In this document: positions 1 to 64,000 of the stretch, one piece after another | How positions within the stretch are numbered: the stretch's first letter is position 1 | How the letters are laid out: each line of letters starts with the position of its first letter | NCBI RefSeq assembly: GCF_016863135.1 | Contig: NZ_BOOH01000046.1 | Coordinates: 1 to 64,000 of the forward strand | Source: Planobispora longispora | GTDB lineage: Bacteria; Actinomycetota; Actinomycetes; Streptosporangiales; Streptosporangiaceae | Direction: 5' to 3' | DNA: 64,000 nucleotides | Made by a program: the position numbers and the translations under genes | Notes under the pieces: generated by a model | Database searches by the model: none | What the model was told of the DNA's origin: nothing | Seen by the model: the letters and a program-made list of their open reading frames with translations, nothing else

Positions 1-149
1 TCTTAACTTACCCTGGCATTCGCTTCTTGTCCAATCGCCTGGTTTCCCGGAGGCATAGACAGGGGGCGAACACTCAGGTTCGTCGGTGAGGGGGCCGCCC
101 TGGGGCCCGTCCGCCGCGTAGGCGTCCGGCTCGCTCCCGGGCTCTGAAA

Positions 150-178
150 ACTTTAGGCGGCCTCCCGGATCGCGTCAA
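150..178 (-). promoter_or_regulatory. Strong leftward sigma-A-type promoter (rrn-like)
   Basis: Read on the minus strand there is a -35 box TTGACG (173-178), a 17-base spacer and a -10 box TAAAGT (150-155). This is much closer to consensus than other promoters in the window and resembles actinobacterial rRNA promoters. It points out of the left edge, away from tyrS. That it drives an rRNA operon is an inference. Confidence 0.6.
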
Positions 179-334
179 ATCAATTCCTCCGGGCGAACTT
201 GCAGGTCACCGGCTTTCCAGAGTCTCTGGAGGCCGACCCGCTACCAGAACGTTACCGAGCAGTCAGCACATGAGTGTCTTCACCGCCCGGTCCGTGAGGC
301 GGCCGTACGGCAGCCACCGGCCCCTCGAACGACA

Positions 335-362
335 GAGCGCCCCGGCCGGAGCCGGGGCGCTC
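335..362 (-). terminator. tyrS terminator hairpin
   Basis: A perfect 12-bp inverted repeat with a 4-base loop (arms 335-346 and 351-362) begins 26 bases past the tyrS stop codon. There is no long T-run, as is common in GC-rich actinobacteria. Confidence 0.6.
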
Positions 363-387
363 GTCACAGGAGTCCTCGCCGCAACGA

Positions 388-1647
388 TCAGACGACCTCG
401 ATCGCGCCGAACGTCTTGCCCCGCCGCAGCACCAGGTAGCGGCCGTGCAGCAGGTCCTCTGCGGCCGGCACGTAGGCCTCGTCCGTGACCTTGGCGTTGT
501 TGAGGTAGGCGCCGCCTTCCTTGACCGCGCGCCGTGCCTCGGACTTCGACTTCACCAGCCCCGTCTCGGCCAGCAGGTCCACGAACGGCGCGCCCAGCGC
601 GGCCACCTCCGCCCGCGGCACCTCCGCCAGCGCCGCCCCGAGGGTGCTCGCGGGCAGCTCCTCCAGCGAGCCCCGGCCGAACAGCGCGGCCGAGGCCGCG
701 ATCGCCGCGGCGCACTCGTCGGCGCCGTGCAGAAGGGTGGTGAACTCCTCGGCCAGCGCGCGCTGCGCCTCGCGGGCGGCGGGCCGCTCGGCCACGGCCT
801 TCTCCAGTTCCTCGATCTCCTCGCGGGACTTGAAGCTGAAGATCTTCAGGAACTTCACCACGTCCCGGTCGTCGGCCTTCAGCCAGAACTGGTAGAAGGC
901 GTACGGCGAGGTCATCTCCGGGTTGAGCCAGACCGCGCCGCCGGCGGTCTTGCCGAACTTGGTGCCGTCGGCCTTGGTGATCAGCGGCACGGTCAGCGCG
1001 TGCACGTGGTCACTGGTCACCCGGCGGATCAGGTCGGTGCCGGCGGTGATGTTGCCCCACTGGTCGCTGCCGCCGATCTGCAGCGCGCACCCGTAGCGCC
1101 GGTGCAGCTCCAGGTAGTCGTTGGCCTGCAGGATCTGGTAGCTGAACTCGGTGTAGCTGAGCCCCTCACCGGCCAGCCGGGCCGAGACCGACTCGCGGGC
1201 GAGCATGCGGTTGACCGGGAAGTGCTTGCCGACGTCGCGCAGGAACTCGATCGCGGAGATGCCCTCGGTCCAGTCGAGGTTGCTGACCATGAATCCGCGG
1301 GACTCGTCGGACAGGTCCAGGAACTTCTCGACCTGCACCCGGATGCGCGCGACCCACTCGGCCACGACCTCCGAGGAGTTGAGCGAGCGTTCGGTGCTGC
1401 GGCCGCTGGGGTCTCCGATCAGGCCCGTGGCGCCCCCCACCAGGCCGATGGCCCGGTGGCCGGCCTGCTGGAAGCGGGCCAGGGTCAGCAGCGGCACCAG
1501 GTTGCCGACGTGCAGGGAGGGCGCGGTGGGGTCGAAGCCGCAATAGACCGTGATCGGACCCTCGGCCATCTGCGCCCGCAGGGCGTCGACGTCGGTGGAC
1601 TGCGCGATCAGGCCGCGCCAGGCGAGGTCATCCAGAATGTCGGTCAC
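388..1647 (-). CDS. tyrS: Tyrosyl-tRNA synthetase
   Basis: Charges tRNA-Tyr with tyrosine in the cytoplasm. It is a class I enzyme of the TyrRS-S4 type and, at 419 residues, of normal length. The HIGH-type motif reads HVGN at about residues 46-49 and the KMSKS-type loop reads KFGKT at about 230-234. A C-terminal S4 RNA-binding domain covers roughly residues 350-419 and ends in a conserved run containing [11 protein letters not shown]-like residues. The start is a GTG with AAGGA only two bases upstream, so the exact initiation codon is slightly uncertain. It stands alone: a terminator follows, and a 190-base gap separates it from the glycosylase gene upstream. No T-box features were recognised in its leader. 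Confidence 0.95.
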
Positions 1648-1838
1648 AATCCTTGCTTTCCTATGCTCGGAGGGTCATGTACGGCTTCGCCCTACAGCGT
1701 CTCTGGTTTCCCGAGTCACCTGAGTGATCCAGGTATCCCGGGCCTAGCGTAGCCGGTCCGCACCCGCCCCGGCATCGCGGTGAAAGGCGGGACCGGAAGG
1801 GGCGGGAAGGCGCCGCGCCGGCCCGGGAGACCCGATGG

Positions 1839-4048
<2,210 letters not shown>

Positions 4049-4279
4049 TCAATCCGCGACACTAAAGGATGCCCGGCGGGCCCGCCCCCAGGTTGGGAGG
4101 GAACCGCCCCGGCCATCCGGCACCCTGATCAGTCCAACCGCGCGTCCCGGTGGAGGCGGTCTCGGCCGGCGGGGAGAAGGGTTGCCGCGGAGGCGTCGGG
4201 ACCTCCGGAGCAGGCGGGTACGACCCGGTCACTCATGGTTCTCTTGCTCCAAGCAGTCTTCTGTCAAAGTCATGTCGGA

Positions 4280-4304
4280 TGCGGCCCCGCGGCGCGGGAC
4301 CGCA
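4280..4304 (-). terminator. Hairpin after argR
   Basis: Stem of about 11 bp with one G-U-type mismatch and a 3-base loop, starting 3 bases past the argR stop. It probably ends the argC-R transcript. The remaining argR-argH gap (4031-4279) contains a TTGACA-like box near 4264 and a 35-codon ORF that I do not support as a gene. Confidence 0.5.
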
Positions 4305-4307
4305 CCC

Positions 4308-6907
<2,600 letters not shown>

Positions 6908-6911
<4 letters not shown>

Positions 6912-7908
6912 GTGTCGCTCCCGTTCAGTCTGATGGTGGCGGTCAGCCTGCGCTTGACCAGGTCCGGCACGGCGACCGCGGGGGCGGCCTCGGAGGCGGC
7001 GCCGGGCAGCACCATCGTCCCGATGCCCTCGTCGGTGAAGATCTCCAGCAGTACGGCGTGCGGCACCCGGCCGTCGAGCACGTGCGCCTGGGGCACGCCG
7101 CCCTGGACGGCGGAGAGGCACGCCTCCATTTTGGGCACCATGCCGCTGGACAGGTTCGGCAGGAGCTCCTCCAGCTCGCCCGCGGTGAGGCGGCTGATCA
7201 CTTCGTCGCTCTCCGGCCAGTTGCGGTAGAGGCCCTCGACGTCGGTCAGGACGATCAGCTTGGACGCCCGCAGCGCCACGGCGAGCGCCGCGGCGGCCGT
7301 GTCGGCGTTGACGTTGTAGACGGTGCCGTCCTCGCCGCGGGCGACGGAGGAGATCACCGGGATGCGCCCGTCGTCCAGCAGCGCCTGCACGGCCCCGGCC
7401 TCGACCCGGACGATCTCGCCGACCTGGCCGATGTCCACCTTGGCGCCGTCGACGACGGCGTGCTTGCGCTCGGCGGTGAACAGGTGGGCGTCCTCGCCGG
7501 ACATGCCGATGGCGAGCGGGCCGTGCCGGTTGATCAGCCCGACCACGTCGCGGTTGACCTGGCCGACCAGGACCATCCTGACCACCTGCATCGCCTCGGG
7601 GGTGGTGACCCGCAGGCCGGCGGTGAAGGTGGACTCGATGCCGAGCCGGTCGAGCTGGGCGTTGATCTGCGGGCCGCCGCCGTGCACGATGACCGGCTTG
7701 AGCCCGGCGTAGCGCAGGAAGACGACGTCGTCGGCGAACTTCTCCCGCAGGTGCTCCTCGGTCATCGCGTTGCCGCCGTACTTGATGACGACGGTCGCGC
7801 CCTGGAAGCGGGCCAGCCAGGGCAGCGCCTCGATCAGCGTGGTGGCCTTGGAGAGGGCTCCGTCGACCCGCATCCCGTTGGCGCCGCCGGTCCCCGTTCC
7901 TTCGGCGC

Positions 7909-7912
<4 letters not shown>
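6908..7912 (-). CDS. argB: Acetylglutamate kinase
   Basis: Phosphorylates N-acetylglutamate, usually the arginine-feedback-controlled step. The 334 residues show the amino-acid-kinase fold: KYGGNAM with the phosphate-binding lysine at about residue 44, [12 protein letters not shown] at about 77-88, and [12 protein letters not shown] for nucleotide binding in the second half. The N-terminal extension of about 25 residues before the core fits arginine-sensitive enzymes, which carry an N-terminal helix. The ATG at 7912 overlaps the argJ stop (ATGA). Confidence 0.94.
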
Positions 7913-10118
<2,206 letters not shown>

Positions 10119-10137
10119 TCATAGATTTGCTAGAGAG

Positions 10138-10166
10138 ATTATGCAATGTTCAGGATTTTTATGCAA
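10138..10166 (-). promoter_or_regulatory. arg operon promoter overlapping two ARG half-boxes
   Basis: On the minus strand TTGCAT (10161-10166) and CATAAT (10138-10143) are spaced 17 bases apart and serve as -35 and -10. Each lies inside a copy of TTGCATAA (repeat period 20). Any protein binding these half-sites would cover both promoter elements, a direct way for ArgR-arginine to block transcription. Confidence 0.65.
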
Positions 10167-10290
10167 GGCGATGCTCGGGCGACGAGACGGCTCCACCCCC
10201 GCGAGCAGGGACGGAAAGCCGCCGGATGGGTATCACCGATGAATGGGCGTGCCGACTGAATGTTTCGTGACATTTCAGCCCTGTTGCGCG

Positions 10291-10306
10291 TACCTACCGG
10301 TCGGTA
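10291..10306. promoter_or_regulatory. TetR-type operator before the acyl-CoA ligase
   Basis: A 16-bp imperfect palindrome, TACC-T-ACCGGT-C-GGTA, has seven of eight base pairs symmetric. This is the classic look of a TetR/AcrR-family operator. It lies 43 bases before the ligase start. No TetR-family gene is encoded nearby, so the regulator would act in trans. Confidence 0.5.
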
Positions 10307-10348
10307 TCGTGACGTTTCCGGTCCCTCCACACCCGGGGAGTACAACGC

Positions 10349-12010
10349 ATGACTGTCACCCACGACCAGGTCCAGGCCCAGCTCACCGGTCCCGGACAGC
10401 TTTTCGAGATGGAGGAGGTCCCCGGCCAGGGCGGCACGGTCAGGACCTGGAAGCACGCCCCCGCGCACTTCCGCGCTCTCCTGGAGATGAGCCGGTTCCA
10501 CGGTGACAAGGTATTCCTGACCTACGAGGACGAGCACATCACCTACGAGGAGCACTTCCGGCGGGCGGCCACGCTGGCGCGGCGCCTCGTGGAGGAGTAC
10601 GGCGTCGCCAAGGGCGACCGGGTCGCCATCGCCATGCGCAACTACCCCGAGTGGGTGGTCTCCTTCTCCGCCGCGCTGGCCGCCGGGGCGATCGCCGTAC
10701 CGCTCAACGCCTGGTGGACCAGGCCGGAACTGGAGTTCGGCCTGTCGAACTCCGGCTCCAAGGTGCTCATCGCCGACGGCGAGCGCGCCGCCCTGCTCGC
10801 CGGCGCGGGCCCGGCGCTGATCGTGACGCGCGGCGAGGTCCCCGAGGGCGCCCGCTCCTTCCAGGACGTGCTCGGCGAGGTCGCGGCGGACGTGACGCTG
10901 CCGGAGGTCGAGCTCTCCCCCGACGATCCGGCCACCATCTTCTACACCTCCGGCACCACCGGCGTGCCCAAGGGCGCGCTCGGCAGCCACCGCAACGTCG
11001 GCCAGTCCCCCCTGACCGTGGCCTACAGCCTGCTGCGCGCCGTGGTCCGGGCCGGCAAGGACCCGGGCGAGTCGGCCGGGCAGCGCCGCGTCACCCTGCT
11101 CACCGTGCCGCTGTTCCACGTGACCGGCTGCTTCGCGGTGATGACCACCACGATGTTCAGCGGCGGCGGCCTGGTGCTGATGTACAAGTGGGACCCGGGC
11201 AAGGCCCTGGAGCTGATCGAGCGCGAGAAGATCACCGGCATCAGCGGCGTGCCCACCAATGTCTGGCAGCTGCTCTCCCACCCCGACCTGGAGAAGTACG
11301 ACATCTCCAGCCTCAACTCCCTCGGGTACGGCGGCGCCCCCGCCCCGCCCAAGCTCCTGGAGCGCATCGGGGAGAAGCTGCCGAGCCGGGCCCCGACCAA
11401 CGGCTACGGCATGACCGAGACCACCGCGCTGGCGATCAACAACGCCGGCGCCGACTACGCGGCCAAGCCCGACAGCATCGGCCTGCCGGTCGCCGTGGTC
11501 GACGTCAAGATCGCCGACCCGCTCGGCGAGGAGCTGCCGGTCGGCGAGGTCGGCGAGCTGTGCATGCGCGGCCCGAACGTGATCATGGGCTACTGGAACC
11601 GCCCCGAGGCCACCGCCGAGACCTTCGTCGGCGGCTGGCTGCACACCGGCGACCTGGCCCGGATCGACGAGGACGGCTTCGTCTACATCGTGGACCGGGC
11701 CAAGGACATGGTCATCCGCGGCGGCGAGAACGTCTACTGCGCCGAGGTCGAGGCCGCCCTCTTCGAGCACCCGGCGATCGACGACGCCGCGGTGATCGGC
11801 ATCCCCCACGACGAGCTGGGCGAGGAGGTCGGCGCGGTGGTGCGGCTGAAGGCCCCGGCCACCCCCGAGGAGCTCCAGGAGTTCCTGCGCGGGCGGATCG
11901 CGCCGTTCAAGGTCCCGGTCACGTTCTGGATCCGCGAGGCCGAGCTGCCCCGCAACCCCGGCGGCAAGATCCTCAAGACCCACCTCCGCAAGGAGGTCCT
12001 CGGCGCGTGA
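10349..12010 (+). CDS. Class I adenylate-forming acyl-CoA ligase
   Basis: Predicted fatty-acid or other carboxylate-CoA ligase (ANL superfamily) acting in the cytoplasm. The 553 residues contain the phosphate-binding loop YTSGTTGVPKG (about 199-209), the GYGMTETTA motif (about 351-359), the hinge region around LHTGDLARIDEDGF, and near the C-terminus PRNPGGKILK with the conserved catalytic lysine. The ATG at 10349 is preceded by GGGGAG. A TetR-type palindrome upstream suggests ligand-controlled expression, typical of fatty-acid degradation genes. A long hairpin follows the stop. The substrate cannot be read from sequence; long- or medium-chain acyl groups are likeliest. Confidence 0.88.
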   Translation: MTVTHDQVQAQLTGPGQLFEMEEVPGQGGTVRTWKHAPAHFRALLEMSRFHGDKVFLTYEDEHITYEEHFRRAATLARRLVEEYGVAKGDRVAIAMRNYPEWVVSFSAALAAGAIAVPLNAWWTRPELEFGLSNSGSKVLIADGERAALLAGAGPALIVTRGEVPEGARSFQDVLGEVAADVTLPEVELSPDDPATIFYTSGTTGVPKGALGSHRNVGQSPLTVAYSLLRAVVRAGKDPGESAGQRRVTLLTVPLFHVTGCFAVMTTTMFSGGGLVLMYKWDPGKALELIEREKITGISGVPTNVWQLLSHPDLEKYDISSLNSLGYGGAPAPPKLLERIGEKLPSRAPTNGYGMTETTALAINNAGADYAAKPDSIGLPVAVVDVKIADPLGEELPVGEVGELCMRGPNVIMGYWNRPEATAETFVGGWLHTGDLARIDEDGFVYIVDRAKDMVIRGGENVYCAEVEAALFEHPAIDDAAVIGIPHDELGEEVGAVVRLKAPATPEELQEFLRGRIAPFKVPVTFWIREAELPRNPGGKILKTHLRKEVLGA

Positions 12011-12058
12011 GGTCCCCGGCCCGCCCGATAACCGTTTGCCCTCGGGCGGGCCGGGACC
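12011..12058 (+). terminator. Hairpin after acyl-CoA ligase
   Basis: Begins directly after the ligase stop. Arms 12011-12028 and 12042-12058 pair over 17 bp with one bulged C, and the loop is 13 bases. It probably separates the ligase transcript from the MFS gene, which starts 15 bases later without an obvious Shine-Dalgarno sequence. Confidence 0.65.
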
Positions 12059-12073
12059 CGAAACTAGCTGTTC

Positions 12074-13387
12074 GTGCCCGAAAATCCTGATTACTCGCTC
12101 AGAGGTCTGCTCCGCCGCATGCGGATGGACCTGAGCCCGCTGCGTGACTCCCGGGACTTCCGGCTGCTGTTCGGCTCGGGGGTGATCGGGATGTTCGGCA
12201 CGTTCCTCACCGTGGTCGCCGTCCCGCTGCAGATGAAGCAGCTCACCGGCTCGCCGCTGGCGGTCGGGCTGGTCAGCGCGGCCGAGTTCGTGCCGATGGT
12301 GGTCTGCGGCCTGTGGGGCGGGGCCATCGCGGACGCGCTCGACCGCCGGAAGATCATCTTGTACACCGAGGTGGGTCTCTGCGTCACCGTCACGATCCTG
12401 CTGGTCAACGCGCTGCTCCCGGATCCCCAGGTCTGGGTTCTCTACGTGGTCGGCGCGCTGTCGGCCGGGCTCGGCAGCCTGCAGCGGCCCAGCCTCGAAT
12501 CGCTGATGCCCCGGGTCGTCCGGCATGACCAGCTCGCCGCGGCCGCCGCGCTCGGCGCCTTCCGCTGGAACCTCGGCGCCATCGTCGCCCCCGGTCTCAG
12601 CGGCCTGATCGCCGCCGCGTACGGCGTCGCCGCCGCCTACGCGGTCAACGTGGCCACCTTCCTGGCCTCGCTGATCCTGCTCTGGCTGGTGAAGGCCCCG
12701 CCGCAGGCCGAGGACGCGACCCCCGCCTCGATCAGGTCGATGGTCGACGGCGTGCGCTACGCCGTGGGCCGCCCCGACCTGATGGGCACCTACCTGGTGG
12801 ACGTCGCGGCGATGGTCTTCGCCTTCTCCACCGCGCTCTACCCGTTCCTCGCCGACCAGGTCGGCAGCCCCGAGTCGCTGGGCCTGTTCTACTCCGCCGC
12901 CGCCGTGGGCTCGCTGATCGCCTCGGTCACCTCCGGCTGGACCGGCCACGTCCACCGGCACGGCCTGGGTGTGATCGTCGCCGCCCTCGTGTGGGGAATC
13001 GCGGTGGCGCTGGCCGCCGTCATGCCGAACATGTGGGGCATCCTCGCCTTCTTCGCCCTGGCCGGGGCCGCCGACATGATCAGCGGCGTCTTCCGGGCGA
13101 CCATCTGGAACCAGACCATCCCCGACTCCTACCGCGGCCGCCTGGCCGGAATCGAGCTGCTCTCCTACACCAGCGGCCCGATGCTGGGCAACGCCCGGGC
13201 CGGCCTGATGGACCACCTGGGCGGCACCCGCTTCTCCCTGGGCGCGGGCGGGCTGCTCTGCGTGGGCGCCGTCGTCGCCCTGGCCGGGCTCCTGCCGAAG
13301 TTCCGGAACTACGACGCCCGCACCGACGAGCACGCCGTCCGCGAACGCGCCCGCCGCGAAGAGCTCGCCCAGGCCACGACCTCATGA
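12074..13387 (+). CDS. MFS transporter (MFS_3/enterobactin-exporter-like)
   Basis: Integral membrane transporter of 437 residues with about 12 predicted membrane segments, beginning near residue 35 (LLFGSGVIGMFGTFLTVVAVPL). The loop after the second helix carries GGAIADALDRRKI, the MFS motif A form. The LRDSRDFRLLFGS opening and overall look match the MFS_3 group that includes EntS-like siderophore exporters and macrolide-efflux-like proteins. The GTG at 12074 lacks a clear ribosome site; an ATG 45 bases downstream (MRMDLSPL) is an alternative. It converges on the frameshifted membrane gene with only 7 bases between the stops. Substrate unknown. Confidence 0.85.
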   Translation: MPENPDYSLRGLLRRMRMDLSPLRDSRDFRLLFGSGVIGMFGTFLTVVAVPLQMKQLTGSPLAVGLVSAAEFVPMVVCGLWGGAIADALDRRKIILYTEVGLCVTVTILLVNALLPDPQVWVLYVVGALSAGLGSLQRPSLESLMPRVVRHDQLAAAAALGAFRWNLGAIVAPGLSGLIAAAYGVAAAYAVNVATFLASLILLWLVKAPPQAEDATPASIRSMVDGVRYAVGRPDLMGTYLVDVAAMVFAFSTALYPFLADQVGSPESLGLFYSAAAVGSLIASVTSGWTGHVHRHGLGVIVAALVWGIAVALAAVMPNMWGILAFFALAGAADMISGVFRATIWNQTIPDSYRGRLAGIELLSYTSGPMLGNARAGLMDHLGGTRFSLGAGGLLCVGAVVALAGLLPKFRNYDARTDEHAVRERARREELAQATTS

Positions 13388-13394
13388 ATGAGGC

Positions 13395-14389
13395 TCACTG
13401 ACGAAGCGCGTGCTCACGGTCGCCGAGCAGCAGCAGGAGCACCACGAGGAGCAGCAGGCCGGCGAGCGCGCCGGCGTGGTTCTCCAGCGCCAGCGTCCAT
13501 CGGTGTTCAGGAGACGGATACGCGGACGCGACCGCGAACATGAAGACCGCCTTCCACGAGCCCCAGGCGAACAAGGCCCCGGAAGCCACCCAGGTCAGCA
13601 GCATGGGGATCCAGAACCGCATGCGGCTGCGCCGGCGGGTCAGGGTCCACACCCCCCAGGCGGCGATCAGGGCCCACACGCCGTCGTTCGCGGTGAGAAG
13701 GTGCCACCCCGCAGGTCCCCGGAGCCGGGCCGCTCAAGACCCGCGGCGCCTCCCAGGGCCCAGTAGATCTGGGGCAGGCCGATTCCGACGCAGACGGCTG
13801 TCGCGATCCGGGCCGCGGTCGCCTGCAGCGGTCCGCTCGCGCTCGCCGCGCTCCCGGCCTCGTCCACCCGTCCGGTGAACGCGGCCGGCCATCGCTGCCT
13901 GGCGTAAAGGGGGGCGGCGACCGCCAGTCCGAGCGCGAATCCGGTGAAGGACAGGCCGATCAGCGGAAGTTCCCACGCCGGCAGCGCCGCGCTCCCCGTC
14001 GCCTCCCAGTCGTCTTGCGCCAGCAGGAGGGAGACCGGGAGGAGCGGAATCATCGAGACCAGGAATCCCATGCCGATCCACGCGGGCGACAGCAGCAGCC
14101 ACGCGGGGACCCGCGCGCCCCACCGCTGGCCCAGCGCCAGGCCGAGCACGATCGCCAGACCTGCCATGCCGACGGTCAGGCCGTTGATCGCCGCCCAGTT
14201 CAACGTGCTCCAGGCGCCCTCGTGCAGACCTCCGCCCCGCAGGCCGTCCACCGTCCAGAAGATCTTGATGATGAAGTACGGCAGCATCGCGAGAGCCGCT
14301 CCGTACGCCGCGATTCTCCGCACCGTCGTCCAGCGCCGTCCCGGCTCGCCGATCGTCACCGCTCCACCCGATGCCTCCGGAATCCGCAC
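13395..14389 (-). pseudogene. Multi-pass membrane protein gene with a frameshift
   Basis: Two adjacent open frames look like one gene broken by a single-base shift. The upstream part (14389 to 13667) encodes about 240 residues with roughly six membrane segments and then runs into nonsense after GLERPGSGDLRG. The continuing hydrophobic part is in the next frame: HLLTANDGVWALIAAWG and two or three more helices, ending at 13395. The frames would join if one base were restored at the G-run at 13707-13710, giving a product of about 330 residues with eight or so helices. The GTG at 14389 has AAGGAGGGG upstream. It could be a true pseudogene or a sequencing error. No function is recognised. Confidence 0.65.
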
Positions 14390-14616
14390 CGAAGCCCCTC
14401 CTTCCCGTGCGACGGCTCTCCCGGAAGCGGGAGGACAGCCGTCCCGACAACGCCCGCGGACAACGACACCCGTGACACGCGTCGCTCTGCGGGGCGCTCC
14501 TGATCATCGCCGGGATTCGCTGTGAAGGGCCTGAGTGATGCTGTGAAGATCCTGAGCGAGGTCCCGTATCGACCTGACGGGGATCGACCTGCTCTGAGGC
14601 CGGGGAGGCCGGCTCC

Positions 14617-14862
14617 TCAGTCCGTCTCGCGCCAGCCTTCGTACTGCTCGGCCAGCTCGTCCAACCAGGCCTGATCGTCCGGCTCCAGGGTGTCTTCGGG
14701 GTCCTCGACCGCGACGACCCACTGGGCGTCCTCGGCGTCGTCCTCCCCCGCCAGGGTCTCCCGCACCACCGCGGGGGTCTCCAGCGCGGGGAACTCCTCG
14801 GCCACCGCCTCCGCGACCTCCTCGGCCGCGTCACGGTCGGCGAACACCAGCAGGTGCCTCAT
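14617..14862 (-). CDS. Small acidic RraB-like protein
   Basis: 81 residues, strongly acidic (about one third Asp/Glu). It opens with a beta strand, MRHLLVFADRDAAEEVAEAV, and ends with DELAEQYEGWRETD. The pattern (short strand, helix, strand with QWVVAVED, then a helix ending in YEGW) resembles the RraB fold, whose founding member inhibits RNase E. Similarity was judged by eye from pattern only. ATG start with GGAAG upstream. It stands alone between the broken membrane gene and the divergent DJ-1/MarR operon. The 226-base gap on its 3' side contains small hairpins but no convincing gene. Confidence 0.55.
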   Translation of the reverse strand: MRHLLVFADRDAAEEVAEAVAEEFPALETPAVVRETLAGEDDAEDAQWVVAVEDPEDTLEPDDQAWLDELAEQYEGWRETD

Positions 14863-14966
14863 CTCTTCCTTCCTCGCTGATCCCTCGAAGCCGCGACGCC
14901 TCCGGCCGGGCCGCGACGACCTGAGAGCCTATCTCGACGTCATCGGGAAACTTCTCCCCCACTCAA

Positions 14967-15001
14967 TTGACAATATGTTGTCGTCATGACAGCATGTTGC
15001 C
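14967..15001 (+). promoter_or_regulatory. Duplicated MarR-type operator at the DJ-1/marR promoter
   Basis: Two related 14-mers lie in tandem. The first is a perfect palindrome, GACAA-TATG-TTGTC (14969-14982). The second is an imperfect copy, GACAG-CATG-TTGCC (14988-15001), that touches the ATG of the next gene. A TTGACA (-35-like) box at 14967-14972 overlaps the first copy. If it is used, transcription would begin at or next to the ATG, giving a leaderless mRNA. Confidence 0.6.
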
Positions 15002-15619
15002 ATGAATACGATCTACCACGCGGTATACGAGACCATGGCGGACTGGGAGACCGGGCACGCCACCGCCCACATCAGGAACGGCCAGTACCACCGGGAGCCC
15101 GGCCGCTACGAGCTCGTCACCGTCGGCCTCACGACCGGACCGGTCACCACCATGGGCGGCCTGCGCGTCACCCCCGACGTCTCCATCGGCTCGATCGAGG
15201 ACGCGGCGATGCTCATCCTGCCCGGCGCCGCGCTCTGGGACGAGGGCGACGAGCTCGCCCCCTTCGCCCGCAAGGCCGGCGAGCTCCTGGAGGCGGGCGT
15301 GCCGGTCGCGGCCATCTGCGGCGCGACGGCCGGATTGGCCCGGGAAGGGATCCTCGACGCCCGCGCCCACACCAGCGCCGCGCTGCCGTACCTGCAGATG
15401 CAGCCGGGGTACGGCGGCGCGGAGCACTACGTCGAAGCGCTCGCCGTGACCGACGGGGATCTCATCACGGGCACGCCCACCGCACCGGTCGACTTCGCCC
15501 GCGAGATCTTCGCCAAGCTGGAGCTGTACACCCCCGAGGTGCTGGACGCCTGGTATCGGCTGTTCGCGCACAACGACGCCTCGGCCTTCGAAGCGCTGAT
15601 GGCACCATCGGGCGTATGA
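15002..15619 (+). CDS. DJ-1/PfpI-family protein (type 1 glutamine amidotransferase-like)
   Basis: 205 residues with the DJ-1/PfpI fold. The nucleophile elbow AICGATAGLA places the conserved cysteine at about residue 106, and DWETGHATAHI near the N-terminus supplies the usual acidic residue. Family members include proteases, chaperones, glyoxalases and YdeA-like proteins of unknown role, so the reaction is not assigned. The ATG at 15002 has no room for a ribosome-binding site if transcription starts at the overlapping promoter. The stop overlaps the marR start as ATGA, making a two-gene operon controlled by its second product. Confidence 0.8.
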   Translation: MNTIYHAVYETMADWETGHATAHIRNGQYHREPGRYELVTVGLTTGPVTTMGGLRVTPDVSIGSIEDAAMLILPGAALWDEGDELAPFARKAGELLEAGVPVAAICGATAGLAREGILDARAHTSAALPYLQMQPGYGGAEHYVEALAVTDGDLITGTPTAPVDFAREIFAKLELYTPEVLDAWYRLFAHNDASAFEALMAPSGV

Positions 15620-16059
15620 GCAAGACAGGAGATCTGCTGTCGGAGGCCGCGCTCACCGTCTACCGCCTCAACGGGCAGTTCCTCGGCGTCGGCGACGCGC
15701 TCGCCAGGCCGGTGGGGATGACCGTCGCCTGGTGGCAGGTGCTGAGCGCGGTCCTCGACGAACCCATGTCCGTGGCCGGGATCGCCCGGCTACGGGGGCT
15801 GACCAGGCAGGGCGTGCAGCGGGTCGCCGATCTGCTGGTGGCGGAGGGCCTGGCCGAGTACGAACCCAATCCCGCCCACCGCAGGGCCAAGCTGCTGCGG
15901 CCCACCGCCAGGGGCACGGCCGCGATCGAGCGGATCGGCCCCGACCTGGAGGCGCTGGCGAACCGGGTGATCGACGAGCTCGGCCCGGACGGCCTGGAGC
16001 AGGTGATCGAGGCGCTCAAGCGGCTCTCCGCCGCCCTCGACCGGGTCACTCGTGAGTGA
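15616..16059 (+). CDS. MarR-family transcriptional regulator
   Basis: 147 residues with a winged helix-turn-helix: SVAGIARLRGLTRQGVQRVADLL is the recognition region and EPNPAHRRAKLLRPTARG is the wing. Length and layout are typical of MarR dimers that sense small ligands or oxidation. It is translated from an ATG overlapping the upstream stop. The twin palindromes before the operon are the obvious operators, so autorepression is likely. The inducing signal is unknown. One cysteine-free reading of the sequence argues against simple thiol sensing. Confidence 0.85.
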   Translation: MSKTGDLLSEAALTVYRLNGQFLGVGDALARPVGMTVAWWQVLSAVLDEPMSVAGIARLRGLTRQGVQRVADLLVAEGLAEYEPNPAHRRAKLLRPTARGTAAIERIGPDLEALANRVIDELGPDGLEQVIEALKRLSAALDRVTRE

Positions 16060-16142
16060 GAAGTCCCGGCCGGTCGTCTCGACCCACTCGCGTCTCCGGG
16101 CGGCCGGGAGAGCTCCCGCACAGGCGCCGGGGCGGCTCTGAC

Positions 16143-16176
16143 GGGGACGCCCGCGACGGTGGTCGCGGGCGTCCCC
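16143..16176. terminator. Bidirectional terminator between marR and pheT
   Basis: Perfect 15-bp stem (16143-16157 with 16162-16176) and a GGTG loop, located between convergent genes, so it can serve both strands. Confidence 0.7.
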
Positions 16177-16211
16177 GCCGTCACGCCGGGGACCGCGCGG
16201 AGAATCCGCGG

Positions 16212-18727
16212 TCAGGCGCCGCGGAGCTGGGCGCCGGTGCGCCCGGCGGCCAGGGCCACGGCCGCGTCGCGGGCCGCGGTGGTCTCCTCGACCGTCAGCG
16301 TGCGGTCCGCCGCCCGGAAGCGCAGCGTGTAGGCCAGGGACTTGTTGCCCTCGCCGACCTGCGCGCCGGTGTAGACGTCGAACAACCGGATGGACTCCAG
16401 CAGCCCGCCCGCGCCCTCGCGCAGCGCCGCCTCGACCTCGGCGACCGGGACGCCCGCGCCGACGATCAGCGCGACGTCCTGGGTGGCGACCGGGTAGGCG
16501 GAGACCGGCGGGGTCTGGGCCGGGCCGGGCAGCACGTCCTCCAGCCGGGTCAGCTCCAGCTCCATCGCGCAGGTGCGCGGCGGCAGGCCGTACGCCTCGA
16601 TGACGCGGGGGTGCAGCTCGCCGGCGTGGCCGACGAGCGTGTCACCGACGTGCAGCGCGGCGCAGCGGCCCGGGTGCCAGGGCTCGTGCCGGTCGGCGCG
16701 GACCTGGAGCTCGACGCCCGCCTCGCGGGCCACCGCGCGGGCCGCCTCGACGGCGTCCGCCCAGCTCGCCGGGCGGCCCTTGCCCCACCAGCCGGAGCGC
16801 TCGAACTCCCCGGCCAGCACGACCGCCACCCGCCGCGGCTGGGCGGGCAGCGCGTTCTCGATCGAGGCCAGCTCGTCCTCGGTGGGACGGCGGTCCACGC
16901 CGAGCACCGGGGCCCGCTCCGGGGCGTCCGCGGACGGCCGGTAGACCAGGCCCGTCTCGAACAGCGCCACGTCGCCGAAGCCGCGGCCCACGTTGCGGAC
17001 CAGGGTCTTCAGCAGGCCCGGCAGCAGGGTGGTCCGCATCAGCGGCTCGTCCTCGCTGAGCGGGTTGGCCAGCCGTACGGCGCGGCGGCGGGCGTCGTCC
17101 GCGGGCAGCTGCAGGTTGTCGAAGTCGCGCTCCCCGACGAAGGGGTAGGCCAGGACCTCGACGTAGCCCGCGGCGGCCAGCGCCCGGCCGGCCCGGCGGC
17201 GCAGCCGCTGACCCTCGGTGAGGCCGGCGCCCGCCGGGGCGGCGGGCAGGACCGAGGGCAGGTTCTCGTAGCCCTCGAGCCGGATGACCTCCTCGGCGAG
17301 GTCGTTCGGGTCGGTCAGGTCGGGCCGCCAGGAGGGCGGGGTGACCGTCAGCATGTCGTCGCCGGTGACCGCGAGCATGGCCGCCATCTCGTCGGCCGGC
17401 GTGACGGCGCCGCTCTCGACCGTGCAGCCGACCTGCTCCAGGCGGCGGACCACGGTCTCGCGGTCGTAGGGCACTCCGGCGACCTTGCCGGGGTGGTCGC
17501 TCGGGATGGAGATCCGGACCGGCTCGACCGCGACCTCGGCGTGGGTGACGCCCGGCTGGATCGTGCCGCCGCCCAGCTCGGCCAGGAGCCGGACCGCGCG
17601 CCAGGAGGCGTACAGCGGCAGCTCCCGGTCCACGCCCCGCTCGAAGCGCTTGGACGCCTCGCTGACCAGGTTGTGCCGGCGGGACATGCGCGCGGTGCCG
17701 CTGGCGGAGAAGTGCGCGGCCTCGATGACGATGTCGGTGGACTCGTCGGAGATCTCGGTGTGCAGGCCGCCCATGGTCCCGGCCATCGAGATGGCCCCGG
17801 AGGAGTCGGTGATCAGGATGTCCTCGGGGTGGAGCGTGCGCACGACGTGGTCGAGCGTCTCCAGGGTCTCCCCGGGAACGGTGCGGCGCACCACGATCTC
17901 ACCCGTGAGCCTGGTGGCGTCGAAGGCGTGCAGCGGCTGGCCGAGCTCCAGCATCACGTAGTTGGTGACGTCGACGGCCAGCGAGACCGGGCGCATGCCC
18001 GCCCGGGTCAGCCGGGCCCGCAGCCAGAAGGGGCTGGGCGCGTGCGGGTCGAAGCCGTCGATCCGGCGCAGCACGAACCGGTCGCACGCGGTCGGGTCGG
18101 CGATGGAGGCCGGGTAGGACGGGCCGGACTCCGCCGGCGGGGAGATGTCGGCCGGGTCGCGGAACGGCACGCCGAAGGCGGTGGCGACCTCGCGGGCCAC
18201 GCCCCGGATGGACAGCGCGTAGCCGATGTCCGGGGTGATCTCCAGCTCGATGACGTCCTCGCGCAGGCCGAGCAGCTCGACCACGTCGGCGCCGATCGGG
18301 GTGCCCTCGGGCAGCACCATGATGCCCGAGTGGTCGTCGCCCAGGCCCAGCTCGCGCTCCGAGCAGATCATGCCCTCGGACAGGCGGCCGTAGGTCTTGC
18401 GGGCGCCGACCTCGAAGCCGCCGGGCAGCACGCCGCCGGGCAGCACGACCGGGACCCGGTCGCCGGCGACGAAGTTGGTCGCGCCGCACACGATCTGGCG
18501 CGGGGCGGCCTCGCCGACCTCGACCTGGCAGTGCCGGATGGGCTTCTTGAAGCCCTCCAGCTCCTCGACGGACAGCACCTCGCCGACGACGACGTTCTTC
18601 ACGTCGTGGCCGTAGGAGGTGACGGCCTCCAGCTTGAGGCCGGCCGCGGTCAGCTTGTCGGCGATCTCGTGGGCGGTGGCGGCGGGGAGATCGACGTACT
18701 CCCGCAGCCATGAAAGCGGGACCTTCA

Positions 18728-18728
<1 letters not shown>
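16212..18728 (-). CDS. pheT: Phenylalanyl-tRNA synthetase beta subunit
   Basis: Partner of PheS in the (alpha-beta)2 enzyme that charges tRNA-Phe. The 838-residue length is standard. The N-terminus [15 protein letters not shown] is followed by an EMAP-type tRNA-binding domain (about 40-150), B3/B4 editing and B5 domains in the middle, and a C-terminal ferredoxin-like anticodon-binding domain starting near [14 protein letters not shown]. The ATG at 18728 shares one base with the pheS stop (TGATG), so the subunits are co-translated. The shared terminator at 16143-16176 follows. Confidence 0.96.
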
Positions 18729-21059
<2,331 letters not shown>

Positions 21060-21164
21060 GACCCCGCCTCCTCGACGCTACATCGCCGACAATAGCGGGT
21101 TTCCCGCGTTCTACGGCAGCCTCGGCGCCGGTCCGCGGGGCACGGCGGGACCGGGCCGGGCGGT

Positions 21165-21998
21165 TTACGGCGCCGGGTCGCGGGCGGCAACCGGGGAGGC
21201 CGCCCGCTGGGACCGGGCGGAGGCGTACAGGCAGACCGCGGCGGCGGTGGCGAGGTTGAGGCTCTCGGCCCTGCCGTAGATCGGCACCCGGACGACGTCG
21301 TCGGCCAGCCGCAGGATCTCCTCCGGCAGCCCCCACGCCTCGTTGCCGAAGATCCACGCGGTGGGCCCGGACAGGTCCACGTCGTCCAGCGTGCGGGTGC
21401 CGGCGCCGTCGGCGGCGAGCACCCGCAGCCCGGCCTCCTTCAGCTCCCGTACGGCCTGCGCCACCGGGACCCCCGTGACGACCGGGAGGTGGAACAGGCT
21501 GCCCGCGCTGGCCCGCACGCACTTGCCGTTGTAGGGGTCCACCGAGGCGTCGGTGAAGACGACCGCGTCGGCGCCGGCGGCGTCGGCCGAGCGCAACACG
21601 GTCCCGGCGTTGCCGGGGTCGCGGACGTGCGCCAGGACGGTCACCAGGCGGGCGCCGGCGGTGACGGCGCGCTCCAGCGGCACGTGCACGAACCCGCACA
21701 CGGCCAGCAGGCCCTGCGGGGTGACCGTCTGGGCGAGTTCGGCCATGACCTCGCCGCTGGCCCGGTGGACGGGGACGCCCGCGTCCCGCGCGGCGGCGAC
21801 GATGTCGGCGTGCCGGATCTCGGCCTCCGCCGTGGTGAACAGCTCCGTGACGACGCCGTCCAGCGCCAGGGCCTCCCGGACCGCCTGCGGCCCCTCGGCC
21901 AGGAAGGACCGGTCACGGTCCCGGAAGGCCCGTTTGGTCAGCCTGCGCGCGGCCTTGACCCGCGGCGACTTGATGTTGGTGAGTTCGGACCCCGCCAT
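21165..21998 (-). CDS. TrmH/SpoU-family RNA 2'-O-methyltransferase
   Basis: Predicted SPOUT-class enzyme that methylates ribose 2'-OH in rRNA or tRNA using S-adenosylmethionine. The 277 residues include an N-terminal L30e-like substrate-binding domain (SPRVKAARRLTKRAFRDRD) and the three SpoU motifs: RDPGNAGTVLRSADA, IFGNEAWGLPEE and IYGRAESLNLATAAAVCLY. Downstream of the rplT terminator. The exact target nucleotide is not assignable; 23S rRNA is usual for this group. The 105-base gap to the histidine kinase contains a small GCGGG/CCCGC hairpin. Confidence 0.88.
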   Translation of the reverse strand: MAGSELTNIKSPRVKAARRLTKRAFRDRDRSFLAEGPQAVREALALDGVVTELFTTAEAEIRHADIVAAARDAGVPVHRASGEVMAELAQTVTPQGLLAVCGFVHVPLERAVTAGARLVTVLAHVRDPGNAGTVLRSADAAGADAVVFTDASVDPYNGKCVRASAGSLFHLPVVTGVPVAQAVRELKEAGLRVLAADGAGTRTLDDVDLSGPTAWIFGNEAWGLPEEILRLADDVVRVPIYGRAESLNLATAAAVCLYASARSQRAASPVAARDPAP

Positions 21999-22028
21999 AC
22001 CCGTCCTTCGAGAAACCCGAGAATGCGA

Positions 22029-22062
22029 ACGCGGCCCACAGCGTGATCGCTGTGGGCCGCGT
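22029..22062 (-). terminator. Terminator of the infC-rpmI-rplT operon
   Basis: Perfect 14-bp stem (22029-22042 with 22049-22062) and a 6-base loop, 38 bases past the rplT stop on the minus strand. Confidence 0.75.
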
Positions 22063-22100
22063 GCCGTACGAGAACCGGATCAGCCCGGCGCGAACCGCGG

Positions 22101-22484
22101 TTACTGGGCGACCGGCGCGTTCACGTTCGCCGGGAGGGCCTTCTTGGCGGCCTCGACCAGCGTCGCGAACGTCGCGGCGTCGTTGACCGCGAGGTCGGCG
22201 AGGATCTTGCGGTCCACGTGGATCTCCGCGAGGCGCAGACCCTGGATGAGCCGGTTGTAGGTGATGCCGTTCTGGCGGGCAGCGGCGTTGATGCGCTGGA
22301 TCCAGAGACGGCGGAAGGCGCCCTTGCGGTCCTTGCGGTCGCGGTAGGCGTAGGTCATCGAGTGGAGCATCTGCTCCTTGGCCTTGCGGTACAGACGCGA
22401 CCGCTGCCCCCGGTAACCGCTCGCCCGCTCGAGAACGACCCTGCGCTTCTTCTTGGCGTTGATCGCCCGCTTCACGCGTGCCAT
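22101..22484 (-). CDS. rplT: Ribosomal protein bL20
   Basis: Early-assembly 50S protein that binds 23S rRNA. The 127 residues have the basic N-terminal helix [19 protein letters not shown] followed by the conserved [14 protein letters not shown] segment and a globular C-terminal half. In some bacteria L20 represses its own operon by binding the infC/rpmI leader; here the mechanism is unknown. Third gene of infC-rpmI-rplT, 22 bases after rpmI. Confidence 0.97.
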
Positions 22485-22506
22485 GTGTATCTATCTCCCC
22501 GGGTCG

Positions 22507-22701
22507 TTACTTAGCGAGCAGCTTCTTGATCTTCTTGGTGTCGGCGTCGGAGAGCACGACTTCGGGCTTGAGACGACGCGTCAAGGTGGAGGACTTCCAC
22601 TCGTTGTAGTGCGCGCGGTTGGCGCGGCGGCGCTTGATCTTGCCGGTGCCGGTGAGCCGGAACCGCTTCTTCGCACCACTGTGCGTCTTCATCTTCGGCA
22701 T
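22507..22701 (-). CDS. rpmI: Ribosomal protein bL35
   Basis: Small basic 50S protein of 64 residues: [14 protein letters not shown] is the universal start, followed by [16 protein letters not shown]. It sits between infC and rplT as in most bacteria. The 130-base gap before it contains a 9-bp stem (22772-22780 with 22783-22791) and a shorter stem-loop, which could be attenuation or mRNA-processing structures. Confidence 0.96.
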
Positions 22702-22831
22702 CTGAGCCGTCTCTCCCTCGATCGTGCCGATGTCCCGGGCCGGTAACCCGAGTCAAGGGCATGCCTGACTGCGAGACCGGACCCGGTCTCGGATTCATCT
22801 CGCGACTGCCTGAGCGTTCAGGCTATGCGAG

Positions 22832-23464
22832 TCACTCCTGCGGGGCGGACGCCTGCTCGGCGGGCACCTGCTCGGCGGGCGCCGGGGCCTCTCCCGCGGA
22901 CTCCTCGTCTCGTCGCGCCTTGGCCGCGGCCTTTTCGGCCTTGGCCTCAGCCTTCTTCTTGTGCGGGCCGATCACCATGATCATGTTTCGGCCGTCCTGC
23001 TTGGGCTGGGACTCCACGAAGCCGAGCTCCGTGACGTCCTCCGCCAGCCGCTGCAGGAGCCGGAAACCCAGCTCGGGCCGGGACTGCTCCCGTCCGCGGA
23101 ACATGATCGTGACCTTGACCTTGTCTCCCGCCTTGAGGAACCGCACCACGTGACCCTTCTTGGTCTCGTAGTCGTGCGGGTCGATCTTCGGCCGGAGCTT
23201 GATCTCCTTGATGATCGTGTAAGCCTGGTTGCGGCGCGCCTCGCGTGCCTTCATGGCCGACTCGTACTTGAACTTGCCGTAGTCCATGAGCTTGCACACG
23301 GGCGGGCGGGCCGTGGCCGCGACCTCCACGAGGTCGAGGTCGGCCTCCTGAGCCAGCTTCAGAGCATCGCCGATGGAGACGATGCCCACCTGTTCGCCGT
23401 TCGGGCCGACGAGGCGCACCTCGGGCACACGAATACGGTCGTTGATGCGGGGCTCGGCGCTGAT
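22832..23464 (-). CDS. infC: Translation initiation factor IF-3, probable AUC start
   Basis: Binds the 30S subunit and checks start-codon pairing. The ATG/GTG-initiated frame would begin at [13 protein letters not shown] (23428), cutting off the conserved IF-3 N-terminal segment. Extending 12 codons upstream restores [12 protein letters not shown], exactly the family's N-terminus. The first codon is then ATC at 23464, four bases after a perfect AGGAGG (23469-23474). No ATG, GTG or TTG fits. Rare AUU/AUC starts on infC underlie IF-3 autoregulation in other bacteria. The 210-residue product ends in an acidic Ala/Glu/Pro tail. The function is certain; the start is inferred. Confidence 0.9.
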
Positions 23465-23576
23465 GGGGCCTCCTAGGTTGCGATCCGCTGCCCCCCTGTG
23501 GGGCGGCTACCACGTGCTCGATCGTGCCGGGAGGTTGCGCCTGGCGCATCCGCTGGCGGACGCGGAACGCAAATTG

Positions 23577-23599
23577 CCCCGCACGTCGCGCATGCGGGG
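23577..23599 (-). promoter_or_regulatory. Terminator-like hairpin in the infC leader
   Basis: A 7-bp GC stem (23577-23583 with 23593-23599) and a 9-base loop, followed on the minus strand by CAATTTG, lie about 113 bases upstream of the infC AUC. Position suits transcription attenuation or an IF-3/L20 feedback structure; neither is demonstrated. A likely infC promoter is farther upstream near 23740-23770. Confidence 0.35.
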
Positions 23600-23784
23600 C
23601 CACACGAGCTCACGAACCTCGAAGCCGTAAGCTCCCCGGTTTTACCCGGTGTGATCCTTGACCTGCCGACCTCACGGTCGGCCAGGTGGGAGGGAGACCT
23701 CCGCTTGCGCGTCCAGCAGGCATGCCGGACCGATCGAGTAGCTACGTTACCACAACACCGCGCGACCTCGGAATCATCCTTCCC

Positions 23785-23809
23785 ATATAAAGATGATCGA
23801 TATATAAAG
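23785..23809 (+). promoter_or_regulatory. AT-rich direct repeats before padR
   Basis: Two copies of ATATAAAG (23785-23792 and 23802-23809), 17 bases apart start to start, lie directly before the padR ATG in otherwise GC-rich DNA. They include -10-like TATA sequences and could be both promoter and PadR operator. Confidence 0.4.
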
Positions 23810-23814
23810 AAGGC

Positions 23815-24228
23815 ATGAGTGACCGACCGATGCAGGAGCCGACGTTCCTCATCCTCACCGCCCTCGCCGCGGGCCCCCAGCACGGCTACGGAATGATCAC
23901 CGACGTCCAGGAGATCTCCGCCGGCCGGGTACGGCTGCGCGCGGGCACCCTCTACGCCGCCCTGGACCGACTCCAGGCCGAGAACCTCATCGCCGTCGAC
24001 CGGGAGGAGATCGTGGACGGCCGCGTCCGCCGCTACTACCGGCTGACCGAGGAGGGCGGCGCCCGGCTGGCCGCCGAGGCCGAACGCCTGCGCCGGCACG
24101 CCGAGGCCGCCACCGCCCGCCTGCGCGCCCGCCTCGCCGGAGGCGCGCTGTCCTCTCACGCCCTCCGCAACCGGCCGCTCGACGGGAAGACCCCGTTCCG
24201 GCGCGGCCTCGCGGGAGGTGCGGCGTGA
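23815..24228 (+). CDS. PadR-family transcriptional regulator
   Basis: 137 residues with the PadR winged helix: FLILTALAAGPQHGYGMITDVQEIS, then VRLRAGTLYAALDRLQAENLI (recognition helix) and RRYYRLTEEGGARL (wing). A short C-terminal helix covers the dimerisation part, and the last 20 residues look unstructured. It overlaps the next gene (stop TGA with GTGA). This pairing of PadR with a membrane protein is common in actinobacteria and usually forms an autoregulated unit. The inducing signal is not known. Confidence 0.85.
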   Translation: MSDRPMQEPTFLILTALAAGPQHGYGMITDVQEISAGRVRLRAGTLYAALDRLQAENLIAVDREEIVDGRVRRYYRLTEEGGARLAAEAERLRRHAEAATARLRARLAGGALSSHALRNRPLDGKTPFRRGLAGGAA

Positions 24229-24232
24229 GCGA

Positions 24233-24352
24233 GCCGATGGACGGCAGCGGCGCGAACGCGATCGGCGGAGGAGGTCACGTGAGCGAGCGGAGCGCACGGG
24301 CCGATGAACACGGCAGCGACGTGAACACGGCCGGCGGAGGAGGTCACGTGAG
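24233..24352 (+). repeat. In-frame duplicated Shine-Dalgarno/GTG module
   Basis: Copies at 24233-24283 and 24300-24352 end in an identical 20-mer (GGCGGAGGAGG plus TCACGTGAG) at 69-base spacing. Each 20-mer contains a strong ribosome-binding site and a GTG (24279 and 24348), both in the same frame as the earliest GTG at 24225. Confidence 0.75.
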
Positions 24353-25304
24353 TGCTCTGGAGACCCGCTACCGCAGGCTGCTGGCCTGGTACCCCGCGGA
24401 CCACCGGGCGCACCACGAGGAGGAGATGCTCGGGGTGCTCCTGGCCGGGGCCGAGCCGGGCCGCAGGCTCCCCGACCCGCGTGACGTCTTCGACCTCCTC
24501 CGCGGCGCGGTCGTCATCCGCGCCCAGCGGCTTCTCGGGCCCGAGTCGTCCGCTCACTGGCGCGACGCGCTGAACGTGGCCGCGCTCGTCGCCCCGATCT
24601 TCTTCCTCGTCACCCTGACCGCCCCCATCACCATCACGTTGTTCGTCAGCGGGACGGCGTCCCTGCGCGACCATCTGCTCGCCCTCGGCCTGGTGTTCCT
24701 GCCGAACGCGCTCATTCTCCTGCTGGCGCTGCGCGGGCCGCGCTGGGCGGCGATGGCCTGGGCGTGGACCTGGGGCCTGGGCGGCTCCGTGCTGACCTAC
24801 TACGGGTCCATGGTCCTGTTCGGGGAGGGGGCCGTCGCGGCGGAGGGGCCCGATCCCTCCTTCATCCTGTCCCAGTCCCCGCCGGGTGTCGTCACCGCCC
24901 TGCTGATGACCTTCGCCTCCCGCCCGGCCGAGGGCGTGGACCTGATGGGACGCGGCACCCTGCTCCGCTGGACGGCCGTCTCCACACTGACGCTGGCGGT
25001 GACGACCCTCATCTGGAACGCGTTCATGGTCGACCTCTTCATCGACCAGATGGCCGTCCCGGCCCTGGTCGCCATGGCCTGCGGGGCCGGTTGCCGCACC
25101 CCGGTGGGCCGGCGCGCCGTCCTGCTCCTGCTCCCGATCATCCTGACGGTCGCGGGCCAGCAGGTCTTCGCGCAGATCCAGCTGCGGGGCTGGCCGCCCT
25201 TCCTGGTGGAGATGCTCTTCGTCGCGGTCCTGTTCACCGTGGCCAGGCGCGGCTTCAGGCCGTACGGCTCCGGGACGGTCAGCTCACCCGACCGGATCGC
25301 CTGA
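24348..25304 (+). CDS. Membrane protein partner of PadR, unknown function
   Basis: With the GTG at 24348 the product is 318 residues. It has a soluble N-terminal helix pair (ETRYRRLLAWYPADHRAHHEEEMLGVLL) that resembles PadR-partner proteins of actinobacteria, then about seven membrane segments starting near VAALVAPIFFLVTL. Two earlier in-frame GTG codons (24225, overlapping padR, and 24279) would add 41 or 23 residues of low-complexity Gly-rich sequence. I prefer 24348 because it has GGAGGAGG and abuts the family-like region. Its 3' end overlaps the convergent aroE by 26 bases. Possibly a permease or stress-sensing membrane protein; function not assigned. Confidence 0.75.
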   Translation: MSALETRYRRLLAWYPADHRAHHEEEMLGVLLAGAEPGRRLPDPRDVFDLLRGAVVIRAQRLLGPESSAHWRDALNVAALVAPIFFLVTLTAPITITLFVSGTASLRDHLLALGLVFLPNALILLLALRGPRWAAMAWAWTWGLGGSVLTYYGSMVLFGEGAVAAEGPDPSFILSQSPPGVVTALLMTFASRPAEGVDLMGRGTLLRWTAVSTLTLAVTTLIWNAFMVDLFIDQMAVPALVAMACGAGCRTPVGRRAVLLLLPIILTVAGQQVFAQIQLRGWPPFLVEMLFVAVLFTVARRGFRPYGSGTVSSPDRIA

Positions 25305-26109
25305 GGATCTCGGCCTCCCCGGCCGCACGCATCGCCTCGACGGGGACGTCGGTCCGGCCGGTCATCAGCTCGACCTGCCGGACCGCCTGGTGCAGCAACA
25401 TCGGGAACCCGCCGATCACGGTGCCGCCCGCCCGCTCGACGGCCGCGGCCAGGCGGGTGGGCCAGGGGGCGTAGACCACGTCGAAGACCGCGGGCACCCG
25501 GCCCGCCACCGCCCCGGCGAGATCGTCGGCCGCGCCGGAGGGCAGGGTCGAGACGAGGAGCTCGGCCTCCAGGGCGATGTCGAGCTTGTCGAAGGTGCGC
25601 GTCTCCAGCGCGATCCCGAGCCGCTCGGCCACCTCGGCGGTCTCTCCGGCCCGGGCCGGGTCGCGGACCACCAGGGTCGCCCCGCCCAGCCCCAGCTCGC
25701 GCAGGGCGGCCAGGGTGGAGGCCGCCGTGGCCCCGCCGCCGAGGACCGTCGCCGAGCGGGGCGCGGTCACCCCGGCCTCGGCCAGCGCCTGGACGATGCC
25801 GTACACGTCGGTGTTGTCGCCGTGGCGGGCGCCGTCGCGGAAGACCACCGTGTTGGCCCCGCCCACCTCGACGGCGAGGTCCGAGACCTCGTCGAGCAGC
25901 GGCAGCACGGCCCGCTTGAGCGGCATGGTCAGCGAGAGCCCGGCCCACCCGGGACCGAGCCCGTCCAGCAGGGCCGGCAGCCCCGCCTCGGCGCACTCGA
26001 TCACCTCGTAGCTCCAGCCGTCCAGACCGAGCCCCGCGTAGGCGGCCCGGTGCAGGTACGGCGAGAGCGAGTGGGCGATGGGGGACCCGAGGACCGCGGC
26101 CCGCGTCAT
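25279..26109 (-). CDS. aroE: Shikimate dehydrogenase
   Basis: NADPH-dependent reduction of 3-dehydroshikimate in aromatic amino-acid synthesis. The 276 residues show the substrate site GSPIAHSLSPYLHRAAY at the N-terminus, SLTMPLK with the catalytic lysine at about residue 65, NTDVYG, and the glycine-rich LGGGATAASTLAALRELG for cofactor binding. The ATG at 26109 overlaps the mltG stop as ATGA. It is the last gene of the mltG-aroE pair. The 3' ends of aroE and the PadR partner gene overlap, so there is no space for a conventional terminator between them. Confidence 0.92.
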   Translation of the reverse strand: MTRAAVLGSPIAHSLSPYLHRAAYAGLGLDGWSYEVIECAEAGLPALLDGLGPGWAGLSLTMPLKRAVLPLLDEVSDLAVEVGGANTVVFRDGARHGDNTDVYGIVQALAEAGVTAPRSATVLGGGATAASTLAALRELGLGGATLVVRDPARAGETAEVAERLGIALETRTFDKLDIALEAELLVSTLPSGAADDLAGAVAGRVPAVFDVVYAPWPTRLAAAVERAGGTVIGGFPMLLHQAVRQVELMTGRTDVPVEAMRAAGEAEILRRSGRVS

Positions 26110-27266
26110 CCGTTTCCTTGCTTCTGCTGGCCCTGGTTCTGCTCGAACTCAGCCTTGATCTTGAGGAACTCGGCCTCGGTGGAGGCGAACTTGGTGATGC
26201 CGCGCTCCGGGTCGGTGGTCACGAACCAGCGCCAGTCGCCCTCGGTGGGGTTGAGCGCGGCCTGGATGGCGTGGTCGCCCGGGTTGGAGATCGGCCCCGG
26301 CGGCAGCCCCTTGCGCCGGTAGGTGTTGTAGGGCGACGTGCTCTCGACGTCGGCGTTGGTGGCGGCGATGCCGTACTTGTTCAGCCCGTAGAAGGTCGTG
26401 CTGTCCATCTCCAGCATCTGTCCCACCTTGAGGCGGTTGTAGATGACGCGGGAGATCTTGCCCATGTCATCCAGCTTGCCGGACTCGGCCTGGATAATGC
26501 TGGCGATGACCATGATCTCGTGCGGGGTGCGGCCCATCTCCTTGGCCCCGGCCACCAGCCGTTCCTTCTCCGCGGTCTGGTTGAAACGGTCGACCATCGC
26601 GGTGAGGATGTCGGCGGCCGACATCTTGGGGGTGATGTCGTAGGTGGCGGGGAAGGCGTAGCCCTCCAGCCTGCCCCTGGCGTAGGCGGGCAGGCCCAGC
26701 GCCTCGCCGTCCTTGGCGGCCTGCTGGAACTCCTTCACCGGCTTGCCCGTCGCCTTGGCCAGGGTGGTCAGGGTGTCGGACAGGCGCAGCCCCTCCTTGA
26801 GGGTGACCCGGTCCATCAGCTGCTTGCCCGGATCGAGCAGCTCCACCGCCGCCGCGGCGGACATCTGCTTGCGCAGTTCGTAGACGCCCGGCTGGAGCGA
26901 GGAGCTCTTGCCCGCCGAGGCGACCGCGTCGGTGAACGCGCGGGCGCTCTTGACCACGCCCTGCTCCTCCAGGGCGCGTCCGACGTCGGAGGCCGTCTGC
27001 CCCTGCTTGATCTCCACGACGACCTTGCCGGTGCCCTGCCCGGTGTAGTCGTCGGGGGTCGTCACGTCGCGCAACCAGAGGTAGCCGTAGTAGCCGCCGC
27101 CGCCGAGACCGCCCACCAGGATGATGATCGCCAGCATGGGGGCCAGGAAGCCCCCCTTGTTCCGGCGTCGCTTCCGGCGGCGGCCGCGGCCCGCGCGGGA
27201 GCGGCGCGACGAGCGACCATCGTCACTGTCCGCGCCGACCAGGAAGTCCATGTCGAGATCGTTCAT
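26106..27266 (-). CDS. mltG: Endolytic murein transglycosylase MltG
   Basis: Cleaves nascent glycan strands at the outer face of the membrane, setting peptidoglycan chain length. From the ATG at 27266 the product is 386 residues. It has a cytoplasmic Arg/Lys-rich head, one membrane anchor (about residues 41-63), a LysM-like region (VVVEIKQGQTASDVGRALEEQGVV) and the YceG catalytic domain with VIASIIQAESG, which carries the expected glutamate, and NRLKVGQMLEMDSTTFYGL. The frame opens at a TTG 15 bases earlier (27281); neither start has ideal Shine-Dalgarno spacing. aroE follows with an ATGA overlap. Confidence 0.9.
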   Translation of the reverse strand: MNDLDMDFLVGADSDDGRSSRRSRAGRGRRRKRRRNKGGFLAPMLAIIILVGGLGGGGYYGYLWLRDVTTPDDYTGQGTGKVVVEIKQGQTASDVGRALEEQGVVKSARAFTDAVASAGKSSSLQPGVYELRKQMSAAAAVELLDPGKQLMDRVTLKEGLRLSDTLTTLAKATGKPVKEFQQAAKDGEALGLPAYARGRLEGYAFPATYDITPKMSAADILTAMVDRFNQTAEKERLVAGAKEMGRTPHEIMVIASIIQAESGKLDDMGKISRVIYNRLKVGQMLEMDSTTFYGLNKYGIAATNADVESTSPYNTYRRKGLPPGPISNPGDHAIQAALNPTEGDWRWFVTTDPERGITKFASTEAEFLKIKAEFEQNQGQQKQGNG

Positions 27267-27281
27267 AGCTGCGCTGGCCAA

Positions 27282-27614
27282 TCTCCCTGTACGGGCGGCC
27301 CGGCGTCAAGCGAGTGTGCCAAACCATGAGGGTTCACCGAGCCAAATGTGCCCATGGGGCGGGCACCTTCCCTCGGCGTCCCGGCAGCTGCCGCCACGCA
27401 CGCTGGGACGGGGGATGTTCCGCTGGACATCAACACGCCCCAGCGGATCTGTTCAGCTCTTCCCGGTATCTCACGAACTCGCTCTCTTTGTCAGTGAATT
27501 TCGTGATTCTATGCTCTGGACCCATCACGACAAACCTGACATGTCATCTTCCGTATGGTTTACGCCCCATGCGTACTTCGGGCGCCGTGACGCCGTACTC
27601 CGGGCGCCCCGACG
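27282..27614. other. Intergenic region mltG-ruvX
   Basis: About 330 bases without a supported gene. It is noticeably less GC-rich near 27460-27560. On the minus strand TTGTCG (27528-27533) and TAGAAT (27506-27511), 16 bases apart, are the best promoter candidate for mltG. A 10-bp palindrome TGACATGTCA (27537-27546) lies beside it. Otherwise no structure was recognised. Confidence 0.45.
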
Positions 27615-28073
27615 TCAGGCGGGGAGGGTGACGGGGCTGCCCGGCGGCCTGCCGGTGGCCCGCTCGGCGTCGAGGGCCGCCTGGAGGAGCACGACGGCCG
27701 CCGCCTGGTCGACCACGCCGCGCTGGTTCTTCGCCTTCACTCCGCTGGCCCGCAGGCCCTGCTGGGCGGTGACCGTGGTGAGCCGCTCGTCGAACAGCCG
27801 CACCGGGACCGGATCCAGCCGCGCGGCGACCTTGAGCGCGAAGTCACGGGCCAGCGTCGCCGCCTGCCCCTCGCGGCCGGACAGGGAGGTCGGCAGGCCC
27901 ACGACGACCTCGATCGCCTCGTGCTCGGCCGCGATCTCGGCGATCCGGTCCAGGTCACCCTTGCCGCGCCGTACGGTCTCCACCGGCGTGGCCAGCAGCC
28001 CCGAGGGGTCGCTGCGGGCCACGCCGACGCGGACCGAGCCGACGTCGACGCCGAGGCGTATGCCGTTTCTCAT
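27615..28073 (-). CDS. ruvX: Holliday-junction resolvase-like protein RuvX/YqgF
   Basis: RNase H-fold protein of 152 residues, essential in several bacteria. YqgF members act in pre-16S rRNA 5'-end processing and may resolve DNA junctions. Visible features are [17 protein letters not shown] at the start (first catalytic Asp), [14 protein letters not shown] in the middle and [11 protein letters not shown]. The ATG at 28073 has GGGGGA nine bases upstream. A perfect 28-bp palindrome separates it from alaS, so partial termination before ruvX is possible. Confidence 0.9.
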
Positions 28074-28087
28074 CGTGTGCGTCCCCC

Positions 28088-28115
28088 GCCCGTGAGCCGG
28101 ATCCGGCTCACGGGC
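28088..28115 (-). terminator. Perfect 28-bp palindrome between alaS and ruvX
   Basis: The 14-bp arms meet with no spacer, so a real hairpin would open the central bases. It lies 49 bases past the alaS stop. It has no T-run and could be a terminator or a processing or regulatory structure. Confidence 0.5.
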
Positions 28116-28164
28116 GTCTTCCTTGGTCGGTCCGGGCTTCCGGCGGCCGTTCCCAGCCCGGCGG

Positions 28165-30837
28165 TCAGGCCAGCGCCTGGGCGATCGCCTGCTCGACGGC
28201 GCCGAGGGCGTCACCGATCGCCTCGGGACGGGCGCCGCCGCCCTGGGCGATGTCGTCCTTGCCTCCACCGCCGCCGCCGAGGGCCTTGGCGGCGACGCCG
28301 ACCAGGCGGCCCGCCTTCAGGCCGCGCTCGCGTCCGGCGTCGTTGACCACGGCCACGACGACCGGCCGGTCGGCGGGGACGCCGGCGACCACGACGGCGG
28401 CCGCGCGGTCGCCGGGGAAGCGCCCGCGCACGTCGAGGGCGAGCTTGCGCAGGTCGTCGGCGGAGGTGCCGTCGGGCGCGCGGTGCGTCACCACGGAGAC
28501 GCCGTGCTGGTCGCGGGCGCCCGCGGCCAGCTCACCGGCGACCGCGAGCACCTGGGCCGAGCGGAGCCGCTCCAGCTCCTTCTCGGCGGTGCGCAGCCGG
28601 GTGACGATGCCCTCGACGCGTTCGGGCAGCTCCTCCCTGCGGGCCTTGAGCTGCTCGGACAGCTGGGCGACGAGCACGCTCTCGCGGGCCAGGAAGCGGA
28701 AGGCGTCCAGGCCGACGAGGGCCTCCACGCGGCGCACGCCGGCGCCGATCGAGGACTCGCCCAGCACCTTGACCAGGCCGAGCTGCCCGGAGTTGCTGAC
28801 GTGGGTGCCGCCGCACAGCTCGCGGGAGTAGTCGCCCACCTCGACGATGCGGACCACGTCGCCGTACTTCTCGCCGAACAGGGCCAGCGCGCCCATCGCC
28901 CGGGCCTCGGCCTGGGAGGTGTGGAAGGCGTTGACCTGGAGGTCGTTGATCAAAACGGCGTTGACCTCGTCCTCGACGTCGCGCAGCACGCTGGGCGGCA
29001 CGGCGCCGGCGGAGGTGAAGTCGAAGCGGAAGCGGCCCGGCGAGTTCTCCGAACCGGCCTGCGCCGCCGTCTCGCCCAGCGCGTTGCGGAAGCCGCGGTG
29101 CACCAGGTGGGTGGCGGTGTGGCTGCGGGAGATGGCGCGGCGGCGCTCGATGTCGATCTCGGCCTCGGCCTGGTCGCCCACGCGGACCTCGCCGGTGCGG
29201 ACCTTGCCGCGGTGCACGATGACGCCGGCCACCGGGGACTGCACGTCCACGATCTCGACCTCGGCCCCGGAGGTGCGGATGACGCCCTGGTCGGCGAGCT
29301 GGCCGCCGCCCTCGGCGTAGAAGGGGGTACGGCCCAGCACGACCTCGACCATGCTCCCGGCGCCCGCGGCGGGGACCGGCGCGCCGTCCAGGAGCAGGCC
29401 GATGATCTCCGTCTCGGCGGTCACCTGGTCGTAGCCGAGGAACTCGACCTTGCCGGCCTTCTCCAGGATCTGCCCGAAGACCGAGATGTCGGCGTTGCCG
29501 GTCTTCTTGGCGGCGGCGTCGGCCTTGGCCCGGTCGCGCTGCTCCTTCATCAGCCGGCGGAAGCCGTCCTCGTCGACCTTCAGGCCCTGCTCGGAGGCCA
29601 TCTCCAGGGTCAGGTCGATCGGGAAGCCGTAGGTGTCGTGGAGCTGGAAGGCCTGTTCGCCCGCCAGCACGCTCCGGCCCTTGCGCTTGGTCTCCTCCAC
29701 GGCCACGTCGAAGATCGCGGTGCCGGTGCGGAGGGTGCCCAGGAAGGACGCCTCCTCGGCGTCGATGACACCGTGGACCTGCGGCGCGTCGGCCTTGAGC
29801 TCGGGGTACAGCTCGCCCATCACGTCGATCGCGACGGCGGTCAGCTCGTGCATGTAGCGCTCCTCGCCGGAGCCGAGCAGGCGCAGGTTCCGGATCGAGC
29901 GGCGCAGGATGCGGCGGAGCACGTAGCCCCGGCCCTCGTTGCCGGGCAGCACGCCGTCGGCGACCAGCATGGTGCTGGTGCGGACGTGGTCGGCGACCAC
30001 GCGGAGGCTGACGTCGGAACGCTCGTCACGGCCGTAGCGGGTCTTGGTGAGCTCGGCCGCGCGGTCGAGGATCTTGTAGGTGGTGTCGACCTCGTAGATG
30101 TTGTCGACGCCCTGCAGGATCGCCGCCATGCGCTCCAGGCCCATGCCGGTGTCGACGCTCTTGGCGGGCAGCTCGCCGACGACGTCGAAGTCGGTCTTGC
30201 TGCGGACCGTGCCGAGCTGGAACTGCATGAAGACGTTGTTCCAGACCTCGAGGTAGCGGTTCTCGTCGGCGATGGGACCGCCCTCGCGGCCGTACTCCGG
30301 GCCGCGGTCGTAGTAGATCTCGGTGCACGGCCCGCCCGGGCCCGGAACGCCCATGTGCCAGTAGTTGTCGGCCAGGCCGCGGCGCTGGATGCGCTCCAGC
30401 GGCACCCCGGCCTGCTTGTGCCAGATCTCGGCGGCCTCGTCGTCGTCGTGGAAGACGGTGACCCAGAGGCGTTCCTCGGAGAACCCGAAGCCGCCGTCGG
30501 CCTCGGACCGGGTCAGCAGCTCCCAGGCGAACGGGATCGCCTGGTCCTTGAAGTAGTCGCCGAAGGAGAAGTTGCCGAGCATCTGGAAGAACGTGGCGTG
30601 CCGGGTCGTCTTGCCGACCTCGTCGATGTCGGGGGTGCGCACGCACTTCTGCACGCTGGCGGCCCGCTTGTAGGGCGGCTTCCGCTGGCCCAGGAAGTAG
30701 GGCTTGAAGGGGACCATGCCCGCGGGGACCAGAAGCAGCGTCGGGTCCTCTGCGATCAGGCTGGCCGAGGGCACCACGGTGTGCCCACGCTCCTCGAAGA
30801 AGCGCAGGAAGCGGCGGGCGATCTCTGCCGACTCCAT
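28165..30837 (-). CDS. alaS: Alanyl-tRNA synthetase
   Basis: Class II synthetase for tRNA-Ala, about 890 residues. It starts [19 protein letters not shown] and has the catalytic core in the first 450 residues, the editing domain with a zinc-type motif ending [13 protein letters not shown] near residue 660, and a C-terminal DHHA1 domain with a glycine-rich end ([16 protein letters not shown]). The ATG at 30837 directly follows the upstream stop. Another ATG at 30849 is in frame, but its AAAGG sits too close. It is the end of a chain with the two small membrane-associated genes upstream. Confidence 0.95.
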
Positions 30838-30838
30838 G

Positions 30839-31093
30839 TCAGCGGCCATCCTTTACGTCGTAGTTATAGGTGTTTTCCACAGTGTCGAGCCCGAAGCGGG
30901 CCCGCAACTCGGTTTCCCGCCTGGCGGCGACGTCCCGCGCGTCCCCCGCGATGTCCCTGGCCTGCTCCAGCAGACCGGAGGCGTTGCGGACGGCGCGGCG
31001 CGCCACGTGGTTGGGGTGCAGGGCCTGAAGTTTACGCATGGTCCACACCGCCCCGAAGGCTCCCAGGGCCATGTAGAACAATCTCCGGATCAT
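30839..31093 (-). CDS. Small conserved protein (DUF6167-like)
   Basis: 84 residues. A hydrophobic start, [21 protein letters not shown], is probably one membrane segment or an amphipathic anchor. It is followed by a helical region ([35 protein letters not shown]) of coiled-coil character. The position between a DUF948 gene and alaS is conserved in actinobacteria as I recall. It overlaps the DUF948 gene by ATGA and ends one base before the alaS ATG. Function unknown. Confidence 0.7.
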
Positions 31094-31482
31094 CGCCGCC
31101 GCCTCTCCAGCGCGCGGGGCTTCGACCCGCCGCGGCCGCGGGCGCCGATGGCCTGTCGGAGTCCGTGGCCGAGCGCCGCGACCTTGATGAGCGGGCGGGT
31201 GACCAGCGTCTGGGTGACGTCGCTGACCTTGGCCGCGTGCCCGCTGACCCGCTTGACGTCGCGGATGACGGCCTCGACCTCGACGAGCTGGCGGTTGGCC
31301 TCGCCGACGGTGAGCGCGACCTCCTCCAGCAGGGGGACCACCCGGCCGTTCAGCTCGGCGACCGCCTTGGTGGTCTCGGTGACCAGCCGGGACAGCTTGA
31401 CCAGGACCATGATCAGAAAGCAGACGAGGACCACACAGGCCACGGCCGCGATCAGTCCGGCGACCTCTCCCGCGGTAAGCAT
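31090..31482 (-). CDS. DUF948-domain membrane protein
   Basis: 130 residues with one N-terminal membrane helix (about 5-29, AGLIAAVACVVLVCFLIMVLVKL). A long helix follows with the DUF948 pattern (ETTKAVAELNGRVVPLLEEVALTVGEANRQLVEVEAVIRDV), then a basic C-terminus rich in Arg. Such proteins resemble coiled-coil membrane organisers; no biochemical role is known. It heads the DUF948-DUF6167-alaS unit. Confidence 0.8.
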   Translation of the reverse strand: MLTAGEVAGLIAAVACVVLVCFLIMVLVKLSRLVTETTKAVAELNGRVVPLLEEVALTVGEANRQLVEVEAVIRDVKRVSGHAAKVSDVTQTLVTRPLIKVAALGHGLRQAIGARGRGGSKPRALERRRR

Positions 31483-31524
31483 GCGCCGACTCTCCCTACC
31501 TCACCCGCCCGGAACGGCACGACC

Positions 31525-32859
31525 CTATCGCGTCTTGCCCTGTTCCCCCGGCACGCCGCGGAGGAATGCCCGGATCCGGGACCACCGGTCGGCGAAACCC
31601 GCCTCGGCGCCGTGCCGGGTGGGCTGGTAGTAGCGGCGGTCGCGGAGCGTCTCGGGGAGATAGTCCTGGCGGACCAGGCCGTGCTCGAAGTCGTGGGGGT
31701 ACTTGTAGCCCTTGCCGTGACCGAGTTTCTTCGCCCCGGCGTAGTGGGCGTCGCGCAGGTGGCCGGGGACCTGGCCGATGTCGCCGCGCCGGACGTCCGC
31801 CGCGGCCGCGTCGACGGCGCTGATCACCGCGTTGGACTTGGGGGCCAGCGCGCAGTGGATGACCGCCTGGGCGAGGTTGAGCCGCCCCTCGGGCAGGCCG
31901 ATGAGCTCCACCGCCTGGGACGCGGCCACCGCGACCTGCAGGCAGGTCGGGTCGGCCATGCCGACGTCCTCGGAGGCGAAGATCATTATACGGCGGGCGA
32001 TGAACCGGGGGTCCTCGCCGGCCTCGATCATCCGGGCCAGGTAGTGCAGGGCCGCGTCGGCGTCGGAGCCCCGCATGCTCTTGATGAAACCGCTGATCAC
32101 GTCGTAGTGCTGGTCGCCCTGGCGGTCGTAGCGCACGGCCGCCTTGTCCACCGCGCGCTCCACCACCTCCACGGTGACCTCGCCGTCGGCGATCAGCGCG
32201 GCCGCCTCCAGGTAGGTCAGCGAGCGGCGGGCGTCCCCGCCCGCCAGCCGGACGAGGTGGCCGGCCGCCTCCGGCGCCAGCCGGACCTTCCCGTCCAGGC
32301 CGCGGGGGTCGGCGACGGCGCGCTCCAGCACCGTGCGGACGTCGTCGTCGGAGAGCGGCTCCAGGGTGAGCAGCAGCGAGCGCGACAGCAGCGGCGAGAT
32401 GACGGAGAAGAAGGGGTTCTCGGTGGTGGCCCCGATGAAGGTGACCCAGCGGTTCTCCACGGCGGGCAGCAGGGCGTCCTGCTGCGCCTTGTTGAAGCGG
32501 TGCACCTCGTCGACGAACAGCACCGTCTGGCGGCCGGACATGCCCAGGTCGCGGCGGGCCTGCTCGATGGCCGCGCGGACCTCCTTGACGCCCGCGGAGA
32601 CCGCGGACACCTCGACGAAGCGGCGCTTGGTCACCCCGGCCACGACGTAGGCGAGGGTGGTCTTGCCGGTGCCGGGCGGGCCCCACAGGAACAGCGACAT
32701 CGGCGCCTCGGCCTCGACGAGCCGGCGCAGCGGCGTCCCCGGGCCCAGGAGGTGGCGCTGGCCGATCACCTCGTCCAGGGCCCGCGGGCGCATCCGGACC
32801 GCGAGGGGCTCCTGGCCGCGGTGGGCCTCCTCCGCCACCGAGTCGAACAGGCTGTCCAC
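31525..32859 (-). CDS. rarA: Replication-associated recombination protein A (MgsA/RarA AAA ATPase)
   Basis: AAA+ ATPase related to clamp-loader subunits that acts at stalled replication forks. The 444 residues contain Walker [10 protein letters not shown] (about 60-68), Walker [11 protein letters not shown] (about 112-121), sensor-1 GATTENP and the C-terminal tetramerisation domain with [17 protein letters not shown]. The GTG start at 32859 lies just downstream of a strong hairpin that ends the upstream gene, so it probably has its own promoter in the short gap. Confidence 0.93.
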
Positions 32860-32878
32860 CCCCCGACAGTACCGCCAC

Positions 32879-32912
32879 CGGCGGGCGTCCCCGCTCCCGC
32901 GGACGCCCGCCG
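32879..32912 (-). terminator. Terminator of the DUF2231 gene
   Basis: Perfect 12-bp stem (32879-32890 with 32901-32912), 10-base loop, between two minus-strand genes. Confidence 0.7.
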
Positions 32913-32970
32913 TACCGTGCCGGCGCCGTCCCGTGTGACGCGACGGGGCGCGGGCCGGCCGGAGGGGCGC

Positions 32971-33432
32971 CTAGCTTCCCCAGACGGCCACGGCCCCGCT
33001 GTGCCCGGCGCGCGCCGCGTAGTAGCCCGCGACCAGGGCCAGGACCACGGTCAGCGCCGAGACGGCCAGGACCACCGGGCGGCCGAACCGGTCGCCGCGG
33101 GTGACGTAGACCAGCCCCAGGGCGGCCAGTCCCAGGGCGGCCGCGACCAGCGCCATCGGCGTGCCGAAGCTCTCGTGCTCGGCGATGCGCCGGCCGAGCT
33201 GTCCCCCGGCGGAGGAGAACCGGGCCTCCTTGAGCGCGATGCCGCTCTGCCTGGCCAGCAGGGTGGCGATGGGCGTGACCACGGCGAGTCCCAGCACCGC
33301 CCAGGTCAGCGCGGGACGGGTGCGCGGCGCCAGTGCGTAGACCGCGGCCAGCACGGCCAGGAGCGGCGTCAGGACGACGGCCGCGTGAACGATCAGCGGG
33401 TGCGAGGGCAGGCCGAGGAATTGCTCGAACAT
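32971..33432 (-). CDS. DUF2231 four-helix membrane protein
   Basis: 153 residues with four predicted membrane segments. The N-terminus FLGLPSHPLIVHAAVVLTPLL carries the HP-L-x-H motif typical of DUF2231. Related proteins are often found with heme or redox genes, but the function is not established. It is transcribed alone, with a terminator after it and a 210-base divergent gap before it shared with the cyclophilin gene on the other strand. Confidence 0.8.
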   Translation of the reverse strand: MFEQFLGLPSHPLIVHAAVVLTPLLAVLAAVYALAPRTRPALTWAVLGLAVVTPIATLLARQSGIALKEARFSSAGGQLGRRIAEHESFGTPMALVAAALGLAALGLVYVTRGDRFGRPVVLAVSALTVVLALVAGYYAARAGHSGAVAVWGS

Positions 33433-33643
33433 GGCGTTGCTCCGGTCGTGCGTAGTTCGTGGTCACCGAGTACGCATCTCACCACGCAGAGGTTCCGGAA
33501 CGCGTAAAGAGATCCAGTGTTTTCCCACTGATCCCATCCATCGCCATCCGTCAGATTCCGTCACTTACATCCAGCACACTCCAGTGCCGGTACGCTTTCG
33601 CCGGGTTAACAGTCATGCAAAGGCGATCCTGGAGGACATAGCG

Positions 33644-34558
33644 GTGAGCGGCGAAGACCGCCAGAGCCAGCTGGCACGAGAGCACAAGGAACGACAGGTT
33701 CAGCGTGCGCAGCAGGCCGGCAAGGCGAAGCGGAACACCTTCATCGGCGCCGGCGTCGCAGTGGCCGTCGTGGCCGGTGGCCTGATCGCTGCGACGACCC
33801 TGCTCGGAGGCAGCAGCGACGCCGAGAACAAGGCGGCCGCCACGCCGACCCCGACCGCTTCGGAGTCGGCGGACCCGACCGCCTCGCCGAGCGCGACCGT
33901 GTCGCCGAGCCCCGGCAACCCGCTCAAGGCGGGCGCCGTCACCTGCGAGTACCGCAAGGACACCAGCGGCTCCCCCGCCAAGGAGGTGGGCTTCCCGCCG
34001 AACAAGCCGAACCTGAAGCTGAAGACCATGACGATCACCACCAACCACGGTGACATCGTGATCGATCTGGCGACCCAGGCGGCCCCCTGCTCCGTCAACT
34101 CCATGGCCTTCCTGGCCAAGAAGAACTTCTTCGACAACACCAGGTGTCACCGCCTGGCCACCCCCGAGAACTCGGGTCTGGGGCTCCTGCAGTGCGGCGA
34201 CCCGCAGGCCAAGGCCGACGGCAAGAACCCCACCGACGGGCAGGGCAGCTCGGGCTACGTGTTCAACGACGAGAACCTGGGCGGCCTGTCGTACGGCCGG
34301 GGCACGGTCGCGCTGGCCCAGCCGGGGGACGCGAGCAACCAGAACGGCAGCCAGTTCTGGATCTCCTACAGCGACGAGACCGCCCAGCTCGACGCGGCGG
34401 CGGCCTACACACCGATCGGCACCATCTCCAAGGGCCTGGAGATCGTCGACGAGATCGTCAAGGGCGGGTGGATCACCAACCCCGACGACATCACCGGCGA
34501 CGGCGGCTCCAACGCCCCCAAGATCCCGGTCATCATCAAGGACGTCAAGGTCTCCTGA
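33644..34558 (+). CDS. Membrane-anchored cyclophilin-type peptidyl-prolyl isomerase (copy 1)
   Basis: 304 residues: a charged cytoplasmic N-terminus (SGEDRQSQLAREHKERQ), one membrane anchor (about 28-51), a Ser/Thr/Pro/Ala-rich linker (about 58-92) and a cyclophilin domain outside the membrane. Domain features include TMTITTNHGDIVIDL, the CHRLATPENSG segment with the conserved His-Arg, LLQCGDP, and NGSQFWISY, where most cyclophilins have GSQFFI. The GTG at 33644 has GGAGG eight bases upstream. It is clearly paralogous to the gene at 40005, with a longer insertion after the GSQFW motif. Likely role: extracytoplasmic protein folding. Confidence 0.88.
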   Translation: MSGEDRQSQLAREHKERQVQRAQQAGKAKRNTFIGAGVAVAVVAGGLIAATTLLGGSSDAENKAAATPTPTASESADPTASPSATVSPSPGNPLKAGAVTCEYRKDTSGSPAKEVGFPPNKPNLKLKTMTITTNHGDIVIDLATQAAPCSVNSMAFLAKKNFFDNTRCHRLATPENSGLGLLQCGDPQAKADGKNPTDGQGSSGYVFNDENLGGLSYGRGTVALAQPGDASNQNGSQFWISYSDETAQLDAAAAYTPIGTISKGLEIVDEIVKGGWITNPDDITGDGGSNAPKIPVIIKDVKVS

Positions 34559-34613
34559 GACGTCCCGGGCCGGCTCGCGGCACGGGACCCGCGCGGGCGA
34601 GGCGACTCCATTC

Positions 34614-34629
34614 TGTGATCTCGGTCACA
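34614..34629. promoter_or_regulatory. Consensus CRP-type site upstream of the P450 gene
   Basis: TGTGA-TCTCGG-TCACA is a perfect match to the TGTGA-N6-TCACA pattern of CRP-family regulators. It lies 55 bases after the cyclophilin stop and 76 bases before the P450 start. A TATAGG box at 34662-34667 could be the -10, placing the site near -52. Confidence 0.6.
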
Positions 34630-34704
34630 TCGAGTCGATCATCGCCCGCAGGAGATCAAGCTATAGGGGCAAGGCACGCGATCCGACTCACCGAGGAGGC
34701 GCCC

Positions 34705-35994
34705 ATGCCCGACCCGACCCCCGTGCCCGGCCCAGCCACCGGCGACGGACATTCCACCGCGCACGACCCGATCTCCGGAAACGGATCGGCCCCCGGGAAA
34801 CTGCCGATCGAGTTCCTGCTCGCCCCGGCGTTCGTCCGGGACCCGTACGCCCAGTACGCCGGGCTGCGCGACGCGAGCCCGGTCCATCCGGTGGACTTTC
34901 CCCCGGGAATGCCGTCGTTCCTGGTCATCGACCACGAGCACGGCCGGGCAGCGCTGGGCGACCCCCGGCTGGCCAAGAACCTGCAGCACGGATCCGCCCT
35001 CCTGCAGGAGCTGGCCGGCGCCAATCCCGCGTTCGCCGACAACATGCTCTCCAGCGATCCGCCGAATCACACCCGGCTGCGCCGCCTGGTCTCCAAGGCG
35101 TTCACCCCGCGCCGGGTCGAGAGCCTGCGCCCCCGGGTCCAGGAGATCACCGACCGGCTGATCGACCGGATGGAGGGCGGAGGGCGGGCCGACCTCCTCG
35201 ACGACTTCGCCTTCCCGCTGCCGGTCACCGTGATCTGCGAGCTGCTTGGAGTGCCCGCCGAGGACCGCGACGACTTCCGCGTCTGGTCGGCCACCCTCGT
35301 CGTCCCGTCGCTCGACGAGGAGGCCGTCAAGCGCCGTGACGAGGTGAGCGGCGCCATCCAGACCTACTTCTCCCGGCTCATCGCCGAACGCCGGGCCGTC
35401 CCCAGGGACGACATGGTCAGCGCGCTGGTCGCCCCGCGCGACGAGGACGAGACGCTGACCGAGCCCGAGCTGATCGCCATGTTCACGCTGCTGCTCATCG
35501 CCGGGCACGAGACCACGGCCAACCTCATCGGCAACGGCATGCTGGCCCTGCTGACCCACCCCGACCAGCTCCGGCTTCTGCGGGAGCGGCCCGATCTGAT
35601 CCCGGGCGCCGTCGAGGAGTTCCTCCGCTACGACGGGCCGCTGGAGCGCGCCACCCTCCGCTTCGCCACCGAGGACCTCCAGCTGGGAGGCGTTCCCATC
35701 CCCGCGGACAGCCTGGTCCACGTCTCGCTCGGCGCGGCCGGGCGCGACCCTGCGGCGTTCGACGATCCGGACACGTTGGACGTCACCCGGTCCCCCGGCC
35801 AGCACATGGCCTTCGGCCACGGCGTCCACTTCTGCCTGGGCGCCCCGCTGGCCCGCATGGAGGCTCAGATCGCCTTCGAGACGCTGCTGCGCCGCCTTCC
35901 GGGCATCGCCCTCGACTGCGCCCCCGGGGAGCTCTCCTGGCGCGGGCAGGCCTCGTTCATCCGCGGCCTGAACGCGCTCCCGGTCCGCTTCTGA
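34705..35994 (+). CDS. Cytochrome P450
   Basis: Soluble bacterial P450 of 429 residues. It shows the I-helix AGHETT (about 266-271), the K-helix ExxR as EEFLR (about 304-308) and the heme loop FGHGVHFCLGAPLAR with the ligand cysteine at about 377. The first 30 residues are low-complexity and dispensable-looking. The ATG at 34705 is behind GAGGAGG. No ferredoxin or reductase gene is adjacent, so electrons must come from elsewhere. The CYP family and substrate cannot be assigned by eye; the PHTRLRRLVSKAFT and LLLIAGHETT signatures fit the CYP105/107-like actinobacterial groups. Confidence 0.92.
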   Translation: MPDPTPVPGPATGDGHSTAHDPISGNGSAPGKLPIEFLLAPAFVRDPYAQYAGLRDASPVHPVDFPPGMPSFLVIDHEHGRAALGDPRLAKNLQHGSALLQELAGANPAFADNMLSSDPPNHTRLRRLVSKAFTPRRVESLRPRVQEITDRLIDRMEGGGRADLLDDFAFPLPVTVICELLGVPAEDRDDFRVWSATLVVPSLDEEAVKRRDEVSGAIQTYFSRLIAERRAVPRDDMVSALVAPRDEDETLTEPELIAMFTLLLIAGHETTANLIGNGMLALLTHPDQLRLLRERPDLIPGAVEEFLRYDGPLERATLRFATEDLQLGGVPIPADSLVHVSLGAAGRDPAAFDDPDTLDVTRSPGQHMAFGHGVHFCLGAPLARMEAQIAFETLLRRLPGIALDCAPGELSWRGQASFIRGLNALPVRF

Positions 35995-36054
35995 CATCCG
36001 CCGGGAGCATGCGAGGGGCTACGGCCGTACGGTCGCGCCGGAACGCCCGCATCT

Positions 36055-36101
36055 CATGCCGGTGCCCCGGCGGGCGGCGTGCCCGCCGGGGCACCGGCAT
36101 G
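36055..36101. terminator. Bidirectional terminator between P450 and aspS
   Basis: Perfect 20-bp stem (36055-36074 with 36082-36101) and a 7-base loop, between convergent genes; the longest perfect hairpin in the window. Confidence 0.8.
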
Positions 36102-36115
36102 CGGGTGGATCGGGC

Positions 36116-37897
36116 TCAGGCGGGCTTGGCCGCCTCGGCCTCCTTCGGCCCCGTCTCCTTCGGCTTGGCGTCGACGCCCGCCTCCTTGCGCTGCTCGCCC
36201 GTGATCGGGGTGGGCGCGCCGGTCAGCGGGTCGAAGCCGGAGGCCGTCTTCGGGAAGGCGATGACGTCGCGGATCGAGTCGCCGCCCGCCAGCAGCATGC
36301 AGATGCGGTCCCAGCCGTAGGCGATGCCGCCGTGCGGCGGCGGGCCGTACTTGAACGCCTCCAGCAGGAAGCCGAACTTGCTCTCGGCCTCCTCCTTGGA
36401 GATGCCGAGCACGTCGAAGACGCGCTGCTGCATCTCGGCGCGGTGGATACGGATCGAGCCGCCGCCGATCTCCATGCCGTTGCAGACCATGTCGTAGGCG
36501 TAGGCCAGGGCCTCACCCGGGTTGTCCTGGAAGGTGTCGGCCCACTCGGGCTTGGGACCGGTGAACGGGTGGTGCACCGCGGTCCAGCCGATCTGGGTGC
36601 CGGCGTCGTCGAGCACGGGCTCGAACATCGGCGCGTCGACGACCCACAGGAAGCTCCACTGCGACTCGTCGATCAGGCCGCAGCGCCGGCCGATCTCCAG
36701 GCGGGCCGCGCCGAGCAGGTCGCGGGAGGCGGCGGCGGCGCCGGCCGCGAAGAAGATCGCGTCACCGGGGTTCGCGCCGGCCTTGGCGGCCAGACCCGCG
36801 GTCTCGGTCTCCGACAGGTTCTTGGCGACCGGGCCGCCGAGCGTGCCGTCCTCGCCGACCAGAACGTAGGCCAGGCCCCGGGCGCCGCGCGACTTGGCCC
36901 ACTCCTGCCAGCCGTCCAGCTCCTTGCGGGTCTGGGAGGCGCCGCCCGGCATGACCACGGCGCCGACGTACGGCGCCTGGAAGACCCGGAAGGTGGTGTC
37001 GGCGAAGAACCCGGTCATGTCGACGAGCTCCTGGCCGAAGCGCAGGTCCGGCTTGTCGGAGCCGTAACGGGCCATGGCGTCGGCGTAGGTCATCCGGGGC
37101 AGCGGCACGGGGATCTCGTAGCCGAGGATCTCCTTCCAAACCCGCCCGATCAGCGCCTCGCCGACGGCGATGACGTCCTCCTGGTCCACGAAGGACATCT
37201 CGAGGTCGATCTGGGTGAACTCCGGCTGCCGGTCGGCGCGCAGGTCCTCGTCGCGGTAGCACTTGGCCAGCTGGTAGTAGCGCTCCAGGCCCGCCACCTG
37301 CAGCAGCTGCTTGAACAGCTGCGGCGACTGGGGCAGGGCGTACCAGTTGCCGGGCTGCAGGCGGACCGGGACCAGGAAGTCGCGGGCGCCCTCGGGGGTG
37401 GAGCGGGTCAGCGTCGGCGTCTCGACGTAGACGAACCCGTGCTCGTTGAGCACCTCGTTGGCGAGGTAGGTGGCCTTGGAGCGCACGCGCATCGCCTGCG
37501 CGACCTGCTGGCGGCGGATGTCGAGGTAGCGGTACTTCAGCCGGGCCTCCTCCGAGACCCCGGCGTTGCCCTCGATCGGGAACGGCAGCGGGGCGGACTC
37601 GCTGAGCACCTCGACCTCGGAGGCGACGACCTCGATCTCGCCGGTGGGCAGGTCGGGGTTCTCGTTGCCCGCGGGGCGGACCCGCACCTCCCCGACGACC
37701 TTGACGCAGTACTCGGCGCGCAGGCCGTGCGCGTCGTCCTCCTCGCGGAAGACCACCTGGGCCGTGCCGGAGGCGTCACGCAGGTCGATGAAGACCACGC
37801 CGCCGTGGTCGCGGCGGCGCGCCACCCATCCGGCCAGCGTTACCTGCTCACCCGCGTGCTCCTTGCGGAGCGAACCGGCGGTGTGCGTGCGGATCAC
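36116..37897 (-). CDS. aspS: Aspartyl-tRNA synthetase
   Basis: Class II synthetase of 593 residues: N-terminal OB-fold anticodon domain ([23 protein letters not shown]), catalytic motifs including [39 protein letters not shown]-type motif 2 near residues 195-235, a bacterial GAD insertion in the middle, and motif 3 [16 protein letters not shown]. The last 30 residues are a Lys/Glu/Ala-rich tail beyond the core. The ATG overlaps the hisS stop (ATGA). In genomes without AsnRS such enzymes also mischarge tRNA-Asn; that cannot be decided here. Confidence 0.95.
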
Positions 37898-39156
37898 GAA
37901 AACTTCCCCTTCAGAATGTCGACGACCTCGGTCAACGGCACCTCGGTCTGCTCTGCGGTGGTCAGGTCTTTCAGCTGTACGGCCCGGGCCGCCAGGTCGC
38001 GCTCGCCCAGGACCAGCGCGTAGCGGGCGCCGGAGCGGTCGGCGCCCTTCATGGCCCCCTTGAGGCCCTTGCCGCCGAACGACATGTCGGCGACGAGGCC
38101 CGCCCGGCGCAGTTCCGTGACCAGAAGGAACATCCGGCGGCGTGCTTCCTCACCCAGCGGGACACCGTACACCTGCACACGTTCCCCGGCGGCCTCGTCC
38201 GCAAGCAGGCCCTCGGCCTCCATCGCCAGGAGCGTGCGGTCCACGCCGAGCGCCCAGCCGACGCTCGGCAGCGACGGACCGCCGATCATCTCGCTCAGCC
38301 CGTCGTAGCGCCCGCCGCCGCCGACCGCGGACTGCGAGCCCAGCCCGTCGTGGACGAACTCGAAGGTGGTGCGGGTGTAGTAGTCGAGACCGCGCACCAG
38401 GCGCGGGTCGTCGGCGAAGGCGACGCCCGAGGCGGTCAGCAGCGAGCGGACCTCCTCGTGGTAGGTCTTGCATGCCCCGCACAGGTGGTCGACGACCATC
38501 GGCGCGCCGGCCAGCTGGGCCTGCACCTCCGGGCGCTTGTCGTCCAGCACGCGCAACGGATTGATCTCGATCCGGGCCCGGGTGGGCTCGTCGAGGTCGA
38601 GGGCGCGCAGGAACTCCTGGAGCGCGGCCCGGTAGCCGGGGCGGCACTCCTTGCAGCCCAGCGTGTTGATCAGCAGCCGGACCCCGGTCAGGCCCAGCCC
38701 GGCGTAGCCGTCGGCGGCCAGCATGATCAGCTCGGCGTCCAGCGCCGGGTCCTCGGAGCCGAGGGCCTCGGCGCCGACCTGCCAGAAGTGGCGGTAGCGG
38801 CCCTTCTGCGCGCGCTCGTAGCGGAACTGGCTTCCGGAGTACCACAGCTTGACGGGGAGCTGCCCGTTGTGCAGGCCGTGCTGCAGGACCGCCCGCACGA
38901 CCGACGCGGTGCCCTCGGGGCGCAGCGTGAGGGAGCGCCCGCCCTTGTCGGTGAAGGTGTACATCTCCTTGGAGACGATGTCGGTCGACTCCCCCACGCC
39001 GCGTGCGAACAGCGCGGTGTCCTCGAAGACCGGTGTCTCGATGTAGCCGTAGCCCGCGCGGCGGGCGGGGGCGGCGAGCGCCTCCCGGATGGCGAGGACC
39101 CGCTCGGAGCGCGGCGGGGTCCAGTCGAAGGTGCCCTTGGGCGCCTGGAAGCTCAT
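37894..39156 (-). CDS. hisS: Histidyl-tRNA synthetase
   Basis: Class II synthetase of 420 residues. It has the start [13 protein letters not shown], motif 1 near [21 protein letters not shown], motif 2 [23 protein letters not shown], the His-specific [16 protein letters not shown], and the C-terminal anticodon domain from about residue 330. It lies 4 bases after the metallo-hydrolase gene and overlaps aspS, so the three form one transcription unit. Confidence 0.95.
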
Positions 39157-39160
39157 GTCT

Positions 39161-39856
39161 CTAAAGTCCCCTGCTGGGACCGGCGTGGGGAGCCGCCTCC
39201 GCGAGATACGGATTGGTGGCGCGCTCCCGGCCGATCGTGGTCTGTGGTCCGTGGCCGGGCAGGACCACCGTGTCGTCCGGCAGCGGCAGGCACTTGGCGG
39301 CCAGGCTGCGCAGGATCGTCGGGTAGTCGCCGCCCGGGAGGTCTGTGCGGCCGATGGAGCCGGCGAACAGCAGGTCGCCCGAGAACATCACGTCCGGGAT
39401 CTCGTCCGTGGAGGGCAGCCTGAACGTCACCGACCCCCTGGTATGGCCGGGCGTGTGGTCGACCGTGAGCTCCATGCCCGCCAGCCTCAGCACCTCGCCG
39501 TCGGCCAGCTCGCGCACGTCGTCGGGTTCGGTGAAGGTGAGCCCGCCGAACAGCTGCTGCCGGGTCGTCAGCGACAATCCCTTGCCCGGGTCGGACAGCA
39601 GATCGCGGTCTTCGGGGTGGATCCAGGCCGGCACGTCGCGCGCGCCGCAGACCGGGGCGACCGACCACATGTGATCGATGTGACCGTGGGTGACCAGCAC
39701 CGCGACCGGCTTGAGCCGATGCTCGCGCAGCACGTCGTCCAGGTCGCCGACGGCGTTCTGCCCCGGATCGACGATGACGCACTCCTCGCCCGCGGCGGGA
39801 GCGACGACATAGCAGTTGGCCTGGAAGGACCCTGCGGGAAAGCCGGCGATGAGCAT
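39161..39856 (-). CDS. Metallo-beta-lactamase-fold hydrolase (glyoxalase II-like)
   Basis: 231 residues. The metal motif [11 protein letters not shown] is at about residues 56-66, [13 protein letters not shown] and [13 protein letters not shown] supply further ligands, and [13 protein letters not shown] is near the C-terminus. The set fits a binuclear MBL hydrolase of the GloB-like type, which hydrolyses S-lactoylglutathione or other thioesters. Actinobacteria lack glutathione, so a mycothiol or other thioester substrate is likelier. It heads the hydrolase-hisS-aspS unit. Confidence 0.85.
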
Positions 39857-40004
39857 CTGCCTCAGCTGATCTCGTCAAGAATGCGGATGGGAATGTAACC
39901 GAAGGGTACCGGTGCGGGTCGGCGGGCTGCGAATCATCGCGCTGTGGCCGATACGATTCGCCCACCTCAATATGTAATACTCCGGCACTCGGGAGGGCGA
40001 AGCG

Positions 40005-40880
40005 GTGAGCGGCAAGGACCGCCAGAAGCAACTGGCGCGCGAGCACTACGAGCGGCAGATGCACCGGCGCGTGGAGCGCGAGACCAAGGCCAGGAAGACC
40101 GCGATCATCGGCAGCACCGTGGGAACCGTGGTGGTCATCGGCGGCATCGTCGCCGCGACGGTCCTGCTGGGAGGTTCCGGCGACTCCTCCCCGACGGACG
40201 CGGCGGCCACCCCCTCGGCGAACGGGAGCGCGGACCCGGAGGCGAGCGCGAGCGCGGCCGGGCCCCAGCCCACGGCCTTCGACAAGGCCGCGGGAACCTG
40301 CGGCTACGTCCCCGCAGCCGAGGGCGGCCAGGCCAAGGACGTCGGCATGCCCCCGGCCAAGGTAGATCTCTCCCCCAAGACCATGACGCTGAAGACCAGC
40401 CAGGGCGACATCGTCATCAAGCTGGACGCCGAGAAGACCCCCTGCACGGTCGGCTCCTTCGCGTTCCTCGCCTCGAAGGACTACTTCGACGGCTCCAAGT
40501 GCCACCGCCTGGGCTCCGCGGAGTTCCCCGTGCTGCAGTGCGGCGACCCGCTGGCCACGGCCGACGGCAAGGGCATGACCGACGGCCAGGGCGGTCCCGG
40601 CTACCGTTTCGTGGACGAGAACCTCGAGGGCGCCAAGTACACCCGCGGCGTGGTCGCCATGGCCAACAGCGGTCCCAACACCAACGGCAGCCAGTTCTTC
40701 ATCGTGTTCGGCGACACCGGCCTGGGCCCGAACTACACCCCGTTCGGTACGGTTACCAAGGGCCTGGAGATCATCGACAAGGTGAACAAGGGCGGCGTCA
40801 TCACCCCGGGACAGGACGGCACCGGGGCCCCGAAGAAAACCGTCGAGATCAAAGACGTGACAATATCCGCCAAGAGCTGA
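40005..40880 (+). CDS. Membrane-anchored cyclophilin-type peptidyl-prolyl isomerase (copy 2)
   Basis: 291 residues with the same architecture as the 33644 gene: charged N-terminus (SGKDRQKQLAREHYERQMHRR), membrane anchor (about 34-56), Ala/Ser/Pro linker, cyclophilin domain. Here the core is more canonical: NTNGSQFFIVFGDTGLGPNYTPFG. CHRLGSAEFPVLQCGDP aligns with copy 1. The GTG at 40005 is preceded by GGGAGGG. Position between the hydrolase/hisS unit and rel matches the single copy I recall in Streptomyces, so this is probably the ancestral one and copy 1 the duplicate. Confidence 0.9.
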   Translation: MSGKDRQKQLAREHYERQMHRRVERETKARKTAIIGSTVGTVVVIGGIVAATVLLGGSGDSSPTDAAATPSANGSADPEASASAAGPQPTAFDKAAGTCGYVPAAEGGQAKDVGMPPAKVDLSPKTMTLKTSQGDIVIKLDAEKTPCTVGSFAFLASKDYFDGSKCHRLGSAEFPVLQCGDPLATADGKGMTDGQGGPGYRFVDENLEGAKYTRGVVAMANSGPNTNGSQFFIVFGDTGLGPNYTPFGTVTKGLEIIDKVNKGGVITPGQDGTGAPKKTVEIKDVTISAKS

Positions 40881-40954
40881 CGTAATACAACCAGGCATAC
40901 GAACCCGGGGCCGTACGGTTCCCGGAAAGGCTGAGGAAAGTGCGGGAGGACACG

Positions 40955-42184
40955 GTGAGCACCGACCCGTGGGGCCGGGTAGACGACGACGGCACCGTCT
41001 ACGTGCGTACGGCTGAGGGAGAGCGGGCCGTCGGGTCCTGGCAGGCCGGCGAGCCGGAGGAGGCCCTCGCCTACTTCCATCGCAAGTTCGACGAGCTGGC
41101 CGGGCAGGTCACGCTGCTGGAGCAGCGGGTGCGCGGTACGGACCTGCCTCCCGCCCAGGCCGAGGCCACCATCGTCAAGCTCCGCGAGGCGATCACCGAC
41201 GCGCACGCGGTCGGCGATCTCGACGCGCTGCTGAAGCGGCTGGACACCCTCACGGAGCTGGTCACGCAGCGCCGCGAGGAGGTCAAGGCCGCCCGCGACG
41301 TGGCGCGCGCCGAGGCCAGGGGCATCAAGGAGCGCATCGTCGCCGAGGCCGAGTCGGTGGCCGAGTCGACCACCCACTGGAAGACCGGCGGGGAGCGCCT
41401 GCGCCAGCTGGTGGAGGAGTGGAAGGCCGCCGAGCGGATCGACCGGACCACCGAGGCCGCGCTGTGGAAGCGGCTGTCGGCGGCCCGCACGGCCTTCGCC
41501 AAGCGGCGCAAGGCCTACTTCGCGGGCCTGGACGAGCAGCGCGAGGGCGTGCGCAGCACCAAGGAGCGCATCGTGGCGGAGGCGGAGAGCCTGGCCTCCT
41601 CCACCGACTGGGGCGCCACCGCCTCGGCCTACCGGGAGCTGATGCGGCAGTGGAAGGCCGCCGGCCGGGCCGCCCGCGACGTCGAGGACGAGCTCTGGGC
41701 CCGGTTCAAGGGCGCCCAGGACCAGTTCTTCCAGGCCCGATCGGCGGTCTTCGCCGAGCGTGACGCCTCGCTGGCGGCCAACGCCGAGGTCAAGGAGCAG
41801 CTCCTGGCCGAGGCGGAGAAGATCCTCCCCGTCACCGACGCCCGCTCCGCCCGGGCCGCCCTGCGCGGTCTCCTGGAGCGCTGGGAGGACGCCGGCCCCG
41901 TCCCCCGCGAGCAGCGCGACCGCCTGGAGGGCGGGCTGCGCAAGGTGGACGACGCGGTCCGCAAGGCCGAGGAGGCGGAGTGGAAGCGCTCCAACCCCGA
42001 GGCCCGTGCCCGCGCCCAGAACACGGTGGACCAGCTCCGCAGGTCCATCGAGCAGCTGGAGTCCCGCCTGGCCAAGGCCCGCGCCGCCGGCCGGGACAAG
42101 GACGCCAAGGACGCCGAGGAGGCCCTGACCGCCCGCCGCTCCTGGCTGGAGGAGGCCGAGCGCACGCTCGCCGAGTTCTCCTGA
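40955..42184 (+). CDS. DUF349-repeat protein
   Basis: About 409 residues, almost entirely helical and highly charged. It carries repeated DUF349 units, each around a WKAAERIDRTTEAALWKRLSAAR-type block; at least three are visible, near residues 140, 220 and 300. A coiled coil ends the protein (NTVDQLRRSIEQLESRLAKARAAGR). A small beta-rich N-terminal part (DDDGTVYVRTAEGERAVGSWQ) precedes the repeats. The GTG at 40955 has GGGAGGA at good spacing; a GTG 15 bases earlier is in frame. Function unknown; cytoplasmic. Confidence 0.82.
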   Translation: MSTDPWGRVDDDGTVYVRTAEGERAVGSWQAGEPEEALAYFHRKFDELAGQVTLLEQRVRGTDLPPAQAEATIVKLREAITDAHAVGDLDALLKRLDTLTELVTQRREEVKAARDVARAEARGIKERIVAEAESVAESTTHWKTGGERLRQLVEEWKAAERIDRTTEAALWKRLSAARTAFAKRRKAYFAGLDEQREGVRSTKERIVAEAESLASSTDWGATASAYRELMRQWKAAGRAARDVEDELWARFKGAQDQFFQARSAVFAERDASLAANAEVKEQLLAEAEKILPVTDARSARAALRGLLERWEDAGPVPREQRDRLEGGLRKVDDAVRKAEEAEWKRSNPEARARAQNTVDQLRRSIEQLESRLAKARAAGRDKDAKDAEEALTARRSWLEEAERTLAEFS

Positions 42185-42438
42185 GCCCGGCCCTTCTCCT
42201 GAGCCCGGCCCGCCGGGGTCGCCCACCGTACGGCGGCGCCGAACAGGTCCGTGCGCCCCTCGCCGTACCGGCGCCGTCGCATGTACGGCACCACGTAAGG
42301 CGAGGGGGTCACCGGCACGGCAGAGGCCCGCTCCGCCGCCCCGATCGCGAGGATTCCCCCCTCACGGCGCCGGTGCGGCGAGAGGCCGTGACCGCGTGAT
42401 GGGCGCCGCCGCGGCGAGGGGTTTCGTTTCCTGCTCGC
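42185..42438. other. Convergent gap between DUF349 gene and rel
   Basis: About 250 bases with no supported gene. A 9-bp stem (42256-42264 with 42299-42307) encloses a 34-base loop that can fold further. It may act as the terminator for one or both converging genes. Confidence 0.4.
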
Positions 42439-44796
42439 TCAGCCCCCGGCGCCGCTGACCCGGTAGACGTCGTAGACGCCCTGGATGTTGCGGACGGCCT
42501 TCAGGACGTGGCCCAGGTGCTTGGGGTCGCCCATCTCGAAGGTGAACTTGCTGATCGCCACACGGTCGCGGGACGTGGTCACCGACGCCGACAGGATGTT
42601 CACGTGCTGGTCGGACAGGGTCCGGGTGACGTCGGACAGCAGGCGGGGCCGGTCCAGCGCCTCGACCTGGATGGCGACGAGGAAGACCGAGTCGCCGCCG
42701 GGCGCCCAGGAGACCTCGACCAGGCGGTCCGGCTCGGACCGCAGCTGCTCCACGTTGGGGCAGTTGGTCCGGTGCACCGACACGCCGTGCCCGCGGGTGA
42801 CGAAGCCGACGATGTCGTCGCCGGGGACCGGGGTGCAGCAGCGCGAGAGCCGTACCCAGACGTCGGAGTCGCCCGCGACCACCACGCCCGCTCCGCCGCC
42901 GCCGCGCGGCCGGCCCCGGAGCTTCGTCGGGACCGCGGTCTCGGCGATGTCCTCCTCGGCGCTCTCCACGCCGCCGAGGGACTGCACCAGCTTCTGCACG
43001 ACCGTCTGCGCGGCCACGTGGCCCTCTCCGACCGCCGCGTAGAGCGAGGAGACATCCGGGTAGCGCAGGTCCCTCGCGAGCGCCAGGAGGGATTCTCCGG
43101 ACATCAGGCGCTGCAGCGGGAGGCCCTGCTTGCGCATGGCCCGCCCGATGGCCTCCTTGCCCGCCTCGATCGCGGTCTCGCGGCGCTCCTTGGAGAACCA
43201 CTGGCGGATCTTGTTGCGGGCCCGGCCGGACTTGACGAACTTCAGCCAGTCGCGGGACGGACCGGCGTCCGGCGACTTGGAGGTGAAGATCTCGACGGTG
43301 TCGCCGTTGTTGAGCCGGGACTCCAGCGGCACCAGGCGGCCGTTGACCCGGGCGCCGATGCAGCGGTGGCCCACCTCGGTGTGGACGGCGTAGGCGAAGT
43401 CGACCGGGGTCGCGCCCTCGGGGAGGGCGAGCACCTGGCCGCGCGGGGTGAAGACGTAGACCTCGGAGACCGACAGGTCGAACCGGAGCGACTCCAGGAA
43501 CTCCCCCGGGTCGGCGGTCTCCTTCTGCCAGTCCAGAAGCTGGCGCAGCCACGCCATGTCGCTGGCGGGCTTCAGCTTCGTCCCGCCCGGGCCGGAGGTG
43601 GTCATGTCCTCCTTGTACTTCCAGTGCGCGGCGACGCCGTACTCCGCCCTGCGGTGCATGCTGTGGGTGCGGATCTGCAGCTCCACCGGCTTGCCCTCGG
43701 GACCGATCACCGTGGTGTGCAGCGACTGGTACATGTTGAACTTGGGCATCGCGATGTAGTCCTTGAACCGGCCGGCCACCGGCTTCCACCGCGCGTGGAT
43801 CGTTCCGAGGGCGGCGTAGCAGTCGCGGACCGTGTCGACCAGCACCCGGATGCCCACCAGATCGTAGATGTCGTCGAACGCGACGTCCCGGGCGATCATC
43901 TTCTGGTAGACCGAGTAGTAGTGCTTGGGGCGGCCCTTGACCTCGGCGCGGATCTTGGCCTCGCGCAGGTCCGCGGAGACGGTCTCGATGACCTCCTGCA
44001 GGAACAGGTCCCGGCGCGGGGCCCGCTTCGACACCATCCGGGCGATCTCGTCGTAGCGCTTGGGGTAGAGCATGGCGAACGCGAGGTCCTCCAGCTCCCA
44101 CTTGATGGTGTTCATGCCCAGCCGGTGGGCGAGCGGGGCGAAGATCTCCAGCGTCTCGCGGGACTTCTGCTGCCGCTTGTGCTCGGGCAGGTAGCGCATA
44201 GTGCGCATGTTGTGCAGCCGGTCGGCGAGCTTGATGACCAGCACCCTGATGTCGCGGGACATGGCCACGACCATCTTGCGCACGGTCTCGGCCTGGGCGG
44301 CGTCGCCGAACTTCACCTTGTCGAGCTTGGTGACGCCGTCGACCAGCTGCGCGATGCTGTCGCCGAAGTCCGTCCGCAGCTCGTCCAGGCCGTAGGCGGT
44401 GTCCTCGACGGTGTCGTGCAGCAGCGCCGCGCACAGCGTCTCGTCGTCGGTGCCCAGCTCGGCCAGGATCGTCGCGACGGCCAGCGGGTGGGTGATGTAC
44501 GGATCACCGCTCTTGCGCTTCTGATCGCGGTGGTGATAGGCCGCCACCTCGTAGGCCCGCTCGATCAGCCGAAGGTCGGCCTTCGGATGGGTCGCGCGGA
44601 CCGTACGGAAAAGCGGCTCAAGCACCGGGTTCATGGCGCCACCCCATTGCCCCCCAAAGCGGGCGAGCCTCCGCCGCACCGCCGGTTTCTCTTCGGTGGC
44701 TCCGGACATGGCGGAACCGGCATCGCCTGCCGGGACGGCCATGTCGGGACCGCCACCGCCGGCGGTCACGTCGGGCACGACCACATCACGGGGCAC
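42439..44796 (-). CDS. rel: Bifunctional (p)ppGpp synthetase/hydrolase
   Basis: Makes and degrades the alarmone (p)ppGpp. The 785 residues show the complete order: HD hydrolase with [10 protein letters not shown] (His-Asp at about 127-128) and the intact RLHNMRTM metal motif, a synthetase domain ([43 protein letters not shown]), TGS ([24 protein letters not shown]) and C-terminal ACT. Intact HD residues argue for both activities, as expected for the single long Rel of actinobacteria. The first 55 residues are a low-complexity extension from the GTG at 44796; an internal ATG near residue 55 ([10 protein letters not shown]) could also be used. Confidence 0.95.
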
Positions 44797-44872
44797 TCAG
44801 ACTCCTTACGTTCGAGTCCAGATCCCTCAGTGTATCCAGACGCGGTTGGGTGCCGCCCGCCCCGGGGGTGGA

Positions 44873-45391
44873 TCAGACGATCACGAGGGAGTGGAGCCCG
44901 ACCCCGTCGAGCCTCTCCCGCCCCTTCAGGAAGGCCAGTTCCATGAGCACGGCGACGGCGACGACCTCGGCGCCCGCCCTGCGGACCAGCTCCACCGCCG
45001 CGCGCGCCGTCCCTCCGGTGGCGAGCACGTCATCGACGATCAGGACCCGCTCTCCGGGGGCGAAGGCGTCCCGGTGGACCTCGATGGTGGCGGAGCCGTA
45101 CTCCAGATCGTAAGACGCGTCGAGCGTTTCCGCGGGAAGTTTGCCCTTCTTTCGCATCGGGACGAACCCGGCGCGGGCCTTGTAGGCCGCGGGGGCGGCC
45201 AGGATGAACCCGCGGGCCTCGATGCCCACGATCTTGTCGACGGTGTGCAGCCCGGCCAGCTCGTCCGTCACCGCGGCGAACGCCTCGGGGTCGGAGAGCA
45301 GCGGGGTGATGTCCTTGAACAGGATTCCCGGCTTGGGGTAGTCGGGCACGTCGCGGATCCGGTCCAGGATCAGCCGGCTCAGGTCGCTCAT
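44873..45391 (-). CDS. apt: Adenine phosphoribosyltransferase
   Basis: Salvages adenine to AMP with PRPP. The 172 residues contain the PRPP motif RVLIVDDVLATGGTA (about 115-129) and FKDITPLLSDP and GIEARGF, typical of Apt. The ATG at 45391 has AGGGA seven bases upstream; a GTG two codons earlier is in frame. Location directly upstream of rel on the same strand is conserved in actinobacteria. A repeat-rich gap and the secF terminator separate it from secF. Confidence 0.94.
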   Translation of the reverse strand: MSDLSRLILDRIRDVPDYPKPGILFKDITPLLSDPEAFAAVTDELAGLHTVDKIVGIEARGFILAAPAAYKARAGFVPMRKKGKLPAETLDASYDLEYGSATIEVHRDAFAPGERVLIVDDVLATGGTARAAVELVRRAGAEVVAVAVLMELAFLKGRERLDGVGLHSLVIV

Positions 45392-45401
45392 GTTCACATC
45401 C

Positions 45402-45529
45402 CTGGTGGAGTCGGTGGAGTCGGTGGGGCGGTGGGGCGGTGGGGCGTTCTGCGGGTGCTCCCGCCCGGGGCCTCTGGGGGCTCCCGGCGGGGTCTGCGGG
45501 GTGGTGCGGCGGGGTCTGCGAGGTGGTGC
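45402..45529. repeat. Tandem short repeats upstream of apt
   Basis: Two repeat types sit in the apt-secF gap: GGTGGAGTC-like 9-mers passing into GGTGGGGC 8-mers (45402-45446), and a 22-bp unit present twice with one mismatch (45486-45507 and 45508-45529). The repeats lie in the apt leader. No convincing coding frame runs through them. Confidence 0.6.
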
Positions 45530-45584
45530 CGGTGACGAGTCTGCCGGAGGACGTCGCCCGGGGAGAGGAGCCCGCCCACGGAAA

Positions 45585-45619
45585 ACGCCTCCGCCTCCCC
45601 GGCGGGGAGGCGGAGGCGT
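45585..45619 (-). terminator. Intrinsic terminator of yajC-secD-secF
   Basis: Perfect 16-bp stem (45585-45600 with 45604-45619), 3-base loop, followed on the minus strand by TTTTCC; 12 bases past the secF stop. Confidence 0.85.
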
Positions 45620-45631
45620 GATCGCTTCCGG

Positions 45632-46672
45632 CTACTTCTTCTTGCGCTTGTCGTCCGCGGCCGCGGCCTTGGCCGCTCCCGCCGTCACCGTCTGGCGGGC
45701 GGCCTTGGCGCCCTCCGTCTTGGCGCCCGCCCCGCCCGTGGCGGCGAGCCGCTCGGCGATCTTCCGGTAGCGCGGCTCGCGCTCCTTCAGCGTCACCAGC
45801 AGCGGCGTCGCCACGCACAGCGAGGAGTAGGTACCGACGATCATGCCGACGAACAGCGCCAGCGACAGGTCCTTCAGCGTGCCCGCGCCGAACAGCGTGG
45901 TGCCGATGAACAGGATCGCCGCCACCGGCAGGATCGCCACCAGGGTGGTGTTCAGCGACCGGATCAGCGTGTGGTTCAGCGCGTCGTTGGCGGCCTGGGT
46001 GTAGGTGACCTTCGAGGTCGTGCCGAGCTTGGCGGTGACCTCCTTGATCATGTCGAACACCACGACCGCGTCGTACAGCGAGTATCCGAGGATCGTCAGG
46101 AAGCCCAGCAGGGTCGCCGGGGTGACCTCGAACCCGGACCACGCGTAGACGCCCGCGGTGATCACCAGGTCGTGGATCAGCGCGACGATGGCGGCCAGCG
46201 CCATCTTCCACTCGAAGGCCATCGTCAGGTACAGGATGATCGCCAGCATGAAGACGATCAGACCGATGACGGCCTTGTCGGCGACCTGGCCGCCCCACGA
46301 ACCGCCGATCACCTGGAGGGTGACGTCACCGCCGAACCTCTTGGTGACCGCGTTCTGCACCGCGGTCACCTCCTGCTCCGGGAGGCTCTCGGTGGTGACC
46401 CGCCAGCCGTTGTTGGTCGTCTGAACGATGACCTGGTGCGCGCCCGCCTCCTGAATGGTGCCGCGGACCTGCTCGATGGTGGCCGAGGGCGCCTTGAAGG
46501 AGAAGACGGATCCGCCCTTGAACTCCACGCCCAGGTTCAGGCCGTTGACGATCAGACCCGCGACGGAGATCACGAGCAGGAAGGCGGACAGGCTGTACCA
46601 GAGCTTCTGGCGTCCGACGAAGTCGACGTTGACCTCGCCCCGGTACAGGCGACTTACGAGGCCGGCCATCAT
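45632..46672 (-). CDS. secF: Protein translocase subunit SecF
   Basis: Membrane subunit that, with SecD and YajC, supports proton-driven late steps of Sec export. The 346 residues have six predicted membrane segments. The first begins near LWYSLSAFLLVISVAGLIVNG and is followed by the VEFKGGSVFSF motif of the periplasmic-type domain. The conserved GYSLYDAVVVFDMIKE lies in the fourth segment. The C-terminal 40 residues are an Ala/Lys-rich cytoplasmic tail. The ATG overlaps the secD stop as ATGA. Confidence 0.95.
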   Translation of the reverse strand: MMAGLVSRLYRGEVNVDFVGRQKLWYSLSAFLLVISVAGLIVNGLNLGVEFKGGSVFSFKAPSATIEQVRGTIQEAGAHQVIVQTTNNGWRVTTESLPEQEVTAVQNAVTKRFGGDVTLQVIGGSWGGQVADKAVIGLIVFMLAIILYLTMAFEWKMALAAIVALIHDLVITAGVYAWSGFEVTPATLLGFLTILGYSLYDAVVVFDMIKEVTAKLGTTSKVTYTQAANDALNHTLIRSLNTTLVAILPVAAILFIGTTLFGAGTLKDLSLALFVGMIVGTYSSLCVATPLLVTLKEREPRYRKIAERLAATGGAGAKTEGAKAARQTVTAGAAKAAAADDKRKKK

Positions 46673-48534
46673 GCCTCCTGTGAAACGGTCTTGGGGCCGG
46701 CGACCGGCTGGACGCTCATGCGCTCGGCGTCGAGACCGGAGAGCGGGTGCCCCTTGGCGAAGAACTTCAGGCGGGCCAGCAGCGCGACGAACGGCTTGGT
46801 GAACATGAACACCACGACGATGTCGATCAGGGTGGTCAGGCCCATCGCGAACGCGAATCCGGCCACTCCGCCGACCGCCAGGAAGTAGAGGACCACGGCG
46901 GCGATGAACATGACCGCGTCGGCGATCAGGATCGTCCGCCGGGCACGGACCCAGGCGACCTCGACGGCCGCGCGCAGCGTGCGGCGGCCCTCCTTCATCT
47001 CGTCACGGATGCGCTCGAAGTAGACGATGAACGAGTCCGCGGTGATACCGATCGAGACGATCAGACCGATGATGTGCGGCAGCGAGAGGCGGAAGCCCGC
47101 GAAGTGGCCGAGCAGCACCACCGACTGGTAGGTCAGGATGGTGGCGACCGCGAGGCTCAGCACCGAGACGACGCCCAGGCCGCGGTAGTAGAGCATCGAG
47201 TAGACGACCACCAGGGCCAGGCCGATCGCGCCGGCGATGAGACCGCCGCGGAGCTGGTCGGCGCCCAGGGTGGAGGAGACCTCGTCGATCGAGCCCTTCT
47301 CGAACTTCAGCGGCAGCGCGCCGTACTTGAGCTGGTTGGCCAGCTCGGTGGCGGTCTCCAGGGTGAAGCCGCCGGAGATCTGCGCCCGGCCGCCGGTGAT
47401 GGGCTCCTGGATGACCGGGGCGGAGATCACCACGCCGTCCAGGACCATGGCGACCTGGGTGCGCGGCTCCTGGGAGTTGTAGGCCGTCGTGGTGACCTTG
47501 GTCCACTGCTCGGGGCCCTGGCCCTTGAAGGAGAGCTGGACGAGCCACTCGCCGGTGCTCGGCTCCTGGCCCGCCTCGGCGCTGTCGATCGCGGTGCCGG
47601 TCACGGCGGCCTTGTCGAGGATGTACTTGACGCTGCCGTCGTCGCTGCAGCCGGCGAACTGCTTGTTCGGCTCGTCCTGGGCGCCCTGGCCCCGGTCCTT
47701 CTTCGAGCAGTCGAGGGCCTGGAACTCCTTGAGCACGGCCTCGTCGATCCCGCCGAGGTCGATCCCGGCCACCGACTCCTCGGCCGGGGGCGTGGCCTGG
47801 GCCGACGGGGTGGCGCTGGTGCTCGGGGCGGGCGAGCTCGGGGCCGCCGAGGGGGTGGCGCCCTTGCCCTGCCGGGCCGCGCCGGTTCCGTTCTGCGTCC
47901 CGTTCTGCCTGGCCTGGGCCGACGGGGTCGCGCCCTTCCCCGGCTGGGCCGAGGCGGCGGGGCTCGGGTCGGTCAGCGCGGAGGACAGGCCGCGCCCGGC
48001 GGGCGAGCCGGTCGGGCTCGGCGCCGCGGTCTCGGACGGCTTCGGCGCGGTCGCGGACGGCTTCGGCGCGGGCGTGCCCTGCCCGCCGGTGGCCGTGGGC
48101 GAGGCGGAGGGCGTCGGCGCCTGGGTGGACATCTCACCCGGGGGCGTGGGCGCACCGGCGCCGATCGCGAGCACCTGGCGGAAACGCAGCTCGGCGGTCG
48201 TACCGACCAGCTTGACGACTTCCTCCTGGCCCACTCCGGGGACGGAGATGACGATGTTGTCACCGGCTATGGCGACCTCGGCGTCGGAGATGCCACTGCC
48301 GTTCACCCGGTCCCGGATGATGTTCACGGCAAGGTTGAGGCTCTCCTCGGAGGGGTCGCTCCCGTCCGGGGTGATGGGCTGCAGCGTCACTGTCGTGCCG
48401 CCGGCGAGGTCGAGGCCATATTCGGGGGTGAGCGCCTTGTTGAGGAGCATCACCCCGCCCATGGCGAGGATGAGCGCCAGGAGCACCAGGAGCATGCGCC
48501 CCGGTCTGCTCTGGCCGCTGGTCGGTCGGGCCAC
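46669..48534 (-). CDS. secD: Protein translocase subunit SecD, with a low-complexity insertion
   Basis: Pairs with SecF. The 621 residues include the first membrane helix (about 14-32), the P1 head with YGLDLAGGTTVTL, P4 with DGVVISAPVIQEPITGGRAQISGGFT, and five C-terminal helices with SIGITADSFIVYFERIRDEMKEGR. Between about residues 128 and 252 the head domain carries an insertion made nearly only of Ala, Pro, Ser, Thr and Gly, longer than in most SecD proteins. The GTG at 48534 lacks a strong ribosome site. It is the middle gene of yajC-secD-secF. Confidence 0.93.
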   Translation of the reverse strand: MARPTSGQSRPGRMLLVLLALILAMGGVMLLNKALTPEYGLDLAGGTTVTLQPITPDGSDPSEESLNLAVNIIRDRVNGSGISDAEVAIAGDNIVISVPGVGQEEVVKLVGTTAELRFRQVLAIGAGAPTPPGEMSTQAPTPSASPTATGGQGTPAPKPSATAPKPSETAAPSPTGSPAGRGLSSALTDPSPAASAQPGKGATPSAQARQNGTQNGTGAARQGKGATPSAAPSSPAPSTSATPSAQATPPAEESVAGIDLGGIDEAVLKEFQALDCSKKDRGQGAQDEPNKQFAGCSDDGSVKYILDKAAVTGTAIDSAEAGQEPSTGEWLVQLSFKGQGPEQWTKVTTTAYNSQEPRTQVAMVLDGVVISAPVIQEPITGGRAQISGGFTLETATELANQLKYGALPLKFEKGSIDEVSSTLGADQLRGGLIAGAIGLALVVVYSMLYYRGLGVVSVLSLAVATILTYQSVVLLGHFAGFRLSLPHIIGLIVSIGITADSFIVYFERIRDEMKEGRRTLRAAVEVAWVRARRTILIADAVMFIAAVVLYFLAVGGVAGFAFAMGLTTLIDIVVVFMFTKPFVALLARLKFFAKGHPLSGLDAERMSVQPVAGPKTVSQEA

Positions 48535-48579
48535 TGGTCGTCAGTTCTTTCGGCTATAGGGGATTGGCGGTGAGCCTGG

Positions 48580-48939
48580 TCAGGACTTCTTGGTGGTCGA
48601 GTCCTGGTCGTCGTCCTGCTGCTCTGCGGTCTCCACCACGTCGCTGTCGACGGCCTTGAGGTCGTCCTCGACGTCGTCGACCGGGGTCAGCACACGCCCG
48701 ATGGCGGCCTTGACCCAGCGGGTCTCGACGCCGGGGGCGATCTCCAGGATCACGTCCTCGGCGTCGATCGCCACTACGGTGGCGAAAAGCCCGGTCGTGG
48801 TCATGACGCGCGTCCCCGGGGTGAGGGAGTTCTGCATCTGGATCTGCTCCTGCTGCCGCTTGCGCTGCGGGCGGATGAGCAGGAAGTAGAACACCACGAC
48901 CATGAGAGCGATCATGATAAGGCTTGAGTAGTCACCCAT
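48580..48939 (-). CDS. yajC: Preprotein translocase accessory subunit YajC
   Basis: 119 residues: one N-terminal membrane helix (about 4-22, SLIMIALMVVVFYFLLIRPQ), then the conserved RPQRKRQQEQ and LTPGTRVMTTTGLFATVVAIDAEDVILEIAPG. The long acidic C-terminus (DDVEDDLKAVDSDVVETAEQQ) is an actinobacterial trait. ATG with AAGGAG. First gene of the yajC-secD-secF operon. Confidence 0.93.
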   Translation of the reverse strand: MGDYSSLIMIALMVVVFYFLLIRPQRKRQQEQIQMQNSLTPGTRVMTTTGLFATVVAIDAEDVILEIAPGVETRWVKAAIGRVLTPVDDVEDDLKAVDSDVVETAEQQDDDQDSTTKKS

Positions 48940-49316
48940 GGGGCCGCTCCTTCATTTGGGAATGACCGGCCTGCCGCCGGACGTCTGAATACGGCCACGC
49001 CGCTCAGCACGTCAGCCTACACAGCCAGCCAAGCCACGGAGTTTAGGCGAGCTGTTCGAAGCGCGGCAACGAAGTCACGATCTCACATACAGGGAAGTTC
49101 CCGTTTCGAGAGGGTTGTCACCAATCCGTGATCGATTCTGTACGGCTCCCGCACGGAATCCTATACGGCCTTCGCCGAGCCCTCCCGGGAAGAAAAAGCG
49201 ACGTCAGGGGCATTTGTCGCGGTCCACGCCGTTCCCCGGAACCCGCGAGGACGGCGGAGCCCCGGCGCATCCGGGAGGTCCGGCCGTCCCACGGCGGGAC
49301 GGCGCGCGGAACGACG
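48940..49316. other. Intergenic region ruvB-yajC
   Basis: About 375 bases with no supported gene. On the minus strand TTGCCG (49064-49069) and TAAACT (49040-49045), 18 bases apart, form a plausible yajC promoter. A stem-loop at 49283-49303 (8-bp arms, 5-base loop) lies just past the ruvB stop as its probable terminator. Confidence 0.5.
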
Positions 49317-50468
49317 TCAGAGACGCCCGTCCCCTTCCCCGGGATCGGCGGCGGCGACCCGTCCGTCCCCTTCCCCGGAGCCGGGGGCTTCTCCGGGACC
49401 GGCGACGACGCCCCGTCCGCTCCCTCCCGCGGGATCGGCGGCGGTGACCCCGGCGCCGAACGCGTCCGGCGGCGGGGTCAGCCCCAGGTGGACCCAGGCG
49501 GCCGCGGTCGCGACCCGGCCGCGGGGGGTGCGGGCCAGCAGACCCTGCCGGACCAGGAACGGCTCGGCGACCACCTCGACCGTCTCCGGCTCCTCCCCCA
49601 CCGCGACCGCCAGCGTGGACAGGCCGACCGGACCGCCGCCGAACCTGCGCAGCAGCGCTCCCAGCACCGCCCGGTCGAGCCGGTCCAGCCCCTGGGCGTC
49701 GACCTCGTAGAGGTTCAGCGCGGCCGAGGCGATCTCCCGGGTGATCACACCGTCGGCGCGGACCTCGGCGAAGTCGCGGACCCGGCGCAGCAGCCGGTTG
49801 GCGATCCGGGGCGTGCCCCGGGACCGCCCGGCGACCTCGCGCGCCGCGTCCGCCGGGAGCTCCAGGCCCAGCAGCCCCGCGGAGCGGTGCAGCACCCGCT
49901 CCAGCTCGGCGGCCTCGTAGAAGTCCATGTGCGCGACGAAGCCGAACCGGTCGCGCAGCGGCGCCGGCAGCAGGCCCGCCCGGGTGGTCGCCCCGACCAG
50001 GGTGAACGGGGCGATCTCCAGCGGGATCGCGGTCGCGCCCGGCCCCTTGCCCACCACGATGTCGACCCGGAAGTCCTCCATCGCCAGGTAGAGCATCTCC
50101 TCGGCGGGACGGGCCATCCGGTGGATCTCGTCGATGAACAGGACCTCCCCCTCCGACAACGTCGAGAGGATCGCGGCGAGGTCGCCGGCCCGCTCCAGGG
50201 CGGGTCCGGAGGTGATGCGGAGCGGGACGCCCAGCTCGGTCGCGATGATCATTGAGAGCGTCGTCTTGCCGAGCCCAGGCGAGCCGCTCATCAGCACGTG
50301 GTCGGGCGGCCGGTTCCGGCGCAGCGCGCTGTGCAGCACCAGCGACAGCTGCTCGCGCACGCGCGCCTGCCCGATGAACTCGTCCAGCCGCTTGGGCCGC
50401 AGCGCCGCCTCGATCAGCCGCTCGTCGCCCGCGGCCTCCGCCGACACCAGATCCCGCTCCACGTTCAC
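49317..50468 (-). CDS. ruvB: Holliday-junction branch-migration helicase RuvB
   Basis: Hexameric AAA+ motor that drives branch migration with RuvA. The 383 residues show Walker [10 protein letters not shown] (about 62-70), Walker [11 protein letters not shown], the sensor GATTRAG and a C-terminal winged helix ending at [18 protein letters not shown]. Beyond the normal end (about residue 340) is a 40-residue Gly/Asp/Pro/Glu-rich tail with repeated GEGDGR-like units, seen at DNA level as near-repeats. It is 85 bases downstream of ruvA. Confidence 0.94.
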
Positions 50469-50553
50469 GCCGCCTCCTCCGCCGGCCGCGTTCGCGACGC
50501 CACCGTGCCCATGGCCCGCTCGCCCCGCTCGCTCACGAAGCCTCCCGCCGTCC

Positions 50554-51174
50554 TCATCGCAGGCTCAACGTCCGCAGCGCCGCCTTCAGCAGCGCCGCCA
50601 CCTGCGGCGTACGGCCCTGCGCCAGGTCGGCGTCGGCCTGCGGGCCCACCGCGGCGACGGCCTCGTCGGCGTCCTTGGCCGAGTAGCCCAGTCCGACCAG
50701 CCCGGAGTGGACCTGCTCCCGCCAGGCGGGCGCGACCGCACGGCCGTTGAGCGCGGCGTTGACCGCCTCCTCGGGCGCGCCCAGCTTGTCCTTGAGGTCC
50801 ACGATGATCCGCTGCGCGCCCTTGGGGCCCACGCCGGGGACCCGGGTGAGCGCCTTGACGTCGGCGCCGGCCACGGCCACCCGGAGCGCGTTCGGCGTGT
50901 GCACGGCGAGCATGGCCAGCGCCACCTTGGGCCCGACCCCGCTGGCGCCCTGCACCAGCTCGAAGACCCGGCGCTCGTCGTCGTCGGCGAAGCCGTACAG
51001 GGTGAGGGAGTCCTCGCGGACGACCAGCGACGTGGCCAGCCGGGCCTCCTCCCCCACGCGCAACGTCGCGAGCGTGGCCGGCGTGCAGTGCACCAGCACG
51101 CCGATCCCCCCGACTTCCACGACCGCCCCGTCGGGCGCGATCGCGGTCACCTGTCCCCGTACGGAGGCGATCAC
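50554..51174 (-). CDS. ruvA: Holliday-junction DNA-binding protein RuvA
   Basis: Tetramer that binds four-way junctions and recruits RuvB. The 206 residues include the OB-fold start [12 protein letters not shown], the two helix-hairpin-helix motifs ([17 protein letters not shown] and [19 protein letters not shown]) and the C-terminal RuvB-contact domain ([15 protein letters not shown]). The GTG at 51174 overlaps the ruvC stop as GTGA. Confidence 0.94.
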
Positions 51175-51770
51175 TGGGTCTTTCCTCTCGAGTATCCGGC
51201 GCGGCCCCGGCCGCGGAAGTAGGCCGCCGCCGTCGTGCCCGCGCCGGGGGCGGCCGCCCTGGCGGCGGCCTCGGCCAGGCGGTTCTGCACGCCGCCCCGC
51301 CAGATGTGGCAGATGGCGAGCGCGAGGGCGTCGGCGGCGTCGGCGGGCTTGGGCATGGCGTCGAGCCGGAGCAGCTTCGTGACCATGGTGCCGACCTGCT
51401 TCTTGTCGGCCGTGCCGCTGCCGGTGATCGCGGCCTTGACCTCCGACGGGGTGTGCAGCGCGACGGGGAGCCCCCTCCGCGAGGCGCACAGGATGGCCAC
51501 GGCCGAGGCCTGCGCGGTGCCCATGACGGTCCGGAGGTTGTGCTGGGCGAAGACGCGCTCCACGGCCACGGCGTCGGGCCTGACCTCGTCGAGCCACTGC
51601 TCGATCCCGGCCTCGACGGCCACCAGCCTGGCCCCGATCTCGTCGTCGGCGGAGGTGCGCACGACCCCGACCTTGACCAGGCTCAGCGGCGCGCCGGGAC
51701 GTCCCTCCACCGCGCCGAGCCCGCATCGGGTCAGGCCCGGGTCGACTCCCATCACCCGCAGCTCGGGCAC
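51171..51770 (-). CDS. ruvC: Holliday-junction resolvase RuvC
   Basis: RNase H-fold endonuclease that cuts junctions made by RuvAB. The product starts [17 protein letters not shown], with the first catalytic Asp in MGVDPG. It also shows [23 protein letters not shown] and the C-terminal catalytic [10 protein letters not shown]. The frame is open to 51842, but the extra residues are not RuvC-like. The GTG at 51770 follows GGTGGGG and gives 199 residues. The last 30 residues are a variable Arg/Ala-rich tail. First gene of ruvC-ruvA-ruvB. Confidence 0.92.
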
Positions 51771-51968
51771 CCCCACCGGCACGCCTCCCACCCCGCCGAA
51801 CACCTGTTCGGTGCCCGACTCTACCGCCTGCGGGCGGCGCACGCATGGAGCCGCGGCAACGGGCCCCGCGGAAGGATCGCAGAAAGAGCCGGCGTGGAGA
51901 GAGCACGGGTGGAACCGGCGCTCGGGGAGCCCGGGCCGGGTTCCGGCGCGGGGAATCCGGACCGGGTC

Positions 51969-53252
51969 TCACAGGTGCTGGGCGGCGGGCTCACCGCTGG
52001 TCTTCTCGGCCGCGCGGGCGCGCATCCGGTCCAGCCGGGCCATCACCGGCGTCGCCGTGACGCCGTGCAGGGCCACCGAGGCCAGGATGGTGAACGCCAC
52101 CACCGCCCACAGCTCCTGTGCCGGCACTCCGAAATCGGCCTGGCCGAGGGCGTAGGCGAGATAGAACAGCGAGCCGATGCCGCGGATGCCGAAGAAGGCG
52201 GTCACCCCGCGCTCGCGGGGCCCGGCCCGGCCGCCGAGCCCGGCGAGCCACCCGGTCAGGGGCCGGACCACCAGCAGCAGGAGCAGGGCCACAGCCGCTC
52301 CCCGCCAGGTCAGGGCGGCCAGGCCGCCGCCCGCCACGAACCCGCCGAGCAGCAGGATGAGCCAGGCGGTGAGCAACCGCTCGATCTGCTCGATGAAGCC
52401 GTGCAGCACGCCGTTGTAGCCGTGGGTGCGCTCGGCGGCCCGGATCGTGCAGGCGGTCACGAAAACCGCGATGAAGCCGTACCCCTGCGCCAGCTCGGTC
52501 AGCCCGTACGCCAGGAACGTCGCGGCCAGCGCGACGAAGCCGTCCCGGTGCTCGGCCAGCCGCAGGTCCGCCGTACGGGCGCGGAAGAACATGCGGCCCA
52601 GCACCTTGCCCATCAGCAGACCGCACAGCACGCCGATGCCGCACTTGTAGAGCAGGTCGACCAGCGCCCACTCCGCGATCCATCCGGAACCCCCGGCCAG
52701 GGCCAGCGCGATCGCGGCGTAGACGAGGGGGAAGGCCAGGCCGTCGTTGAGCCCGGCCTCGGAGGTGAGGGTGAAGCGCACCTCGTCGTCGGCCTTCTCC
52801 GAGTCGACGGGCTCGCCGACCTGCACGTCGGAGGCGAGCACCGGGTCGGTCGGGGACAGCACCGCGCCGAGCAGCAGCACCGCGGCGAACGGCCAGCCCA
52901 GCAGGAGCCAGGCCGCGCCGGCGACCGCCGCCACGGTCAGCGGCATCGTCCAGATCAGCAGCCGCCAGGTGGAGGCCCAGTTGCGCCACCCGAAGGGCCG
53001 GTTGATCGCCAGCCCCGCGCCCATCAGCGAGATGAGCACGCAGATCTCGGTGACGTGCTCGACCGCCGCCCGGTGCGCCACGAGGTCGAGCCTGGGCAGG
53101 TCCAGCGGCAGGAGGTACAGCAGGACGCCGACGACCAGGCAGGCCAGCGGCAGCGAGAAGGGGCGCTTCCTGAGCACCTGCGGGAGCACGGCCGCCAGCA
53201 GCGCGCCGACGCCCGCCACCGCGAAGATCAGGTCAGAGTTCCCCATGGTCAC
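51969..53252 (-). CDS. CPA1-type cation/proton antiporter
   Basis: 427 residues with about 12 or 13 membrane segments. The ion-site helix reads GAVLSPTDPVLASDV (Thr-Asp pair). EAGLNDGLAFPLVYAAIA and FFGIRGIGSLFYLAYAL also match the Na+/H+ antiporter CPA1 (NhaP-like) family. Likely exports Na+ or K+ in exchange for protons to control pH. The start is a GTG at 53252; an ATG two codons later is possible. It stands alone between ruvC and yebC. The flanking gap 53253-53432 has GC hairpins that could terminate yebC. Ion preference unknown. Confidence 0.87.
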   Translation of the reverse strand: MTMGNSDLIFAVAGVGALLAAVLPQVLRKRPFSLPLACLVVGVLLYLLPLDLPRLDLVAHRAAVEHVTEICVLISLMGAGLAINRPFGWRNWASTWRLLIWTMPLTVAAVAGAAWLLLGWPFAAVLLLGAVLSPTDPVLASDVQVGEPVDSEKADDEVRFTLTSEAGLNDGLAFPLVYAAIALALAGGSGWIAEWALVDLLYKCGIGVLCGLLMGKVLGRMFFRARTADLRLAEHRDGFVALAATFLAYGLTELAQGYGFIAVFVTACTIRAAERTHGYNGVLHGFIEQIERLLTAWLILLLGGFVAGGGLAALTWRGAAVALLLLLVVRPLTGWLAGLGGRAGPRERGVTAFFGIRGIGSLFYLAYALGQADFGVPAQELWAVVAFTILASVALHGVTATPVMARLDRMRARAAEKTSGEPAAQHL

Positions 53253-53432
53253 GCGGAGATACCCGCGTCATCGGAAACGAATCACGTTCGGCACCCGGAC
53301 ACCCGAGCCCCCTGACATCCGAGCACCCTGACACGCGGCGGGGAACGCCGCCCGCCGGGTCCAGCGAACGCCGCCCGCCCGGCTCACGGAAGGGCTCTCC
53401 TTCCCGGGCCGGGCAGCGGACGTCAGCGCGGA

Positions 53433-54185
53433 TCAGGCGTCGAGCTTCTCCAGGACCTCGTCCGAGACGTCGGCGTTCGACCAGACGTTCTGCACGTCGT
53501 CGCTGTCCTCCAGCGCGTCGATCAGGCGGAAGACCTTGCGGGCCCCGTCCTCGTCGAGCTGGATGTTCATGGTCGGCAGGAAGCTGGACTCGGCCGAGTC
53601 GTAGTCGATCCCGGCCTCCTGCAGCGCCTTGCGGACCGGGACGAGGTCACCGGCCTCGGAGACGACCTCGTAGGCCTCGCCGAGGTCGTTGACCTCCTCG
53701 GCGCCCGCGTCGAGGACGGCCGTCAGCACGTCGTCCTCGGTCAGGTCGCCCTTGGGCACGATCACGACGCCCTTGCGGTTGAACATGTAGGAGACCGAGC
53801 CGGGGTCGGCCAGGGAACCGCCGTTGCGGGTCAGCGCGACGCGGACCTCCGAGGCCGCCCGGTTGCGGTTGTCGGTGAGGCACTCGATCAGCACCGCGAC
53901 GCCGCCGGGGGCGTAGCCCTCGTACATGATGGTCTGCCAGTCGGCGCCGCCGGCCTCCAGGCCGCCGCCGCGCTTACGGGCGCGCTCGATGTTGTCGATC
54001 GGAACCGAGCTCTTGCGCGCCTTGGTGATGGCGTCGTACAGCGTCGGGTTGCCGTCCGGGTCGGGACCGCCGGTCCGGGCCGCGACCTCGATGTTCTTGA
54101 TGAGCTTGGCGAACAGCTTGCCGCGCTTGGAGTCGAGCGCGGCCTTCTTGTGCTTGGTCGTCGCCCATTTGGAGTGGCCCGACAT
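53433..54185 (-). CDS. yebC: YebC/PmpR-family protein
   Basis: 250 residues beginning [23 protein letters not shown], the family hallmark, followed by [21 protein letters not shown] and [15 protein letters not shown]. Named a DNA-binding regulator in older work; recent studies link YebC proteins to translation of proline-rich stretches. It begins three bases after pdxT. Cytoplasmic. Its neighbours pdxT and ruvC are the usual ones, apart from the antiporter between yebC and ruvC. Confidence 0.95.
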
Positions 54186-54188
54186 CGG

Positions 54189-54770
54189 CTAAAGCTCCCT
54201 AACCATCTCAACGAAGTATGAATGCACGCCGACATCCCCGGTGAGCTCCGGATGGAACGAGGTGGCGAGCAGCGGTCCCTGACGGACCGCGACGATCCTA
54301 TCCCCAGGTTCGGCCCGCGCCAGCACCTCGACCCGGGAACCGATCGACTCCACCCAGGGCGCGCGGATGAACACCGCGCGCATCGCGCCGCGCCCGGCGA
54401 AGTCGAGATCGGCCTCGAAGGAGTCGACCTGCCGTCCGAAGGCGTTGCGGCGGACCGTCATGTCGATGCCGCCGATGGTCTCCTGGCCCTCGATGCCGCC
54501 CTCGATCCGGTCGGCCAGCATGATCATGCCGGCGCAGGATCCGTAGGCGGGCATGCCCTCCTTGATCCGCATCCGGAGCGGTTCGAGCATCTCGAAGATG
54601 TCGGCGAGCTTCCACATCGTGGTGGACTCCCCGCCCGGGATGACCAGCCCGTCGACGGCCTCGAGCTCCGCGGGCCGCCGTACGGCCACCGCCTTCGCAC
54701 CGGCCGTCTCCAGCGCGCGTGCATGCTCGCGCACGTCCCCCTGAAGGGCGAGCACACCGATCGTGAGCAC
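54189..54770 (-). CDS. pdxT: Pyridoxal 5'-phosphate synthase glutaminase subunit
   Basis: Supplies ammonia from glutamine to PdxS for vitamin B6 synthesis. 193 residues: [15 protein letters not shown] start, [12 protein letters not shown], the nucleophile in [11 protein letters not shown] (Cys at about 79) and the catalytic His-x-Glu in [11 protein letters not shown] start it at the GTG at 54770 because GAAAGGA lies five to six bases before it; an in-frame ATG two codons earlier sits directly on that site. The partner gene pdxS is separated from it by phoD. Confidence 0.94.
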
Positions 54771-54939
54771 GGTCATCCTTTCGTCTGGCTTGTCGGGTTC
54801 GCCTATGAGCGTAGCCCCTGCCGCCCGATGTGCCGGACACCTTGGACGGCGGGGCCCCGATCGCATCGGACGTCCCCGCCGGCAGACCGCGAACGGGGCG
54901 GCGGCCGTACGGCCGCCGCCCCGCTGTCGGGCCCGCGTC

Positions 54940-56607
54940 TCAGGGGCGCCTGGTCTCCAGGTCCACCGTCTCCTGGACCTGGTCCGCCGGCGGCATCGTC
55001 CTGGCCTGGGGGTCGAGCGGGCGCAGGTATGTCTGCTGCACGCCCGGCACCCGGTCCTCGATCACGAACGTCGCCTTGGTGTGCGCCGCCGCGCCCGGCT
55101 GGGTGACCTGGGGCAGCACCTTGAAGTCCGCGGTGAGCAGCTCGCGCTCGACCTTCGTGATCACGTAACCGCGCTGGTTGTTGTAGAACTTCAGGTGCGG
55201 GTTGATGGTCAGGAACGGGTGGGTCTTCGGATCGGAGTCCCGGCCGTCGCCGCCCGTGCTGATCGAGGAGGTGACCAGCTCCGAGCCGACCGTGCGGGTC
55301 GTCGGGTCGTCGTAGTCGAGCTTGAGGTCGCCGGCCCAGTGGGCGTGCACGTCCCCGGTGAGCACCACCGGATTGCGCACCTCCGCGTCCACCCAGCCCC
55401 GGGTGATGCGCTGCCGTGAGGCGACGTAGCCGTCCCAGGCGTCCTGACTGGTGATCTTGGCCGGTCCGGCGTTGTTGTCGCGCTGGGCGAAGAAGACCTG
55501 CTGGCCGATGATGTCCCACTGCGCCCGCGAGCGGTGGAAGCCCTCGATCAGCCAGCGCTCCTGCTCCGCCCCGGTGATCGAGCGGGCCGGGTCCACCGCC
55601 TCCGGGCAGTCGCGGTAGCCGTCGCCGCAGCCCTGGTCGCTGCGGTACTGCCGGGTGTCGAGCATGTGGAAGGCGGCCAGCCGCCCCCACCGGATCCGCC
55701 GGTAGAGCTGCATGTCGATCCCCTTCGGGACCGACCTCCGGCGCAGCGGCATGTTCTCGTAGTAGGCGCGGAAGGCGGCCTCGCGGCGGGAGAGGAAGCC
55801 CGGCTGCGGGATCTCGGGCTTCTCCGGCACCTCGTCGGCCCAGTTGTTGTCCAGCTCGTGGTCGTCCCAGACGACCAGCCAGGGCGCGGCGGCGTGGGCG
55901 GCCTGCAGGTCCGGGTCGGTCTTGTACTGGGCGTGCCGCTGGCGGTAGTTCGCGAGGGTCTCCGTCTCCGGGCCCTCGTGGTGACGGATGTTGCCGCCGG
56001 GGATCGTGTAGGTGTCGCGCTGGTACTCGTACTGGTAGTCGCCCAGATGGATCACCAGATCCGGGTTCTCCTCGGCCATGCGCCGGTAGGCGGTGAAGTG
56101 GCCGTGCTCGTACTGCGCGCAGGAGGCGAAGGCCATCGTCAGGCCGGAGCCGTACGACAGCGGGTGCGGGGCGGTCCTGGCCCGGCCCATGGGCGAGACG
56201 TGCGCGCCGACCCGGAAGCGGTACCAGTAGTCGCGGTCGGAGAAGAGCCCGTCCACCTCCACGTGGACGCTGTGGCCCCACTCGGGCGCCGCCGTGGCCA
56301 CCCCGTGCCGCAGGACCGCCCGGCCCCTGTCGTCGGCGTAGACCTGCCAGTGGACGCGGAAGGGTCGCGCGGGCATGCCGCCCAGGCCGTCCTCGGCCAG
56401 CGGCTGGGGCGCCAGCCGGGTCCAGATCACGAAGCCGTCGGAGTCCGGGTCGCCCGAGGCCACCCCGAGAGTGAAGGGGTCGGACGTCAGCTCCCGGGAG
56501 GGCCGGGAGCCCGCCTGCCGGGAGGCGGCGTGTGCGGAGGGGACACCGGCCACGGCGCCTGCCGCGATACCGGTGACGAGGAACGTTCGGCGGCTGAACT
56601 GCGACAC
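54940..56607 (-). CDS. phoD: PhoD-like alkaline phosphatase, Tat-exported
   Basis: Extracytoplasmic phosphodiesterase/phosphatase for phosphate scavenging. The 555 residues start with a twin-arginine signal [20 protein letters not shown] and a likely AHA cleavage site near residue 27. A PhoD N-terminal domain ([21 protein letters not shown]) precedes the metallophosphatase core with [31 protein letters not shown] and [11 protein letters not shown]. It interrupts the usual pdxS-pdxT pair. PHO-box-like direct repeats lie upstream (56658-56685), so phosphate control is plausible. A 169-base gap separates it from pdxT. Confidence 0.9.
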
Positions 56608-56657
56608 GGGGCCTCCCGGGATGATCAGGCGCGGGCATCCGTAGCCTCGCGGAGGAT

Positions 56658-56685
56658 CATGACAGGGGGGTGAACTCCGCTGAAC
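56658..56685 (-). promoter_or_regulatory. PHO-box-like direct repeats before phoD
   Basis: On the minus strand GTTCAGC (56679-56685), GTTCACC (56669-56675) and the weaker TGTCATG (56658-56664) repeat at 10- and 11-base intervals. PhoP boxes of streptomycetes are GTTCACC-like units at 11 bases. The first interval is one base short, so this is a candidate only. Confidence 0.45.
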
Positions 56686-56690
56686 ATGAA

Positions 56691-56721
56691 AAAGGCGGCA
56701 TCCTTCGCGGATGCCGCCTTT
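56691..56721 (-). terminator. Intrinsic terminator of pdxS
   Basis: Perfect 13-bp stem (56691-56703 with 56709-56721), 5-base loop, followed on the minus strand by a T-run; 18 bases past the pdxS stop. Classic rho-independent form. Confidence 0.9.
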
Positions 56722-56739
56722 CCTACGGTTGCCCGCGTG

Positions 56740-57654
56740 TCACCAGCCGCGCTCGGCCAGACGGTGCGGGACGGGGATCTCGTCGACGTTGATGCCGACC
56801 ATGGCCTCGCCCAGGCCGCGGGAGACCTTCGCCAGGACGTCCGGGTCGTCGTAGAAGGTGGTGGCCTTGACGATCGCGGCGGCGCGCTGGGCGGGGTTGC
56901 CGGACTTGAAGATGCCGGAGCCGACGAAGACGCCCTCGGCGCCGAGCTGCATCATCATCGCGGCGTCGGCCGGGGTGGCGATGCCGCCCGCGGTGAACAG
57001 CACGACGGGCAGCTTTCCGGTCTTGGCGACCTCGACCACCAGCTCGTACGGCGCCTGCAGCTCCTTGGCCGCGACGTACAGCTCGTCCTCGGGCAGGGAG
57101 GAGAGCCGCCGGAGCTCGCCGCGGATGGTGCGCATGTGGGTCACGGCGTTGGAGACGTCGCCGGTGCCCGCCTCGCCCTTGGAGCGGATCATGGCCGCGC
57201 CCTCGGTGATGCGGCGCAGCGCCTCGCCCAGGTTGGTGGCGCCGCAGACGAAGGGCACGGTGAACTGCCACTTGTCGATGTGGTTGGCGTAGTCGGCCGG
57301 GGTCAGGACCTCGGACTCGTCGATGTAGTCGACGCCGAGCGACTGCAGGACCTGCGCCTCGACGAAGTGGCCGATGCGGGCCTTGGCCATGACCGGGATG
57401 GAGACGGCGTTGATGATGCCGTCGATCATGTCCGGGTCGCTCATCCGGGAGACGCCGCCCTGCGCGCGGATGTCGGCGGGGACGCGCTCCAGGGCCATGA
57501 CCGCGACGGCGCCCGCGTCCTCGGCGATCTTCGCCTGGTCCGGGGTGACGACGTCCATGATGACGCCGCCCTTGAGCATCTCGGCCATACCGCGCTTCAC
57601 CCGGGCGGTTCCGGTGACTGCGGTCTCGGTGACTTCGGGCGTGCTGCTGGACAC
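56740..57654 (-). CDS. pdxS: Pyridoxal 5'-phosphate synthase subunit PdxS
   Basis: TIM-barrel synthase that joins ribose-5-phosphate, glyceraldehyde-3-phosphate and PdxT-derived ammonia into PLP. 304 residues: [17 protein letters not shown] start, [17 protein letters not shown], and [11 protein letters not shown] with the imine-forming lysine at about residue 91. A C-terminal flexible tail ends the protein. GTG start. A strong terminator directly after it makes it a single-gene unit, so PdxS and PdxT levels are set separately here. Confidence 0.96.
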
Positions 57655-57804
57655 GGTCTCTACCTCACGACGGCTGGTTGCTGCGGATCACGGGCCCGGA
57701 AGGGGCCGTCACACCTTCATCGTAGGCGGTGATGCGGACCTCCCCTTACACTCCACCTTGTCGCGAAGACCCGCCGCTGTTGGACAGTGTGTACGGCGCC
57801 CGCC

Positions 57805-58821
57805 TCAGGGAACGACCGGCTTGGGCGCGGCCAGCACGACCCAGACCTGGCCCGGGGCGAAGTTCATCGGCTCCCCCGCCTCGGTGGTGAAGACGGTCCC
57901 CTCCTCCTCGCTCGCCCGCGACCACCTGGCCTTGAACGCCATGCCGTCGCGGAGCACGACCGCCCGCCCCTTGCCGACGGTGCGCACCAGCGGCGTGTAG
58001 CTCTGGTTCTTGTCGTGGAACTCCGAGCGGACGGTCTTGGCGTACTGCACGACGATCGTGGGGGCGGCGAGCTGGCCGCCCTCGGCGGCCATGTCCTTCT
58101 TCCCGTCCTGCCAGATCAGCCACTTGCCGGCCTTCTCCGACCAGCCGAAGGTGAAGCGGGCCGCCGGGTACTTCACGTTGAAGAGCTTCCTGGGCGTCCC
58201 GCCCTCGGCGGGGGCCTCCCCGAAGGTGAAGCCGATGTCCTTGGCCTTGCTCGCCTTGGGGGCCCCGGCCAGCAGCCGCTTGGTGTCGGCGAACAGGTTG
58301 TAGGGGGCGTAGCGGCCGGGCTGGCGGAAGTAGGCCCCGGCGGCGCGGCTGTCGGAGACGTCGAACAGCGGGGCGGCGGCGATGTGCGGGAGCATCTTGG
58401 TCTGCGCGCCGGAGTAGGCGAAGGCGGGCTTGCCGAACTGCGGGAGGATGCGCAGGTCGGAGATGCGGGCGCTGCGTACCGGGCCGATCTTGGCGGGGAT
58501 CTTCGAGGAGAAGACGGCGATCAGCCGGGTCAGGCCGGCCTCGACCTGCGTGACGTAGACGATGTCCGCGCTCTTGAGGCCGAGCTGGGGCTTGCCCGCG
58601 GAGGTGTTCTCGATCTTCACCGCGAGCACCGGCCTGCGGTCCGCGCCGGGCAGCCCGGTGAAGGGGTGCGTCGGCTCGGGGGTGGGCGTCGGGGTGGCCG
58701 ACGTCCCCGTGGCGGCCTGCGGCGCCTTGCCCGGAGCGGGATCGTCGGAGGAGCAGGCGGCGGCCGGTACCAGGACCGACACTCCGGCCAGTGTGACGGC
58801 GATCATCCGAGGCACCCGCAC
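57805..58821 (-). CDS. DUF3048-domain lipoprotein
   Basis: 338 residues with a lipoprotein signal: hydrophobic stretch then VPAAACSS lipobox with Cys at about 23, followed by a Thr/Pro-rich linker (about 35-52). The mature part matches DUF3048 (PVLAVKIENTSAGKPQLGLKSADIVYVTQVEAGLTRLIAVF, then IGPVRSARISDL and a C-terminal YerB-like domain). YerB-type proteins are surface lipoproteins of unknown role. The GTG at 58821 has GAGGAG seven bases upstream. Confidence 0.88.
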   Translation of the reverse strand: MRVPRMIAVTLAGVSVLVPAAACSSDDPAPGKAPQAATGTSATPTPTPEPTHPFTGLPGADRRPVLAVKIENTSAGKPQLGLKSADIVYVTQVEAGLTRLIAVFSSKIPAKIGPVRSARISDLRILPQFGKPAFAYSGAQTKMLPHIAAAPLFDVSDSRAAGAYFRQPGRYAPYNLFADTKRLLAGAPKASKAKDIGFTFGEAPAEGGTPRKLFNVKYPAARFTFGWSEKAGKWLIWQDGKKDMAAEGGQLAAPTIVVQYAKTVRSEFHDKNQSYTPLVRTVGKGRAVVLRDGMAFKARWSRASEEEGTVFTTEAGEPMNFAPGQVWVVLAAPKPVVP

Positions 58822-59003
58822 AGCTCATCTCCTCAAATCGGGCCTTAAATCCCCAAGAGCTTACCTGTGGCGGACATGTCAGATAATCGGCTTTGTGCAC
58901 ACCGGGCGCTCGTATATCGGACGCCCGTACGGCGGTCCCGCATTCCCGTCACGCCGCCGCTCCCACCCCGCCGTCACCCGCGACCACCCGCGCCGTCCCC
59001 GCG

Positions 59004-59543
59004 TCACTCCGCGGCCAGCGCGTGCGGCGGATCGTCGTCGATCTCGAAGAAGTCCGGGTACGGGGTGCGCCCGGCCAGCCGCAGCGTACGGGCCAGCCAG
59101 CGGCGCTGCGCCGACCGGGTGACGCCGACCGCGTTGTTGTAGAAACGGCGGGCGTAGACCACCTTGGTCACCGCCGCGTCGAGCTCCTCCAGCAGTTCCG
59201 GGCCCGCCGCCGTCTCGGCCAGCTTCTCCCGGAAACGATCCTGGTCGAGCACCGCCCGCAGGGTGCGCGACAGGTCGCTCTCGGCGTGCTCGCGCTCCTC
59301 CGGACCCGCCGTCCTGGCCTCGTGGGCGCCCGCGGCCAGCACCAGGCTCGTCGCCGGGTCCAGGATCCGGGAGGCGGCCAGCTCCAGGCAGACGGCGGCC
59401 CGCCGTACCAGGGCCGCGTCCAGGGACTCCCGGGCGACCTCCAGGCGGATGTGCATCCGGTCCAGCCGGCCCGCCCGCCAGGAGACGTAGACGGCGGTGA
59501 GCACCACGATCGCCCCCACCACCAAGATCAGCGTGGTGCTCAT
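59004..59543 (-). CDS. LemA-like membrane protein at the end of the PIM operon
   Basis: 179 residues with one N-terminal membrane segment (about 4-21, TLILVVGAIVVLTAVYVS) and a long helical region ending RRFYNNAVGVTRSAQRRWLARTLRLAGRTPYPDFFEID, which resembles LemA-type proteins. It overlaps pimA by ATGA, so it is co-expressed with the phosphatidylinositol mannoside genes. In mycobacteria the gene at this position has, as I recall, an extra NUDIX domain that is missing here. Function unknown. Confidence 0.72.
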   Translation of the reverse strand: MSTTLILVVGAIVVLTAVYVSWRAGRLDRMHIRLEVARESLDAALVRRAAVCLELAASRILDPATSLVLAAGAHEARTAGPEEREHAESDLSRTLRAVLDQDRFREKLAETAAGPELLEELDAAVTKVVYARRFYNNAVGVTRSAQRRWLARTLRLAGRTPYPDFFEIDDDPPHALAAE

Positions 59544-60667
59544 GGCCGGTCGTCCTCCTCGACCCCGCCCACGCTCGCCACGGTCTCGTAGACGCGCACG
59601 ACGTCCCGGGCCACGGTGGACCAGTCGTACTTCCACACGGCGGTACGGGCCTCGTCCGAGAGCTTGGCCCGGCGGGCGGGGTCGTCCAGCAGTCCCGCCG
59701 CGACGGAGGCGAGCGAGCGGGCGTCCCCCGTCTCGAACAGCGCTCCGGCCTGGCCGTCGTCGAGGACCTTGCGGAAGGCGGGGATGTCGCTGGCCAGGAT
59801 CGCCGCCCCGGCGGACATCGCCTCGGTGAGCACGATGCCGAAACTCTCCCCGCCCAGGTTGGGCGCGCAGAAGACGTCGACCGAGTGGTAGGCGCGGGCC
59901 TTGTCCTCCTCGCTGACCATGCCGAGCAGGCCCACCCGGTCGCGGAACTCCGCGGGGACCTTCTCCAGCACCTCCTCGGCGTCGCCCGGACCGGCGATGA
60001 GCAGCCGCAGTCTCGGCCGGACCGGCGCCAGCAGCGAGAACGCCTCCAGCAGCACCGGCAGGCCCTTGCGCGGCTCGTCCATCCGGCCCAGGAAGCCGAT
60101 CACCTCTCCGTCGTCCCATCCGGGCAGCGGCTCGGCCTCGGCGTAACGGCTCACCGTCACCCCGTTCGGGATCAGCACGGCGTCCCCGCCCATGTGCTCG
60201 ACGAGGGTCTTGCGCGCGGCGTCCGACACCGCGATCCGGCCGGTGATCTTCTCCACCACGCTCTGCAGGACCGGCGCCGAGACCGACAGCGCCCGCGAGC
60301 GCTGGTAGGACGCGTGGAAGGTCGCCACGATCGGCCCCCTCGCCGCCCAGCAGGCCAGGACCCCCAGGCTCGGCACGAACGGCTCGTGCACGTGCAGCAC
60401 GTCGAACCGGCCCTCGCGGATCCACCGGCGCACCCGGTTGGCCGACAGGAACCCGAACGCCAGCCGCGCGACCGACCCGTTGTAGGGGACGGGCACCGCG
60501 CGTCCCGCCGGCGTCACGTAGGAGGGCAGCGGCGCGTCCTCGGCGGCCGGCGCGATCACCTCGACCTGGTGGCCGTCCTCGATGAGGGCCTCGGCCAGGT
60601 CGCGGATGTGCGCCTGCACGCCGCCCGGCACGTCCCAGGTGTACGGGCAGACGATGCCGACCCTCAT
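59540..60667 (-). CDS. pimA: Phosphatidyl-myo-inositol mannosyltransferase PimA
   Basis: GT4-family enzyme that adds the first mannose to phosphatidylinositol at the inner face of the membrane, starting PIM synthesis. 375 residues: N-terminal IVCPYTWDVPGGVQAHIRDLAEAL, HVHEPFVPSLG, ATFHASYQRS, and the C-terminal nucleotide-sugar site GRMDEPRKG and PNLGGESFGIVLTEAMSAG. The ATG overlaps the patA stop. Part of pgsA-orf-orf-patA-pimA-lemA-like. Confidence 0.93.
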   Translation of the reverse strand: MRVGIVCPYTWDVPGGVQAHIRDLAEALIEDGHQVEVIAPAAEDAPLPSYVTPAGRAVPVPYNGSVARLAFGFLSANRVRRWIREGRFDVLHVHEPFVPSLGVLACWAARGPIVATFHASYQRSRALSVSAPVLQSVVEKITGRIAVSDAARKTLVEHMGGDAVLIPNGVTVSRYAEAEPLPGWDDGEVIGFLGRMDEPRKGLPVLLEAFSLLAPVRPRLRLLIAGPGDAEEVLEKVPAEFRDRVGLLGMVSEEDKARAYHSVDVFCAPNLGGESFGIVLTEAMSAGAAILASDIPAFRKVLDDGQAGALFETGDARSLASVAAGLLDDPARRAKLSDEARTAVWKYDWSTVARDVVRVYETVASVGGVEEDDRP

Positions 60668-61593
60668 CGCTCCTTCACCGGCCGCGGCTCCAGGTCCTCC
60701 AGCCAGAGGCGCTGGAGCATGTGCCAGTCCTCGGGGTGCTCGGTGATGCCCTTCTCGAAGGCGACGGCCAGGCTCTGCATGACGGTGGCCGTCTTCTCCT
60801 GGCGGGTGCCCTCGGCGGGCACCTCGATCTCCTCGGCGATGTCCAGGCCCCAGTCACGGCCCCTGAAGTACGGCAACGCCGGCAGCAGCGCGGCCCCGGT
60901 GTGCACCGCCAGCAGCCCCGGTCCCGCCGGCATGCGGGTGGCGGCGCCGAAGAACTGGACCTCGATCCCCTTGGCGGTCAGGTCGCGCTCGGCGGGCAGG
61001 CAGACCGCCCGGCCCGCCCGCAGCCGCTGGGCCAGCGTGCCGAAGGTGTTGCCCTCGCCGCCGGTCAGCGGCAGCACCTCCATGCCCAGCCCCTCGCGGA
61101 AGGCGGTGTAGCGGCGAAACAGCGACTCGGGCCGGAGCCGTTCGGCGACGGTCGTGAACGGCATCCCCGAGGCGCCGATGAGCCAGGCGCCCGCCGCGTC
61201 CCAGTTGCCCATGTGCGGCAGGGCGAGCACCACGCCCCGCCCGTTGGCCAGGTTCTCCATGATCCGCTCCGCACCGGTGAGGCGGGTGCGGGCGACGACC
61301 TCCTCCCGGGGGATGGAGGGCAGCCGGAAGACCTCGTGGAAGTAACGGAAGTAGGAGCGCATGCCCGCGCGGCTCAGCTCCCGGATCGCCGGGTCGCCGG
61401 GCGAGGCGCCCTTGACCCTGGCGAGGTTGGCCTCCAGCCGGAGCACCGACTTGCCCCGCCGTTTCCACAACCGGTCGGCGGCGGCGTCGAAGGCCCGGGC
61501 GGTGAGGCGCTCGGGGAGGTGGGGCACGGCCGCCCAGCCGAGGCCGAACCCGGCCGCGACGAGGCGGTCCTGCAGAGATGGCTTGTCGGTCAT
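60664..61593 (-). CDS. PIM acyltransferase (PatA-like)
   Basis: Predicted to acylate phosphatidylinositol mannoside, in the lysophospholipid/LpxL-like acyltransferase family. 309 residues with the family motif as LPHMGNWD (His to Asp at about 127-132) and AVCLPAERDLTAKG and GIEVQFFGAATRMPAGP further on. Peripheral membrane enzyme. Its ATG at 61593 overlaps the stop of the second small ORF. Identity is inferred from family motifs and the place between pgsA and pimA. Confidence 0.88.
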   Translation of the reverse strand: MTDKPSLQDRLVAAGFGLGWAAVPHLPERLTARAFDAAADRLWKRRGKSVLRLEANLARVKGASPGDPAIRELSRAGMRSYFRYFHEVFRLPSIPREEVVARTRLTGAERIMENLANGRGVVLALPHMGNWDAAGAWLIGASGMPFTTVAERLRPESLFRRYTAFREGLGMEVLPLTGGEGNTFGTLAQRLRAGRAVCLPAERDLTAKGIEVQFFGAATRMPAGPGLLAVHTGAALLPALPYFRGRDWGLDIAEEIEVPAEGTRQEKTATVMQSLAVAFEKGITEHPEDWHMLQRLWLEDLEPRPVKER

Positions 61594-61661
61594 GCGTCCT
61601 CCTCCGTCGGCCGCCTGACCAAGGTGCTGTGTCCATTGATGACCTCGACAGGCTCGGTCAT
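61590..61661 (-). CDS. Tandem small ORF 2 (23 codons) before patA
   Basis: ATG-initiated ORF reading MTEPVEV...HSTL...TEEDA, 23 residues. Its start overlaps the stop of small ORF 1 as ATGA, and its stop overlaps the patA ATG in the same way. The last codons (encoding TEED) form a GGAGGAGGA ribosome-binding site for patA. No known domain. It may be a real peptide or a translational bridge produced by duplication of a start region. Confidence 0.5.
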   Translation of the reverse strand: MTEPVEVINGHSTLVRRPTEEDA

Positions 61662-61726
61662 GAGTCCTCCTCCGTCGCTCGCCCGCCCAAGGTGCTGTGT
61701 CTGCCGACGATCTCGACAGGCTCGGT
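61591..61726. repeat. 68-bp tandem duplication between pgsA and patA
   Basis: Copies at 61591-61658 and 61659-61726 are identical at about 57 of 68 positions (84% by hand count). Each holds a start codon region, a 23-codon ORF and, at its end, a GGAGGAGGA site for the next start. The period is not a multiple of three, yet both ORFs remain open through ATGA overlaps. Confidence 0.8.
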
Positions 61727-61729
61727 CAT
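61658..61729 (-). CDS. Tandem small ORF 1 (23 codons) after pgsA
   Basis: ATG-initiated ORF reading MTEPVEI...HSTL...TEEDS, 23 residues. It shares about 14 of 23 positions with ORF 2, including identical MTEPVE, HSTL and TEED parts. Its ATG overlaps the pgsA stop (ATGA). The substitutions between copies leave both frames open. Not assigned to any family. Confidence 0.5.
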   Translation of the reverse strand: MTEPVEIVGRHSTLGGRATEEDS

Positions 61730-62358
61730 GGCTCTCCCGGTCGGCGGAGGGTCCGGGGCGGGACGGAGGAGGTCTGACGGTGGACGTGCAGCAGACGCTG
61801 GCCGACCGTGACCGCGCTGGCGGCGGCGAGCAGCCAGAGCCCGGCGGGCAGGATGTACGGGACGCCGAGGCCGGACAGGCCGGTCGCGACCAGGCCCACC
61901 ACCAACCGTTCGGGCCGCTCGGCGAGGCCGACGTCACAGGTCAGCCCCAGCCCCTCGGCCCTGGCCTTGACGTAGGACACCAGCGCCCCCGAGACGAGAC
62001 AGAACAGCGCGACCCCGGCCAGAACCCGCTCCTCACTCACGATAAACCAGAGCACGAGGCCCGAGAAGATCGCGGCGTCGCCCACCCGGTCGAGCGTCGA
62101 GTCGAGGAAGGCCCCCCAGGTGCTTCCCTCTCCGGTCATCCTGGCCATGACCCCGTCGAGGAGATCCGCCAGCACGAAGAAAGTGATCACCATCGTGCCC
62201 GCGAACAGCTGACCCCGGGGATAGAAGAACAGAGCCGCGGCGGCGGTGCCGAGCGTGCCGGCCGCCGTGACCGCGTTGGGACCGATCCCCCGGCTGACCA
62301 GCACTCTGCCCAGGGGGGTCAGGATCCGGGTGACGGCGGGGCGCAGAAGTTTCAGCAT
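61726..62358 (-). CDS. CDP-alcohol phosphatidyltransferase (phosphatidylinositol-phosphate synthase type)
   Basis: Makes the phosphoinositide precursor of PIMs from CDP-diacylglycerol and inositol (or inositol phosphate). 210 residues with about six membrane helices. The family signature D-G-x2-A-R-x8-G-x3-D-x3-D is complete (Asp 68, Gly 69, Ala 72, Arg 73, Gly 82, Asp 86, Asp 90). I start it at the ATG at 62358 (MLKLLRPAVTRILTPLG); longer frames upstream are not family-like. First gene of the PIM operon. The place beside patA and pimA is what favours inositol over glycerol phosphate as acceptor. Confidence 0.88.
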   Translation of the reverse strand: MLKLLRPAVTRILTPLGRVLVSRGIGPNAVTAAGTLGTAAAALFFYPRGQLFAGTMVITFFVLADLLDGVMARMTGEGSTWGAFLDSTLDRVGDAAIFSGLVLWFIVSEERVLAGVALFCLVSGALVSYVKARAEGLGLTCDVGLAERPERLVVGLVATGLSGLGVPYILPAGLWLLAAASAVTVGQRLLHVHRQTSSVPPRTLRRPGEP

Positions 62359-62433
62359 CGCGCTCTGATCGTAGGCCACCCGGCTTGCGGGTGCGCGCCG
62401 CAGCGCCTCGCAAGCGGATCGCGCGCGCCCCCT

Positions 62434-62449
62434 TGTGATATTCGCCACA
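62434..62449. promoter_or_regulatory. CRP-like site in the pgsA / EF-G-like divergent gap
   Basis: TGTGA-TATTCG-CCACA matches the CRP pattern at nine of ten conserved positions. It lies 121 bases before the EF-G-like start and 76 bases before pgsA. A 7-bp hairpin (62466-62472 with 62479-62485) follows on the EF-G side. Confidence 0.4.
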
Positions 62450-62569
62450 TGGGTATTTGGTGAACACACCGCGTCCTTGCGGTGTCCGGACGCGGCAGCG
62501 GGCCCAGAGGCGCGGCCGCGCACGACCGCTCCTTTCCGGCCCGTTTCGGCGACGACCCGGGAGGGCGAC

Positions 62570-64000
62570 ATGGCGGAGAGAGCAACCGGCACAGCGGGAG
62601 CCGCGGGCAGGGCACTCATGGCCGACCGGCCGGACATGGTGCGCAACGTAGTGCTGGTCGGCCACTCCGGGGCTGGTAAGACGACCCTGGTCGAGACACT
62701 GCTGGCGGCGACCAAGACGATCCAGCGCTCCGGCAGGATCGAGGACGGCACCACGGTCAGCGACTTCGACGAGGTCGAGATCAGGCAGCAGCGCTCGGTG
62801 AACCTCACCGTGGCGCCGATCGTCCACAACGACATCAAGATCAACCTGCTGGACACCCCCGGCTACGCCGACTTCGTCGGCGACCTGCGCGCGGGCCTGC
62901 GCGCGGCCGACGCCGCGCTGTTCGTCGTCTCGGCGGCCGAGGGCGTGGACGGCCTGACCAGGATGTTGTGGGAGGAGTGCGCGGCGGTCGGCATGCCCCG
63001 CGCCGTCGTGATCACCAAGATCGACCACCAGCGGGCCGACTTCGACGAGGTGCTCACCACCTGCCAGGACGTCTTCGGTGAGGGCGTGGCCCCGCTCTAC
63101 CTGCCGGTGGTCACCAACGGCAAGGTGAACGGCCTGATCGGGCTGCTGTCCCGGAAGTTCTACAACTACGCCACCGGCACCCGCGGCGAGCACGCCCCCG
63201 GGCCCGACCACGAGGCCAGGATCGACGAGTACCGCGACACCCTGATCGAGGGGATCATCCAGGAGAGCGAGGACGAGTCCCTGATGGACCGCTACCTCGC
63301 CGGCGAGGAGATCGACACCAAGGTCCTCATCGACGACCTGGAGAAGGCGGTCGCGCGCGGCGGCTTCTACCCGGTGCTGGCCTCCGGGGGCGGCGTGGGC
63401 GCGGCGGAGATCCTGGAGGTCATCACCCAGGGCTTCCCCTCCCCCCTCGAGCACCCGATGCCGGAGATCACCACCATCGACGGCAAGCCCGTGTCCGGCG
63501 TCTCCTGCGACCCCGACGGCCCGCTCGTGGCCGAGGTCGTCAAGACCACCAGCGACCCCTACGTGGGCCGGATCAGCCTCGTGCGGGTGTTCTCCGGGAC
63601 GCTGCGCCCGGACATGACCGTGCACGTCTCCGGGCACGGACTGGCCGACCGGGGGCACGAGGACCACGACGTGGACGAGCGCATCGGCGCGCTGTCCTCC
63701 CCGCTCGGCAAGCTCCAGCGCCCCGCGGCCAAGTGCGTGGCCGGCGACGTCGTCGCCGTGGCCAAGCTGTCCCGCGCGGAGACCGGCGACACGCTCTCCG
63801 ACAAGGACCGGCCGCTGCTGATGACCGCCTGGACGATGCCGGACCCGCTCCTGCCGATCGCGGTCCAGGCCCGGTCCAAGGCCGACGACGACAAGCTCGG
63901 CCAGGCGCTGGGCCGGCTCGTCGCCGAGGATCCCACGCTCCGCCTGGAGAACAACCCCGAGACCAAGCAGCTGGTGCTGTGGTGCATGGGCGAGGCCCAC
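62570..64000 (+). CDS. EF-G-like GTPase (EF-G2 type), cut by the window edge
   Basis: 477 codons are present and the frame is open to the right edge. It has the translational-GTPase G domain: GHSGAGKTT (about 31-39), DTPGYADF (about 95-102) and a G4 motif read as TKID (about 149-152) where EF-G has NKxD. Domain II follows (about 300-400). Overall it matches the EF-G2/FusA2-like group of actinobacteria, which is distinct from the main EF-G next to rpsL. The ATG at 62570 is behind GGGAGGG; an ATG 48 bases later is possible. Role unknown; some relatives lack ribosome-dependent GTPase activity. Confidence 0.85.
   Translation, partial: MAERATGTAGAAGRALMADRPDMVRNVVLVGHSGAGKTTLVETLLAATKTIQRSGRIEDGTTVSDFDEVEIRQQRSVNLTVAPIVHNDIKINLLDTPGYADFVGDLRAGLRAADAALFVVSAAEGVDGLTRMLWEECAAVGMPRAVVITKIDHQRADFDEVLTTCQDVFGEGVAPLYLPVVTNGKVNGLIGLLSRKFYNYATGTRGEHAPGPDHEARIDEYRDTLIEGIIQESEDESLMDRYLAGEEIDTKVLIDDLEKAVARGGFYPVLASGGGVGAAEILEVITQGFPSPLEHPMPEITTIDGKPVSGVSCDPDGPLVAEVVKTTSDPYVGRISLVRVFSGTLRPDMTVHVSGHGLADRGHEDHDVDERIGALSSPLGKLQRPAAKCVAGDVVAVAKLSRAETGDTLSDKDRPLLMTAWTMPDPLLPIAVQARSKADDDKLGQALGRLVAEDPTLRLENNPETKQLVLWCMGEAH

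Follow-up and report, generated by a model that had tools for sequence, protein, structure and literature searches.

Two tandem 68-bp units join pgsA to patA

Why should two similar 23-codon open reading frames (ORFs) stand between pgsA and patA in the PIM operon of Planobispora longispora, and what would they do there? The window analyzed here is the whole stretch of 64,000 nucleotides at the start of contig NZ_BOOH01000046.1. The initial annotation of this DNA had offered two answers, that the ORFs encode a new pair of small proteins of PIM metabolism or that they form a duplicated initiation cassette setting the level of PatA, and had known of no described counterpart.

On the minus strand, positions 61729-61594 hold two 68-bp units that run head to tail from a pgsA-like gene (61726..62358, the start at 62358 being the one chosen) to a patA-like acyltransferase gene (60664..61593), downstream of which lies a pimA-like glycosyltransferase gene (59540..60667). 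These PgsA, PatA, and PimA-like identities fit Pfam matches to CDP-OH_P_transf (on a fragment), Lip_A_acyltrans (E 2.2e-52), and glycosyltransferase families, respectively. Both copy 1 (61662..61729, minus strand) and copy 2 (61594..61661, minus strand) are 68 bp long and start with ATGACC, and both match the type A profile described below, with E values of 5.3e-17 and 1.0e-19, each copy being among the rows from which that profile was built. The two are identical at 57 of 68 positions (84%), leaving 11 differences, and the array scored 213 in Tandem Repeats Finder, at the top of the 20 rows for the window. Each copy carries a candidate coupling ORF of 23 codons, ORF1 (61658..61729, minus strand; MTEPVEIVGRHSTLGGRATEEDS) and ORF2 (61590..61661, minus strand; MTEPVEVINGHSTLVRRPTEEDA), the latter appearing in the ORF list as the 3' part of a longer ORF in the same frame. 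Three ATGA overlaps, at 61729-61726 (pgsA/ORF1), 61661-61658 (ORF1/ORF2), and 61593-61590 (ORF2/patA), connect the four frames, and the 3' end of both copies is GGAGGAGGAC plus two bases, followed by the next ATG. A search of Rfam with positions 61300-62000 gave no match up to an E value of 1.

The tandem ORF pair and its three overlaps are as the initial annotation had described them. It had also been struck that both copies stay open although their period is not a multiple of three; this holds true, but it is a property of the element itself, because the tiling of 23-codon ORFs through ATGA requires a 68-nt period, 72 minus 4. The overlap between pgsA and ORF1, while present, looks like a derived or secondary state, because in the four relatives that were read out (P. 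siamensis, P. takensis, one Planomonospora, and one Streptosporangium; P. rosea is not one of them) pgsA ends 15 nt sooner. That stop is missing from the window (61726-61745, minus strand) and from P. rosea, where pgsA continues as far as the TGA in the ATGA of the unit and gains a few residues.

The nearest named relatives of this PatA are those of Planobispora (94-89% identity). The initial annotation had reasoned that the peptides would not be functional if close relatives had no ORF at this junction, and the relatives give a divided picture. Among 80 PatA loci from named genomes, on 79 contigs (L067 and L068 are from one contig), there is one open copy each in P. rosea, P. siamensis, and P. 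takensis, compared with two in the window, but a profile scan found no unit at the pgsA/patA junction in the other 77 of the 80.

The units belong to a dispersed repeat with two sister types

When the 147-bp array was used as a DNA query, it matched five other places in the P. longispora genome (six in all), each of the five flanked on both sides by open frames that share one direction. The match in L006 led to a sister repeat, type B, which is 68 bp long, begins GTGAGCGAGCGGAGCGAGCGA, and is similar at its 3' end to the repeat at patA, type A. Profile building used only the inner 64 nt of units, without the flanking DTGA. In the P. longispora genome the type A profile gave 8 strong matches, and 11 at E ≤ 1e-3, and the type B profile gave about 20, and 21 at E ≤ 1e-3; 8 type A and 10 type B matches are profile-building rows. 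Counted by eye, 18 of 32 own-genome matches have DTGA at both exact edges; the others include many units of variant length and at least one match, C21:45872, that seems to be due to chance.

Beyond P. longispora, type A was found in 32 of 120 genomes of the family at E ≤ 1e-4 and type B in 10 of 120 at E ≤ 1e-7. Across a sample of the class (394 genomes), each model matched 8 genomes at E ≤ 1e-5, all of them Streptosporangiaceae except one for each model, the large model searches having stricter filters with which weak matches are lost. A pattern search of the class sample found 11 of the 394 genomes, all Streptosporangiaceae. It also showed, in another Streptosporangiaceae genus, a 77-bp form of the unit, which in one genome stands as two identical tandem copies flanked by ATGA (L319, 1423-1576).

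The window itself holds further type B units. One, of 68 bp, lies at 50469..50536 (minus strand) between genes that, from their translated text, we take to be ruvA-like and ruvB-like; the stop of the ruvA-like frame is 17 nt upstream of the unit, within an ATGA, and the frame opened by the ATG of this ATGA continues in phase into the unit. Two degenerate units of 54 and 69 bp, both multiples of three, lie at 24225..24347 (plus strand) in frame with the downstream gene, which follows what is presumably a PadR-like regulator; together they form a 41-residue in-frame N-terminal extension of that gene, a possible annotation trap. In L146, at about position 1560, the gene after a type B unit begins VSERSGAA, as judged by eye, as if a remnant of the element had joined the protein. 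Three genomes of one genus (L165, L166, and L175) carry a type A unit at what is apparently one junction, which is useful for insertion dating.

Units are bounded by DTGA and keep a reading frame

To define edges and lengths, nhmmer was run over 283 sequences (1.06 Mb, comprising the window and loci of which most had been chosen for a unit or PatA match), and the hit set consisted of 116 nonredundant matches of at least 30 bits, 26 of them profile-building units. DTGA stands exactly at the 5' edge in 96 of the 116 and exactly at the 3' edge in 105 (75 of 90 and 82 of 90 when the building units are excluded), and 9 of the 116 are without DTGA on one side. At other offsets within 12 nt the motif was present in 0 to 4 of the 116 matches, except at +4 (10 and 7) and at +9 (14, at the 5' edge, representing a 59-bp variant). 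The 107 units with DTGA on both sides are mostly 68 bp long (78 units), the remainder measuring 59 (11), 69 (7), 71 (5), 60 (2), 66 (2), 57 (1), and 83 bp (1).

Length follows a phase rule. Among these 107 units, length is 2 mod 3 in 95, whose ORF ends on the overlap, 0 mod 3 in 12, which are read into the next gene, and 1 mod 3 in none (71, 10, and 0, respectively, among the 81 units left without building rows); the unit rows are related to one another, and such counts, including the 12 of 12, do not represent independent events. No premature in-frame stop occurs in any of the 107. When the same changes were placed at random in a simulation, in-frame stops were expected in 3.3 of 46 type A units and 4.2 of 28 type B units, and because the simulated range includes 0, the absence of such stops is by itself weak evidence.

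The surroundings of the units are those of genes within operons. GGAGG lies 4 nt upstream of the terminal start in 96 of 112 units. A frame of at least 60 codons ends on the 5' DTGA in 79 of 107 units (15 to 59 codons in 11, fewer in 17), and one of at least 60 codons starts on the 3' DTGA in 85 of 107 (15 to 59 codons in 18, fewer in 4); a flanking frame of 15 to 59 codons is often a neighboring unit. Since 17 of the 107 units have no upstream frame of at least 15 codons ending on the DTGA, some insertions are not at stop/start overlaps. As judged by GC3, both flanks are coding-like in 47 of 107 units, compared with 3.2% of 748 control DTGA sites on the same strand and 0.7% of 1616 on the opposite strand. 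This coding signal is weaker upstream (62 of 107) than downstream (84 of 107). It is the upstream and joint figures that carry weight, because 62% of the same-strand controls also have a coding-like downstream frame.

Empty sites, filled sites, and tandem arrays

An empty site is found in the window itself: the ATGA at 59540..59543 (minus strand), between pimA and the next gene, reads GGACGACCGGCC-ATGAGCACCACG, and P. rosea (L026) has exactly one 68-bp type B unit in the same place. When the joined flanks of 16 own-genome sites were used as queries against 14 relatives, single alignments spanned the join at several sites. The join was gapless, as in an empty allele, for C57 and C52 in G112, for C1 in G044, and for C17a and C19 in both G044 and G087; C17b showed no gap at the start codon in G044 and G087 and a 6-nt difference just after it. 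For patA in G005 there was a 1-nt gap slightly before the join, and gaps near the join were seen for C16, C46b, and, in G003, C57 and C1. In the 12-nt gap for C1 in G003 (L293), the bases that follow ATGACC resemble the start of a type A unit, possibly a truncated copy inside the gene start. Identical patA units link G044, G087, and G112 to P. siamensis, P. takensis, and P. rosea.

Copy number varies between species. The patA junction has one or two units, and the junction between genes that, from their protein text, we take to be uvrC-like and rapZ-like has from one to at least seven. P. longispora carries one unit at the latter site, and G058 carries at least seven complete or partial 68-bp tandem units there (L262, 691-1245, minus strand), nearly identical and beside a run of N. 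This array is a possible strain-typing locus.

The two bases after the terminal DTGA, where a gene follows, differ between the types: type A has CC in 33 of 44 cases and G[CT] in 4, type B has CC in 0 of 41 and G[CT] in 40. Compared by eye, the empty and filled hexamers differ at five sites (C57, C1, C17a, C17b, and pimA/next gene), and the filled hexamer is that of the element's type in 5 of 5. At C52, C19, and C16 the hexamer is the same in empty and filled alleles, and there are exceptions to the rule: the ruvB site matches in part, and P. takensis patA, with ATGAGC after a type A unit, does not match. We take these few sites as a sign that the terminal DTGA may arrive with the element. A possible but rather doubtful extension would be that each end of the element bears the coupling hexamer, which is thereby written into the target, insertion being site specific and relying on a short core, common to element and target, that doubles as the start codon. 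If this is true, the site of recombination would be the site of translational restart, and mobility and harmlessness would both stem from one motif.

Overall, it appears likely that ORF1 and ORF2 are tandem copies of a dispersed, nonpalindromic 68-bp element that inserts at DTGA on the start codons of operon genes, in most cases at a DTGA on which the upstream frame also ends, and that would act through ribosome coupling; the sequences themselves show its dispersal and tandem copies, the DTGA at its edges, its direction, its open frame and phase rule, and its empty and filled sites. A ribosome ending the upstream gene would restart on the ATG or GTG of the unit, read 23 codons, and halt at the TGA that overlaps the next start, and its restart at the next gene would be aided by the GGAGG four bases upstream. 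With ribosomes restarting first on the unit and then on the gene behind it, an insertion would do little harm, and an element that brings its own translational coupling may thus be tolerated within operons. Ordinary slippage or unequal exchange could then multiply it in tandem. Translation of patA is probably still possible despite the two inserted units.

The duplicated initiation cassette of the initial annotation comes close to this reading, in that the units bring a start codon and a short ORF, in most cases together with GGAGG at 4 nt from the next start and a stop overlapping it. The stronger proposal that the copies at patA were recruited to tune the level of PatA, and that their number matters to PIM synthesis, seems to us unlikely. 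It would account for the GGAGG at 4 nt in each copy and for the unit at patA in the window and in three other Planobispora loci, and tandem repeat length was reported to vary with mRNA level at a mycobacterial locus, but insertion and duplication at many other junctions are what would be expected without any role specific to PatA.

Folding and selection

An alternative is a REP/MITE-like element, mobilized by a standard transposase through a hairpin or terminal inverted repeats. The units are dispersed and short and have an apparent 4-bp duplication (DTGA) at both ends, and RNAalifold, applied to 12 type A units, proposed 15 pairs, 5 of which are preserved by changes on both sides. On the other hand, there is no inverted repeat of at least 12 nt inside the unit, five units fold about like their shuffles (z from -1.11 to 0.82), and the covariation term of the consensus, at +0.29, gives no support, all of which makes such an element improbable here.

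In favor of two functional small proteins serving PIM synthesis, each copy has an open frame, and one open copy each has been retained at three other Planobispora loci. For type B, pN/pS in the unit's own frame is 0.60, versus 0.70 and 0.90 in the wrong frames (28 units), a weak lean to its own frame. For type A, however, pN/pS is 0.85, no lower than the 0.66 and 0.74 of the two wrong frames (46 units), and the mean entropy of the 46 distinct units at codon positions 1, 2, and 3 is 0.71, 0.71, and 0.48; no clear purifying selection on the peptide emerges. In line with this, 7 of the 11 differences between copy 1 and copy 2 fall at first codon positions, the 23-codon peptides have no match in Pfam up to an E value of 0.1, and a similar peptide is encoded between other gene pairs throughout the genome. 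We therefore regard a small-protein pair of PIM metabolism, as the initial annotation had suggested, as highly improbable. Since lengths are never 1 mod 3, no premature stop occurs, and purifying selection is not clear, what is kept seems to be the passage of the ribosome through the unit rather than the peptide. A purely local duplication of a native patA leader, with no mobile element, has next to no likelihood and was rejected, since the two copies are indeed tandem and local but the unit is dispersed through the genome, with homologous units at many other loci, and the patA junctions of other genera are empty.

Comparison with known systems

REP/BIME and MITE elements are short and dispersed and have no room inside for a transposase gene. 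The unit is like them in all three respects; it differs in having no palindrome or inverted termini of at least 12 nt and in lying at gene starts in one direction with its frame kept open. Upstream ORFs and bicistronic leaders resemble the unit in that a short ORF delivers the ribosome to a coupled next gene, but the units form a family scattered over many loci, with empty sites, and are not the leader of one gene.

Mycobacterial interspersed repetitive units (MIRUs) were reportedly described by Supply et al. in 1997, with DTGA coupling sites as their insertion sites. They are not known to have dyad symmetry. Their main use is as typing markers for the tuberculosis complex, and to our knowledge the mechanism of their movement is unsolved. 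According to a 2025 review, MIRUs appear mobile, insert at start codons, and have an ORF of their own coupled to the gene at -4 nt, with a likely minimal impact. Other sources give them a length of 40-100 bp and 41 places in H37Rv and describe the senX3-regX3 MIRUs as tandem arrays of 77-bp and 53-bp units. The view that the Planobispora ORFs have no described counterpart was thus wrong in kind, since MIRUs are described in the same terms.

The likeness extends to many features. Like MIRUs, the Planobispora-type unit is a short repeat dispersed at many gene junctions and runs in the same direction as the adjacent genes; its small ORF overlaps its neighbors by 4 nt in 95 of 107 units, the other 12 reading through in frame instead; it inserts at start codons with DTGA, leaving empty and filled alleles; it forms tandem arrays whose copy number varies between species; and it contains no inverted repeat of at least 12 nt and folds ordinarily (five units). 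The MIRU lengths of 77 and 53 bp are also 2 mod 3. Compared in architecture, from descriptions rather than sequence, the unit would work like a MIRU. It differs in its host, Streptosporangiaceae and not Mycobacterium; in its length, the main unit being 68 bp (also 59, 69, and 71 bp, and 77 bp in another genus of the family); and in its two sister types, with downstream bases that match the type. The published diagnostic MIRU primer pattern matched 0 of 396 genomes of the genus taken to be Mycobacterium, and our unit models and pattern had no match in the family of that genus within class samples of 394 genomes. A literature search on Streptosporangiaceae showed no title on such repeats among those listed, a search for "MIRU-like" returned one title, on Trichodesmium, and by term look-up the words MIRU, interspersed, and small ORF are absent from the main text of two P. 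rosea papers.

We read the units as a MIRU-like element family of Streptosporangiaceae, outside the mycobacteria, and on this comparison of architecture they would be a second family of the MIRU kind, in other actinomycetes. The units explain short ORFs and, where their length is 0 mod 3, possible N-terminal extensions that could mislead the annotation of genes in this family. Their empty sites are clean, their two sister types differ in the neighboring bases, and some of their tandem copies are identical, which makes the rules of insertion and translation testable both by comparison and in laboratory strains.
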